Both the position numbers and the translations under genes were made by a program. The notes beneath the pieces are model-generated. The model did not search any database and was not told where the DNA came from. It worked only from the letters and a program-made list of their open reading frames with translations. This document shows positions 1 to 64,000 of a DNA stretch of 64,000 nucleotides, in pieces. The stretch's first letter is position 1, and each line of letters begins with the position of its first letter. Source of the DNA: Panopea generosa (lineage: Eukaryota > Mollusca > Bivalvia > Adapedonta > Hiatellidae); contig CM055900.1 in NCBI GenBank assembly GCA_029582155.1, forward strand, positions 41,585,236-41,649,235, read 5' to 3'.

Positions 1-175
1 AAAAAGGTAAAAATTGGAAATTACAAAAATGTTTTCCGAAGAATCGGTGTCATATTTGTTCATATTTGGCTCAAAGATAAGTATTAAGTAGTTAATACGT
101 ATAGTTAGGGGACTTAGAATTTTACATAAGGATACTATGAGAAAAGAGAACATTCTCATTTCTATTATTATCAGA
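1..175 (+). repeat. Fragment of dispersed repeat (copy also near 39600-39790)
   Basis: The opening bases match the stretch from about 39610 to 39785: both hold the word AATTACAAAAAT, then GGACTTAGAATTTTACATA or a close variant, then GATACTATG and a run of AAAACAGAAAATTCTCATTT type. Two copies 39 kb apart make this a dispersed repeat and not a gene. It is part of the larger AGCTC-type repeat described at 39190. Confidence 0.7.
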
Positions 176-421
176 TTCATTTTATTATCATTATTATCAT
201 CGTACTTTAATTTAAATGACTATATATTGTTATTAGTATCATCATCAGCAGTAGTAGTAGTAGAAGTAGTAGTAGTAGTAGTAGTAACTTATACCAATAT
301 GTTTGAAATGCACAGCTGCCAAAAAAGGAAAATAAGTGTGTCATTTTCATTATTTTATATCGATTATCATTTACTTTTATTATTATCATTTTATTATTAT
401 TTTCATTATTATTTGAATTAA
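176..421. repeat. Low-complexity TTATTATC / GTA microsatellite tract
   Basis: The stretch is dominated by TTAT/ATTATC runs, with a (GTA)n block near 250-285. Open frames exist on both strands here, but they encode only V/L/I/Y runs and are a product of the low complexity. Confidence 0.85.
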
Positions 422-1077
422 TTTAAATTATCATTTAATTTAATATTGAATGAAGGTCTCTCCAAAGAGTCCTTTTTTATTTTGCGTCTCCCAAGCACAT
501 CGGAAATTCAAATAAAACAAAAGCTAACAATCGTCTAACTGCCTTAAAATTCATTGTATATCTCCTATAAACGACAGAGTATAAAAAAGTAATAAACTAG
601 ATGCAATATTAACTGTAAATTTATTTAGATTAATATTATATAAATTTGTCTTACAATTCTCATTACTGACATTATTTACGACCAGCGCTGTGAGAATCGT
701 AAGACAAAACCGGATGTCTAACGAATCTCACGGTCTGAAGGATATCACGCTACACCGGCATGTGTAGTCGGGTCATCGTAATAAATATGGCATAATAAAT
801 AGTCTTGAGACAATTTGAGCCAAAAAAAAACACATTCATACAGTCACTGACATGCATGTCACTCAGTAAGAAGTGATTGAATTGACAAGAAACATATAGG
901 TCTTGAGGTATTCAATGAACCAGCCTTGGTAACTTTTGATTGAATTTTATTCAAGTTATGATCAAAGATTTATTAACTTTGAAATTTTGGTTAAAGTTTT
1001 GCATGCAGTCTGTAGCTATGCGATATATTGTACTGGACGTTTTTAAATACACTGTTACATAGATATTTTTAAAGAAG
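422..1077. other. AT-rich stretch with no recognised feature
   Basis: I see no protein family, RNA gene or repeat copy shared with the rest of the window here. Confidence 0.5.
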
Positions 1078-1508
1078 TGTCTAGGGGTACAGATATGATT
1101 GTATCCGATTCTAGAAGTACGGATGATCCGTACCCCTAGACAAGTCTGTAAAGGATCCAAATATTGTGGGTTAATTCTATCTTTAATTTCATTGCAAACA
1201 AATTTCATTGCAACAAATTTTAAGTGTCTACATGCTGACGGAGGTACTAATAAATTGTTACTGTTAAGGAAGCGATTTTCATAGAAGTAAAATACAGTAA
1301 TGTTATTTTTTTTCCTGTCTCCAGAATTAATGTTCCTTTTTACAGAGTGTTTCATACAATACAAATAGAAGAAAACAATTTTGGATTGCCAAGAATATCT
1401 GATTTTTGAGAAGTCTATGTAGAGGGTCTGGTATACGGCGGTTCTGCTGTACTTTGTAATTATTATGGTTTCATTTAGATGCAATATGAAGGTGAATTTG
1501 TAGTCCAA
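951..1508 (-). other. Open reading frame of 185 codons, unrecognised
   Basis: A minus-strand frame stays open for 558 bases, which is long for such AT-rich DNA. The translation is rich in I, N, Y and F, matches no family I know, and runs straight through the imperfect hairpin at 1078-1142. That argues against a real protein. There is no clear splice or start context. Probably chance. Confidence 0.2.
1078..1142. repeat. Short inverted repeat (hairpin)
   Basis: TGTCTAGGGGTAC at 1078-1090 is the exact reverse complement of the 13 bases at 1130-1142. Imperfect pairing continues inward (ATGAT near both inner ends). This could be the remnant of a small foldback element; the function is unknown. 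Confidence 0.75.
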
Positions 1509-1983
1509 AATTTGTTATTCTATCTGTCAGTCTGTCAGTCACACATTCGTCCAGAGCATAATTTAAAAACTAATGCTGAAACTTCACACAGTGATAGACG
1601 ATATTGGGAGGAAGTACAGAGTTTAAGAACCTTAACTCAAGTTAATTTATTTGTGTTTTAGTGGGTCGGATTAGCAATCCCCTACAAGTCTTTTATTGAA
1701 AAAGTTTTATACTAACTTGTGTGCTGTTACTGGTAGTTTGTACAGTTTACTGATTGATAGAATAGCCATAATTGTGCTTCCCCCTTCCAATTTGATTAAC
1801 ACCTTAAACACCTAGTTCTAAAACTGTAGACCTGGACACATGAGACTTTATTAGGTAAATTAAACTGTATGTGAAGAGTGATGCATCTGTGCTATTTTTT
1901 TATGTCCCCACAATAGGGCCATAATTGTAGATGACACTTCAGTTATATTTTCCAAAATAAAATTTCTATTGTCTTTTTTATAG
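1143..1983. other. Stretch without recognised genes
   Basis: No recognisable coding family or structured repeat is seen, only AT-rich unique-looking sequence. Confidence 0.45.
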
Positions 1984-2164
1984 GTACATAAAAAAATGGA
2001 CAATGGAAGAGAAAGATGCTCTTGCGGTCCTTGTGCCAAAATCTGCAATGGAGAAGAAGCCGTCTAGAATGAATGAAATATTATTACGTGAACAAATTAA
2101 AAATTCCGTGTTAAAATCACTGAATTGGCTGAAAATAAAATATCAAGTGTGGGCAATGGCTTAG
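1984..2164 (+). CDS. Possible terminal exon, unknown protein
   Basis: A 60-codon frame opens right after an acceptor-like TTTTTTATAG and ends at a TAG near 2162. It begins YIKKWTMEEKDALAVLVPKS and then becomes lysine-rich and helical. The KKWT.EE start recalls the first helix of Myb/SANT-like DNA-binding domains, but there is too little to assign a family. No partner exon is visible nearby. It may be a decayed exon or chance. Confidence 0.2.
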
Positions 2165-2779
2165 CAAAAACAGTAAGAAGAACAGAAAGTGATACAAAAT
2201 TAGGACTTCATTCTTAAACACAGTCTGTCTGTCTGCACACATACTGGATCCAAAAGTATACATGATTGGTTCATGTAATTCAGTTCTTTGTAGTGGGCAA
2301 TCAGGAGATAGTGTAGAGCAAGAACCATACTCTGGCTTGCTTCCTTTTTGAATTACCACTCTTCGTTACTTTTTGAAATATAACTCTAAAAAACCTATGT
2401 GAATTAATTGAACTTAAAATAAGGAATGCGATCATTACCTGGAAGTGTATTTTGTAAGAACCATATCTCTGACTTATCTCTTTTTTGATATTACTTCACT
2501 TTATAATTTTTACCTTTTGAAATATAACTCTTAAACTAATATTGAAAATCAGTTGACACTTGAAATAAGAATGGGGACATTGCATAAAAGCATATTTTGT
2601 AATTATTTTAATTACCTCCCTTTTTACTTTTCCCCCTCCCCTTTTGAATAAGAGGGGGTATATTCTTCTGCAACTGTTGGTAGGTTGGTTTGTCAGTCGA
2701 TAGACCAAGTGGTTTACAATCAATAACAAGAGAAAGGGCAAGTCACAGGTACATTTAACAGTAAAATGATTTCCAGGCA
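2165..2779. other. Stretch without recognised genes
   Basis: This is AT-rich sequence. Two similar pieces near 2345-2440 and 2500-2600 (TTTTTGA.ATTAC, GAAATATAACTCT, TTGAAATAAG) suggest the decayed internal duplication of a dispersed repeat. Confidence 0.4.
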
Positions 2780-3250
2780 AAACGTAGATATGGCTTGGGT
2801 TTAGGTTATTCAAACTTAGTAGGCAGGTTGGTCATAACCAGTAGGTGACCCTTATTGATTTTAGTTTCATTAGGTAAAAGGTAAAGGTCACAGGACCTTG
2901 AACAGTTAAACAGTTTCTGACAAATATCTATTGAAAGCTTGGGCCAAGACTCCTCAAACTTGGTAGGCAGATTGATCATGACCAGCAGATGATTCCTGTA
3001 GCTTTTTTCAGTTGGTAGGTCAAGGTCATGGTGACCTTGATTTGAAATGCATTTTCAGTCAATAATAACTGAAGAATGCTTGAACATAAAACTGTCAAAC
3101 TTCATAAATGAATGATTGTGGCCAGTAGATGACACAATTGTTTTAGGGTTAGTATGTCATGGTCACAATGACCTTTAGATGGAAAACCATTTCCAACAGG
3201 TCATTATTTGGGGGCATATGTGCTTTGCAAATAGCTCTCAAAAACTGTTG
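2780..3250 (+). repeat. Dispersed repeat with three diverged units carrying GGTCA palindromes
   Basis: Three related units of roughly 150 bases each carry CAAACTTGGTAGGCAG-type words, GACCAGTAGATGA and a GGTCAAGGTCA-type palindrome (near 2885, 3020 and 3160). This family is common in bivalve genomes. The middle unit contains AGGTCATGGTGACCT at 3023-3037, overlapping TCAAGGTCA at 3020-3028. Confidence 0.75.
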
Positions 3251-3768
3251 ATTTGGAATTAGTTGAAACTTACATGAAAGAATGGAGTCATTTATAGGTG
3301 ACTCATTTTTTAATTGCCTCCAAAGGGGCAAAGCAAAGGGGCATTTATTGTTACTTAAGTCCATCTGTCTTTGCAAATAGTTGTTTTTTTATTAAGAACT
3401 CTTGAAATGTATAATTAGTTTGATTCATATTTTGGTTGTAGGTTTATACTAAAGTAAAATTTTGGTCACACTCAACTAATTTTTGGTAAGTTTATGGTCC
3501 TATTTTGGCTTTATGGTTTGGTTTTTGATCAAAAACTCCTGATCAATTTGATTCATATTTAGCATGGATCAAAACAAAGTAAGGTAAATGACAAATAATG
3601 TTTTGTGCCTTATGTTTAAATTTGTCCATAACGTTATCAGCATTGTTCAAAATATTTCAAACGATACAAATCGGGGTATCTGCAATACTCTTTCATCTAT
3701 ACTGAGTTGTTCGAGACAAAACTATGTCATATTGTAAATGATATTATTTGTATTCTAAAAAGTTTGAA
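3250..3768. other. Tail of the dispersed repeat, no gene
   Basis: The stretch includes the word AGGGGCAAAGCAAAGGGGCA near 3325 and TTTGATTCATATTT twice (3420 and 3550). It looks like the continuation of the repeat family upstream. No coding content is recognised. Confidence 0.4.
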
Positions 3769-3874
3769 TCCCTGCCCGGCAACAGTCTCCGTGATGATTG
3801 ATATACGACATTGTGTCTCATTATCATTCGTCTCTCACCACTAATTCAAGTGGGAAAGTTATCAGTTACTTGCG
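3769..3874 (+). mobile_element. 5'-truncated tRNA-derived SINE (family A)
   Basis: From CCCGGCAACAGTCTCCGTGA to CAGTTACTTGCGA, this copy matches the body of the SINE at 6814-7099 in the opposite orientation, including TTGTGTCTCATTATCATTC and CTCTCACCACT. The tRNA-like head is missing. Confidence 0.8.
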
Positions 3875-4565
3875 ACTTAATTTTTCAGGTAAAAGTTTTT
3901 TATCAGGTAAGATATTTATGCAACCTCTCATTGGATGTGAATGAAACTTCACATGTGTGTTTTCAACATCATCAATGGAACACACAGAGACAAGAATCAT
4001 AACTCTGGATTGCATTTTGACACAGTTATGGCCCTTTTTCGACTTAATTTTTCAGGTTAAAGTTTTTTATCTGGTAAGATATTTATGCAACCACTAATTG
4101 GATATGAATGAAACTTTGCATGTGTGTTCACCATCGTTAATGAAACACACAGACAAGAACATGTGTGTTCACCACCACCATTAAAACACACAGAGATAAG
4201 AACCATAACTTTGGGTTGCATTTTGGCACAGTTATGGCCCTTTTTGGACTTAATTTTTCAGGTTAAAAAGTTTTTTATCATGTAAGATATCTATGCAACC
4301 ACTCATTTTATATGAATGAAACTTTGCATGTGTGTTCACCATCGTTAATGAAACACACAGACAAGAACCATAACTCTGGGTTACATTTTGGCAGAGGTAT
4401 GGCCCTTTAAGACCTATTTTTTTCCTCTGTAGACACCCAGGTTAAACTTTTGCGTTTAGACGCGTTTAAGTTTTGGTGTTTGCCTCCAATATCAATATTT
4501 TCATTGGTGGTGAGTTTTATCCCATCGGCGAGCTTTGTAGTCTTCTGACAACTCTTGTTACAAGG
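3875..4565 (+). repeat. Long dispersed repeat with three internal tandem units
   Basis: Units starting near 3878, 4039 and 4248 each begin GACTTAATTTTTCAGGT and run through GATATTTATGCAACC, AACACACAGA and AGTTATGGCCCTTT. The repeat ends GGCGAGCTTTGTAGTCTTC at about 4548, followed by TGACAACTCTTGTTA. A reverse-oriented relative lies at 57150-57440 inside a DUS2 intron. Non-coding. Confidence 0.8.
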
Positions 4566-4987
4566 ACTTCATAGTACTACTCTCTAGGTCAGCTAAATAT
4601 ATTTATGTGTGTACATTGACAACTACTTGTGCAACTGCTTGGTATTATATCCTTCTAGAATTCAACTAATGTAGTTAGGACATGTGATTTATAGTTTTTG
4701 AATAGTCAAAAGACATTATTAGTTAATTCCATCATTCTGTTTTTTATCATTATTTAAAATGCTTTAATAAGAGAATATACGGTACATTGTAAATTTAAAG
4801 CTTGTTGTACTTTAAAACTGTTGGCAAATTTGAAGCTTTTTCCATTTTGTAAACTGTTGCATTAACAACTTCTATACTCTGTAACCATTGCAACTTCTTT
4901 AAGAATGCTGAAAAATTCTTCATTTCTTTATTGACCTTTATAAGTAGACTGTTTTAAATGCAAAGTTTCATTTTTGCTGACAGTATG
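4566..4987. other. Stretch without recognised genes
   Basis: AT-rich sequence; I see nothing specific in it. Confidence 0.5.
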
Positions 4988-4989
4988 TA

Positions 4990-5983
4990 TGAGGGGGGTG
5001 GGGGTTCAGAAAGTTTGTAGACTTGCCATATCTTTTTTTTATTTATCATTGTATTCTAATAATTCTCAGGGGGTATGTGCCACTATATATTTGCATAATT
5101 TTACGAAAAATTGATAATTTTTCATCATTAGTTTATATTCTATAGTAACTATGGAAACGTTGATTTACGTAGTCGGCGCAGTTTTTGCTTTTTTCCTACC
5201 GCTACTATTCAAACGAGCGTAGCGTTGCCAAAACGCGTTTTATTTTTAAATAAAAAATATCAATGTGTGCTGTATTGTATGCTTGTCTACACCAACTATG
5301 TGCATTGCAAAATTACTGCAATATTATGAAGTTACAGTATGCCATTTTGTTTGAAACAAAATGACGTTGGGGCACTTGAAAATGGATAAGCACGCGAAAT
5401 ACCGCAATTCCGTAAAGTTCTGCTCCATATCAGGTAATACACCTGCTCATAGAGAGAAACAAAAGTATATACGATATCTAATGTTTCAAGGTCTCTAGTG
5501 TTTAAATATCACAAAATCAATGTTTTTGAGATGGCTGGGAATTAGTCATTAAAGAAGAGCAAATGGGAAGTCGATTTGAAGGCATATTGGAATCAAAGCA
5601 TGTTTTACAGAATTTAGTGTCCAGTATACCATCTTCTGATTTTGTTAACATGTTCACTGAATGGTGTAAATGGTGGCAAAAACGTATAGCCCATGGAGGA
5701 GAGTATTTTGAGAAAAGTGACTCAGTAAATTTGATGCAAAAGCACCTGTTAAAAATATTGACGTCGTTTTTTGTTGAATACGTTATCATTTTGCCCCGAC
5801 ATATCCAACTGCTATGCTTTGAATAGTGCCTTATTTTCTTAATAGTTGATGTATCATGCTAAAATTTTCAAAATATGTCCCATATACATTTATTTCAAAT
5901 ACATTAACACTATTGTGCATTGTATAATTGACATAAATAAGTTATAGCAAAAGTCTACAAACTTTCTGACCCCCCTCCCCTCT
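4990..5983 (+). mobile_element. Mariner-like DNA transposon with G-rich terminal inverted repeats
   Basis: The ends are inverted repeats sharing TCAGAAAGTTTGTAGACTT behind a G-rich tip (left about 4990-5025, right about 5946-5983). Both ends are flanked by TA (4988-4989 and 5984-5985), the target duplication of the Tc1/mariner group. Inside, at 5563-5826, is a decayed transposase end in the same orientation. At about 994 bases it is shorter than a usual mariner of about 1.3 kb, and no N-terminal helix-turn-helix is readable, so it is internally shortened and non-autonomous. The second element at 38041-39064 has related tips. Confidence 0.85.
5563..5826 (+). pseudogene. Mariner-type transposase C-terminal remnant
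   Basis: The 87-codon frame reads IPSSDFVNMFTEWCKWWQKR followed by IAHGGEYFEK. This matches the C-terminal pattern of mariner transposases (IP..DF..CF..W..R...C....G.YFEG). The catalytic DDD core upstream is not readable, so this is a dead fragment inside the TIR element at 4990-5983. Confidence 0.7.
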
Positions 5984-6068
5984 TATTTTGGATTTAAAAA
6001 GTGACAATTTTTATAGTATCAAGATAAATGTACATGAAACAATCTGTTTAACTGTCTTCTAATTTTTT

Positions 6069-6440
6069 AGCTCTCCTGAGCACGAAGTGTTCCGGGTGAG
6101 CTATTGTGATCACTCACTGTCCGTCTGTCCACACTTTTATTCAAATGACATCTCCTAAACCACTGGGCCAATTTCAACCAAACTTCACAGGGATGTTCCT
6201 TAAGCGGACCCCTTTCAGAATTGTTCAAAGAATTCCATATCATACAGAATAATTGTTGTTGAAAGGAAAAATCTTCTTGTCAGAAACTATTGGCTGGATT
6301 TCAAAATAATTTCACAGAAATGTTGCTTGGGTGACCTTCTCCCAAGAATGTTAAAATATTCTGATTTGTCAAAAAACATGGCCTCCAGAGGACATGGTCA
6401 CTTTTCCCTGTATGTATGTAATTGAAACTTTAAAACAATC
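6069..6440 (+). repeat. AGCTC-type dispersed repeat fragment
   Basis: It starts TAGCTCTCCTGAGCACGAAG and continues GGGTGAGCTATTGTGATCAC and TCCGTCTGTCC, the head of a repeat family common in bivalves. Later words (TTCAAATGACATCTC, TTCAAAGAATTC, TTCTTGTCAGAAACT, CATGGTCACTTTT) recur at 10200-10690. Non-coding. Confidence 0.75.
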
Positions 6441-7625
6441 TTAAAAAAGAGATCCCTTTCAGATACTGAATCAGTAGAAAGAGGAACCCCTCAAGGGGTT
6501 ATATTATCTCCTCTACTCTTTTCTATTTTGATAAATGATCTACCTGCTACACTAGAGGGGACATGCATGGTTACCAGTCAATTTGCTAATGATTCTGGCA
6601 CATGGCTAAAGGGGTCAATTTAAACCTGTTACAAATTAGAGCTCAATCGGGACTTGACCTTATATTAGGTTGGGCCAAAGAATGGCGTTTAAAATTAGTC
6701 AGTCTAAAAAAGTGGGTATTATTTTTGGAAATTCAAATCAACAGTGTTGACGTACATTTAGGCGGCACAGCGATCATATTAAAAAAAAATCATCAAATTT
6801 TTAGGCATGCTTTTATTGATTGATTGATTGATTGAATATTAGTGGCATTTTTATGCCATCGAGGGCTAACATATGATCAGTTAACCTAACCACTGTTTCC
6901 TGTGATTAAACAGAACTCGAGCACACCCCATCTCCGCAAGTAACTGATAACTTTCCCATTGAATCAGTGGTGAGAGATGAATGATAATGAGACACAACGT
7001 CGTATATCATTCATCATGGAGACTGTTGCGGGACGGAGATTCAAACTCACGGCCCCTGAATTCATAGTCAGACGCCTAACCAACTGAGCGGGGCCTGGCG
7101 CATGCTTTCAGATAGAAAACTAAATTTTCACCGTCACATAAAAGACATCATGATCAGGTGTGAGAGAGACTTAAATTTGATGAGAATGCTAAGAAGTACA
7201 GATTTTGGCTCTGATAAACATAGCCTCTTATATATAAGTCTCTTACATGTAAAAAAATAGACTATGGAGCTCATATCTGTTCTCGTGCACCCCTTCAATA
7301 CTAAAAAAATAGATAACATCCAAAATAAGACCTTCAAGTTAGCCCTCAGAGCGCTCCAGACCACACCTGGTCATATATTAGAAGTGGAGGCTGGAATTAT
7401 TTAACTTAAATTAAAACGGGGAAGATCAGTCAGTTAAGAACTGGGCCAGGGCTCAAACTAGGAAAAATGGGAACGCTGTGAATAAGCTCATTGGGACCGG
7501 AAACTTCATCAAGTCAAAATATTTTATAAACAAAACGCGCACATTTTGCTTCCTTTCGGGGCTTATACCCAGGACTTGGTAGATGAGTACAGTCTCAGAT
7601 TTAAAAACAGAAGGATCTAGTAAAA
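6441..7625 (+). mobile_element. Non-LTR retrotransposon (LINE) reverse-transcriptase fragment
   Basis: At 6466-6610 the frame reads ERGTPQGVILSPLLFSILIN DLP, the fingers/palm motif of LINE reverse transcriptases, followed by FANDSGTW where the catalytic F/YADD is expected, so the site has one changed Asp. Further on, LILGWAKEWRLKL and, beyond the inserted SINE, SDRKLNFHRHIKDI, LNLMRMLRSTDFGSDK, IDNIQNKTFKLALRALQTTP and ILEVEAGI give the thumb and connection of jockey/CR1-like elements; KNWARAQTRKNGN follows near 7438. Frame changes occur near 6610 and after 7400, plus at least one stop near 7258. It is 5'-truncated, and its 3' end is not defined. Confidence 0.85.
6814..7099 (-). mobile_element. 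tRNA-derived SINE (family A), full length, inserted in a LINE
   Basis: Read on the minus strand it begins with a tRNA-like head (GGCCCCGCTCAGTTGGTTAG, box A; GAGTTTGAATCTCC, box B). The body holds the shared TCAGTTACTTGCGGAG word, and the tail is (CAAT)n. It is bordered by a duplicated GCATGCTTT (6805-6813 and 7100-7108), the target-site duplication. The LINE reading resumes on the far side, so the SINE is the younger of the two. Confidence 0.9.
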
Positions 7626-7952
7626 TATAATAAATTCCATTGCAGCCAAACCATTATAGGTCAGTTTACCTATGCCACCAACATTATGTTTGGGGTTTTA
7701 CAGCACATTGTAATTTGTTGATGGTTTACTATTGACAATTACTGATGGTACGTTGGATATATGGTTACATAAGATAACTATCAATTGTATTCTACCATTG
7801 TAACCACACACAATTAGTGTGTACAGACACCTCTTAAGATAGAATTAAATTTTATCGAAAGTTCATATTTAGGTCGAATCTTGCTGACAATATAAGCAAA
7901 GTAATTTGCGCTATGAGCAGTGTTATTTGGCTTAAAATATTGGTAAACAAGC
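7626..7952. other. Stretch without recognised genes
   Basis: AT-rich sequence between the LINE remnant and the hairpin; no feature is recognised. Confidence 0.45.
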
Positions 7953-8053
7953 ATTAATGGTTTATAATCAGTGCATGTAATTACTTATGTTAAATGAGGT
8001 GCACCACCTCATTTAACATAAGTAATTACATGCACTGATTATAAACCATTAAT
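7953..8053. repeat. Perfect 49-bp inverted repeat with a 3-base loop
   Basis: Bases 7953-8001 (ATTAATGGTTTATAATCAGT...) are the exact reverse complement of 8005-8053, with only CAC between them. No mismatch is visible in 49 pairs. This could extrude as a cruciform or give a long RNA hairpin. There is no TIR-element signature outside it. Confidence 0.95.
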
Positions 8054-8217
8054 AGGTTTATGTAATATATTGCTGCAATCGGTGAATACAAACTGAAATA
8101 AAAATAATTTCTTTGTATAAACTACAAATTTGAATGCAAACTCTTTCAATTTGTGGTTAAAACAAGAATCAACACATATTCCGCTAAAAAATGGTACAAA
8201 AATAACTTATACTTTTT

Positions 8218-8690
8218 TTGTATAGCTCGGGTCAAAAATTGGTAACACGTGTCAGAAAATGAGAAGCACGTGCATTGATTTTTTTTCATATATGTTGTAG
8301 AACACCTTATTCTGAGCAACTTTTGTTCTTAGAGTGATCAGCTATCTGTCTTCATTTAGTCCAAAACGGTCCGTGCCAACACGTGCCATTCGGTTTAAAA
8401 TATGACGCCAATTGGGGTTCCATGTTTAAACCCCATTACTGACGTCATTCTTGTGACGTTTTTAACCCGGACACAGGGTTCGACAGGTATTGAGTAGCTC
8501 TTCAGGTTGATATCATTTTTTTTGAAAAAATGGCCGTCAGTGGTCGCCAGCAGGCCTCGAGCTTAGATTATAATGTAGCACGTGCCAGAAAATGAGAGCC
8601 ACGTGCATTTTGGTAATGTTGATATATGATGTAGAAAATTTAATACTGACAAATTTTTGTGTTGAAACTATATGGCTATCTCAAACCGTT
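8218..8690 (+). repeat. Diverged duplication with paired CACGTG boxes
   Basis: Two copies about 340 bases apart (8218-8345 and 8571-8690) share CAGAAAATGAGA, CACGTGCATT, ATATATG.TGTAGAA and TATGGCTATCT or a variant. Each copy has two ACGTG-containing boxes flanking the CAGAAAATGAGA word. It is probably a decayed tandem repeat of unknown function. Confidence 0.6.
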
Positions 8691-10199
8691 AAACCAACAG
8701 AACCTTAACCCCCAACTGACCTATGGTCAGCCGGAGGGCCAAAAAAGGATCGAACCTGAGCCGAGAGGCCATTTCCGGTCCGATTTTTTCAAGTTGGGTA
8801 TCGTTGGAAAGGTCTTGACGAGCCTGACAAAGTAGCATCGAGTTTTGTTAATTAATTAGAAGCACGAGCAAGAGCACATGCAAAAATTGAATATTAGACT
8901 TGGAGTCGAATTTTATTTTTTAACTAGATCTCGTCAAATAAAGGCCAGTTTGTTCTTACCGTTTTAAAATCTTTTACTTTTCTATCTAACTGATTCCAAA
9001 AATCGATATTTGGCCGATTTTTCCATTTTTGGCTATGTTAGAGTCTCCATAGAGGCATATGCCGTTCCACAAGGCTATAAAACTATATATTTCTAGAAAG
9101 ATCTATTCAAGCCCTTCAACATGGTATCAAACATATAAGACCCAATGACATAGAAATGTCTTTAAAGGTCATCTGAAAATGATCCCAAATTCATTGATTT
9201 TAGTGATTTTGTCCCTAAAAAAAGTCATAAACAAATCGGAAAATTGTTCATATCTTTGCCGTTTGTGAACACATTGCTCTGAAATGTTCCATAAATGTTC
9301 CTTTATTCATGTTCTATGGATTTCGATAGTTTGCGAGAGCGAGATCTGAAGTTTAAATCTACTTTTCTTTATCTAAACGCGTTTTTTTACCTTGGCTTTG
9401 AACGAAAATTAAAGATTGACTTTGACGGTTGGGTACAAGGTAGGATGCAATCCATTCATTGGTAAAGAGTTTATAAAGATCACGAATCGCAATGTTGAGA
9501 TATAACATTTTGAACATATACACCCTAAAAAAAAAATAATTTCATAACATTGTTTTTGCTTGACGAATATTTTTATAGTGAAATATCCCCTACCTAACCC
9601 TACCTTAACCCCATGGGTTGCCCCTGATAAGCGATTTTGGACCCTCCTAATTATTGAGATAATTACCATAACTCCCTAATTAAGGGACACCATCATAAAA
9701 AAAAATGATTTTTTACCCCCAACTTTTAAGTACCATAACTCCGTTCGGAAAAATCACCTCCGTGGTCCTTATCCATGTATCTTTCTAATGATACATTCAA
9801 ATTTAACCCAAGTCATATAGTAATATATATGACATCTAATTATGTGGTTAAATCGGTATTTAGGAACTTTACGTCGTGAGGTTTGGATTTCCCCATATGC
9901 CCATCTTTTTGCTTATTTTTTTTTTTTGCTGGGTTTAGGTTGCCCATCCCAGGGGACCTAAAAAAACTCCTAACTACCTGTAATTTGCACTATCCGGGTC
10001 TAGAAAGCTTTTAAAGACCTTAACTCAGGACCCAAGAACATCATTTTTTTCAAAGTCCCAACATTTTAGTTACATGTAACCCTGGGTTTAGGTATCCAAA
10101 AGACCCTATAGCCCTATATAGGACCCCCTGGTCAAACCCCTAAACCCAGCAACACATCAAGAATATTCCCCTGCTATAAAGTTAAAATGATGATAGTGT
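8691..10199. other. Gene-free stretch
   Basis: No coding family is seen. Pieces such as CCATAACTCC (9669, 9733) and CCCTAACCC-like words recur, and the style resembles the dispersed repeats of this genome. I could not define an element. Confidence 0.4.
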
Positions 10200-10690
10200 C
10201 CCTACGACACTTATAAGGGTAACTGTACGTCGTCCGTCAGACCACACTTTTCTTCAAATGACATCTCTGAATCCAGTTGGTGGAAGTTAATGAAACATAG
10301 CGTTGATGTTCTTTGAATGATCCTGTACTAAAGTTATTCAAAGAATTCTGTTCCATGCGGAACTTTTGTTACCATAGCAACGGAAAAGATAAACTTTAAA
10401 AAAAGTCTCAGACACTGCCAGTCCGAAATCAAAATAATTTCATAAACATATTCCTTGGGAAGATCCTCTACCAAGATAGTTCAAATTATTCCGATTTGTT
10501 GAAGAACATGGCTGCCAGAGAACGTGGTCACTTTCACCTAAATTTGTATAGTGAGAATTTTAACAATCTTCTTGTCAGAAACTGCTGGCCCGAGTTAAAA
10601 ATAATTTAACAAAAATGTTCCTTGGATTCCTTTGAATATTGAAATATTATGATATGTCATACCAGGAGGCATGATCACTTTTTCTAAATA
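10200..10690 (+). repeat. Dispersed repeat related to 6069-6440
   Basis: It shares GTCCGTC, TCTTCAAATGACATCTC, TTCAAAGAATTC, TTGTCAGAAACTGCTGGC, ATAATTTCA..AAATATTCCTTGG and CATGGCTGCCAGAGAACGTGG with the repeat at 6069. An internal duplication is visible (GTCAGAAACTG / GTCTCAGACACTGCC). Non-coding. Confidence 0.7.
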
Positions 10691-11140
10691 TCATGACAAA
10701 ACGCTTGTGTGTACAGGCGCTTGTTGTCCGTTTGACGTATTTTGTCCGCAGAAAAAATAGAAACACGTCAAATTTTATCAACATGTCGCCTTTTGTCTGC
10801 AGAAAATTAAGGACAATGAATATTGCTGTGCGCATCGAGACAAAAGTTGATGTATTTCTATATTTATGTAGATAAAGAGAGTTGCGAACAAAAAGCTCCA
10901 AGCAGACAAAAACGTCACAGGCGTGTAAATAGCCGACATCTATTTACACATTATTGCACACACAGGTTTTTCTTAACTGATTTTTACTTAATACTGGTGA
11001 AATTTCATAGAGAATATAAATATGAGTAAATCAAAACGTTGTTGGTTGAAGGAAAGGCGTAGTTTTTGGATCTAGAGCGACTTTTATGTGTGATAAAAAA
11101 ACAAACAAACAAGGGATGTTAAGAACGTATAAACAATTGA
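10691..11140. other. Stretch without recognised genes
   Basis: Open frames on both strands of about 60-85 codons overlap one another and match no family. Nothing is assigned. Confidence 0.4.
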
Positions 11141-11226
11141 CGATAACCATGATAATGATGAAAACAATGATGATGATGATGAAAACAATGATTATGATGA
11201 CTTATGGTCCCCCCCCCCCCCCCCTT
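11141..11226. repeat. GAT/GAAAAC microsatellite and a C run
   Basis: GATGATGATGATGAAAACAA-type repeats are followed by an uninterrupted C run at about 11210-11224. Confidence 0.85.
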
Positions 11227-11248
11227 TTTAGACCGTCACACAAATAGG

Positions 11249-11990
11249 GATCCTGCGATAACTTTAGAAGTACTAGTTATTTTTTCATGAAACTTGGAAA
11301 TGGATAGATGGCAATATGGAGAATATGCACGTGCTTATATTTTGTTTTGTTGCTATGGCAACAAATAGTCTAAAAATATGACAAAATTCACAGAAAGAAG
11401 TGTGATCCTGCAATAACTTTAAAAGTACATGATATTTTTTGAAACTTGGAACATAGATAGATGGCAAAGGGAGAATACGCATTTACTTCATATTGTTGCT
11501 ATGGCAACAAATGTGGTTGCTATGGCAACAAATGGTCCAAAAATATGACAAAATAGTGAATCCTGCGATACCTTAAAAAGGACAAGAGTTTTTTTTATGA
11601 ACTTAAGAAATAGATAGAAGACAATATGGAAAACATGAACGTTATTTTATTTTCTTCATTCGTCTGTTTGCCTATCCGTCAGTCAAACATGGTGGATTCT
11701 GCCATAACTTTAAAAGTACAAGATATTTTTCATGATACCTGGAACATAGATAGAAAGCAATATGAAGAATATATTGCACATCATTTTATTTTGTCTGTTC
11801 GTCTGTCTGTTCGTCCATCTGTAATTCCATCCATCAGTCACAAAAGATAGATCCTGTGTTAACTTTAAAAGTACAAGAGATATTTTCATGTAATCTAGTT
11901 TATAGATGGTTAGTTATTTGGAGAATATACAGGTCCTTCAATTTAGTTTCACCATAAAAAAATTGGTTCCTATGGCAGCAAATATGACAA
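11249..11990 (+). repeat. Five diverged tandem units of about 155 bp
   Basis: Units begin at about 11249, 11404, 11558, 11694 and 11850, each with GATCCTGCGATAACTTTAAA, AGTACAAGA, TTTTCATG and GAACATAGATAGA.GGCAATAT in order. GTTGCTATGGCAACAAAT, itself a short palindrome, recurs in the first units. Non-coding repeat. Confidence 0.85.
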
Positions 11991-12054
11991 ATGCCCCCTT
12001 CGTTAGGGGAATTTTATTGCTGGCAATAGTCTTGTTCAACAGTATTTCAGTCCT

Positions 12055-12250
12055 GGTAACCTAACCAGTATTCCTGGATTCTGTACCAGTACTAACCTGT
12101 TCTCCGCAAGTAACTGCTAACTTCTCCACTTGAATCAGCCGTGGTAGACGAGAGGCCTTAGACACAATGTCTTCAACCCAATTGTCGCGGAAAGCATGTG
12201 CCTTGAACTCACGATCCCGAAGTCCGTAGACATACACTCTCCCTATTTTG
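12055..12250 (-). mobile_element. tRNA-derived SINE (family A relative)
   Basis: On the minus strand GGGATCGTGAGTTCAAGGC gives a box-B-like region. The body contains the reverse of CCGCAAGTAACTGCTAACTT and CACTTGAATCAG, the same core as the SINE at 6814-7099. The ends are decayed and no target duplication was found. Confidence 0.65.
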
Positions 12251-12774
12251 CTAATCAGACGGGCTTGTTTCTTTTTTTGCTCGGAGAACAGCCTGAGCTT
12301 ATCTACATGACTACGTTTTCACACACCATATCTGCATGCTACAACCAACAGTTCAATGTAGCTGGGTTTAAATCCTTGACTTGCAATCGAGTGAAAGTTT
12401 TTGGTAAATTGAGGTACTTAACAAACACATTCCGCTTGGTCAAGTGAATCAACAGAGAGCAAGCCTAAGTATAGTTTACTCCTGTTTTCATTAGCAGAGC
12501 TCAAGGTCATCAATTGGTATCACCCTCAACAACTCATTCAAATGAAATTTCTGGGCAGAAAACCCACTATGCCAGCCTTTGATCACATTCTAAAAAGTCC
12601 TTCCTAACGCACCCCGCCCAATCTCAGTTGCAGTCTATTTCAAATTTAGGACCCACCTTTCATTGTGATATGCTACCGTATATATATCCACTATATTTAC
12701 AGCCTGTAATCTTTTACCCCACCCCACACATTCACCATCATATATCCTATAATGTTCTAGAAACTATACAAATA

Positions 12775-12951
12775 CAGTCAAACCTGTCTTAAGCAGCCAG
12801 TCAAGAGAAGGAGCAAAAGTGGCCTTTAAAGACAGGTTGTTGCTTAATACAGGTTAATTTACTCAAAAACATAGAAATGGGAAATAGAAAATATGGTTGC
12901 TTAAGACAGGTGGCTGCTTAATAGAGGTGACCACTTACACAGGTTTAACTG
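12775..12951. mobile_element. Small TIR element (Tigger/pogo-like MITE)
   Basis: The left tip CAGTCAAACCTGTCTTAAG and right tip ...CAGGTTTAACTG are inverted repeats, flanked by TA on both sides (12773-12774, 12952-12953). Internal words TTGCTTAA.ACAGGT and GGCTGCTTAATAGAGGTGAC repeat in both orientations. At 177 bases with no coding capacity it is a MITE of the Tc1/mariner superfamily; a pogo/Tigger origin is likely from the tip sequence. Confidence 0.8.
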
Positions 12952-12960
12952 TACTTCCAC

Positions 12961-13373
12961 TAAACCATTATGAGAGGTTTTCTGCGGACATGAGAGACTG
13001 ACATTTTTATGACCCCACAAAATTTCTATGAATTCTGAGACATGTGTTCTTTCCTTGTGTGTTGTTGGACAAGTCCCAACCATGTTTGCTACTTGAATCC
13101 CCACAGGGCATTTTCCTCTTTTGCTAAACGACCCCGCAAAAGTGTCTGAAAACTGAGAGACACTGTCTCTCTTTCAGCGTTGTTGGACGAAGTCCCCATA
13201 CAGTTTTTTGTATTTCTCCCTTTGTCGTTCATTTTTTATAATTATGAATAGAAAGAGTGACATTATTGGAACCTGAAGAACAAGAAAACAATCGATTCTC
13301 TTCTGTATGTATATTGGTTCACTGTGTCCCCAGAAAGTTGGTCTTAACCTGAACCGTAACTGTGGGACAGAAT

Positions 13374-13374
<1 letters not shown>
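12961..13374. other. Stretch without recognised genes
   Basis: It includes two related pieces (13000-13090 and 13125-13200) sharing CCCGCAAAA/CCCCACAAAA, GAGACA.TGT and GTTGTTGGACAAGTCCC, probably a diverged duplication. No coding content. Confidence 0.4.
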
Positions 13375-13375
<1 letters not shown>

Positions 13376-13425
<50 letters not shown>

Positions 13426-13428
13426 CAC
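13376..13428. repeat. (GA)n microsatellite
   Basis: A nearly pure GA run. It creates R/E and S/L frames on the two strands that are not genes. Confidence 0.97.
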
Positions 13429-15395
13429 ACTAACGAAAGGCAATTCCAACAAACACCATTCCAATACCACACGTGTTATCACCGATTTAAAATGAGTTAA
13501 ATCCTAGAAGTAGTAGGAATGTGTAACAGGACTGGAATAGACCGTATGAAGTTTAAATAAAAATGTATGAACCGTAAAACTCTCTAATAAAAGTGCGTAT
13601 ACGGAAGCAAAACTGAGTAATAAGCTGTCATATTTAAACGGTCAACAGAGAAAATAATCTGTAATAAGCAATTCGAAACTAATAAAATGGTCAGGTTTAC
13701 GAGAGTTAATAGCGGACCATGAAATACACCCGGCAATAAGCAATCGATAAAAGTCACTTATGAATCATGAAATCATTAGCAGACGGAGAAGGACTCGCTT
13801 TTTAAGCTAAGGGATTTCCACATTTAGAGAAGACATATTTAAGCACTAATTGACTCAGGTCGGACTATTGTCGAATAGAATAAACCTTAGCTAGATTATG
13901 TTATTTGTGTTTCAGTTAAAATAACGGACTTAAAATAATTTTAAGAAAACTCAGTTTAATTGTGTTTGTCTTATATCATTTCTTAATAGAGTCCATAAAA
14001 GTGATAACAAGGATATCTGGCATTAACTTTGCATTAATGATTTTAGAACAGGATACTATCTCTGTAATGAACGACCACCTCCTTAATCACGTGATTAATA
14101 ATGACACTGTAAGATGGTCAGCATTTTTAGGAGTGAACATTGTTTATGCAACAATTCATTTTTATAAGAAGGGAGATGTAACATGATACCTCAGTATCTG
14201 AAACACTCTGAGTTACTTCCCTTCTACTACATATTACCTGTGCATGCTTTATCTCTGACAGTGTAGTCTATACCATTCATATAGTAATTACAGTTCTTAG
14301 GGCAATAATAGATTGTTAGAATACAATATATTATCATTCTGTATTACTCCCAGCAGTAAGAACAATAACATAACAGGAGATATCAGTGAATGGGGTAGCT
14401 TGATGTCCAACTGTATAACGGTCAAACACCTTATATCGAGTACGATGTAGAGCCAAAGGATATGTAGCTTGTGAATCACACCGCCAATAAAATAGTCAAA
14501 TAAGAGTCAACCATATTGTAGAGTGTTTCAAAGTCGGTATTGTAATTGTGAGATGAAAATACCATCCTATCTTTCTTCTTCGTCCATCCATAGAGAATTG
14601 AATTTCGTCATTTTAGAAGAAGTATCCAGGAATATTATTCTAAATATACTATATATTATTGTACCAGGTGATAACTTGTTATTATATTTGATGTTTACAA
14701 TTATTTACAAAAACAATAAGGAAGTCCTAATTCTTGTTCATATGAACCATTTTCTGAGTTAAAGACGTTTCTGCGGGTTGTTACTGCGCATTCTAGAATA
14801 GTTCCTTGATGTTACTTTCAGTTACGGTGTTTAATTTCGCCGTTTGGTTAATTAAAAGTCGAGTCGCATGAGGATATTTACAAAGCGAAGTATTTTCATT
14901 TAGAGATGTCAGAAATGTTAATTAGACAGGTTTGTGTTAAGGAAGCGATCGACAAGCATGGAAGGGTATATTGTTTTTCGTTCTAAACCACCAGAAGGGC
15001 TCGTACATAACAAAGTCGAAGAAACAACTACGAAAATATCATCAATACTCGTAGTGGTAATATTTCGGATAACGCATTTTTGGATATGAATCATTCGTGA
15101 ATTTGTTCCAAAGTGCTGAATACATAATGAATTGACCTGAAACAATAATACCGTGATGGAGACAAGGAAGAGTAAGTTTTGAATTGTTGACAGTTTGGTA
15201 TTGAAGGACATTATGGAAGACACTATAGGCAGGTTATGGGTCATTGTTATACATAAACTGTACATTTGGAAGTACTAGAACAGTGGAAACATACAAGACA
15301 TATCGAGCAAACAGGAAAAGTCCAATATCATTTGACATCAACACAAAGCAATTGAGTATAAAGTAAATTTATGCATTATCATAACTCACTGATCA
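13429..15395. other. Gene-free AT-rich stretch
   Basis: Several frames of 60-115 codons occur on both strands, but they have no family signal and no splice pattern I could trust. Small repeated words (AATAAGC near 13620, 13665 and 13735) hint at an old tandem repeat. Confidence 0.45.
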
Positions 15396-15399
15396 ATAT

Positions 15400-18300
15400 C
15401 TATGTATCTATAATCCTCACTCACCCCTCCATGTATTTCTACTATGTCTGTACATTGTATAACGTTATCGTGTTTACTGATGTTCCTCACTCACCTCTCC
15501 ATGTGTTAACTACTAGGTCTGTACATTGTATAACAATGTCTGTACATTGTATAACGTAATCGTGTTTACTGATGTTCCTCACTCACCTCTCCATGTGTTA
15601 ACTACTATGTCTGTACATTGTATAACAATGTCTGTACATTGTATAACGTTATCGTGTTTACTGATGTTCCTCACTCACCCTTCCATGTGGTGACTACTAT
15701 GTCTGTACATTGTATAACAATGTCTGTACATTGTATAACGTTATCATGTTTACTGATGTTCCTCACTCACCTCTCCATGTGTTAACTACTAGGTCTGTAC
15801 ATTGTATAACAATGTCTGTACATTGTATAACGTTATCGTGTTTACTGATGTTCCTCACTCACCTCTCCATGTGTTAACTACTATGTCTGTACATTGTATA
15901 ACGTTTTCGTGTTTACTGATGTTCCTCACTCACCTCTCCATGTGTTAACTACTAGGTCTGTACATTGTATAACGTTTTCGTGTTTACTGATGTTCCTCAC
16001 TGACCTCTCCATGTGTTAACTACTATGTCTGTACATTGTATAACAATGTCTGTACATTGTATAACGTTATCGTGTTTACTGATGTTCCTCACTCACCTCT
16101 CCATGTGTTAACTACTATGTCTGTACATTGTATAACGTTATTGTGTTTACTGATGTTCCTCACTCACCCCTCCATGTGTTAACTACTAGGTCTGTACATT
16201 GTATAACAATGTCTGTACATTGTATAACGTTATCGTGTTTACTGATGTTCCTCACTCACCTCTCCATGTGTTAACTACTAGGTCTGTACATTGTATAACG
16301 TTTTCGTGTTTACTGATGTTCCTCACTGACCACTACATGCGTTAACTACTATGTCTGTACATTGTATAACGTTTTCGTGTTTACTGATGTTCCTCACTGA
16401 CCACTACATGCGTTAACTACTATGTCTGTACATTGTATAACAATGTCTGTACATTGTATAACGTTATCGTGTTTACTGATGTTCCTCACTCACCTCTCCA
16501 TGTGTTAACTACTATGTCTGTACATTGTATAACGTTATTGTGTTTACTGATGTTCCTCACTCACCCCTCCATGTGTTAACTACTATGTCTGTACATTGTA
16601 TATCGTTATTCTGTTTACTGGTGTTACTTACTGACCCTTCCATGTGTTAACTACTATGTCTGTACATTGTATAACGTTTTCGTGTTTACTGATGTTCCTC
16701 ACTCACCTCTCCATGTGTTAACTACTAGGTCTGTACATTGTATAACGTTTTCGTGTTTACTGATGTTCCTCACTGACCTCTCCATGTGTTAACTACTATG
16801 TCTGTACATTGTATAACAATGTCTGTACATTGTATAACGTTATCGTGTTTACTGATGTTCCTCACTCACCTCTCCATGTGTTAACTACTATGTCTGTACA
16901 TTGTATAACGTTATTGTGTTTACTGATGTTCCTCACTCACCCCTCCATGTGTTAACTACTAGGTCTGTACATTGTATAACAATGTCTGTACATTGTATAA
17001 CGTTATCGTGTTTACTGATGTTCCTCACTCACCTCTCCATGTGTTAACTACTAGGTCTGTACATTGTATAACGTTTTCGTGTTTACTGATGTTCCTCACT
17101 GACCACTACATGCGTTAACTACTATGTCTGTACATTGTATAACGTTTTCGTGTTTACTGATGTTCCTCACTGACCACTACATGCGTTAACTACTATGTCT
17201 GTACATTGTATAACAATGTCTGTACATTGTATAACGTTATCGTGTTTACTGATGTTCCTCACTCACCTCTCCATGTGTTAACTACTATGTCTGTACATTG
17301 TATAACGTTATTGTGTTTACTGATGTTCCTCACTCACCCCTCCATGTGTTAACTACTATGTCTGTACATTGTATATCGTTATTCTGTTTACTGGTGTTAC
17401 TTACTGACCCTTCCATGTGTTAACTACTATGTCTGTACATTGTATAACGTTTTTGTGTTTACTGATGTTCCTTACTGACCCCTACATGTGTTAACTACTA
17501 TGTCTGTACATTGTATAACGTTTTTGTGTTTACTGATGTTCCTTACTGACCTCTACATGTGTTAACTACTATGTCTGTACATTGTATAATGTTCTTGTGT
17601 TTACTGATGTTCCTCACTGACCCCTACATGTGTTAACTACTATGTCTGTACATTGTATAACGTTTTTGTGTTTACTGATGTTCCTCACTCACCTCTCCAT
17701 GTGTTAACTACTATGTCTGTACATTGTATAACGTTATTGTGTTTACTGATGTTCCTCACTCACCCCTCCATGTGTTAACGACTATGTCTGTACATTGTAT
17801 ATCGTTATTCTGTTTACTGGTGTTACTTACTGACCCTTCCATGTGTTAACTACTATGTCTGTACATTGTATAACGTTTTTGTGTTTACTGATGTTCCTTA
17901 CTGACCCCTACATGTGTTAACTACTATGTCTGTACATTGTATAACGTTTTTGTGTTTACTGATGTTCCTTACTGACCCCTACATGTGTTAACTACTATGT
18001 CTGTACATTGTATAACGTGATTGTGATTGCTGATGTTCCTCACTCACCTCTCCTGGTGTTATCTACTATGTCTGTACATTGTATAATGTTCTTGTGTTTA
18101 CTGATGTTCCTCACTCACCCCTCCATGTGTTAACTACTATGTCTGTACATTGTATAACGTTTTTGTGTTTACTGATGTTCCTTACTGACCCTTCCATGTG
18201 TTAACTACTATGTCTGTACATTGTATAATGTTCTTGTGTTTACTGATGTTCCTTACTGACCCCTACATGTGTTAACGACTATGTCTGTACATTGTATAAC

Positions 18301-18650
18301 GTTTTTGTGTTTACTGATGTTCCTTACTGACCCCTACATGTGTTAACGACTATGTCTGTACATTGTATAACGTTTTTGTGTTTACTGATGTTCCTTACTG
18401 ACCCCTACATGTGTTAACTACTATGTCTGTACATTGTATAACGTTTTTGTGTTTACTGATGTTCCTTACTGACCCCTACATGTGTTAACTACTATGTCTG
18501 TACATTGTATAACGTTTTTGTGTTTACTGATGTTCCTTACTGACCCCTACATGCGTTAACTACTATGTCTGTACATTGTATAACGTGATTGTGATTGCTG
18601 ATGTTCCTCACTCACCTCTCCTGGTGTTATCTACTATGTCTGTACAGTAT
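15400..18650 (+). repeat. 71-bp satellite array with 92-bp variants and a higher-order repeat
   Basis: The base unit is 71 bases (CGTTTTTGTGTTTACTGATG ... TGTCTGTACATTGTATAA), about 43 units. Some units in the left half carry an extra 21-base duplication of CAATGTCTGTACATTGTATA, giving 92-base units. Left-side units read CTCACCTCTCCATGTG and right-side units CTGACCCCTACATGTG, so variants are sorted along the array. The block near 15880-16652 is repeated with an offset of 773 bases at 16653-17425, without visible difference in the parts compared. Confidence 0.95.
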
Positions 18651-18659
18651 ATAGAGGCT

Positions 18660-19387
18660 ATTACATGAATGAGGACGTATGTAAGATTCGTTTCATCACA
18701 TAACTCAGGAAAAGTTTACATTAACCATTTATTTAACAGATTACCGTTATCAGGAACGAGAACAAAAATAACGTCATTTAATCATGAAAAATCGAATTCC
18801 TTTATATATACGGGCATGTCGGAAAGTGCGTTACGTACGAGAGTCGTGTTTTACGAACAATACCGAGCTATGCATCGGAAGAGATATTACACTATGTTAA
18901 TAAAAAAAATATGACATGTGTTTATTACACTCCTGCACCGTAAATTATGTGATAAATATTCTTTAACGTATGTCGCAACTTTTCCATTCTGGCTTGATCA
19001 CAATATTGACCCGCCTGTCTCTCAAAAACAAAAGTCAGTAGTGATTCTACTCTATTATATCGGCGTATCAAATTTCAAATACATACTCCATATACCTTAA
19101 TGTTTGAATACTAATTGTTGATATTGTTGGAAATAGATAACATACATGTATATGCATATATAATTATACTATAAACAAACCAGACAGAGACTACGGCGAG
19201 GGCATCTGGCTACAATGCAAACAACAAAGTACACAACACAATAGAATCAACATACTTAATAGATTTTATTTCAACCATTGATTATATATCAAAGTTTAAC
19301 ACGTAGCATATCTGGACTGTAAGGACAATTTACATGGTAGGCATCCTTTGTTAATGTACAATATATTTCCAAGACAAATGAAGCGAT
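18660..19387. other. Stretch between satellite and LTR element, no gene recognised
   Basis: Frames of 60-81 codons exist (for example 18669-18914) but have no recognisable family. The sequence looks unique. Confidence 0.4.
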
Positions 19388-19899
19388 TGTAACATTATGG
19401 GAGGTTTGAATTGTAGATACTTCATATGACACAAACAAATATATTGAATGTATGTATAATGTATGTATGTATGTATGTAATGAGAAACATTATATGTGTA
19501 AGTTACAAATAAAGAAACTTGAATCTTGAATCTATGACAGTTTAATAGATAGGATGACAAATTACTTGAGATAAATGATAGCCTAGGGTTATCTTGATGT
19601 ATTGTTGACAAGTTATTTTTGTGGGCTGGATATTAAGATCTGTAATTAGAATACTGACCAATACAAATTAGAAATGAATTTACCAATGATAAATTAGTTG
19701 TTTATTCATTCAGAGAATGGTTTTAGCAGAGATAGGACAATCAGTTAGAATTTAGCCACGGACATAGTAACATGTCAGTTAGACTAGGGTTAGTTTAAAC
19801 GAGCGGTAGCGAGTTTAAAAATGTTAGCTATTGACTTATGAACTTTATCATTATGTGAATAAAATTTACTTATTATACAAAGAGAGTTGTTTTACCACA
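19388..19899 (+). repeat. 5' LTR
   Basis: Direct repeat of 25722-26172. It contains a short (ATGT)n run and AATAAAG, a likely poly(A) signal, in the first third. TG start and CA end. Confidence 0.92.
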
Positions 19900-20039
19900 T
19901 TGGTATATAAAATGGTGCCGCATTTCTAGGACTGGAGTTTGGATTAACACAAAGCATAGTACAATAGGCTACGTATACGACATGGAGGCGAAGAATGAAC
20001 CGGTGAGTGTGTTTATGTGATTTATTTTCTTACAATTAC

Positions 20040-20965
20040 GAAAATGACAGACCAAAATGTTGCTTCTGTATTTAAAAACTTAGCAGATCAATTAACACAA
20101 TTAAATGATCATGTTTTGGCTCAGGGAATTACAAAGTTCATATAACATTTTGATGGAAATTCGAAACAATTTAAAACTTTGGTCAACAATATTGAATAAT
20201 ATGCAATTTTTACAAAAACAGATGAAAGTCTAATCAAACTTATAGCATTCCAAGCCTGTAGGGGGGTAGTAAGCGATTTTATTCAAAGATGGATAATTAA
20301 TAATCCTAGTAAAACTTGGTCACAGTTGAAAAATTGACTTGTAACGCAATACGCTTAGGTAAAAGATTCTTATCATTCGTTAATGCTTCTGGGTACATTT
20401 TTGCAAAAAACAAATGAAAATGTACAAAATTATGCAGAAAGATTGCTAGATTTGGGTCAAGATGCATTCAAAGAATATCAGAGAGATTTACAATTTATTG
20501 AAAAAATGTTGGTTGGATATTTCATAAATGGGTTGGTGTATGATTATATGAAAATGAGGTTAATGAGAGAATATCACATTACTCTCCAATCAGCAGTAAA
20601 TTCGGTCATGATAGAACAAAATCTTAGGGGAAAAAAGGAATTAAAAACAGTTCAAAATTCAAGAAATAATTTTCAATAAAGAAATCAGATGAATTTTCTA
20701 AATGGCAATGAAAACCAGGTTACCAGTAAAAGATCCACAGGTTACAAACAAAGCAATGCTCAAGGTAAAAAGTTAACATCAAGTCAAAATTCAGGAAATG
20801 ATTTTCATAATTGACCACAGATAAACCCTTAAAATGGCAAGGAAAATCAGGTTATCAGTAAAAGATCGAAAGGTTACAAAATAAGTCATGCTCAAGGCAA
20901 AGTCACATGTTAGAAATGTAGGAAGAAGGGTCATTTAAAGCGACAATGCAGATCAAAATCTGAGG
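20040..20965 (+). pseudogene. Gag region of the LTR element (fossil)
   Basis: A Retrotrans_gag-like helical stretch (MLLGTFLQKTNENVQNYAER and on) is followed, near 20908-20950, by a zinc-knuckle-like KCRKKGHLKRQC. The order and position right after the left LTR agree with gag. Broken. Confidence 0.75.
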
Positions 20966-21008
20966 TCACTCAGGGAAACTAGTATTATCTTCATATAGTC
21001 AGGCCGAT

Positions 21009-23160
21009 ATGAAGAAAAATAAGAAAATTCCTACGTACAATATTGAAACTGCGGGTAGTCCATGTTCATGCATTTCGAAAACTAATGGAATGAGAATAAG
21101 ATCATTAGTTGATTCTGGAGCGGAAATTTTACTATTACATAGACGAATTTACCAATCTTTGAGCAATGTACCGAAACTAAGCAAAAAATCAAATTACAAT
21201 CTGCCAATGGGGGAAAATTATCAGTGGATGGTGCGTTTGAATTAGATTTTGAGTAAGGAGGTAAAATTTTTAATTATACTTTTTATGTGGTACCAAACAT
21301 GAATCGAATGATGATATTAGGTAGAGATATTTGACTGAGAAAAAGGTAAACGTTTATTTTGATCTAAATTTGTTAAGAATTGAAGGAATTTACGTAAAAA
21401 TGGAAGAGGACCTTCATATCTCTTCTATAGTATGACTTAAATCTACCACCATTCAAAAACCACAAACAATATATGTTGTAAATGGAAAATTAAAATGTAA
21501 TCCAGATTTGCCAACGCATTGTGATTACAAAATAAGACCGTTAGAAACAGGATTTGTTAGTTCAGAACCAGGTTAAGTAGGTTCAAATTCAGTACTTCAA
21601 TTAAATCATGATCATACATTTCCGGTAATGTTAATTAATAATTCACAAAAAAACTCTTAGGCTAAGAAAGTGTTGTGTGATTGCAAAAGTTGAAAAACTA
21701 AAAGATGCTAAATTTACTTCAGTAAATGAGATAAAATGTCAGCCAGAGGTGTTAACTGAAAGGTTTAATCGTAATAATATTACTGCACCTAGCGAACATT
21801 TAGACATACATAGTTTGTTACAGGAAAATTCAGACTTATTTGCTAAAACAGATTTAGATTTAGGTAGAGCCATTGGAGCAAAATTGATATTAGATACAGT
21901 AAATAATCCTCCGATTAAATCAAGACCGTACCGCACCCAGATTAACAATAAAAAAATATATAGATAAAGCTATTAGTGGATGCTTGAAGCTAAGTTATAC
22001 AAAGGTCAAACTCAGCGTGGAGTTCTCCGATAGTTCTAGTAGATAACAAAGATGGTATGATTATGTGTTGATTATAGAAAGATTAATCAAATATTAAAAC
22101 TATAGCTTATCCAATCCCGTTAATGGATGACATATTGTCGTTGTTAGGGAACGCCAAATATTTTACTACGTTAGATTTAAATAGTGGCTTTTGGCAAATA
22201 CCTGTAGATTTAAAAGACTGACATAAGACGGCGTTTGTATATCATAAAGGCGTGTATGAATTTAATGTCGTTTCGTTTGGGTTACATTCAAATCCGTCTG
22301 TGTTTATGAATAAAGTATTGGAGGGATGTGAAGGTTTTGCTTTTGCGTACCTAGACGACATTATCATATATAACCCAATTTAGAAACTCATTATAAACAT
22401 ATCATCAAGGTTTTCACCAAACTACGAAAGCATGATTTGAAACTCAAAATCAGTAAATGCAATTTTTTACATGCTGAAGTAAATAATCTAGGTTTTCTAA
22501 TCAGTGAAAATGGTATTCGCCCAGATATAGGGAAGGTCAAAGCATTAAAAACACTAAAAGCGCCTACGTCTGTTAAAGAAGTATGAACCTTTATTGGAAT
22601 GGCAGGTTATTACAGACGATTTATTCAAGGATTTTCAAAGATAGCAAATCCGCTAATAGAATTGAAGAAGAAGTTGGCAAGATTTAAGTTGGATCAAAAC
22701 TGTCAAAATGCTTTAGAAATAATAAAAGAACGTCTTGGTTCATAACCTCTACTATCACATCCAAATCCAGCAAAAAGATATGTTTTACATACTGACACCA
22801 GTTATTATGCAGTTGGAAGTGTCTTATTCCAACCAGTAGGTGAAAGTATTTCAGATTTGGATAATTGTTATCTGTTGGCTATATTATTTGTCACACAAAT
22901 TAAGTAAAACACAACAAAAATGGCCGACAATAGTTAGAGAATGTTCTGCAATTTACTTTTCACTGTCAAAATTAGATCATTATCTAAATGGCGCTACTTT
23001 CACAATATTTTACGACCATGAACCGTTGAAATATTATTAAGAATCACCAAATCAAAATAAACAAATACATTTGGTCATTAGCAATATCAGCATATAACGC
23101 GAAGATTGAATTTATCGAAGGTCGTAAAAATGTTTCAGCAGATTTATTGTCTAGAATACC
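21009..23160 (+). pseudogene. Pol region of the LTR element (fossil)
   Basis: Protease is recognised by SLVDSGAEILLLH near 21100. Reverse transcriptase is recognised near 22140-22375 by TLDLNSGFWQIPV, VSFGL and AYLDDIII. The connection region VKALKTLKAPTSVKE lies near 22540, the RNase H part near 22780-23030 with YYAVGSVLF and FTIFYDHEPLKY, and the end is KNVSADLLSRIPES at 23128-23165. This order is that of Gypsy elements. Broken. Confidence 0.88.
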
Positions 23161-23165
23161 AGAAT

Positions 23166-25721
23166 CAGACGCGTTAGCAGTAGGTTCTAGTGAGAAGATA
23201 GCATTAGAAGATGTAAATGACCGTAGGTTTCAGATAAACACAGTAACCACAAATCAATTGTTAGAACAACGACGAAAAGCATTTGATTTCGTACATCAAG
23301 AATTAGACAAAATAGAGAAAACGCAACCAAAATATACGATGAAATCAATGAAGTAAGGTCAGAAGTTTTACTTAAAGTAGGAGACGGTATTTCATAAAAA
23401 ACACAAAAATAATTCAAAGTTAGATAAAAAAAAAAAACTGGAACGCATTTTACAGAATTACTGAAGAAAGATCTCCTGTTACTTTCATAATACGTAATTA
23501 ATTAAATGGGTCAACTACAAAAGCACATGCGTCTCAATTAATTAAAGCAAATGTTGACGAATGGGTAATTCAAGAGGCTCAAACAAGTCACCAGCCAGTC
23601 CGAAAACATTATTTTGTTGCACCTCCGGCTAGTTCTGACTCGGAACCAGATTCTGAACTCCCAATGGAATCCTCAGTCAAGCGTCTAACAAAAAGGTATA
23701 GAAACCAAAGATTAAATTCCAGTGATGAAAGTGATATACCATTATTAGAATTAGCTAAGAGATTAAGAAATCAAAATAAGGAAAATTCTGATATTAAATC
23801 TGAGGAGTCTGATTTGGCCGATATGGCTTCTGCAAGTAACACAAGCACCCAAGAGTATGCATCGGATAACTATCATGCTATGACTGATACGGTAAATGAA
23901 AGGAGCGATGAGGTTAATATGTCAATTAATAATATAAAACAAAGAAATATACCATCAAAATATATTAATCGGAGACAAGCTAGGCCTAGAAAATCGCTTA
24001 CGGCTAAGACATTGTTTAAATCAATAGTAAGTATTTTGTAGGAAAAACAAGGCTTGTAAGTTTGTATATATATGTTGGAACAGAAAATTATATAAAGGAT
24101 AATAATAGTAAAATTCTAGTACAGAAGTAAATTATATTTTGTTTTCTAAATACTAATTATTGATGTATACCAAAGTGGTATATATGGGACATTAGGTTAT
24201 GATATAATTATCAGAAGCAATATGGAGTTTGACAAAATTAGTATTTGTAGAAATGGCATTACATTTTAAACACATTCGGTTCAAAACTTCGAAAGCACAG
24301 ATTTTTGCAAGACAGTTTATTAAAAACTGCGCCTAACTTACAGTATTGTAAACAGTGTGCGTGTGTCCAGTTAATGACTGCATCATACAGTAATTAAATT
24401 AATATATCAACATGGCGATATATGCCATTAATGTGTAAATAACTTTTATATTATAAAGACACCAGCGGTCATAAGTTGATAAGCAGTCAACATGGCGCAG
24501 AAAGAACAATCGTTTGGTCAAACACAGTAATTACTGTCCAAAATGGACCTACGGGGAACATTATAAACAACATTAGCGTAATGATAAACTGTCAAAGGTA
24601 CCCTGTACCAATAATTTTATGTCAACATGGCGACATTTTAGTGAGGTACTTCATAAAAATTTCATCGTCAGTCAATCAAGCGTAACAGTTAATCAGGTGT
24701 TATCTTTGACACATAGGTAAATAACCATTTTGGAACACATAAAGTTATCACGGCTGATAACTTCTACCAGAGCAAAGTTTTCCAACCTGTCAAAGATGAC
24801 AACTTCAACCAGTTCGGGCCATATTATGGAGATCTATCTACGCTTAACAATGGACAATGGAACATCACATATATCCTCAGGCTACATGAAGTGTCAACCG
24901 TTTACCAGCAAAACCAATTTTCAACAAAAGAGAAGTCTTGTGTTAAGAAATCAATTAATGTATCCAGAAAGTTGTGTTATACCAATTAAGCAAATTTCAA
25001 TTCCAAAGTTAAAAGGTAAAATTGTGTTATATATAAATAATAAATTTACGGTGTTACAAAATTAAATTCAAATAATGGCTCCCGGTAATTTTGATACTTT
25101 GATTAAAATATGGACGCTAAGCAGAAAACTTCAAATCGTGATATAGATATGAACGCTATACAGAAATTTCAAAGAATAACAAACAAAACAACGTGATTTA
25201 AATATGAACACTACGCAGAAAGAGAAATATGAACAATAATTATATTATCAGTTATACCATAAAGAACATTCACGATTTTGTGTCGACATTTTATTTTACT
25301 TATATTTGCATTTTGTTATTTAATTCTGTTATTTGGTTTAAACATATTTATTCATTCAAATTTACATACATACAATTCTGTCTTAAACAACTAAGTGTTT
25401 ACGATAAGGTACAGAATTTTGGGAAACATATTATACTAACTAGATAGCAGGAAATGATTATGTCATATCTTGATTGAAATCAAACCAGGAAATACTAGAG
25501 TAATTAGAGATTTATCACTGATTGGCATATCAACTGTTTGAGACATATTCTATATTCTATGTTTGACACAGAAAAATGTGATTGTTGTTTTATTACTGCC
25601 AGTTACCATATTAAGGCCTGTGGCAGAACTGAGATAAGTGTAATCAAAAATAATCTGATTACAATAGAGAAAAATATATTTAATTTAGTTAATATATATT
25701 TTATCTTAAATATGGGAGATA
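23166..25721 (+). other. Remaining internal part of the LTR element
   Basis: From the end of RNase H to the right LTR. The 23664-24041 part encodes an acidic, serine-rich stretch. Beyond 24050 no family is recognised. The word CAACATGGCG occurs three times (24408, 24488, 24623). The function of this region is not clear from sequence. Confidence 0.5.
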
Positions 25722-26172
25722 TGTAACATTATGGGAGGTTAGAATTGTAGATACTTTATATGACATAAATAAATATATTGAATGTATGTATTATATATGT
25801 ATGTAATGAGAAAAATTATATGTATAAGATACAAATAAAGAAATCTTGAATCTATGACAGTTTAAAAGATAGGATGACAGATAACTGGAGATAAATGATA
25901 GCCTAGGGTTATCTTGATGTATTGTTGACAAGTTTTTTTTGTGGGCTGGATATTAAGATCTGTATTTAGAATACTGACCAAAAGAAAAGTAGAAATGAAT
26001 TGACCAATGATAGAATAGTTGGTTTTTTTTCATACAGAGACTGGTTTTAGTAGAGATATGACAGTCAGTTATAATTTAGCCACGGACAAAGTAACATGTC
26101 AATTAGACTAGAGTTAGTTTAAACGAGCGGTATATATTACAAAAAGAGAGCAGTTGAGTCGATTATACCACA
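25722..26172 (+). repeat. 3' LTR
   Basis: Direct repeat of 19388-19899, preceded by a weak purine tract (TATGGGAGATA) and followed by the target copy CGAT. Confidence 0.9.
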
Positions 26173-26176
26173 CGAT

Positions 26177-26639
26177 ACACTAACAACTATCCAACCGGAG
26201 ACGAAACCCAGTGCCGACGAAACAGGTGTATGGAAAATACATATTAAGGTAAACAAGACAATAAATTTAAAAGTATTTATTATACAAAAAGTCATTTACA
26301 AATACACAGAAACACGCATATATAAATACATAGCTAATTTGATCAAATAAAACTTATTAAAGAAATATTAGAAATATATTTTAAACCACATGTAAGTCAT
26401 TTCAAAAATTAAATTGCAGACAGACATAATACAAATTACAAGACACAGACAATAGGTACACAGCTTGTATGATTAATAAAAACAGACGTTATTGTATATC
26501 CTGTGGAACCCGTAATGTATTCGCTGTAAATATCAAATCACGTGACCCTTTAGCAACACTGTTCTGTAATGGAAAAAGGTAACATAATTAGTTTAAAATG
26601 CAATATTCTTTATAAAACATGTTTGATGAAATGAAAGCT
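26177..26639. other. Stretch without recognised genes
   Basis: AT-rich sequence right of the LTR element; no feature is recognised. Confidence 0.45.
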
Positions 26640-27000
26640 TACTATCGGTAAGCGTCTGTATCAAAAATCAATATTGCAGTATGAAGAATCTATATCAAAT
26701 ATCAATACTGCAGTATAAAGAATCTGTATCAAAAGTCAATACTGCAGTATAAAGCATTTGTATCAAAAGTTAATAATGCAGTATAAAGAATCTGTATTGT
26801 ATCAAAAGTCAATACTGCAGTATAAAGAATCTGTATCGAAAGTCAATACTGCAGTATAAAGCATCTATATCAAAAGTCAATACTGCAGTATAAAGAATAT
26901 GTATCAAAAGTCAATACTGCAGTATAAAGCATCTGTATCGAAAGTCAATACTGCAGTATAAAGAATCTGTATCGAAAGTCAGTACTGCAGTATAAAGCCC
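26640..27000 (+). repeat. 34-bp tandem repeat array, cut by assembly gap
   Basis: About ten units of AATCTGTATCAAAAGTCAAT plus ACTGCAGTATAAAG follow one another, with alternating AAT/GCAT starts and AAAA/CGAA variants. The array runs right up to the run of Ns. Confidence 0.93.
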
Positions 27001-27500
27001 NNNNNNNNNNNNNNNNNNNNNNNNNNNNNNNNNNNNNNNNNNNNNNNNNNNNNNNNNNNNNNNNNNNNNNNNNNNNNNNNNNNNNNNNNNNNNNNNNNNN
27101 NNNNNNNNNNNNNNNNNNNNNNNNNNNNNNNNNNNNNNNNNNNNNNNNNNNNNNNNNNNNNNNNNNNNNNNNNNNNNNNNNNNNNNNNNNNNNNNNNNNN
27201 NNNNNNNNNNNNNNNNNNNNNNNNNNNNNNNNNNNNNNNNNNNNNNNNNNNNNNNNNNNNNNNNNNNNNNNNNNNNNNNNNNNNNNNNNNNNNNNNNNNN
27301 NNNNNNNNNNNNNNNNNNNNNNNNNNNNNNNNNNNNNNNNNNNNNNNNNNNNNNNNNNNNNNNNNNNNNNNNNNNNNNNNNNNNNNNNNNNNNNNNNNNN
27401 NNNNNNNNNNNNNNNNNNNNNNNNNNNNNNNNNNNNNNNNNNNNNNNNNNNNNNNNNNNNNNNNNNNNNNNNNNNNNNNNNNNNNNNNNNNNNNNNNNNN
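27001..27500. other. Assembly gap (500 N)
   Basis: Exactly 500 undetermined bases, most likely a placeholder of unknown true size placed where the 34-bp tandem array could not be assembled. Confidence 0.98.
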
Positions 27501-27611
27501 TTTATTTTTTTATTATTATTATCAATGGTATAACAGTAAATCCACACATATGCACAATAAAGTATACATCTATTTACTATTATGGCTACAAAGGCCTGCA
27601 ACTTTTGTCAG

Positions 27612-27705
27612 TGACTCTGGACCTCGATAATAAGACCACCCCGCCATTAAAACCACTTTTGCCCGGTCCCAAAGGTGGTCTTATTAGAGGGGTTTTACTG
27701 TAGAA
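27612..27705. repeat. Fragment of a TIR element with GGTGGTCTTATT inverted words
   Basis: AATAAGACCACC at 27628 and GGTGGTCTTATTAGAGGGG at 27671 are inverted relative to each other, followed by GGTTTTACTGTA. The style matches the CAGTCAAACCTGT element at 12775, so this is probably the end of a related MITE. Confidence 0.55.
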
Positions 27706-28021
27706 CGCTTTTTTGGTATTGAAAGGCATATTTCACACGGGTTGGAAAAGCGCTTATGTTTCTAATGTATTTTTCCTCCTTGTTCATGGATTCTGCTCTT
27801 CCATTTATCTCATAATTCTTCCGTCGTAATTCTCTTTACAAACTTTTTCAAACTACGTTTACTGGTATCTAAATATTACAGGATTGGATAAGTGTCTTCT
27901 TTTTTCTTACCGGCATCTATTCTAGTAACCATTTACTGAAGCCCGCTCATGCGACTGTTTACTGTTCATATTTTGTACCTGCACATTCTGGTCAAACGGT
28001 TTTTATGTCGATATCCATTAA

Positions 28022-28254
28022 CCCTTTACTTCATATAGACACCATTTGACACCTCTAATGTAGACGTCTTTGGACACCTAATATAGAAGGCTTTTGAATT
28101 ATTGGGTGAATTATGTTTATATTAACTGACAGAGTGGAAAACAGTGCAGGAAGTGTTCAGATTGCTCGTTACGAGCAATCTGAACTCTTCCTGCACTGTT
28201 TTCAAAGGCCTTCTGTGATTGGTGCAGGAAAACACGTATCTATGGAGTAAAGGG
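28022..28254. mobile_element. piggyBac-like MITE, 233 bp, TTAA-flanked (copy 1)
   Basis: TTAA stands on both sides (28018-28021 and 28255-28258). The tips CCCTTTACTTCATA and TATGGAGTAAAGGG are inverted repeats. A strong hairpin lies in the middle: GAAAACAGTGCAGGAAGTG at 28137 pairs with CTCTTCCTGCACTGTTTTC ending at 28203. TTAA target sites and CCC-starting tips are typical of piggyBac. A second copy of the same length lies at 45989-46221. Confidence 0.88.
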
Positions 28255-28471
28255 TTAAGTTGAATAATGATAGGATTGGTTGAGTATGTGAGATTGTTCG
28301 CCAGCTATAAATAATACTGACATTTTTGTTGTTGTTTTATTACTGATATAGTCTGGCTGCCTGGTCTTTTACCGACTGACGGGAGATGGGTGGCACTACA
28401 GTTAAAAAACTCAAGGACTTACATAGAAAAGGAAAAGTATAATTAAAACCTTGAAACGCTGTATGCCTTAC

Positions 28472-28651
28472 GTATGGAAGGGTATCGTCGCCATAACTCT
28501 TAGTCTGAAATTTGTCGTTTGTTCTTTGTGCAATGGGTGTACATGTTTCTTCCTTCTTAGTTCTTTGTGGGAAATGAAACATTTCACCTTTGTAACTTTG
28601 CAATTTGTCTATTCTACTCTATCCTATCATTGTAAAAGTTACATACGTCTT
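28472..28651 (+). repeat. Left arm of a 180-bp inverted repeat pair
   Basis: From GTATGGAAGGGTATC to AAAAGTTACATAC this arm is the reverse complement, with some mismatches, of 31145-31322. Shared words include TTCTTAGTTCTTTGTGGGAA and GAAACATTTCACCTTTGTAA. Confidence 0.85.
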
Positions 28652-28974
28652 GTCTCTTTGTGTCAGATTAAACGTTACTTGCTGCGTAAAATGTATTTTT
28701 AGAATTAGATGCATGTTTCGATATGTGTTTTGGCTGCAGTCAGTCACGATGTCTTTTTATTCCAGTGTTCACTCCCTTTGTAATGAGTGTAGGGAATGTA
28801 TTGACAGGGTACCGGACTATTTCGAATGTGCTGCCGCTGAACGTCATCATTGTAATAAATCCTAACTTCCCATTATAACGTTCAGTGGCGCTGCAAAATT
28901 ACAAACAACCCAAGAAGTATATGCTGTAAACAGTCATCAGAATTCGCGACTCTGAATACAGCCTTACACATTTA

Positions 28975-29433
28975 GGTTAACTACCACCATTGCGTTTTCC
29001 ATAGACTTACATTATAACGTTTGACCTTATTTTCACTATTTCTAACATTCATGGACCAAAAAGTCCTACATCATATTAAAGTACTATCCTAGACTCAAAT
29101 TAAAATGTCCCCAAAATGCAGTCAAAAGTACTTTTACCACTGTTTTGCCCCCTAAAGTTGGGTACCCCGACCCCCTTTCAGCATGAAAAAAAAACAACTA
29201 AATTTCACCGATTTTACTTTATGTACAGTTTCCTTTATACAATTAATTTAGTCAGTCACAGAAACACTTTTTTTTATTGACACAGACATAATAAACTTAT
29301 ATTTTATTGTGATCGTTTGCCTGTTTGACGTTTTCATCCACCAGAAATAACCCAACTATAAAAATATATCCCCTGAACATCCCTATACTTTTTTAGCCAG
29401 TCAGAGAGCTCCTCTCAATGGTGGTAGCTGACC
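28975..29433. mobile_element. TIR element of about 460 bp (copy 1 of 3)
   Basis: It begins GGTTAACTACCACCATTG and ends CAATGGTGGTAGCTGACC, which are inverted repeats. Internal order: GTTTGACCTTATTTTCAC, CCTACATCATATTAAAGTAC, CCCCCTAAAGTTGGGTACC, TTGTGATCGTTTGCCTGTTT. The same order is found in copies at 29458-30140 and, reversed, at 35847-36315. No coding capacity; a non-autonomous DNA transposon. Confidence 0.85.
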
Positions 29434-29457
29434 ACAAAAGGTGTGAGGTTTCTTTTA

Positions 29458-30140
29458 GGCCAGCCACCACCATTGCGTTTTCCGTAGATTTACATTATAA
29501 TGTTTGACCTAATTTTCACAATTTCTACCATTCGCGAACCAAAAAGTTTAGTTTAAAACTTATTTATTTTACTTAGATTGTGAAACAAGTTATTACAACT
29601 TAGGCAAATCACGCTCGGAGTTTTCCTGGGTATAACCAGTACTAAGCACATGCGGAAAAGTGTCTTGTTCAAGGACACCACACATAGCCGTGGCGGAAGA
29701 TCGAACCCACGATTCTCCGATCATGGATTCTGTTCTCTACCACTAGACCATGCGCTCCACCAAAATGTCCTACATCATAGTAAAAGTACTATCCTAGACT
29801 CAAATTAAAATGTCCCCAAAATGGTATCAAAAGTATCATTTTTACCACCCTTTGCCCCCTGAAGTTGGATACCTCCACTTTCAGCATGAAAACAAAGTCA
29901 ATTTCACCAATTTTACTTTCCATTAAGTTTCCTTGATAAAATAAATTTAGTCAGTAACAGAAACATAATTTTGATTATTTATTTACACAAACATAATAAT
30001 CTTATATTTTATTGTGATCATTTGCAAGTTTGACATTTTCATCCAACCAAAATTAAGCTTACTATAAAAATATATACCCTGAACACCCCTATACTTTTTT
30101 CAGCCGATCAGAGAGCTCCTCTCAATGTTGGTAACTGACC
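29458..30140. mobile_element. TIR element copy 2, interrupted by a SINE
   Basis: It runs from GGCCAGCCACCACCATTG to CAATGTTGGTAACTGACC and carries the same internal words as copy 1. A 212-base SINE (29548-29759) splits it. Without the SINE it is about 460 bases, like the other two copies. It stands only 24 bases from copy 1 in the same orientation. Confidence 0.85.
29548..29759 (-). mobile_element. tRNA-derived SINE (family B) inserted in the TIR element
   Basis: On the minus strand it begins GTGGAGCGCATGGTCTAGTG (box A region), has GTGGGTTCGATCTTCC (box B), and then GGTGTCCTTGAACAAGACAC and a T-rich tail. It is flanked by CCAAAAAGT (29539-29547) and CCAAAATGT (29760-29768), the target duplication with one difference. 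The host element resumes in register on the far side. Confidence 0.9.
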
Positions 30141-30184
30141 ATATGTTCCATATGACCAACAATGAAAATAAAGCTCCGAATCCA

Positions 30185-30230
30185 CCTGGGACACACACAC
30201 ACGAAAACACACGCACGTACGCACGAACGA
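30185..30230. repeat. CA / CACG microsatellite
   Basis: ACACACACACACGAAAACAC is followed by CGCACGTACGCACGAACGA, a short imperfect dinucleotide/tetranucleotide repeat. Confidence 0.85.
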
Positions 30231-30343
30231 ACTCATGTACACTTTCTGGAGCTTTTGCTCTCCTCTTACACGGTGTCTGTCCTTTTGTTTACAGTTTTAT
30301 CCTGTAAGGAAAAAAACGATAGGGTGATAATAGATGAACACCG

Positions 30344-30545
30344 CCGTTTTCACCATCGTTGTGATATGAGATGAACACCGTAGTTTTCACCATCGTTGTT
30401 TCGACTTTTCACCATCGTTGTTTCGCGTTTTCACCATCGTAGTTTCAACTTTTCAACGCTGTAGTTTCGACTTATCACCATCGTAGTTGCGAATTTTCAC
30501 CATCGTTGTTTCGACTTTTCACCATCGTAGTTTCGTTGTTTCGTT
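30344..30545 (+). repeat. 22-bp minisatellite (TTTTCACCATCGTTGTTTCG)
   Basis: About nine imperfect units of TTTTCACCATCGTTGTTTCG plus AC, with GTAG/GTTG variants, ending in TTTCGTTGTTTCGTTATTTC. Confidence 0.92.
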
Positions 30546-30620
30546 ATTTCGACTTTACTTAATTTAATAAATATGCCGCGATGGCCCTAACGGGACACTG
30601 TAGCTTAATGCATAGTTTAA

Positions 30621-31077
30621 AGGGATTATATTGGCAAGTAACACAAACACGCTCTTAATCCAGACTTTGCATGTATGCAGTGTGCACAAAATAATGCTTA
30701 TTTATTGACGTATAACCTTTATTTACTTAAAAGTTATCAAATTAACAGTAATTGAATATTGACAAAAACTTTAATACGTCCCGCAATAAAGTAGTTCGCA
30801 ATGTTTACATTGAACTCTGTAAACTTCCCGAGCAAAGCCTCGAAAACGAGATCGGGAACGAGTCTTCACGATGTTATCCGATGATTGATCAGAAACCCGA
30901 AAGCGGTTCGTTGAAAATGGCGAATGTAAACAAAAACAAAAACGTGGCTTCAGAAACCCGATATTTTATGCAATTAGACATTTTAGACGCGTATATCTCT
31001 AAGTTATAAGTGTATCTTTATGATGGGCGTGTGTAATTAGGACAGGGTATTGACGGTAATATGCCAATATAATCCCT
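30621..31077. mobile_element. TTAA-flanked TIR element of 457 bp (piggyBac-like)
   Basis: Tips AGGGATTATATTGGCA (30621) and TGCCAATATAATCCCT (ending 31077) are exact inverted repeats, and TTAA stands on both sides (30617-30620 and 31078-31081). Inside is an 85-codon open stretch (30752-31009, no ATG at its start) that includes CYPMIDQKPESGSLKMANVN. It has no known family, and I do not call it a gene. Confidence 0.85.
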
Positions 31078-31144
31078 TTAACGTTTGCAATTCTGATCCT
31101 TTTGAAACACGTAATTATGCTGAACTCGTTATATTATGACAGGA

Positions 31145-31322
31145 AGTATGTAACTTTTACAATGATAGGATATAGTAGGATAGACAAATAGCTAAGTTAC
31201 AAAGGTGAAATATTTCATTTCCCACAAAGAACTAAGAAGAAAGAAACATTTACACCCATTGCACAAAGAACAAACGACAAATTGCAAACTAAGAGTTATG
31301 GCGGTGATACCCTTCCATACTA
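31145..31322 (-). repeat. Right arm of the 180-bp inverted repeat pair
   Basis: Reverse-complement partner of 28472-28651, from GTATGTAACTTTTACAATGA to GATACCCTTCCATAC. The arms bracket about 2.5 kb containing two TIR elements, a SINE, a minisatellite and a TTAA element. Confidence 0.85.
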
Positions 31323-31499
31323 ATTATTCCAGTTATATATATATATATGCCATCAACTCATTGGTGCAACGTATCTATTGCTATTAGTAGGCTATGTTAT
31401 TTGTTTGAATGAGATATTTAATAACAAAAAATGTAATTGGAGATTTCTGAATTTGACAGTTTTGAGAGATTCTTATTGCCGTAGCAGGTAGGCAGAGGT

Positions 31500-32115
31500 C
31501 ATAGTTGATGTGAAAACATCATGTGTTGCCTTTCAAGTCGAGGCTCTACCTAATCACGATTTCAAGGAATTGTCCGGTGTAATAGAAAACTTAATGATTT
31601 GGACAATCTGCGGATAGGATGTATTTATCGTAGTCTATCAGTAACAAACAGTAATAATAGTCCAGGTTTACCCAATATTGTAGATTTTAATTACTCAAAT
31701 ATTGACTGGGAGTGCTCACAAACATTAGGACAACTAAATTATAACTGTTCGCTTTTTGTTGAATGTATACATATCACTTCTTGTATCAACACACCAAGGA
31801 ACTATAAGTGGGGCGGTAGTGTAATCATAGAGTGATGGCCGCTCGCGCCAGAGGTTGCGGGTTCGATCCCCCGATCGACCCCGATGCCTCTCATTAAAAA
31901 AAAACATTCAGTACTGGTTCTATCATGGAAGCGGACTCGAGAGTGGGTCATATAAACTCCGAGCTTTCATTGCAATCGAGCTAAAATAAATTAGTATAAA
32001 CTAAGAAACTATAATTCCTTGAACACTTTAAAGAATATACCAGCAGGAATGATCAGAACCCATCTAGGTTAGATTTATTATTTACTTACGAGCAACCGAT
32101 GATTAACCATCTATA
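31500..32115 (+). mobile_element. LINE endonuclease-domain fragment, interrupted by a SINE
   Basis: The frame from about 31600 reads LRIGCIYRSLSVTNSNN, then NIVDFNYSNIDWE, matching the GCIYRSP and GDFN..IDW motifs of APE-type LINE endonucleases. After the SINE, NPSRLDLLFTYEQPMI matches the later PS.LDLVFTN motif. The catalytic Gly-Asp of GDFN reads VDFN. A frame change lies near 31597. No reverse transcriptase follows; the piece ends at the inverted-repeat arm starting near 32100. Confidence 0.8.
31808..32006 (+). mobile_element. tRNA-derived SINE (family C) inserted in a LINE
   Basis: Head GGCGGTAGTGTAATCATAGA, with box B GCGGGTTCGATCCCCC near 31858, followed by ACATTCAGTACTGGTTCTAT and an AT-rich tail. 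The flanking AACTATAA (31800-31807 and 32007-32014) is the target duplication. Relatives lie at 51920-52075 and 62445-62575. Confidence 0.85.
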
Positions 32116-32375
32116 AAGCGAATCAGCTATTTTGAAACTACTTCATTCTTTTTTAAGATGGAACCTTCCGTATTAGGGGTGTTTGTAGTATGATAGCAGA
32201 TGTATCTGTTACATAAAATATAAAATAAACTAAATATCAATTTCAAGTGTATTCTACTTATGTCTGTTCCGATAGCGTAGTGGTAACGCTTTGAACTGTC
32301 ACCACAAATGGCACGAGTTCGAGCCTTATCTATGTTTATTTTACTTTTTTTTCAATTTAATTTACCATAATAGTA
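32100..32375 (+). repeat. Left arm of a large inverted repeat containing a tRNA-like Pol III promoter
   Basis: This arm is the reverse complement (about 85 percent by eye) of 33055-33325. Near 32272-32325 it contains GATAGCGTAGTGGTAAC, a full box A match (TRGCNNAGYNGG), and CGAGTTCGAGCC, a box B match, about 40 bases apart, then a T run near 32346. About 170 bases of shared sequence lie upstream of the tRNA-like part. Confidence 0.85.
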
Positions 32376-33054
32376 TCAGTGGGTGTTGATATATAAAATT
32401 AAGTATTGTCCGTTAAAACAACTACATAATTAATAAAATGCAACGATATTTTTTGTTAAAATCAGCGTTCGCGGAGGAAATTTACTTACAATATGCACAC
32501 GTACATTTTACGTCAGATGTTATCCGCAGCAGCAAGTCGGCAGCGGAGGCTCCTCGAGGCCATGATCAGACAGAATTGTTTTAGATTATTTTGACTTGAT
32601 GTGGTGAAACGATTAATTTTGTACTGTTCTACATATAGAGACATGCACTTCTTGAACACTGGATACAATATCAATGGTTCTAAAAATGCATTGTTCCCAT
32701 AGAAAGTCCTCTGTTTGGTTAATTATACGGGGAAAAAACATGAAGTTGACCAGGTTGCTTTTTCACAATTTCAAAGGTTTTACCAAACAGTTCCCAATGT
32801 CATCTAAACTTGGCAGAAATAATGAAAATATTCCAATGTTCCCATATGCACAAAGAAATGACGTTTCATGTATTTTAACCAAAAAAATGCCAAACCGCTT
32901 TACACCGCTCTTATTTCTTTGGCGTAAAAACCTTGCTACCGTCATATAAACGGGGTATATTTTAAGTAAGACCTGTATACAGGCAATCTATAATATAGAG
33001 AAGAGGTTGCTACCAACACTTACAAAATAAAAAAAACAAATTGAAACAGTATAC
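32376..33054. other. Spacer between the two arms
   Basis: About 680 bases of AT-rich sequence without a recognised family. Frames on both strands (32674-32949 and 32945-32763) overlap and look like chance. Confidence 0.45.
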
Positions 33055-33325
33055 TGGGATACTTTTATGGAAAATAAATTGAAAAAAAAAATCAACATAA
33101 GTTAGGCTCGAACTCGTGACATTTGGGTTGACAGTTCAAAGCATTTGCACTTCGCTATCGAAACAGACAGTAGTACAACACACTTGATATTGATATCCAG
33201 TGTATTTTATAGTTTATGTAACAGATAGATCTACTAAAATACTACAAACACCCCTAACACGGTAGGTTCCATCTAAAAATAGAATGACGTAGTTTCAAAA
33301 TAACTGATTCGGTTTATTTTGAATA
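33055..33325 (-). repeat. Right arm of the large inverted repeat
   Basis: Reverse-complement partner of 32100-32375. Its box A is altered (GATAGCGAAGTGCAAATG on the minus strand), while box B CGAGTTCGAGCC is intact. TGTTAGGGGTGTTTGTAGTA or a close variant occurs in both arms. Confidence 0.85.
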
Positions 33326-33509
33326 TAAACCAAGAAAAATACAGATTATAGTTCGTCTCGACTGACAAGTAAGCCTACTATGTTCTTTCAACATGACGAT
33401 GAATCTTGAATGTAAATCAAAGGTAAAAACGTATTGTTGTTTTTTCTCTCTTATTATTATCTGATTGTCCCCACTCTTGTTGAATACCCCCCCCCCCCCC
33501 CTCCCCCCG

Positions 33510-33547
<38 letters not shown>

Positions 33548-34589
33548 TTTTGGGAGTGGAGGGGGTTTAAACCATCCTTCATATTGTCCTCGACAATTTC
33601 GTGAAACGTGCCCTTACATTACTGTTTGTACTTAGTATTTTCTTTTTTTAGCATGAACTTATAGACAGCAGACACATGAAAGTAAACACTAGTATCATAG
33701 TAAAGTTTCTATATTGTCCTTGATGAAAGATGCACTAATTTAACAAGTGGAGATTCTAAAATGTTCATTCCAGTAAAAAATGGTTGACATTGCACATAAC
33801 TGATACATGAATGTCAATCCTTAGGTCAGTATCATCACATTGGCGTAGGAGCGTTTCAGTTTTTTTAATGGGGGCAACAAAGTGTATGAGGATGTACTTT
33901 CAGGCCCCAAACTATATGCTGAACCTTGCCCCCACCACACCGACTCCTACGCCTATGTCAGTAACATTCATTAGACTTTTAATCACTGGTATCATACCAC
34001 GTGTGTATAAGGGAAGTACGTGATCTTTAATTAATCATTATCTTTAGTAAATCAATAAATAAGAAACATATCACCGCCACTTCTTGAATATGTGAACCCC
34101 AGTAAGTAGTACGAGAATCAAACTTATTCAAATCATAGTCACGTGATGCACTAAAATGGAACTAGGACTTGGAAAATCTTCCCGGGTGGTAAACACTTAA
34201 ACGTGTAAGTATATTACGTGTATAAGATTACTTAAGTATATTGTAAAGAGTATGTATATGGTGCAATATGTCCTATAAGTGTCGTCCAGTTCCATCGGTT
34301 ATTCTACATTTGAGCTACATTTTACTTCTGTTCTTTACTATTTTAAGAATTGCTATTTTTAGCATGACTCACGATATTGACTTCGAATATTTTACGCGAG
34401 TCAAAATCATAGTCTGCGTCTGAAAATTTCCAATAGTTATTTATATCTCTTTGGATTCGTGTTTTACCCAAGTTATCATACTTTCATACCATCATCAGTA
34501 ATCTTTTGATTTAATATGGCCTAGATTCAGGGACTTACAGGCCAAAATAAAATGTTTCTGGTTAGCCCCTGTAAGAGTATGCTTTTTAG
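33326..34589. other. Gene-free stretch with homopolymer runs
   Basis: A C run (about 33488-33506) and an A run of some 30 bases (about 33513-33544) stand nearly back to back. A TACGTGTATAAG-rich piece near 34200-34250 has many short palindromes. No coding family. Confidence 0.5.
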
Positions 34590-35805
34590 CTCGGGGTGAG
34601 TTATTCTGATCGCCTGTTGTTCGTCGTCCATCCAGTGTGCTCTCTAGCACTCGCATTTTTCATTGGATCTTCATTACACTTATATAGTAGTTATATAACA
34701 ATAATATCTCGGACAATTTATTCAACAGGCCAAATCGGATTACCAATGTCAGAGTTCCGGCCCTTGAAACATTAAAAAATACACTGTTTGTCCTTTTTTT
34801 CACTCTAGCCCCTGCATTTTGCATTTGATCATCACCAAAACTGCAAAGCATAATATCTGGGGACAAGTTCTTGAACTGGCCAAATCAGATTACTGTATAT
34901 TCCCTTATTAACGCCCACAGGGGCGTTACATTTTCCAAGGTGGAGGCGTTTATTAAAGATCAACATAAGCAAATTTAACAACAGTCTATAGAACTAAAAT
35001 GTATGTTTAGTGTTTAATTGGTATTACTAACATACGATAATGTCAGAGTTTTTAGCCCTTGAAACATTAAAAATGCACTATTTGACTATCTATGTGCTCT
35101 CTATCACCCTCATTTTTCATTTGATTCCCACCAAACTTACATAGTAGTTACTTACATAACCGTAATATCTCGGACAAGTTCTTGAACTGGCCAAATCGGA
35201 TTATAACATTAAAAAAATACATTATTTGACCTAGTGTGCACTCTGGCATGTGCAGTTGTTGTTTGATCCTCAGTAAACTAATACAGTCAGTAGTTAAATA
35301 GCTATAATGTCTTGGACAAGTTTTTAGTTTTTTAACTGGCCAAATCAGATAGTGTTGGAGTAATGGCCCTTACATTGTCAAAAATTGTGATATTTGACCT
35401 TGCGTGCATCGAGCACTTGCTGTTTTCATTTAATATTCACAGTTATTATGTAACCATAGTATATTGAACAAGTTCTTGAACTGACAAATCGGATAAATAT
35501 TGTCAAGAGTTAAGGCCCTTGAATTGTCAAAAATTATGTGTATTTGATGTTGTGTGCACTTTAGCACTCACAGTTTATATTTAATCTTCATTTAACTAAC
35601 ACAGTTGTTTTGTAACCATAATATCTTGGACAAGTTCTTGAACTGGTCAAATTGGATAATTAATGTCAGGTATTATGGTCCTTGAATCTACAAAAAAAGC
35701 ATTATATAAATTTATGTACACTCTTGCACCTGCAAAAATTTTGGCATCACCTCCTCTGCCACAGGTGAGTGATTTAAGGCCAATATGGCCCTCTTGTTTT
35801 TCTCC
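34590..35805 (+). repeat. AGCTC-type dispersed repeat, near full length
   Basis: It begins AGCTCGGGGTGAGTTATTCT and ends GCCACAGGTGAGTGATTTAA plus GGCCAATATGGCCCTCTTG. Between them, six or more diverged units carry GTGTGCACTCTAGCAC, CATTTGATC.TCA, ATAATATCTTGGACAAGTTC and TTGAACTGGCCAAATC. Head and tail both look present, so this is one of the most complete copies in the window. Non-coding. Confidence 0.8.
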
Positions 35806-35846
35806 AAGGTATTGTTAATGTTCAAATCAAGTCAATCATAGGTTGT

Positions 35847-36315
35847 GGTCAGCTACCACCATTGAGAAGAGCTCTCTGATTGACTGAAAAAAGTATATTG
35901 ATGTTCAGGGCATATATTTTTATTTAGTAAGCCTATTTCTGGTTGGATGAAAACGTCAAACTGGAAAATGATCACAATAAATTATAAGTTTATTATGTTC
36001 GTGTCAATAAAAAATAAAAATTATCTTTCTTTGACTGACTAAATTCATTTTAATAAGGAAACTGTATGGAAAGTAAAAATTGGTAAAATTTAGGTGTTTT
36101 TTTCCATGCTGAAGGTGGGGTTACCAAACTTCAGGGGGCAAAAGTGGTAAAAAGTTATTCTTTTGACCCCATTTTTTTGACATTGTAATTTGAGTCTAGG
36201 ATAGTAATTTAATAGGATGTAGGACTTTTTGGTCCACAAATGGTAGATATATAGTGAAAATTAGGTCAAACGTTATAACGCAAGGCTGTTTAAAACGCAA
36301 TGGTGGTAGCTGACC
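35847..36315. mobile_element. TIR element copy 3, reverse orientation
   Basis: GGTCAGCTACCACCATTG at the left and CAATGGTGGTAGCTGACC at the right are exact inverted repeats. The interior is the reverse complement of copies 1 and 2 (CCTACATC, CTAGGATAGTA and GATCACAATAA words). At 469 bases with the best-kept tips, it is the least decayed of the three. Confidence 0.9.
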
Positions 36316-36559
36316 TAAATTGTAGCTGTACCTTATACCATGTTAAATATTCATTGTACTGTTCTGAATAGCAATATTATAAAAAAAATTTGGTCGTAGA
36401 AACTATCAGGACGTTGTCTTCTTAGTGCAGAATCTGTCACTCTTCGTGGCCATGTTGGATATATTAATGTATTAAAAACTCAACATCACCTCATGATTTC
36501 ATGTTTTATGAACTGAGTGAATAAAGGAATTTATGGAAGATATTGTTGTAAGGTAACTA

Positions 36560-36965
36560 TAATGTAAGTGACATTGTAATTGCGAGAGTTAAATATCTTG
36601 GTACAACATTGGATCAGTGTTTATCTTTTTATGCCATGGCTCATTCAGTTTTAAAGAAGGCTAATGCCAGGTTGAAATTCATGTATATCATAAGAAGGAT
36701 TACCTTACACATCATACCGAGAAACTCCTTGTCATATCTTTGATTCAATGTCACTACTACTATGCCTGCTCTACATGCTGGCACTATGGTCTGACTTGGG
36801 TTTTGAAAAATAATCTGCAGACAACTCAGAACAAGTTAAAAAGATTTGTGCTAGACATGGATCCTAGAGTGCATATTGGATTGGAACAGTTTTAGTCTTT
36901 TATCTGTGCTGATCAGATTGTCTACCATTTAAGTCTGTGATATTTATTTAAACATGTTATAAATT
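36560..36965 (+). mobile_element. LINE reverse-transcriptase C-terminal fragment
   Basis: The frame near 36588 reads RVKYLGTTLDQCLSFYAMAH and then VLKKANARLKFMYIIRR, typical of the region after the palm in jockey/CR1-like reverse transcriptases (VKYLG..LD..LS). A frame change lies near 36690. Later YYYACSTWH-like and RFVLDMDPR-like codons continue in other frames. It has no tail. Confidence 0.75.
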
Positions 36966-38038
36966 AAATTGAACTGTGCAAGTTACAATATAAAGTGATA
37001 TACTTAATCAACTTAATACTGATATTGCATGTGACAGTCTACTTGATTCATTATAAGTTATTAGTGCAATTAATTTCTATGATACTTTACTTTAAACATA
37101 TTTAATTGCTTTTTTATATACATGTAGTAGCAAAAGGGTTGGGCCACAAGTTATCCAACATTAAAATGATAATTTAAGTTTGATTGATTGCCTGTATATG
37201 TCATGCTTACGACACAAACAACCACAATGGAAATAAAAGTTTAATCTTTTTTGTGTTATCCTTGGTGGTGGTGTGCATGCCATGGCACACTATGCCTCAT
37301 GTATGTAATATTTTTATTTAATGTACATGTTGTTTTAACTGTCCATGTATGCTTTCATTACCAAAATAATTTATCTATATTTCTATTGTAATGTAATGGA
37401 AATCTTTTTTTTCTTTTTTTTTTTTAATTTTGGAAAAAATAGGGCCGGCAAAAATTGGGGACGGTCAATTAACCGGAAACTTTATACCATATATAAATCC
37501 TTTACAAGGTTTCATTTTATTAAACATAGGTGATGTGGCATATGGAATATTTATTCACTGACATCATATTACCAAAAGGATATCAATTTAAATGTAATAT
37601 ATTGAAAAGGGATTTCCTAACTTGGGCTACGCGCCTGGGTAGGCTAAAAATGCAACATTAAGTGAGTCACGTGATCTCATTTTGATTTCAATTTGACATG
37701 TTATACAGGTTAACACTAAGTAGAAATTGTTTCAACTTAGAAAGAGTCCAAATGATGTCAAGCAGTATTTAAGTGCAGTCTATTTCTAGAATGGGGATTT
37801 TGTTTCAAGTTTACCACTCCAATTGATATGTCGATTTTGTCTCTTTTTGGTGGATTTGACACACCAAAGCATTCATATTTTATCTATTAATGATAATAAG
37901 ACACTTTTTAGCCATGATATACTCTCTTTAAGAGGCCTATTCACTTTATAGGAAATATTTCCAATCTGGCAACTACTACATGAACTGGAGGAAGGCAAAT
38001 ACAAATAGCATCTTCTAAAAGGTCTAATCTGTCGACTA
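36966..38038. other. Gene-free stretch
   Basis: It includes a GATTGATTG piece near 37180, a T run near 37405-37425 and otherwise AT-rich sequence. I see no gene. Confidence 0.45.
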
Positions 38039-38040
38039 TA

Positions 38041-39064
38041 CGAGGGGTTATCCAGAAGTTTGTGGACAAATCTCATAATATTTACATGACATGTCTAATT
38101 TGTTTGGAGTTTTACATGTATTATATTTAATCTAACGGCACACTGTATGCAAAGTATGAAGAAAATATATATTCAAATAAAACAGATATATGTATTTCAA
38201 ATATGTCATGTACGCCTACCTGCCGCAGGCAAGATTTACATTACGTCGTTGTGGGGTCAATTTATTTTACAAGTTATTTTCCTATTCATACTCGTTGCTC
38301 CATTTATACTCGTTTAGCAACTGGGGAACACAGCGAGCACATAAATGCATGCTATTTTTTCTTAATTATCGTGTGCACTGTATTGTAACCTATGCTTAGT
38401 TCGCAGCATGAATTGTATTACGGCAATCCTTAATAAGGCAATTTTTATCATGTTAACGTGACATTGACGCGATTTTGACACAGGGCTATCTCATATGTTA
38501 TCATCCATTATTGTTTCTCGTTCCTCACTGCATCGTTTGGGTCATATGCAGACTACAAAATACACTACAAATAACTTTCTCGGAGCTTTACTATACATAT
38601 CTATCGTCTGAATCAGTGTTTTGCTAATATTGACATAAACTGTATTACTGCTTGTTGTTTTACCTTTTCATCAGATGCACTATTTGCATATGAATGCATC
38701 TACAATTTCAATAGAAGTTGATTTGAATTCCTAACACCTGCGTGCAATGCTGGAACAACATTGTCATGCAGACATTGATGCCGTGTCCTCAATAATATAG
38801 GATTTACCGCGAGTGTTACGAGAAAATGATTGTTATTATTCACATATTTGTCTGTCGAATTGTTCAACATTTTTAGCTGCGGCACTTATCATGTATGTAT
38901 GTTGCTATGGATACAATAACATTATTTCTGACAAAGAAAATATACTAAAACACCGTACATCGATGGCAAATACACCAATACTTAAGTTGTGAAAAATATA
39001 GTTATTCATTTGCATAAATACAGATTTTATTAAATTTGTCCACGAACTTCTGGATAACCCCCAG
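38041..39064 (-). mobile_element. Second mariner-like TIR element
   Basis: The left tip GGGGTTATCCAGAAGTTTGT at 38044 and the right tip (its near-exact reverse complement, ending 39064) are inverted repeats sharing CCAGAAGTT.GTGGACAAAT. TA flanks both ends (38039-38040, 39065-39066). On the minus strand near 38775-38805 a frame reads QCLHDNVVPALHA, like the LHDNARPH.A catalytic motif of mariner transposases, but no other motif is readable. At 1024 bases it is shortened and dead. The tips resemble those of the element at 4990. Confidence 0.8.
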
Positions 39065-39189
39065 TATATGCATGTTGTTTCAGACAACTGAATCATAATT
39101 GAAAAACTTTTTGTTCTGTTTCAAACATTTTATTCTGTGGTTGTGTATAGGTTGTGGAAGGGGAAGCACATCAGCGTAGGAGCATTTTA

Positions 39190-40440
39190 TTTTTAGCTCT
39201 ACCGGCCAAAGGCCAGAAGGCCTTATGCAATGGCTCATTGTCCGTCATCTGTCGTCCGTCATCTGTTGCCCCGTTACCAGCACTTTCTTTGAAACCACTA
39301 GGCCAATTAAACTCAAACTACATATTGATGTTTCTATTGCATAGGAGACTATACAGAAGATTTTTTTTTGATAACCACCTATAGTTCTGTTAGATTTGTT
39401 CAAATGGTGTCCCTGGGGTTAAAACTGACCCCGCCCCAAGGGTTCAATTAGGGGACACGTGTCATTGTAATAAACATTATTTTTATTTTTTTAAAAAAGG
39501 AACTGATTTTGTCTATATTTTCACAGAAGCATTGTTTGGTTGATCAAAGAGTTTCAGATTAGTAAAAATGACTGGATTCCACTGTCTTGAGGGGTCAGGA
39601 GGGGCCCCAAAAGGGTAAAAATTGGGAATTACAAAAATCGCTTTTTTAAGAACCTGTAAATTATCCCTATGTGTAGGGGTTTGATTGCAGATAAGAATAA
39701 AGGGACTTATATTTATAGGGGCCCTGTAAGGGCTTAGAATTTTACATAGGGATACTATGGGAAAACAGAAAATTCTCATTTTTTCATCTGTTTCGGCAAA
39801 ATTATTATTCAATTTGAGATCTGAAGTATCATCTAGTCATAGGAAATAATATTTGGTTCAATAAGGAGAGTTGACTTTCCATAAGGGGCCAGAGTTGATA
39901 AAAAAAAGGATTAAAATAGAAAATGTTCAAAAATCTTCTTTTCAACCTCCAGTCAGTCATTACTTTTATTTGTTAAGAATTCTATTGGAAAACTAAAAAA
40001 AATCTCTTTTTCCCCATTCATTTATGACTTTTTTTTATTCAGTTTGAGTTTTGAAACATTTTCTTGTCATAACATATGATTTTGTTCGATACGAAGGATT
40101 GACCTTCTGAAAGGGGCCTTGTTTGATACGAAGGACTGACTTTCTGAAAGGGGCCAGGTGGTGTCACAAAATGGTTAAAACCGAACTTTGTCAACAACCG
40201 GTCAGTCAGATTTGTTCATATTTGATATAAATTATCCCTACGATTAAGAGTTCCAAGTTTGTACAAATCAAGCGGCACTGGGATGACATAATTTCAGTTT
40301 GCGCCATTGACATATGATTTCTATGCTTGGTGACTTTTTCATTTTGTATAATTTAAATCCACTTCTCTGGAACTGCCTCTACAGGTTAATGAAGTGGCGG
40401 GGGATATGATCACGTTAGTGGCAACCTCTTGTATTATTTG
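39190..40440 (+). repeat. AGCTCTACCGGCC-type dispersed repeat
   Basis: It begins TTTAGCTCTACCGGCCAAAG and GCCAGAAGGCCTTATGCAAT, a second bivalve repeat family, and continues with TCCGTCATCTGTCGTCCGTC. Internal units (for example a tandem pair at about 40090-40158 sharing GATACGAAGGA.TGAC and TTCTGAAAGGGGCC) and the stretch 39610-39790 shared with 1-175 are part of it. Non-coding. It ends about 320 bases before the F-box exon. Confidence 0.75.
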
Positions 40441-40762
40441 GATATCAGATGTGTGATTTTTTGAGATGAGGCAGAATTTGGCTACTTGTGAAACTTTATA
40501 TTTCATTGCACACCAAAGTCAAGTTTTTGTTATATTCCAAAAAGTATTCAACAGAATTGGTGAAAAATGAAGTATTTTTAAAATTGTGTTTTCAAAATCA
40601 AACAGAAAATCTTTGTCTGAAACAAATGCATCAATTAATAGGTATGAATATGTGCACATCTAATTTTATATCATGAACATTTTGCAATTTGATAACTTAG
40701 ACACAGAACAAACTCTTTACATGTACCATTTCTTAATTAATACTACTGAAATTTTGTTTCAG
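40441..40762. other. Intron end before the F-box coding exon
   Basis: AT-rich sequence ending in ATTTTGTTTCAG at 40751-40762, a good acceptor. No coding content of its own is assigned. Confidence 0.6.
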
Positions 40763-40768
40763 GTTTAA

Positions 40769-41932
40769 ATGACGACACAATGGTCTCTGTTACCAGGGGA
40801 CGCTGTGGTGCACATATTTACCTACCTCACCGCCCCTGACCGCTACCATGCATCACTGGTATGCAAATCCTGGTACGAGGCATTTCGGCATCCAAAACTT
40901 TGGCAGACATACACGTTTTGGTTTTTCTTACCATCTCACGAAAACGCTCTCATTGGCGTTAAACATTTCGGAAAATACATGAAAAGGATTACAATCGGTG
41001 TTAATCAGATGCTTGAAGAGAATCGGCAAAATGCTTGCGCATTGTTGGACAGTTTTACAAAAATAGATAGAAGAAAATTGATATCCTTAACAATTATTTT
41101 CACTGGCGAAAATCCACTATTTTATTCAGGGCAAGAGTTTTTGAATACTCTGAGTATTTTCTTTTCTGCACCGCCTGACAGTATAACACAACCCTTGCCA
41201 TCACTACAGCATGTAGACTTAAGTGGACTTGCCGTTCCATATGATGACCATGTTATTGACCTTTTGTCTCTTAACAATAAAGATCTGAAATACCTGGATC
41301 TTCAAAATAAGGTTATAGTATGTAAAGTGACATCATTTTGTATTTTACGACTTGTACAACGGTGCAGACGTCTGAAGGACCTGCGTGTATATCACTGCAG
41401 CATGTCCGACGACATACTGAACGCCATTGCAGAGAACAATCAGGATCCTTTAGACCACCTGTCTATAATGTGCAGACGAGACGAAAAGTATGGCGGCGAT
41501 TTAACAACAGAGTCTTGGAAACGCGTTACAACATTAATACCCACACTTAGAGTGACCTTGGGCTTTGACCATACATGCCCTTTTAATTTGATACCCTTGA
41601 TCATGAAAGCAGATATTCCAGTGAGGACTTTAAAACTGCAAGTATTCGCCATGTGTCATGATGAGGTGAATATAGCCGCAACACATTATAACCAAACACT
41701 CAAAAAACTGGTGTTGCATACAAGAAATTCTCTGATCCTTGAAGAAGCAATACTCAATGTAGCTAAGAACTGTTCTCTCCTCCGGTCATTGCTGGTTTAC
41801 TGTGTGATCAGACAAGAAACAATTGAAGAAATATTTCGTCTGCACCCAGACATGAAAGAAAGGGGCACCTACATATTGAAATCTGAAGTAGAACCTGAGC
41901 CATGGGTAGTTGGTGTGGAAGAGGGCGATTGA
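40769..41932 (+). CDS. F-box protein, FBXO39-like
   Basis: A 387-residue protein, all in one exon. Residues 7-46 form an F-box (LPGDAVVHIFTYLTAPDRYH, VCKSWYEAF, PKLW), the part that binds Skp1 in SCF ubiquitin ligases, so it should be a substrate receptor. The rest has leucine-rich-repeat-like segments (LPSLQHVDLSGLAV, LKYLDL, LKDLRVYHCSMSDDILNAI, LRSLLVYCVIRQETIEEIF). GVKHFGKYMKRITI and MSDDILNAIAEN resemble VKKFGRYLEHLEV and ISDELLENLCEN of vertebrate FBXO39 as I recall them. FBXO33 is the next closest, and the length fits this family (about 440). The ATG lies 6 bases after an acceptor (exon from 40763), so at least one upstream non-coding exon is expected. The stop TGA is at 41930. The substrate is unknown. 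The gene is intact, with no odd residue in the F-box. Confidence 0.88.
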   Translation: MTTQWSLLPGDAVVHIFTYLTAPDRYHASLVCKSWYEAFRHPKLWQTYTFWFFLPSHENALIGVKHFGKYMKRITIGVNQMLEENRQNACALLDSFTKIDRRKLISLTIIFTGENPLFYSGQEFLNTLSIFFSAPPDSITQPLPSLQHVDLSGLAVPYDDHVIDLLSLNNKDLKYLDLQNKVIVCKVTSFCILRLVQRCRRLKDLRVYHCSMSDDILNAIAENNQDPLDHLSIMCRRDEKYGGDLTTESWKRVTTLIPTLRVTLGFDHTCPFNLIPLIMKADIPVRTLKLQVFAMCHDEVNIAATHYNQTLKKLVLHTRNSLILEEAILNVAKNCSLLRSLLVYCVIRQETIEEIFRLHPDMKERGTYILKSEVEPEPWVVGVEEGD

Positions 41933-42100
41933 GAGAAAAACAAGATAAAATAAAATATTTTTCGCACAACAGAAGATGATGGTCATGTTGTTTGACTGTT
42001 TGTCGAAACATGAAAAAGAAGAATTCAGAATCTCAACTTGCTGAAGCTCTGTAATGAACTCTCCTATTCTTATATTTCAACAACTTCATCATCATCACCA

Positions 42101-42298
42101 GACTGGGATTGTTACTCGCAAACTGATCTTGTTACTGGCAAACTGATCTTGTTACTCGCAAACTGATCTTGTTACGGGCAAACTTATCTTATTACTGGCA
42201 AACTGATTTTGTTACTGGCAAACTGATCTTGTTACTGACAAACTGATCTTGTTACTGAAAAACTGATCTTATTACTTGCAAACTGATTTTGTTACTTG
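42101..42298 (+). repeat. 20-bp minisatellite in the F-box gene 3' UTR
   Basis: Ten units of AAACTGATCTTGTTACTGGC with small changes (TCGC, GGGC, TGAC, TTGC). It stands between the stop codon and the AATAAA at 42302, so it is probably transcribed in the 3' UTR. Confidence 0.9.
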
Positions 42299-42301
42299 TG
42301 A

Positions 42302-42307
42302 AATAAA
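42302..42307 (+). terminator. Likely poly(A) signal of the F-box gene
   Basis: AATAAA 370 bases after the stop codon. An earlier AATAAA-like site (AAAATAAAATAT) lies near 41945-41956 and may be used instead. Confidence 0.45.
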
Positions 42308-43140
42308 GAGACATTTATAAACTATTACATGAACAATAAGTGACTAACAGTTTTCATATTACCTTCTTCTAACCTTTGAAAAAAAATACATTATACGGAA
42401 ATGATATTGGTTATAAACAATGGACTCCATGTACTTTTTATGGCAATGTAAGTTTTATTCATGCGCTATATGTAAATGTTGAAATATTACAAAAGTCTAC
42501 ATATCTTTTAACACACTGTATTTTCATTGTCTATAGAGAGCACAGCTGGCACTAAAGGTCTCACTACACGGTTGAATTTGTTTTTTATTCTATATAAAAT
42601 AAAGTTTATGATAAAGAAATCCACATAGAATATTTTTTTAAGTAATTTTTTTCATAACAGGAATGTATATCTACATAAAAATGCGCAATAACTGGTAGGT
42701 TGACCAGGTTATTTTTAAAAGAGGGTGCAGTGACACCCTGAGATTTTTTAAAAAAGAAGTCCTCAAATGCTCATAAATACATGCATTTGTTGAAATCCTA
42801 CGAAAGTCACTTTTTTAACACCAGTGATGTCTTATTGCAGTATATGCTATGCCAACTTTTGCTCTACATAATCTGCAGTAAGAAATCACAACCACTATGA
42901 ACCATTTTGAAAATATTTCAAAACAAAATTACATAGGCTTTTTTTTTTTCAGTAAAAGAATCCTGTTACCATGGGGAAAAAAGGGGTGTAACTGTGTAGT
43001 GAGATGTTAAGGCATGAATAAAATGTATTCATATGGTACCTTGCATGTCAAAAATAATTTGAAATACCAACAGACTGAAAAAAACTTGGTTCCTGAAGTG
43101 CATTGATAATCTCTTTTTTTTTTCAGCCTACTATAATCCT
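42308..43140. other. Gene-free stretch
   Basis: AT-rich sequence downstream of the F-box gene; no feature is recognised. Confidence 0.45.
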
Positions 43141-43153
43141 GTCTGTTCTCAAG

Positions 43154-43453
43154 TACTAGTGGTAGAGCGTCAGCATCGCATGTGGAAGGTCGTGGCTTCG
43201 ATCCCCGGCCGAGTCATACCAAAGACTTTAAAAATGGTACTAGAAGCTTCCTCACTTGACACTCAGCATTTAGAGGAGAGTTCTAGGTCTGGTTGGCCCG
43301 ATGTCAGTATAATGTGACTGGGTGAGGTATCATACCATGTGTCTGCGGCATGATACTCCAGTGTGACAGCGCTTAGAATACTGTCTCAAGTAGACACCGT
43401 CGCGATATGACTGAAAAATTGTTGAAAGCGATGCTAAACACCATACAAAAACA
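43154..43453 (+). mobile_element. tRNA-derived SINE, V-SINE/RUDI-like, full length
   Basis: Head TACTAGTGGTAGAGCGTCAG (box A) and GTGGCTTCGATCCCCGGCC (box B). The 3' part has TGATACTCCAGTGTGACAGC, AATACTGTCTCAAGTAGACA and GAAAAATTGTTGAAAGCGAT, the kind of central/3' domain known from molluscan V-SINEs such as RUDI (assignment from memory). The flanks TGTTCTCAAG (43144-43153) and TGTTCTAAAG (43454-43463) are the target duplication with one difference. A truncated copy lies at 63664. Confidence 0.88.
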
Positions 43454-43463
43454 TGTTCTAAAG

Positions 43464-44376
43464 TAGTCTGGTACCCTGACCCACACAATAAGTGATGGTC
43501 GTAATCATTTGTGACGCTTGATTTTCTAAAAGACAAACATTTTGACTCTCTTGAAAATCGCCCTAAAAGTTTTACCTCAAAGATTCCATGCATATTAGCA
43601 ATGAACTACTTTATACTTTTATTGTGAAATAATGCTTAGGGCTATTCCAGGAAAAATCTCAAGTGTGGTAATGGATTCCAAGATCTGAAAACCCAAATAT
43701 AATTTACAAAGAAAAATTCTGACAAAAATACAGAACATAACATATATTTTATTTGACTTATACATAGTACATCGTCATATCTATACACATGTTAAGAAAT
43801 CAATTTAGATCATGTCACATGGAAACACACACACACACATACATATACATTCCTCCACCAAGATAATTTAAATTAACATATACCAACACTCTCCAGAAGT
43901 ACTATGACCCACCACCTCCAGTAAAAAAATAGGGTCCCATTCCTACCCCTTCTGAAATTCTGGAATAGCCCTTACTAACAGTGTGCTCCTATTTATTTTT
44001 ATTGCCAAATAACTCCTTAACTGTACACTCTGATGTATTTTTATCATTGATAAGATGTATAGAGATCAATGCTTTCTGTTTGAAGTTTGAATTAATAAAT
44101 ATTCATGTATATTATCATCTGTATTTCTTATCTATGATTGTTTTCAAAAGTTGTGATGTACTGTCCTTTATCGAATTAAAGAAACAAGAAGGGACGTCAC
44201 CACACTGACAAACCATGATTTATAAATACTTATAAAATACAAGTAATTTTGTAAGTCATTTTTTTTTAATGAATTTTAATGTGCTTTTTAACAAGTTCTA
44301 CACCAAGACAACTCTTGACACCTTAAATATACCGTACACTCATAACAAAACTTTGTAAATCTGATGAGATTGGGCT
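43464..44376. other. Gene-free stretch
   Basis: It includes a (CA)n run near 43828-43840 and AT-rich sequence. A frame at 43981-44208 has no family signal. Confidence 0.45.
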
Positions 44377-44787
44377 ATGAATGGAAGGACTCAAATATTT
44401 TCATATTACAAGGAAACCTTTACAAAAACTCTCCATAAAATGCAAGGATCAACCATGTCAGAGGTTGTGATTGACCTCGGTAACAGGAAAAATGAACAGA
44501 TGCAATATGTCGGCTTAAGTCGTGTACATAATTTAGCATCACTGAAAATTTTAAATTAGTGTGAAAATGCTATCTCCCTGTCTTCTTCAGTTATCAGTGA
44601 AATGAAAAGGTTAAGATTGAATGGAGTCAAAAACTTGAAATACCTTCTGTTATTCACTGTTGATAAAGATACATTTAAGTTGCATAACAGCATAGTTATT
44701 ACATACACCTTATTAAACAATCATGGTGATTGCATAAGATACAGTTTAACAACAGCTGTCGGAGGGAAAGCGCGCTCAACTATTTGA
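44377..44787 (+). pseudogene. Helitron/PIF1-type helicase C-terminus with endonuclease-like tail, decayed
   Basis: One frame, broken by a single TAG near 44557, reads FTKTLHKMQGSTMSEVVIDL, then NEQMQYVGLSRVHNLASLKI, then SSSVISEMKRLR. This matches the last motifs of PIF1-like helicases (TIHK.QG.T...VVVDL; YV.LSRV..L..L.IL). After it, KYLLLFTVDKDTFKLHN and YTLLNNHGDCIRYSL resemble the start of the AP-endonuclease-like domain that follows the helicase in Helentron-type Helitrons; this second match is weaker. No Rep domain and no upstream helicase motifs are seen. A 5'-truncated dead copy. Confidence 0.72.
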
Positions 44788-45480
44788 ATATTTGTCACAG
44801 AAGTACAAACTTGATTGAGAATGATGACAAATTCAAGGAAATAAGAGTTATCTAACTTGCAAAATTGACAAAATTGAGGAGGTCTTATAACTGCAATATA
44901 TTGTATGAAGTTTCAATCAAATACATGCAGTGACTGACGAGTTATAAAGTTTCTAGTAAAACAAATGCCCTAATTTGCCAAAAATCTGGCAAAATATATC
45001 CGACTTGATTAATTTAGTTGAATTCATGACTACAAATGGCCAACGCCTGGGTGAGTAGAATGGCTCTCTTTGTTCTCCAAATAGTCAAGCTAAAAATCAG
45101 TATCATGAAGCGCATTGCATCGCGACTTAAATATTGCAATACACATCACCTTTTACTTTTACAGGTGATATGTATCGTGATACGTATCATTCTGAAAATG
45201 AAGTATCTCGATACGCATCTGGATGAAAAAAATGCCAATGCACAGCCCTACTTATTATTCAGATCAAGCCAATTTATTTGACTATGTTATAAATTTTTGA
45301 TTATACATATAGTATGATTTATTATATTTGCTTTTTAAGGGTTCAAACACCTAAATGTCTCTTTTGTTAACAAACACCCAATTTACATAATAATTGATCA
45401 GATTCATTTTAAATTTTTAATGTAAAAACCAAACATGTACCATTTACAAGAAGCGTAGTTTTTTGTGAGACTAATGAGAT
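44788..45480. other. Stretch with a possible hAT-like end, no gene
   Basis: Near 45110-45255 a piece rich in GTATCGTGATACGTATCA palindromes ends AATGCCAATGCACAGCCCTA. The tip TGCACAGCCCT resembles the CAGGGCTGTGCA end of hAT-like elements. The other end is not found. Confidence 0.35.
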
Positions 45481-47563
45481 CTTCATTTGACAGAAACAAT
45501 GACCACATTAGCTTCGCTAAAGAAAAAAAGGCACAAATGGCCTGTCAATACTCCATTATGGGTGATGGCCGCAGCCGTTGGAGAAGCTAAAAGCTACAAG
45601 CAAAATCATCACAAGAAAATGCTCCACACCCTACTGTGTGCAACTCCACAGACAAAGCAAAAGCTGTTGTGTTTGACCCTATTAAGTCCAGCATTTGAAA
45701 CCAAATGCTGGACTTGTACTCCATAATATAATATACAAGAACAAAGAAATTATAATCACAAGCCAAACCAAAGTATTCAAGACGTCATGTCCAACAGGTC
45801 CAAATGATTTACTTCAAGAGGCTGTCTATATTATAAAACCACCTGCACCAAAGACAACTACAACAAAAGAGGTGAAAAAGAGTCTGATTAAGTGCAGGTA
45901 TCCATCAGAGAGAAAGTGACCATTGTAAGTTTATAAACATCTTTACATTAATACTTACAAATCAGGATTCATATACAGGAAGATTTAATCTTTTACTTCA
46001 TATAGACGCCTTTGGACACCTCTAATATAAATGCCTTTGGACACCTAATATAGAAGGCTTTTGATTTATTGGGTGAATTATGTTTATATTAACTGACAGA
46101 GTGGAAAACAGTGCAGGAAATGTTCAGATTGCTCATCACGATCAATCTGAACTCTTCCTGCACTGTTTTCAAAGGCCTTCTCTGATTGGTGCGGGAAAAT
46201 GTGTATCTATGGAGTAAAGGGTTAATTAAAAGAGTTAATGAAGTAACATGGATCCTGTTCATACAATCAATATGCCTGATCTATAAGTTCCATTGACACA
46301 ACAGTAGTCGACAATTATACTTGTAGAAAAAACTGTTTCCAGAACTGCTAACAAACGGAGAACTGATGAATAACTTGTTTTGTTGAAAAACTCTTATTTA
46401 TTGAAACAGTAACCACAACAAATACATAAGCAATGGGTAGCACTGGTGGAAAGACAGTATTATTGCAGCATAATTATATTGTCACATCACTGTATATATT
46501 ATTGTGCAAAATAGATCAGCAACACTCAGGGAACTACATTAGATATCTGACATACTGGAATTTCATACAGAGGCTTAAAACTGTATTCTATCACATATTT
46601 GTTTAAATAACTATAATACTACCATGTATATTATCAAACATTTTGGCAAAACATAATTGCATTTTTAAGCATGAATTGAAATCGTTTTTTCTTTCATCAT
46701 TTTTAGGATAGTTTGCCCACAACTGTAATGGTAAATAAGTGAGAGGTGCAGGTGATATCCATAACTTTACAGGAACCAGAAGATAACATTTAAGTGAGTC
46801 TGTGGAGCGATCTCTGCAAGACCGAAATTGAACTTGGAGATATCACCGAAATAAGGCATGTGCTGGTCAATGAGAAAAAATATGGAAACCAAGAGTTTAT
46901 CAACGATACAGTATACAACCGTAACAGTAAGTTTCATGTTACCATTACATGAATGTTTATAACAGAGCAAACGGTTTCACCCCTCTTTCTGTTGATGTAT
47001 CTTAATTATTAATACAGCACATATGTTACTATTATGTGTGGGACCCTTATCAGTGTTTAATTATGTGCTTTTCAGCTCTAAGAATGGAAATATGCATTAC
47101 TTGAATGTTTTCAGATAATTAAACAATGCACATTATTTCCTTTGCCTTAAAAAAGAAGTTTATAGTATCCTATAACTGCGCTGTTCCATTATGGACTGAA
47201 CATCAAAATGTATAGCATCAATAATCTGGATTTATATGAAACTTTAAATAAATAGAATGATGGAACTGTCCAACAAGTTTCAGATCATTAGCTTGAAACT
47301 TGGCATACACTCAAATTTTGTGATTCCATTTTAATTTCATGAACCATTTTTTATATTTCAATAAATCTTTGTTTTTACTACTTTTTACTAATATCATGTT
47401 TTTGTAGAAAACAGAAATGCCAAGTGAGGAGATAACAGAGCATATATTAGTGATGGACATTGACGAAAACACATGCTCCCTCATGAAGGTTGAAAAGGGC
47501 ATCTTAATTGTAAACAACAACACTGTTAACAGCTATGGAATGTTCAATGGACTTTTACTTTGA
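45481..47563 (+). pseudogene. Broken multi-exon gene resembling an RPA-like OB-fold protein
   Basis: Three exon-like blocks. Block A, 45481-45898, follows TTCATTTGACAG and ends before GTATCC; readable pieces are DKAKAVVFDPIKSS, EIIITSQTKVFKTSCPTGPN and EVKKSLIKC, but they lie in different frames with stops near 45697 and 45718. Block B, about 46754-46929, reads SLWSDLCKTEIELGDITEIR and LVNEKKYGNQEFIN and ends before GTAAGT; a TAA precedes it in frame at about 46791. Block C, 47408-47563, follows TTTTTGTAG and reads EHILVMDIDENTCSLMKVEK. The SLW.DL....LGD pattern is that of OB-fold, RPA-like proteins. It may be a host relic, or the RPA-like partner carried by Helentrons, given the helicase remnant 700 bases upstream. 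Confidence 0.45.
45989..46221. mobile_element. piggyBac-like MITE, 233 bp, TTAA-flanked (copy 2)
   Basis: Same length, tips and central hairpin as 28022-28254. TTAA lies at 45985-45988 and 46222-46225. It sits in the presumed intron between blocks A and B of the OB-fold-like pseudogene. Confidence 0.88.
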
Positions 47564-48598
47564 AAGGACAGGAAATTCTCGGTACATGTATAACCACAGG
47601 TTAAATGTTGGGAGACAACGGTTATTGACATTGGAACAGATCATTGTCAATAACATTCATTTCTTTACATTCATACTTTACAACTGCTAAGTGTGTATGT
47701 ATCTGACAAGATATTGCATATAAATTAAACATTCGTGTGATAGTAATTGAACAGATCAGTTGTTAACTCACCAGAGCTAATATTGTAACACATTCTTATT
47801 TATTATTGAACTGTTATGAAAGTACCGGTTAATATTCATTTTCATTTAACACATCATTTTCTATAACAGTCCTTTACATAACAACTGTTTTAATTTATAG
47901 AATATCAGAGGCAATCAAATTTGGAACTTATATAATTCCATTAACAAATATATTTCTGTTATTCTTCATCTAGTTTTCCGCTGTATAATGATACAATACA
48001 GGTCATGTTTGAAATTGATCCAAGTGTTTGACCACTTTTCTTTAAGAAAAACAAGTTTCTGATCAGTTGCTTTTCACAGAATTCAGTGTTAAATTGCATC
48101 CAATTAAAAATTGTATATATTTTCCATAAACAGCAAAAAACTTCACCATTTTACAGACATAAACATATACATGTAGTTATATAATCAATATAAGTTCTAT
48201 TCACGTACCTTGATTGTATGCCTCCCACTGAAGGATTTGACATCAATATGCAGCAAAAGTGCCTTTTTTTCTTACATGGTTGTGATCAATAAAGTCTCTT
48301 GTGGTATTTCCTTGTTCTACTTGCATAATCAAAGCCAGTGCCAAGTATTTTAACATTTTTCTCATCAGTATTGTTTTTATCATTTCATTTTATTGAGATC
48401 ATCTTGATTTAGATTTAGGTCTAGCTTAGTTTTACTACATTGAAATGTTACAGTCATCTGATAGATTAATAAAAAATCATGGACTACTTTCTCTTGAGTA
48501 TTTTGAAAATTCGTAAGCAATTAGAGGTTGCATATGAAATGAGCTACATCTTCAGTATACAGCCTACATTCTAAAGAGTCGCCAGAAGGTCAGGTGAC
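47564..48598. other. Gene-free AT-rich stretch
   Basis: No family, exon or element is recognised. Confidence 0.45.
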
Positions 48599-48670
48599 AA
48601 CTCAAAAATAAAAAACAAATCAAAGTGGAAGGGCAACTCAAAAATAAAAAACAAATCAAAGTGGAAGAGA
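48599..48670 (+). repeat. Recent 36-bp tandem duplication
   Basis: CAACTCAAAAATAAAAAACA plus AATCAAAGTGGAAG occurs twice in a row (near 48600 and 48636) with one or two differences. Confidence 0.9.
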
Positions 48671-49020
48671 AACCAACCCCCCAAACCAAATCCCACCCAC
48701 CCCCTCATGCGCATTTTTACCACAGCCCCTGAAAAAAATCCTGGGGAAGGGCCTGACCTCTATTATCTCCCTTAAATACTCCGGAGCTACAGATGAAAGA
48801 GGAAGAAGTAAAACTATAGGTCTGTTTTTTGTATTTTAATATTGCAGAGATTTATTTTTTCCTGCCATGTGTTAAATAGTATTTTAGAAATCAGTGAAAA
48901 TTTGATGATTATACCAGATTTCTTGGCAATTCTTTGTCATTTTAGAACTACTGCTTCGAACTGCATCTTGGGTGAATAGTTGACATATTATTTCTCTGGA
49001 AATTAAGATATCACAAAAAC
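48671..49020. other. Gene-free stretch 3' of DUS2
   Basis: It includes a C-rich piece near 48675-48710 and, at 48852, TTTATT, which on the minus strand is AATAAA and could be a poly(A) signal for DUS2. Position alone supports this. Confidence 0.35.
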
Positions 49021-49039
49021 ATCAAATTAAAAAAAAACT

Positions 49040-49165
49040 GGATTTTGTTTTTTCTCTGTTTTTTTGGACATATGTTTCAATGGAGCCATATTGGAAAAGT
49101 AGATTTTGTTTTTTCACTGTGTTTTTGGACATATATGTTACAATGGAGCCATATTGGAAAAGTAA
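49040..49165 (+). repeat. Tandem duplication of about 64 bp
   Basis: TTTTGGACATATGTTTCAAT and GGAGCCATATTGGAAAAGTA occur twice (near 49060-49102 and 49122-49163). It is placed in the likely 3' UTR side of DUS2. Confidence 0.85.
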
Positions 49166-49403
49166 TAGGGGAATAAGACATGAACTTATCCTGACCCTAC
49201 TAGTCAATATATGGATGAAACCACGGTTTAATTTGCACAGGGCAAGGTTATGGGTGTCATATCTGTAGAGTTAAAGCAAAGAATGATGACAGATGGATAA
49301 ACATTATAATGATATAATGAAATAATTTTACAATTTTTTCTTAAAATATGCAAATGTTCTGATGCCAAGGTAAGTTAATTTGTAATAATCAATAGCTCAT
49401 TTG

Positions 49404-49785
49404 TTAGCTCATTTCAACACCATCATTTTCCATTTTTGTCACTTGAACATCTATTTTCTTATTATCAATAAGTTCCTCACAGATATTACTGTTATTCTTA
49501 CTATGCCCCACAGCGCCATTAAGGTTTAATTTATCACAATTATTACTTATATCCGTACTCTGTATACTGTCGCACGCCACTCTGTCTGCAGACAATGATT
49601 CTTTCCCACAATCCTCTGACTTGTGTCTATAATTAGAATTTCCACACATTTGGAACTCCTGTCTCCATACCCTTGCAACTTCATCATTGGGACTCTGGCT
49701 GTCTGGTTTTCTACCATCATCTTCTCCAAGGACAAGCATACCAACAATGGCTGCTGCTTGTTCTGCCAGCTGTTTCGACTTCTCC
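49404..49785 (-). CDS. DUS2: DUS2 last exon: dsRBD helix 2 and C-terminal tail
   Basis: The acceptor GATCGTTACAG lies at 49796-49786. The first base completes Trp (W-EKSKQLAEQAAAIVGMLVLG), the KSK..AE.AA helix of the dsRBD. About 100 further residues form a tail rich in N, S, D and E with no known domain. The stop is at 49406-49404. The frame stays open upstream to 49853, but the acceptor, the phase and the dsRBD alignment all support the start at 49785. Confidence 0.95.
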
Positions 49786-52700
49786 CTGTAACGATCACCA
49801 CACATGTATTTCAGGTTCTTCACTATTTTGCCTGCTAATCTAAATACTAACATTAAACATTCAAAATTCTACTTGGTATTTAGTTTGTAAATTTCTTTTT
49901 ATAGAAGCGTGACGAAATAATTAAGAAATATATTTTCCCATCATTTCTACTATTGTCCAATACAAATTATGAGGAAATTAACTGATAAAGAACCAAAGAA
50001 TGTAGACCAGGATCAGACAGCAGCCAACTTGGACTACAAAGTTAACCACTGTTACATTTGTAATCATTATCTCAGTCGGTAGAGCAGGAGACATCTAGTC
50101 TTGGAGTTACGGGTTCAGATTCCAGGGGCTGGGCAACTATAAATACTACCGGTAACTGTCTTTCAGATGGGACCTTAAACTGTGGGCCTGTGTGATAGCA
50201 CTATACACTTAGCACGCTAAAGAACCAAAAGAAACTTACAATAGGTTTCTATTCTGTATCCTGCACTCTCCCCCACAAACCTTAAATGACTAACACTCTT
50301 TCCATATGGGAAATCGGTGCCAATGTAACATAGGCTTATATACAACAATACATTTGTAACACTGATGTAAACAACAGTACAAAGCAAGATCCCAAGGTGA
50401 TTATATTACACAACAGCACAACAGCATAGAAGGATAGGAAACTTGCATCTCTTCTAAATATTGATAAAAAAGCATACGAGATATAGTAATTTGGCCAACT
50501 AATTTTCAGACGTCACAGGAAACAGATTTTTTATACATAAAATGTAAGTTGTATGTAACATTAGTTTTGTGGAGCATTTCATTGTACAAAGAAAAATTTT
50601 GATTGGTATAGCTGAGATGAATGGAAGTTAATATAACTGAAAACGAGATTTCGCAAGGTATTGCGTGAATACGTGAGCATTCATAAAATCTCAACCAGTT
50701 TCTTTTCCTTCTGTATTTAAGTCCTTGATAAAATACAGGTAAGAAGGAAGTTTACCAGATAGAGGCTGTGTACTTTTTGTTGTCAAGTTCCATCACACAT
50801 TTATAACAGCGGTCTTCCTTTCTCTCCATCTGTAAGAAAGGAATTCATGTTTATTCATTGCACTGTATGATTATTTGTTCATACATATCTGGTTGAGACA
50901 GCAGATGTAATCACTGACACATTACAACATTTTGTAGCAGACATACAGTATGAGCCGACACTTAGCGACCTCTCCTAGTAGTATCATCATTAAAATATTG
51001 AGCATCAAGAGACAAAGCTAACTAAATATTATAACTCAGTAGATCCAACACACAATTATTCACGAGGCAGACGGCAGTCCACCACTGTGATGCAGTACAA
51101 CATTCACGAGGCAGACAGCAGTCCACCTCTGTGATGCAGTACAACATTCATGAGGCAGATGGCAGTCCACCACTGTGATGCAGTACTACAGTCATGACGC
51201 AGAAGGCAGTCCACCACTGTGATACAGTATAACATTCATGAGGCAGATGGCAGTCCACCACTGTGATGCAGTACAACATTCACAAGGCAGACAGCATTCC
51301 ACCACTGTGATGCAGTACAACATTCATGAGGCAGACGTCAGTCCACCACTGTCAGCCAGTACAACATTCACTAAACAGACGGCAGTCCACCACTGTGATA
51401 CAGTACAACATTCATGAGGCAAATGGCAGTCCACCACTGTGATGCAGTACAACATTCATGAGGCAGACGGCAGTCCACCACTGTGATGCAGTACAACATT
51501 CACCAGTACTAACTTGTAACACTGAATTTCAATAATATAATCTTCTGTCTTTCTTTCTGGATCTTTTAAACATCAATCAGAAACAGTGCTACTACCAACT
51601 ATGAACCAGAGACAATGTTTACCAATGTGATTGTGTTTACTTTCAGTGTGATCCTGGTGACTGGGTTGTTTATAAATGGTAGAGAGAGCAGAGAGCTCCA
51701 TGTTAATGGTTAAATATTGGGGAAAAATTCCTTTATACTTACCGTGGCGTAAACTGGCTTTTCCAGCTTGTTTCTTTTTGTCCATTCATACAGTTTCAGT
51801 TTAGGACTTACCGACACAGGATAGTCTTTCCTAGAAAATATAACAATTATAAATTACTTGTAATAAAATTATCAGTCTCTGATTAACTTATATAAGCAAA
51901 TTTGCAATTATAAACTACTTAGCTGTAAAGTAGTGTAGTGAATTGAGTGTAAGTCGCTCACACTAGTGTGTGCAAGTTCAATCCCCAGCTTGACCAATTG
52001 ACCTCCCACAAAACAACACTCAGTACTGGGTTTTACGGAGGGAGCAGACTCAAGTTGTGCTGAATCTCTTATTCAAATGGTCATGGTCCAGGTCATCTTA
52101 ACCTTGTTTGATGAGCAATCATTAACATGCTACAATTAAGAACATTACCCACTTCACTGGTAGACACACAGCAATTACCCACATCACTGCTAGACAAACA
52201 GCAATGATCCACATCACTGGTAGACACACAGCAATGACCTACATCACTGGTAGACACACAGCAATTACTCACATCACTGGTAGACAAACAGCAATGATTC
52301 ACATCACTGGTAGACACACATTACTGGTAGACTCACAGCAATGACCTATATCAATGGTAGACACACATCACTGGTAGACACACAGCAATGACCTACATCA
52401 CTGGTAGACACACAGCAATTACTCACATCACTGGTAGACAAACAGCAATGATCCACATCACTGGTAGACGTACATTACTGGTAGACACACAGCAATGACC
52501 TACATCACTGGTAGACACACAGCAATTACTCACATCACTGGTAGACAAACAACAACGATCCACATCACTGGTAGACATACATTACTGGTAGACACATGGC
52601 AATGACCTACATCAATGGTAGACACACATCACTGGTAGACACACAGCAATGACCCACATCTCTGGTAGACACACAGCAGCTACCCACATCACTGGTAGAC

Positions 52701-55700
52701 AAAAAGCAATGATCGACATCATTGGTAGACACACATCAGTGTTAGACACACAGCAATGACCTACATCACTGGTAGACACACAGCAATGACCCACATCACT
52801 GGTAGACATATAGCAATGTCCCACATCACTGGTAGACACACATCAAATATCCACATCATTAGTAGACACACATCACTGGTAGACACACAGCAATGTCCCA
52901 TATCACTGGTAGACACACAGCAATGATCCACATCACTGGTAGATACACATTTCTGGTAGGCACACATCACTGGTAGAAACAGCAAATACCCACATGACTG
53001 GTAGACACACATCACAAGCAGACACACAGCAATGACCTACATCACCAGTAGACACACAGCAATGACCCATATCACTGGTAGACATACATCAATGATCCAC
53101 ATCACTGGTAGTCACAAAGCACTGGTAGACTTACAGCAATGACCCACATCACTGGTAGACACACATTAATTACCCACATCACCGGTAGACAAACAGCAAT
53201 GATCCACATCATTGGTAGACACACATCAGTGGTAGACACACAGCAATGACCTACATCACTGGTAGACACACAGCAATGACCCACATCACCGGAAGACATA
53301 TAGCAATGACCCACATCATTGGTAGACAAACATCAAATATCCACATCACTAGTAGACACACATCACTGGTAGACACACAGCAATGTCCCACATCACTGGT
53401 AGACACACAGCAATGATCCACATCACTGGTAGACACACATTTGTGGTAGACACACATCACTGGTAGACACAGCAAATACCCACATCACTGGAAGACACAC
53501 ATCAAAGGCAGACACACAGCAATGACCTACATCACCAGTAGACACACAGCAATGACCCATATCACTGGTAGACATACATCAATGATCCACATCACTGGTA
53601 GTCACAAAGCACTGATAGACACACAGCAATGACCTACATCACTGTTAGACACACTTCACTGGTAGACACACAGTGATGATCCACATTATTGGTAGACACA
53701 CAGCAATGACCCACATCACTGTTAGACACACAGCAATGATCCACATCACTGGTAGACACACAGCAATGACCCACATCACTGGTAGACACACATCACTGGT
53801 AGACACACAGCAATGATCCACATCACTGGTAGACACACATCACTGGTAGATACACATCACTGGTAGACACACATCACTGGTAGACACACAGCAATGATCC
53901 ACATCACTGTTAGATACACATCACTGGTAGATACACATCACTGGTAGACGTACATCACTGGTAAACACACAGCAATGATCCACATCACTGGTAGACACAC
54001 ATCACTGGTAGATACACATCACTGGTAGACACACAGCAATGACCCACATCACAGGTAGACACTTATCACTGGTAGACACACAGCAATGATCCACATCACT
54101 GGTAGACACACAGCAATGACCCACATCACAGGTAGACACTTATCACTGGTAGACACACAGCAATGATCTACAACACTGGTAGACACACAGCAAATACCAA
54201 CATCACTGGTAAACACACAGCAATGATCCATATCATTGGTAGACAGACATCATTGATAGACACACAACAATGACCCACATCACTGGTAGACACACAACAC
54301 AGCAATGACCCAAATTACTGGTAAACACACAGCAATGACCAACATCACTGGTAGACACACATCACTTGTAGACATACATCACTGATAGACACACAGCAAT
54401 GACCCACATTACTGGTAGACACACAGCAATGACTCATGTAACTGGTACACAAATCACTGGTAGACACACAGCAATGACCACCATCACTAGTAGACACACA
54501 TCACTGGTAAACACACAGCAATGACCTACATCTCTGGTAGACACACATCACTGGTAGGCATATATCACTGGTAGACACACAGCAATGATCCACATCACTG
54601 GTAGACACACATCAATGATCCACATCACTGGTAGATACACATCAATGATCCACATCACTGGTAGACACACATCACTGGTAGACACACAGCAATGATCCAC
54701 ATCACTGGTAGACACACATCAATGATCCACATCACTGGTAGACACACATCACTGGTAGATACACATCACTGGTAGACACACATCACTGGTAGACACACAT
54801 CACTGGTAGACACACAGCAATGATCCACATCACTGGTAAACACACAGCAATGATCCACATCACTGGTAGACACACATCACTGGTAGATACACATCACTGG
54901 TAGACACACAGCAATGACCCACATCACAGGTAGACACTTATCACTGGTAGACACACAGCAATGATCCACATCACTGGTAGACACACAGGAATGACCCACA
55001 TTACAGGTAGACACTTATCACTGGTAGACACACAGCAATGATCCACATCACTGGTAGACACACAGCAAATACCAACATCACTGGTAAACACACAGCAATG
55101 ATCCATATCTTTGGTAGACAGACATCATTGGTAGACACACAACACAGCAATGACCCAAATCACTGGTAAACACACAGCAATGACCAACATCACTGATAGA
55201 CACACGTCACTTGTAAACATACATCACTGATAGACACACAGCAATGACCCACATTACTGGTAGACACACAGCAATGACTCATGTAACTGGTACACAAATC
55301 ACTGGTAGACGCACAGCAATGACCCACATTACTGGTAGACACACATCATTGGTAGACATACAGCAATGACCCACATCACTAGTAGACACACATCACTGGT
55401 AAACACACAGCAATGACCAACATCTCTGGTAGACACACATCACTGGTAGGCATATATCACTGGTAGACACACATCACTGGTAGACATATATCACTGGTAG
55501 ACACACAGCAACAACCAACTTCACTGGTAGACACACAGCAATGACCAACATCACTGGTAGACAGTTACACACATCAATGGTAGACACATCTTCGGTAGAC
55601 ATACATCACTGGTAGACACACATCACTGGTAGACACACAGCAATGATCCACATCACAGGTAGACACACAGTAATGATCCACATCACTGGTAGACACACAT

Positions 55701-58700
55701 CACTGGTAGACACACATCACTGGTAGACACACATCACTGTTAGACACACATCACTGGTAGACACACAGCAATGACCCTCATCACTGGTACACACATCACT
55801 GGTAAACACACGGCAATGACCCAAATCTCTGATAGACATACATCACTGGTAGACTCACAGCAATGACCAACATCACTGGTAAACACACGGCAATGACTCA
55901 GATCTCTGATAGACATACATCACTGGTAGACTCACAGCAATGACCAACATCACTGGTAAACACACGGCAATGACCCAGATCTCTGATAGACATACATCAC
56001 TGGTAGACACACAGCAATGACCCTCATCACTGGTACACACATCACTGGTAAACACACGGCAATGACCCAGATCTCTGATAGACATACATCACTGGTAGAC
56101 ACACTTCACTGGTAGACACACATCACTGGTAGACTCACAGCAATGACCAACATCACTGGTAGACACACTTCACTGGTAGACACACATCACTGGTAGACTC
56201 ACAGCAATGACCAACATTAATGGTAAACCCACATCACTGGTAAACACACAGCAATAACCCACATCTCTGGCAGACATACATCACTGGTAAATACACAGCA
56301 ATGACCCACATCTCTGGAAGACACACATCACTGGTAAACACACAGCAATGACCAACATTACTGGTAGACACACATCACTGGTAAACACACAGCAATGACC
56401 AACATCTCTGGTAGTCATACAACACTGGTAGACACACTTCACTGGTAGACACACATCACTGGTAGACTCACATCACTGGTAAACACACAGCAATGACCCA
56501 AATCTCTGGCAGACATACATCACTGGTAAATACACAGCAATGACCCAAATCTCTGGCAGACATACATCACTGGTAAATACACAGCAATGACCCAAATCTC
56601 TGGCAGACATACATCACTGGTAAATACACAGCAATGACCCACATCTCTGGTAGACACACATCACTGGTAAATACACAGCAATGACCCACATCTCTGGTAG
56701 ACACACATCACTGGTAAATACACAGCAATGACCCACATCTCTGGAAGACACACATCACTGGTAAATACACAGCAATGACCCACATCTCTGGTAGACACAC
56801 ATCACTAGTAGACATACATCACTGGTAGTCACACATCACTGGTAGACACACAGCAATGACCAACATCACTGGACACACACAGCAATGTTCATACAACAAT
56901 CTTTACATCTCATTTCTCTGAACGTAGAACTAATTCTATCATATCATTATATAGTATCCAACATGATAAAGCAGGGTAAGATAAAGTTTTGTTTTATCAG
57001 AAGGGAAGGTTTATCTTGCAGCAACACAAAAACTGATGATATCATAGTTTTGCATAGTGTTAAACCCTGTTTGTGAAATTTTGATAAAACTGTTAATTAT
57101 GTCAATAGATATAAACTGAATTACTAAAAACTAATAACCGAGTCAAACAGTTTCCATAACAAGAGTTGTCAGAAGACCAACAAAGCCGCGCCTTGGTGTC
57201 TTAGTCCAAAAAGGGCCATAACTGTGCCAAAATGCAATCCAGAGTTATGGTTCTTGTCTCTGTGTTGATGATTGATGATGGTGAACACACATGCAAAGAT
57301 TCATTCACATCCACTGAGTGGTTGCATAGATATCTTAAACTTAAACGCAAAAGTTTAACCTGGGTGTCTACAGCCAACGCCGACGCCGCCAGGCTCATGA
57401 CAATAGCTCCCCTTGGACTTTGTCCCGGCGAGCTAAAAACTATGTTTTGTTTTAATTTCATCAATCAAATAAAGAACTAGTTTCAGACACATTCACTGCA
57501 GATGTACACACACATGTGTTTGTTTGCTGGTCAAATATCAGTTATTACTTTTAAATAAAAAATAAATAAATAAATAAATAAATAAAACATGCAGTTAATA
57601 ACAAGATAATTAAATTCCATACTAGTGTCTGATATTTTAAAAATTTCAGGTCTGATTAAAAAAAAATTTGAACACTCGACAAAGTTTGTGCTTATATTTA
57701 GTTCAACCTCTCCTGATAAACAGACTATCAGGCACCGTCATGGTATCACTATAAGATACTAATCTCCACGGAGGATGGACGGGCGCCGCGATTACTATAT
57801 GCTACCCCAAACATTTGGGTGTGTGGTGGTGGGCATAAAAATACAATTTTGTTTCAGATAACAAATGGTTATATAAAAATAATTCTATTCACAAGAATCT
57901 GCAAAATAAAACATTGGTTAATGAAGCTTACATGACACTGTTTTATCAGGTTTTTAACTTGTTCAAAATTACTAATCTAGGTCACATGGCTATTTTTGTT
58001 TCCTGACAGTTTAACAGATCAATGAACCTACAATACATAACCTCTTTTTTATTTTAATTATCTCAAAAGTCTTTAAAAATGACAGATGTGAGGACAAGGG
58101 TATCGGTGGAATTGATGGATGCACCGTGAACAAGTGCTTGATTGAGCATTGTCAGATTGTATTTCCAAAGGGAAGATAACTCTTGTGAAGATATGCTTCG
58201 GACAAGCAAACATAACCAAAAATAAAGTAGAAAAGGGAAAATGTTTATACCATTATTCAAGATAAAGTTATGTTTGATCTGTTTTGTACTTCCACACATT
58301 GCCCTCTCTCCATGTTCCAAGACATGTTTCAGTCCCTTACAAATACATATCTGAAGATATCCTCATGACAAGCAAATACAACCACAAATAAAGTACAAAA
58401 GGGGAGATTATTCTCTCATTACAGACAGAGTTATTGTTTTCTGACTGCACTTCCACACATTGCCTATTTACCCTGTTCCAAGTCCTGTTAGATACTCTTC
58501 CATAATTCTGAACCAGACAACCAAAACTAACCATAAAATAAAATGAAGTACAAAAAGGGAGATAATTCTATCATATTTCAAGATAGAGTTATGGTTCTTT
58601 TGCTCTGCACTTCCACACAATGATTCTATCCATGTTCTAACTGTTGCAGAGAAGAAAATCAGAAAGAAAACATACAGTGAAAAGCGCTATTGCTTCATAA

Positions 58701-60911
58701 ACAAAATAAGCATTATCAATATTAATATTCTGTCACAATAACAACAACTTCATACATGTACCATGCTACTTAAGATATAAAAGTAATAACACAAGTTCAA
58801 GTTAAATTTTAGGAGAGCTTGAGCTTAAAAGAAAAATGTCAACAAATGGGTGGATAACTGAAATAGAGGTACATGTATGTCATTTCTTTTGTATTTGTTT
58901 GTCACAGAGGTCACACATTTGTTTTCATGAGAAATGTTGCTCAAGTAATTTTTCAACTGTTTTCCTATTGTCCTAATAAAATTCAAACTCTTAATGAGTC
59001 ACACAAGATGCGCCTAGTCAGTATGAATGGACAGGCAGGCAATGAATGCTCTTTTATAACAGTCATTTTTTTTTCAAAAAGTGATTGGAAACTTACTTGA
59101 TAGGTATTTCTATCAAATATCTTAAAACAGGTATATGAAAACTTACTGAATGGAGTTTAACGCCATTTTCAACACATTTCAGGTTATATATGGCATATCC
59201 AGTTTTACTGGTGGAGGAAGACCTCAGACTGTGTCAGACTAAGTAGAACCACCTTCCTTCCACAAGTAAACTTACTGATTAAAACTGGTAATATGTTTCT
59301 AGTAAACTTTTCAAAATAGGTGTATGAAAACTTACTTAATAAATCTGATAGGCATTTCTATCAAAATTTTGCCGTCTTCCGTTTTTCTCTTTTTGATGCC
59401 CAAATATTTGTCCACCTGCTGTTGCTTCTTTTTTCTATTACATTGTACTTCCTTCATGTAATCTGCCATTCCCCAGATTTCACTGAAATAAAGGTATCCA
59501 GCTGATGGTTGAAATCAATCAATCCCTTCATAAAAACGAGATTAAATACCAATAAAATACATTGTTTGGCAAAAATGGTGTGTTCACATTCGTTATAATA
59601 TAGACACAAATGGTGCGATCACAATCATTATAATAGAGATACAAATGTTGCGTTTACATGTCATATAAAATAGACACAAATGGTGCGTTCATATTTATTA
59701 TTAGATAGACACAAATGGTGCGTTCACATGTCATATAAGATAGACAAATATGGTGTGTTCACATGTCATATAAGATAGGTACAAATGGTGTGTTCACATA
59801 TCATATAAGATAGACACATATGGTGTGTTCACATGTCATATAAGATAGATACAAATGATGTGTTCATATGTCATATAAGATAGACACATATGGTGTGTTC
59901 ACATGTCATGTAAGATAGACACATATGGTGTGTTTACATGTCACATAGGATAGAAACAAATGGTGTGTTCACATGTCATATAAGATAGACACATATGGTG
60001 TTCACAGTCATATAAAATAAGACACAAATGATGTGTTCATATGTCATATAAGATAGACACATATGGTGTGTTTACATGTCATATAAGATAGATACAAATG
60101 GTGTGTTCACATGTCATATAAGATAGATACATATGGTGTGTTCACATGTCATATAAAATAGACACAAATGGTACATTCATATTTATTATTAGATAGACAC
60201 AAATGGTGTGTTCACATGTCATTTAAGATAGACACACATGGTGTGTTCACATGTCATATAACACGGATACAAATGGTGTGTTCACATGTCATATAAGGTA
60301 GTCACAAATGTTGTGTTCACATTGCATATAAGATAGACACAAATGTTGTGTTCACATTGCATATAAGGTAGACACAAATGGTGCGTTCACATTTATTATA
60401 AAATAGACACAAATGGTGTTTTCACATTTTATATAAGATAGACAAAAATGTTGTTTTCACATGTCGTGTAAGATAGACCAAATGGTGCATTCACATGTCA
60501 TATAAGATATACACATATAGTGTGTTCACATGGTGTGTGGCACAAATGGTGTGTAACACTCATATAGAATAGCAACAAATGGTATGTACATATTATATAT
60601 AAAATAGGTACAAATGGTGTTTTCATTCATATAGAAAAGGCACAATGGTGTGTTCACATGTTTAACCAAGTGAGCTGAATGGTAATGGATTCCATTTCCA
60701 ACAACTATAATAATATGATGTGTAAACTTGTTCCAGATGAAAGGGAGGTAAGGAGCTCCCGGCCTGACATCTATTATTGCCATCTATTAGTTCCCCTGAA
60801 GAAAGAATAATATATATTCCGAAAGCGCTCGGGTTTTTTAAAATAATTTTAAAGAATTCAGTTTTGTTTGGGTGTATTAATTAATTTTTAATAATTAATT
60901 TATTATCTCTC

Positions 60912-60946
<35 letters not shown>

Positions 60947-63488
60947 TTCATGTGTGTAAAATTGTCCACCCTGTCCAGATATGTTGCTTGTAATTCCATA
61001 GTATATAAGTTATGGTCGACACCAAATTTATTGGTTTGGCAGAGGCCTTGATATTGTATCTATAGTTTGCATTGTAGCTAGGCGCACTCGCCGTAGTCTG
61101 GTCTGTACATTTATGTCTTGGTTAATCACAAATAATTATCTCCATATATATCGGTATACTTGTTTAACAAAATCTTCATATAAACACTTTAAATACAGTT
61201 TCTGCATTTCTTTAACTTTGAAATGCATATTTAAACATACCAAATTTCCTCAATGTGATATTATTTTCATTTATTTCATATTACTTTAATTTTTGTTTCA
61301 TTTCATGTCTTTAAGTTCAAAACATGACAATAATCATTAGACCAAGCAAGCTTTACAAAATGTAGTTCCAATGACCTATAGGTCATAGTATGGTCTATTA
61401 TTGGTGTTTTATTGAATACTATTATTTTTGGACCTTTCCAATTTCTCTTTGTAGATGCACACTAAAACATACCAAATTTCTTCAAAACACTTAGAGTCCT
61501 GTGTGTCAAGACCCTCCTGTTGGTCCATATCTGCATGCATCATCATCAATATACAGTACTTGGTATTTGTGAACCCATTCTCCATCTCTATAGCCTGCAA
61601 AAATATTATTGGAATGATACAGCACTTGGTATTTGTGAACCCATTCTCAATCTCTATAGCCTAAAAAAATATTATTGGAATGATACAGCACTTGGTAGTT
61701 GTGAATCCATTGTTCGTTGCTATTGCCTAAAAAAATATATCTGTATTTCTGAACTTGTTGCCTGTCTCTGTAGCCTGCAAAAACATTATTGGAATGATAA
61801 TGCATTTGGTATTTGTGGACCCATTGTCTGTCTCTATAGCCAGCAAAAATATAATTGGAACGATAAAGCATTTGGTATTTGTGAACCCATTGTCTGTCTC
61901 TGTAGCCTACAAAAGTATAATTGGAATGATAAAGCATTTGGTATTTGTGAACCCATTGTCTGTCTCTGTAGCCTACAAAAGTATTACTGGAATGATAAAG
62001 CATTTGGTATTTGTGAACTCGTTGCCTGTCTCTATAGTCTGCAAAAATACTATTGGAACGATAAAGCATTTGGTATTTGTGAACCCATTGTTTGTCTCTG
62101 TAGCCTGCAAAAATAGAATTAAATGAAACATTGTTTGTTATTACATTGAAAAATTGTCCTGCTACATGGATGGAGAACAGGGTAGGCCCTGTATGGGGTT
62201 ATACAGATGTCTAGTTCATTACATTTCAGTTACTGACTTTTCCTCATAAGTTCTCAACCATGTTTTATAAAACCCAAAAGTTTTTGCACCTTTTGATATA
62301 TTTTTTTATCCGGCTTATTTCTCAAACAAATGAAATTGTTACATAATTTAAAACATAGAGATTAACTGTTGATTTCAGTGAAACATCATGTAAATTTAGT
62401 TTGTAATAATTGTGAAAAAAGCTCAAAGTTTGTATAAACCACTCATGTTTCTACTTCCCGTGCAGCACCAGTACTGAGTGTTATTTTTTCAGAGGCATCC
62501 GGGAGAGCTGGTGATCAAACCCACAACCTCTGATGTGAGTGTCCAATTCCTCTCACTACGTTTTAATTTTATCATGTGAATATTGAAGTGGTATGGATAG
62601 AAATGTCAAAATTCGTATGTTCCATACCATCTCAGTGTTCACTCCATGTTTAAAATAATATGGTATTTTACAGAAACCAACACGTTTCTATCTCATGATC
62701 TGCAATTTAATATTTCCCTATTTTAACAAGGAAATTTCTAATCTATTTGCTTAGAAATTTCTATAATTCATCAAAAGCAAAGATTAATATTTTTTTAATG
62801 AGGTTTACCAACCCATTTTACATTATATTTGACATGGCCAGTTTAAATGGTGGAGAAAGACTTTAGAATGAATCTGAGTAGAACCACAGTCCTTCCCCAA
62901 ATAACTGGCAGACTTTGTCACATAAAGATTTTGGAGTGAGCAGGACTAGAACCTACAACCTTAGTGTTGAACGGTAAGTAATCTGAGGAAGACCTCAGAA
63001 TGAATCTGAGAAGAACCATCGTCCTTCCGCAAGTAACAGGCAACTTTCTCACATGAAGGTTTTTGAAACAAGGAGACTCGCACCTACAACCGTAGTGTTG
63101 AGAGGTAAGTGATATTGAGACAACACCTTAGTACACTCGACCGCGCAGGACCCCTAAATTAAGATTTACCACTGACTCATCATTCCATGTGAATTATAAA
63201 TTCAAGACCATCAAAAAATAAACAAAAAATTGTACCTAAATAAAGTTGGGTGTTTTTAACAATATCTTTGTGTGTGCATTAATTAAATTATTTAATTGTT
63301 TTTCAACGTATGTACTTACAATCTTCAAATATTGTCTAACAACATCGAAGAGTGGAAGTTTTCCTTCTTTTCTAAATATAGATGTGTTCCACTCAGCTTC
63401 CCTAGCGATCATAACTGATGATGCTCCTGATGCCAGCCGGAACTTCTCTATGTCGCCATAGCAACGTATATGTGCTTTAGAACCACCG
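49404..63488 (-). CDS. DUS2: tRNA-dihydrouridine(20) synthase, DUS2, 3' six exons (partial)
   Basis: DUS2 uses FMN and NAD(P)H to reduce uridine 20 in the tRNA D-loop. Six exons are read on the minus strand: 63488-63320, 61594-61473, 59482-59336, 51830-51743, 50829-50756 and 49785-49404. All have GT/AG borders, and phases agree at every junction (0, 2, 2, 0, 2). They give 327 residues. Residues 1-57 close the FMN barrel (NGGS; DIEKFRLASGASSVMIARE, AEWNTSIF). About 58-145 is the helical domain (GFTNTKYC, FEEICEIWGMADY). About 148-228 is the dsRBD that marks animal DUS2 (SPKLKLYEWTKRNKLEKPVY; ASIWEKSKQLAEQAAAIV). A polar C-tail follows. Human DUS2, from memory, aligns throughout (TNTKYC, PVYET, DKSKKLAEQAAAIV). 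The N-terminal barrel half, with the catalytic cysteine, lies beyond 64000. Introns hold several tandem arrays. Confidence 0.95.
50062..50330 (+). mobile_element. tRNA-derived SINE (family D) in a DUS2 intron
   Basis: Head ATCTCAGTCGGTAGAGCAGG (box A) and ACGGGTTCAGATTCC (box B). The body contains CTTTCAGATGGGACCTTAAA, GGGCCTGTGTGATAGCACTA and ACGCTAAAGAACC, a core word order found in several invertebrate SINE families. Target duplication not found. Confidence 0.8.
50756..50829 (-). CDS. DUS2: DUS2 exon: dsRBD strands
   Basis: The acceptor is TTCCTTTCTTACAG and the donor is GTAAAC. It encodes MERKEDRCYKCVMELDNKKY TASI-W, the second and third strands of the dsRBD (CVMELDNKKY corresponds to human IVTVAEQKY). 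Confidence 0.95.
51061..51505 (+). repeat. 44-bp minisatellite in a DUS2 intron
   Basis: About ten units of CACGAGGCAGACGGCAGTCC plus ACCACTGTGATGCAGTACAACATT with small changes. It lies between the exons at 50829 and 51743. Confidence 0.95.
51743..51830 (-). CDS. DUS2: DUS2 exon: dsRBD helix 1
   Basis: The acceptor is ATATTTTCTAG and the donor is GTAAGTATAA. It encodes K-DYPVSVSPKLKLYEWTKRN and KLEKPVYAT, the first helix and first strand of a dsRBD (PK..L.EW......P.Y). It is separated from the upstream exon by a 7.5-kb intron containing the 52110-56885 satellite. Confidence 0.95.
51920..52075 (+). mobile_element. SINE fragment (family C) in a DUS2 intron
   Basis: GTGCAAGTTCAATCCCCAGC (box B region) is followed by ACACTCAGTACTGGGTTTTA and GGAGCAGACTCAAG, the same order as in the SINE at 31808-32006. 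The head is decayed. Confidence 0.7.
52110..56885. repeat. 4.8-kb satellite array in a DUS2 intron
   Basis: The array is built from a 17-base word (CACTGGTAGACACACAT) and a 30-base word (CACTGGTAGACACACAGC plus AATGACCCACAT) mixed irregularly, well over 150 units. Larger blocks are repeated: about 54000-54425 recurs near 54875-55300 (offset about 875), and about 52610-53030 recurs near 53100-53510 (offset about 490). Minus-strand frames give CVSTSDVGHC-type repeats that are not proteins. Confidence 0.95.
57130..57440 (-). repeat. Dispersed repeat, reverse relative of 3875-4565
   Basis: ACAAGAGTTGTCAGAAGACC at 57160, GGGCCATAACTGTGCCAAAA and CATGCAAAGATTCATTCACA are the reverse complements of words at 4555, 4210 and 4110. 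Non-coding. Confidence 0.8.
57441..58125. other. Intron stretch with an (AAAT)n run
   Basis: AAATAAATAAATAAATAAAT lies at about 57556-57586. The rest is AT-rich DUS2 intron with no recognised feature. Confidence 0.5.
58126..58650 (-). repeat. Three diverged units of about 175 bp in a DUS2 intron
   Basis: AAAGTA.AAAAGGGGAGAT, CAAGATA.AGTTATG, TGCACTTCCACACATTGCC and CCATGTTCCAAG recur near 58215-58325, 58385-58490 and 58540-58640. Confidence 0.75.
58651..59149. other. DUS2 intron, no recognised feature
   Basis: AT-rich intronic sequence. Confidence 0.5.
59150..59275 (-). mobile_element. SINE fragment (family A relative)
   Basis: GGTGGAGGAAGACCTCAGAC, AGTAGAACCACCTTCCTTCC and ACAAGTAAACTTACTG match the order at 62830-62920 and 62985-63050. 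No tRNA head. Confidence 0.6.
59336..59482 (-). CDS. DUS2: DUS2 exon: linker before the dsRBD
   Basis: The acceptor is TTATTTCAG and the donor is GTAAGTTTTC. The first base completes Cys (C-EIWGMADYMKEV). It is lysine/glutamine-rich in the middle (NRKKKQQQVDKYLGIKKRK) and ends GKILIEMPIRFI-K, corresponding to human GVIKMAVKFDRR. The lysine-rich linker is likely part of the tRNA-binding surface, by inference. Confidence 0.93.
59572..60660 (+). repeat. 36-bp tandem array in a DUS2 intron
   Basis: About 29 units of AGATAGACACAAATGGTGTG plus TTCACATGTCATATAA, with CATATGG/CAAATGG and GTGCG/GTGTG variants. Confidence 0.95.
60661..61472. other. DUS2 intron with a (TA)n run
   Basis: A (TA)n run lies near 60916-60944. 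The rest is AT-rich with no recognised feature. Confidence 0.55.
61473..61594 (-). CDS. DUS2: DUS2 exon: helical domain start
   Basis: The acceptor is ATATTTTTGCAG and the donor is TTTG/GTATGTTTTAG. It encodes AIEMENGFTNTKYCILMMMH and then DTQDSKCFEEI, ending with two bases of a Cys codon. TNTKYC is a DUS2 landmark. Its acceptor and first 16 or so codons are the parent of the 66-bp minisatellite directly upstream (61595-62121). Confidence 0.95.
61555..62121 (-). repeat. 66-bp minisatellite made from a DUS2 splice acceptor and exon start
   Basis: About nine units, the last of which (in gene direction) is the true exon border at 61595/61594. Each unit on the minus strand reads polypyrimidine-like TATTTTTGCAG or TACTTTTGTAG, then GCTACAGAGACAGACAATGG and GTTCACAAATACCAAATG. 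Eight of nine keep the AG. A period of 66 is a multiple of three. The extra units carry no donor and have TAG in frame at the next acceptor, so using a decoy acceptor would add a stop to the message. Confidence 0.93.
62122..62444. other. DUS2 intron, no recognised feature
   Basis: AT-rich intronic sequence. Confidence 0.5.
62445..62575 (-). mobile_element. SINE fragment (family C)
   Basis: On the minus strand GAGGTTGTGGGTTTGATCAC (box B region) is followed by ATGCCTCTGAAAAAATAACA and CTCAGTACTGGTGCTGCAC, as in the copies at 31808 and 51920. Confidence 0.75.
62800..63155 (-). mobile_element. tRNA-derived SINE (family A relative) with a partly duplicated body
   Basis: Two similar stretches (about 62830-62985 and 62990-63120) each carry AGAATGAATCTGAG.AGAAC, GTCCTTCC.CAA.TAAC, TCACAT.AAG.TTTT and CCTACAACC.TAGTGTTGA. 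At the right end a tRNA-like head is seen on the minus strand (GGTCCTGCGCGGTCGAGTG; box B GGTGCGAGTCTCC). Confidence 0.7.
63320..63488 (-). CDS. DUS2: DUS2 exon: end of FMN-binding barrel
   Basis: The acceptor TTTTCTAG lies at 63489 and above, and the donor GTAAGT starts at 63319. The first base completes an Asn codon (N-GGSKAHIR). It encodes GDIEKFRLASGASSVM and IAREAEWNTSIFRKEGKLPL, matching the phosphate-binding end of the Dus barrel. Where human DUS2 has WNPSIF this protein has WNTSIF. It ends in phase 0 after YLKI. Confidence 0.95.
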
Positions 63489-63663
63489 CTAGAAAATTTG
63501 TTATCATAATATAAATACTCAGATGACATATGTGTAATTAACATGTTAGCCAATTAAGAACAGCAAAAATAATCTCCTGAAAGCCTTTTTAAAATATGAT
63601 TTAATACCAAAAAGCCGTGACTGAAGGATATCAACAATATACTCGCGATTGATTCTTTCTTGC

Positions 63664-63775
63664 ACCGCAGTGGCATGATACTCCAGTGCGGCAGTGCTAA
63701 GAATACTGTCTCAAGTAGACACCATTGTGATATTACTGAAAAATTGTTGAAAGCAATCTAAACATCATACAACAA
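63664..63775 (+). mobile_element. 3' fragment of the V-SINE-like SINE
   Basis: CATGATACTCCAGTGCGGCA, AATACTGTCTCAAGTAGACA and GAAAAATTGTTGAAAGCAAT match the 3' part of the SINE at 43154-43453. The head is missing. It lies in the DUS2 intron beyond the 63488 exon. Confidence 0.9.
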
Positions 63776-64000
63776 TAACTTTTCTTGCAAGTAATGAGAT
63801 TGAAATTTTGTTTCAACACATGACTTTTATGTAACAGGTAATTTTGACTTCACACATTTTATATACAACTATAAGATTTCTAGTAAGAATAGGACAAGTG
63901 CCTAACTCTACAAATAGTAAGGAATCCTCAAAATGATTGTCATGTATATTAGCATTTTATTTATGTTCTTAAAAGTGGACCCGGCCCAGTTTGCTTAGTC
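63776..64000. other. DUS2 intron up to the window end
   Basis: No further DUS2 exon was found here. The last bases (GGACCCGGCCCAGTTTGC) may be the start of another tRNA-like SINE head on the minus strand, but the window ends. Confidence 0.4.

Follow-up and report, generated by a model that had tools for sequence, protein, structure and literature searches.

A tandem array of splice acceptor copies precedes a DUS2 exon in the bivalve Panopea generosa

The DUS2 gene of Panopea generosa carries, at the 3' end of one of its introns, a minisatellite whose units each span the intron/exon boundary, so that eight acceptor-like decoy units precede the authentic exon. This array belongs to the mirages, tandemly duplicated intron/exon boundaries that have already been described in lancelets. 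With a probability of about three in four, we consider that it is a mirage minisatellite that arose by local tandem duplication, with the productive unit last, and that it drifts nearly neutrally. Most probably, local DNA duplication produced it as a by-product that is for the most part harmless.

The features of the locus are listed in Table 1 with their positions in the window, the whole stretch of 64,000 nucleotides that was analysed. To assign the gene, the two exons flanking the intron were joined (63320/61594) and the deduced protein was compared with known structures. It aligned to residues 209-300 of 6ezb_A without a gap (E=2.9e-23), in agreement with the first-pass annotation of the gene as DUS2, and for this reason we regard 61594 as the productive acceptor. 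The assignment is based on PDB matches; a Pfam scan with the 97-aa joined query returned 0 families. A search of the genome yielded three DUS2 protein matches up to E=10, all confined to the locus. A DUS2 pseudogene or paralogue was ruled out, as no second genomic place was detected at E up to 10 and the exons are conserved. An exon corresponding to human DUS2 residues about 299-356 was looked for at the locus and not found.

Table 1. Features of the DUS2 locus, in window positions.
Feature	Position	Strand	Details
Upstream DUS2 coding exon	63320..63488	(-)	GGSKAHIRCYGDIEKFRLASGASS...RQYLKI; aligns to DUS2 structures; genome match
Signals of the upstream exon	before 63488; from 63319	(-)	acceptor TTTTCTAG; donor GTAAGT
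Intron whose 3' end carries the decoys	61595..63319	(-)	1725 nt by coordinates
Native 3' intron end before unit 1	62105..62130	(-)	TGTTTCATTTAATTCTATTTTTGCAG; top acceptor score of the nine
Eight decoy units	61595..62104	(-)	seven of 66 bp and one of 48 bp, 510 bp in all
Authentic DUS2 exon	61473..61594	(-)	122 nt, entered in phase 0; AIEMENGFTNTKYCILMMMHADMDQQEGLDTQDSKCFEEI; donor GTATGT from 61472
Partial copy of the authentic exon's 3' end and donor	61216..61253	(-)	GAGGAAATTTG/GTATGTTT; 85% over 39 bp
Downstream DUS2 exon match	51844-51740	(-)	query: human DUS2
Downstream DUS2 exon match, weak	50829-50755	(-)	E=3.7; query: human DUS2
Downstream DUS2 exon match	49784-49710	(-)	inside open frame 49868-49404; query: human DUS2

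Direct reading of the minus strand revealed nine acceptor-like units within 62104-61594, whose first exon-side bases lie at 62104, 62038, 61972, 61906, 61840, 61774, 61726, 61660 and 61594 (units 1 to 9). The spacing is 66 bp with the single exception of a 48-bp step between 61774 and 61726, and Tandem Repeats Finder reported a period of 66 at 61551-61738 and 61743-62115. The repeated segment combines the last 21 bp or so of the intron, with its pyrimidine tract and AG, and roughly the first 45 bp of the exon, confirming that the minisatellite derives from the DUS2 splice acceptor. The AG is present in eight of the nine units, that is in seven of the eight decoys (units 1-4 and 6-8), unit 5 (61840) having CTG instead, and the full exon and its donor are joined only to the last unit (61594), as had been proposed. 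The ladder of decoys anticipated by the first-pass annotation is thus real; however, its units are not near-identical, since pairwise identities range from 55 to 97% over 66 columns, and the "seven or eight" upstream acceptors are seven with an AG. The array adjoins one authentic exon with an intact protein (61594-61473), and its unit length falls within the 10-160 bp given for lancelet mirages in the excerpts of PMC3087553 available.

Within the limits of a genome search that ignores very common words, the whole array had one match in the 1.47-Gb genome and the typed 66-nt unit had nine, all within the array locus. A transposon or dispersed satellite origin was therefore ruled out, the unit matching the DUS2 locus only. 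Regarding the partial copy of the authentic exon at 61216..61253, 29 of 36 positions matched without gaps compared to at most 22 in 19 control stretches of 3 kb; a 20th control contained the query itself and was left out.

To compare the splice sites, acceptors were scored with a matrix and ranked against 65 acceptors of the same genome, and donors against 60 inferred donors of the same genome. The best of the nine acceptors is that of unit 1 (12.2, 72nd percentile), located 510 nt upstream of the productive site, which itself scores 9.8 (38th percentile), a value about equal to that of unit 6 (10.1). The AG-bearing decoys span the 11th to 72nd percentiles, the acceptor of unit 8 (61660) being low (6.7, 15th percentile), and the acceptor of the 63488 exon, a DUS2 exon taken as constitutive, reaches only 1.5. 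A yUnAy branch-point match is found at -24 in units 2-5 and, for 61594, only at -42 with an AG in between. From these scores and matches, acceptor sequence therefore gives 61594 no advantage. As the best-scoring acceptor is the first unit and not the productive one, exon definition probably decides, and we infer that the spliceosome probably selects 61594 mainly in this way. The exon starting at 61594 is 122 nt long with its own donor, compared to apparent lengths of 188-632 nt from the decoys.

The exon start present in every unit could recall tandemly duplicated, mutually exclusive exons. Such exons, or internal exon use, require an acceptor and a donor in each copy, and in no unit does a donor score reach the normal range: the best of the 18 GTs in the array scores 2.6, under the 5th-percentile donor score of 4.2 (60 donors). 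This reading has a negligible probability and was rejected. NAGNAG tandem acceptors are also neighbouring competing acceptors, lying 3 nt apart. The acceptors of the DUS2 array are 66 or 48 nt apart and result from a duplicated boundary segment, which NAGNAG sites lack, and this class was likewise discarded.

We then considered the reading frames entered from the decoys. The TAG acceptors at 61972, 61906, 61726 and 61660 are in frame, as had been noted. When reading continues from units 1-7, a stop is reached after 15-59 codons, as predicted for early-acceptor use; by contrast, unit 8 is the sole decoy whose frame runs into the true exon without a stop, and it would insert exactly 22 residues. 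Variable columns are distributed as 3, 7 and 5 of 15 over the three codon positions, and by this measure no coding constraint on the decoys was found, eight units giving little power. Variable columns amount to 11/21 in the intron part and 15/45 in the exon part (Fisher p=0.18). The decoy AG is retained in 7/8 units, where the mismatch rate among the decoys themselves predicts 6.05 (P(>=7)=0.38); AGs are thus retained about as drift predicts, and no selective retention was found, again with the little power of eight units.

Splice boundaries are likewise duplicated at three of 118 other inferred boundaries in the P. generosa genome, one of them a KIF13-like donor with some 80 copies. Duplication affects flanking tiles at a higher frequency (320 of 2600). 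Within the larger set of local tandem duplications, those that involve splice boundaries are rare.

These results bear on whether the array could act as a competition device, in which the upstream acceptors take a share of the transcripts, those containing stops are degraded, and the length of the array lowers and tunes DUS2 output. The percentiles of the AG-bearing decoys, when set against the 1.5 of the constitutive-type 63488 exon, and the early stops reached upon joining to units 1-4, 6 or 7 argue for it, as does the ability of human boundary repeats to alter splicing reported in the excerpts of PMC2812944. However, AG retention bears no sign of selection, boundary duplications are rarer than those of flanking tiles, and the portions of PMC3087553 and PMC3902484 at hand report splicing undisturbed by lancelet mirages; we regard such a device as unlikely. 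Tuning of DUS2 by copy number, put forward in the first-pass annotation, is possible as an effect, but the sequence lends it no support, the AGs being drift-like, the codons unconstrained and the duplications recurrent elsewhere. In its extended form, a length-variable array would act as a rheostat on tRNA dihydrouridylation that is inherited and may also be somatic, with similar rheostats at KIF13-like and DUS3L-like genes; each expansion would divert some DUS2 transcripts to stop-containing products because the native best-scoring acceptor now lies 510 nt upstream of the only productive one. This proposal is distinctly unlikely.

Alternative use of the unit-8 acceptor (TAG, 61660) would add the 22 residues AIEIENGFTNTKCCIIPIIFLQ to DUS2. 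Although unit 8 is the only open decoy and the nearest in sequence to the true exon (92%), its acceptor is weak, the insert would break a stretch that aligns ungapped to DUS2 structures, and one open unit in eight requires no selection, making this isoform improbable. An assembly artefact, with an inflated copy number or a misjoined array, finds a precedent in the BflGb6 mirage, which seemed aberrantly assembled in the lancelet draft genome (PMC3087553, in part). Nevertheless, the identities of 55-97%, the one 48-bp step and the one CTG are not expected from repeated read placement, and an artefact is very improbable; the exact copy number may be off. In the mirage reading that we favour, slippage or unequal exchange would have copied the intron end and exon start repeatedly into the DUS2 intron, the last unit would be productive because the full exon and donor are joined to it alone, mis-splicing to the decoys would be minor, and the array would drift nearly neutrally.

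In the parts of the literature consulted, mirages of Branchiostoma are described in Adh3, the globins BflGb6 and BflGb9, troponin C and PGBD5, both acceptor-side and donor-side cases being known. Regular splicing is reportedly unaffected by the globin and Adh3 mirages (PMC3087553) and likewise by that of TnC (PMC3902484), and a model proposes mirages as a source of new introns (PMC3087553). As in these cases, the DUS2 array is made of boundary-spanning tandem units, many with the splice dinucleotide, beside an authentic exon. Unlike them, it lies in DUS2 of a mollusc with a 66-bp unit that is a multiple of three, and its units (55-97%) are more diverged than those of BflGb6 (81-100% identity). 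Haplotype length differences and undisturbed splicing are reported features of lancelet mirages, whereas the DUS2 array is known from one assembly. The earlier statement that no such case was described may hold for DUS2, but the phenomenon itself is that of the lancelet mirages.

The variable internal tandem repeats reported from human exon-intron boundaries (mean 30-bp units, 4 copies) share with the DUS2 array a minisatellite at such a boundary. They were found in recently duplicated primate genes through repeat variation between paralogues, and are reported to form novel introns and alternative transcripts; unlike the DUS2 array, they are not reported in these excerpts as many copies of a single acceptor stacked in front of an old exon (PMC2812944). 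The IFI6 (6-16) minisatellite similarly holds splice-site copies in tandem, but these are multiple donors, with alternative use of repeat units reported (Turri et al. 1995, via excerpts of PMC4526556), whereas the DUS2 copies are acceptors. As alternative splicing is reported for both the human boundary repeats and the IFI6 units, such repeats are not always silent. No boundary minisatellite was seen in the portions available of a mollusc hemocyanin paper (PMC7931591).

In the literature found, as far as its excerpts go, mirages were from lancelets only, and the DUS2 array is a mollusc case. Its productive acceptor does not come first in the array and has neither the highest matrix score nor the best branch-point match, and each mirage is a natural experiment on splice-site choice among near-copies. 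If mirages recur in a mollusc at a few percent of its splice boundaries, they probably arise as a general by-product wherever a genome is rich in local tandem duplication.

The first-pass annotation had derived the repeat array from a splice acceptor of DUS2, the gene of tRNA-dihydrouridine(20) synthase, and the gene assignment was borne out: the joined exons 63488-63320 and 61594-61473 matched DUS2 structures without a gap at the junction. The protein that they encode aligned with residues 209-300 of the PDB chain 6ezb_A, which we take to be human (E=2.9e-23), and had three matches in the genome up to E=10, all at the DUS2 locus. More DUS2 exons were found both upstream and downstream with a human DUS2 query. 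An intact 387-residue open frame that looks F-box-like by eye and a 96% copy of the 48 bp before one DUS2 exon, lying in the preceding intron and devoid of the AG, were also observed (table).

Nine acceptor-like units lie ahead of exon 61594-61473, and Tandem Repeats Finder reported a period of 66 at 61551-61738 and 61743-62115, a single step of 48 bp occurring within the array. The AG had been said to persist in eight of about nine near-identical units; the count holds (unit 5 reads CTG), but pairwise identity over the 66 columns ranges from 55 to 97%, units 3 and 4 being 97% alike and unit 8 and the true unit 92%. Searching the 1.47-Gb genome returned one match for the whole array and nine for the 66-nt unit, all within the DUS2 array, the search scoring the best candidates only and skipping very common words. 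By its unit anatomy, as read in one assembly, the array fits the structural definition of a mirage, a minisatellite whose unit spans an intron/exon boundary including the splice dinucleotide. Four other large minisatellites were recorded in the window; none was significantly matched when ten DUS2 exons, each with 80-bp flanks, were used as queries.

Table. Repeat units and other features (bare numbers are window positions; C, contig)
Feature	Position	Strand	Description
DUS2 units 1 to 9, exon-side first bases	62104, 62038, 61972, 61906, 61840, 61774, 61726, 61660, 61594	minus	acceptor-like, sequence reading
L075, KIF13-like exon	C11:30826718-30826900	minus	3' end and donor GATCTGCTTGATCTAAAAGG/GTTAGT repeated, 43-bp unit
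L014, Dus donor	C16, within 41727811-41730630	minus	three tandem copies 28 bp apart
L016, Dus acceptor	C16, within 41727811-41730630	minus	80% copy 65 bp upstream
DUS2 intron minisatellite	51058-51502		44 bp x 10
DUS2 intron minisatellite	52147-56887		4.7-kb complex array
DUS2 intron minisatellite	59573-60661		35 bp x 31
Minisatellite far downstream of DUS2	15444-18653		71 bp x 31 in part
Open frame	40769-41932	plus	387 residues
48 bp before a DUS2 exon, and copy	66825-66778; 67916-67869		window numbering continued into locus L005
L054, CCT exon	C5:34074088-34074592		~47 residues; two tandem copies with 76% identity, 367 bp apart

As had been anticipated, splicing to early acceptors would bring in stops: joined at units 1-7, the frame closes after 43, 21, 21, 59, 37, 15 and 21 codons, respectively, and six of these are usable stop-leading sites, unit 5 having no AG. 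Unit 8 leaves the frame open with 22 extra residues and unit 9 yields the normal exon. Acceptor strength was scored with a matrix trained on the same genome, using the 65 inferred acceptors of conserved exons in Dus, CCT and kinesin genes (5 of 70 loci omitted); each was the best AG near its match, which biases the set towards strong acceptors, and a few with low scores were probably placed wrongly. Against these 65, the true acceptor 61594 scored 9.8 (38th percentile), unit 1 12.2 (72nd), unit 6 10.1 (43rd) and units 2, 3, 4, 7 and 8 5.7-8.1 (11th-25th), with 3.7 for unit 5. Since the DUS2 exon just before it has an acceptor (63488) that scores only 1.5, a low score is no bar to use. Units 2-5 each have yUnAy matches at -24 and -42, and unit 1 has them at -20 and -15; units 8 and 9 have only the one at -42, and in units 6 and 7 none was found within 50 nt of the acceptor. 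The acceptor sequence itself thus gives 61594 no distinction. What singles it out is position, because it alone leads, as first described, into the full 122-nt exon and its donor (GTATGT; score 8.2, 37th percentile of 60 own-genome donors), and exon definition would then select it.

About 230 bp downstream, at 61253-61216, a partial copy of the 3' end and donor of the true exon was detected (29/36 matches, compared with at most 22 in 19 control stretches, a 20th containing the query). Its donor nonamer is identical to the true donor (8.2), and it is perhaps a degenerate second mirage.

With units 6 and 7 omitted, the seven complete units vary in 11/21 columns of the intron part versus 15/45 of the exon part (Fisher p=0.18), the variable columns numbering 3, 7 and 5 of 15 at the successive codon positions. 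The AG is retained in 7/8 decoys (units 1-8) against 6.05 predicted from their own mismatch rate of 0.13 (P of at least 7 = 0.38). The decoys, eight units with little power, thus bear no sign of coding use or of selection on the AGs, and the array is most likely near-neutral. That its copy number tunes DUS2 output is improbable, and a heritable rheostat by array length, with similar ones at further genes (KIF13-like, DUS3L-like), more improbable still. In favour of tuning, we weighed human genes of recent duplication whose exon-intron boundaries carry minisatellites; the accessible part of PMC2812944 reports alternative transcripts and 27 intron modifications there, and because of these repeats both readings were raised slightly. 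The human repeats are kindred to mirages, but the term is absent from that part, and kindred structures outside lancelets are therefore already published. The accessible part of PMC3902484 names troponin C and PGBD5 as further lancelet mirage genes; no mollusc mirage appeared among the titles and abstract openings of the literature matches listed, most subscription journals lying outside this coverage. Three myosin heavy chain exon queries point to a mollusc as host: their top PDB hits were 3i5f or 1dfk and kin, which are squid and scallop myosins, at 154.6 bits against 116.4 for Myosin-7 in the first, 113.9 against 111.8 (a narrow margin) in the second and 156.7 against 128.0 in the third. 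The arthropod entry 3jbh came next in the first and third, at 127.6 and 133.0 bits. Lowered from 0.77 by the human repeats, our probability is about 0.75 that the Panopea generosa DUS2 array is a genuine mirage minisatellite, most likely near-neutral, whose true acceptor is chosen by exon definition.

Boundary duplications were surveyed at 70 conserved-exon loci of this genome (10/10, 30/53 and 30/127 rows of three match lists), the listed rows falling on contigs numbered 1-19 of 39. Four loci, intronless or disturbed, were dropped, and 58 acceptors and 60 donors from 65 loci exceeded the score thresholds, all boundaries being inferred from sequence; two loci (L060, L061) are near-copies of one, and L015 is another DUS2 exon. 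A local copy spanned the splice site at 3/118 boundaries (L075, L014 and L016). At the first, repeat matches extend over C11:30823309-30826736 (3.4 kb, ~80 copies by length) and GTTAGT occurs 62 times in the 4.7 kb examined; this mirage is on the donor side and greatly exceeds the DUS2 array in size. The other two, both on C16 within 3 kb, are taken as one gene, presumably DUS3L. Among the same loci, L054 is apparently a duplicated last exon, and minisatellites placed by eye lie close to, without including, a splice site 19 nt past the donor (L043), 7 nt before the exon (L062) and ~50 nt past the donor (L084). Introns adjoining the boundaries carried a local copy in 9/118 cases under a looser rule, some being the same duplications. 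By the rule used for boundaries, 320/2600 tiles of flanking DNA (12.3%) were spanned by a local copy, so that boundaries are more rarely duplicated (Fisher p=0.0004, with tiles that are non-independent and may include exons). Mirages therefore recur in this genome as the infrequent cases in which local tandem duplication, itself common here, takes in a splice site, and selection may remove many of the duplications that arise at boundaries.
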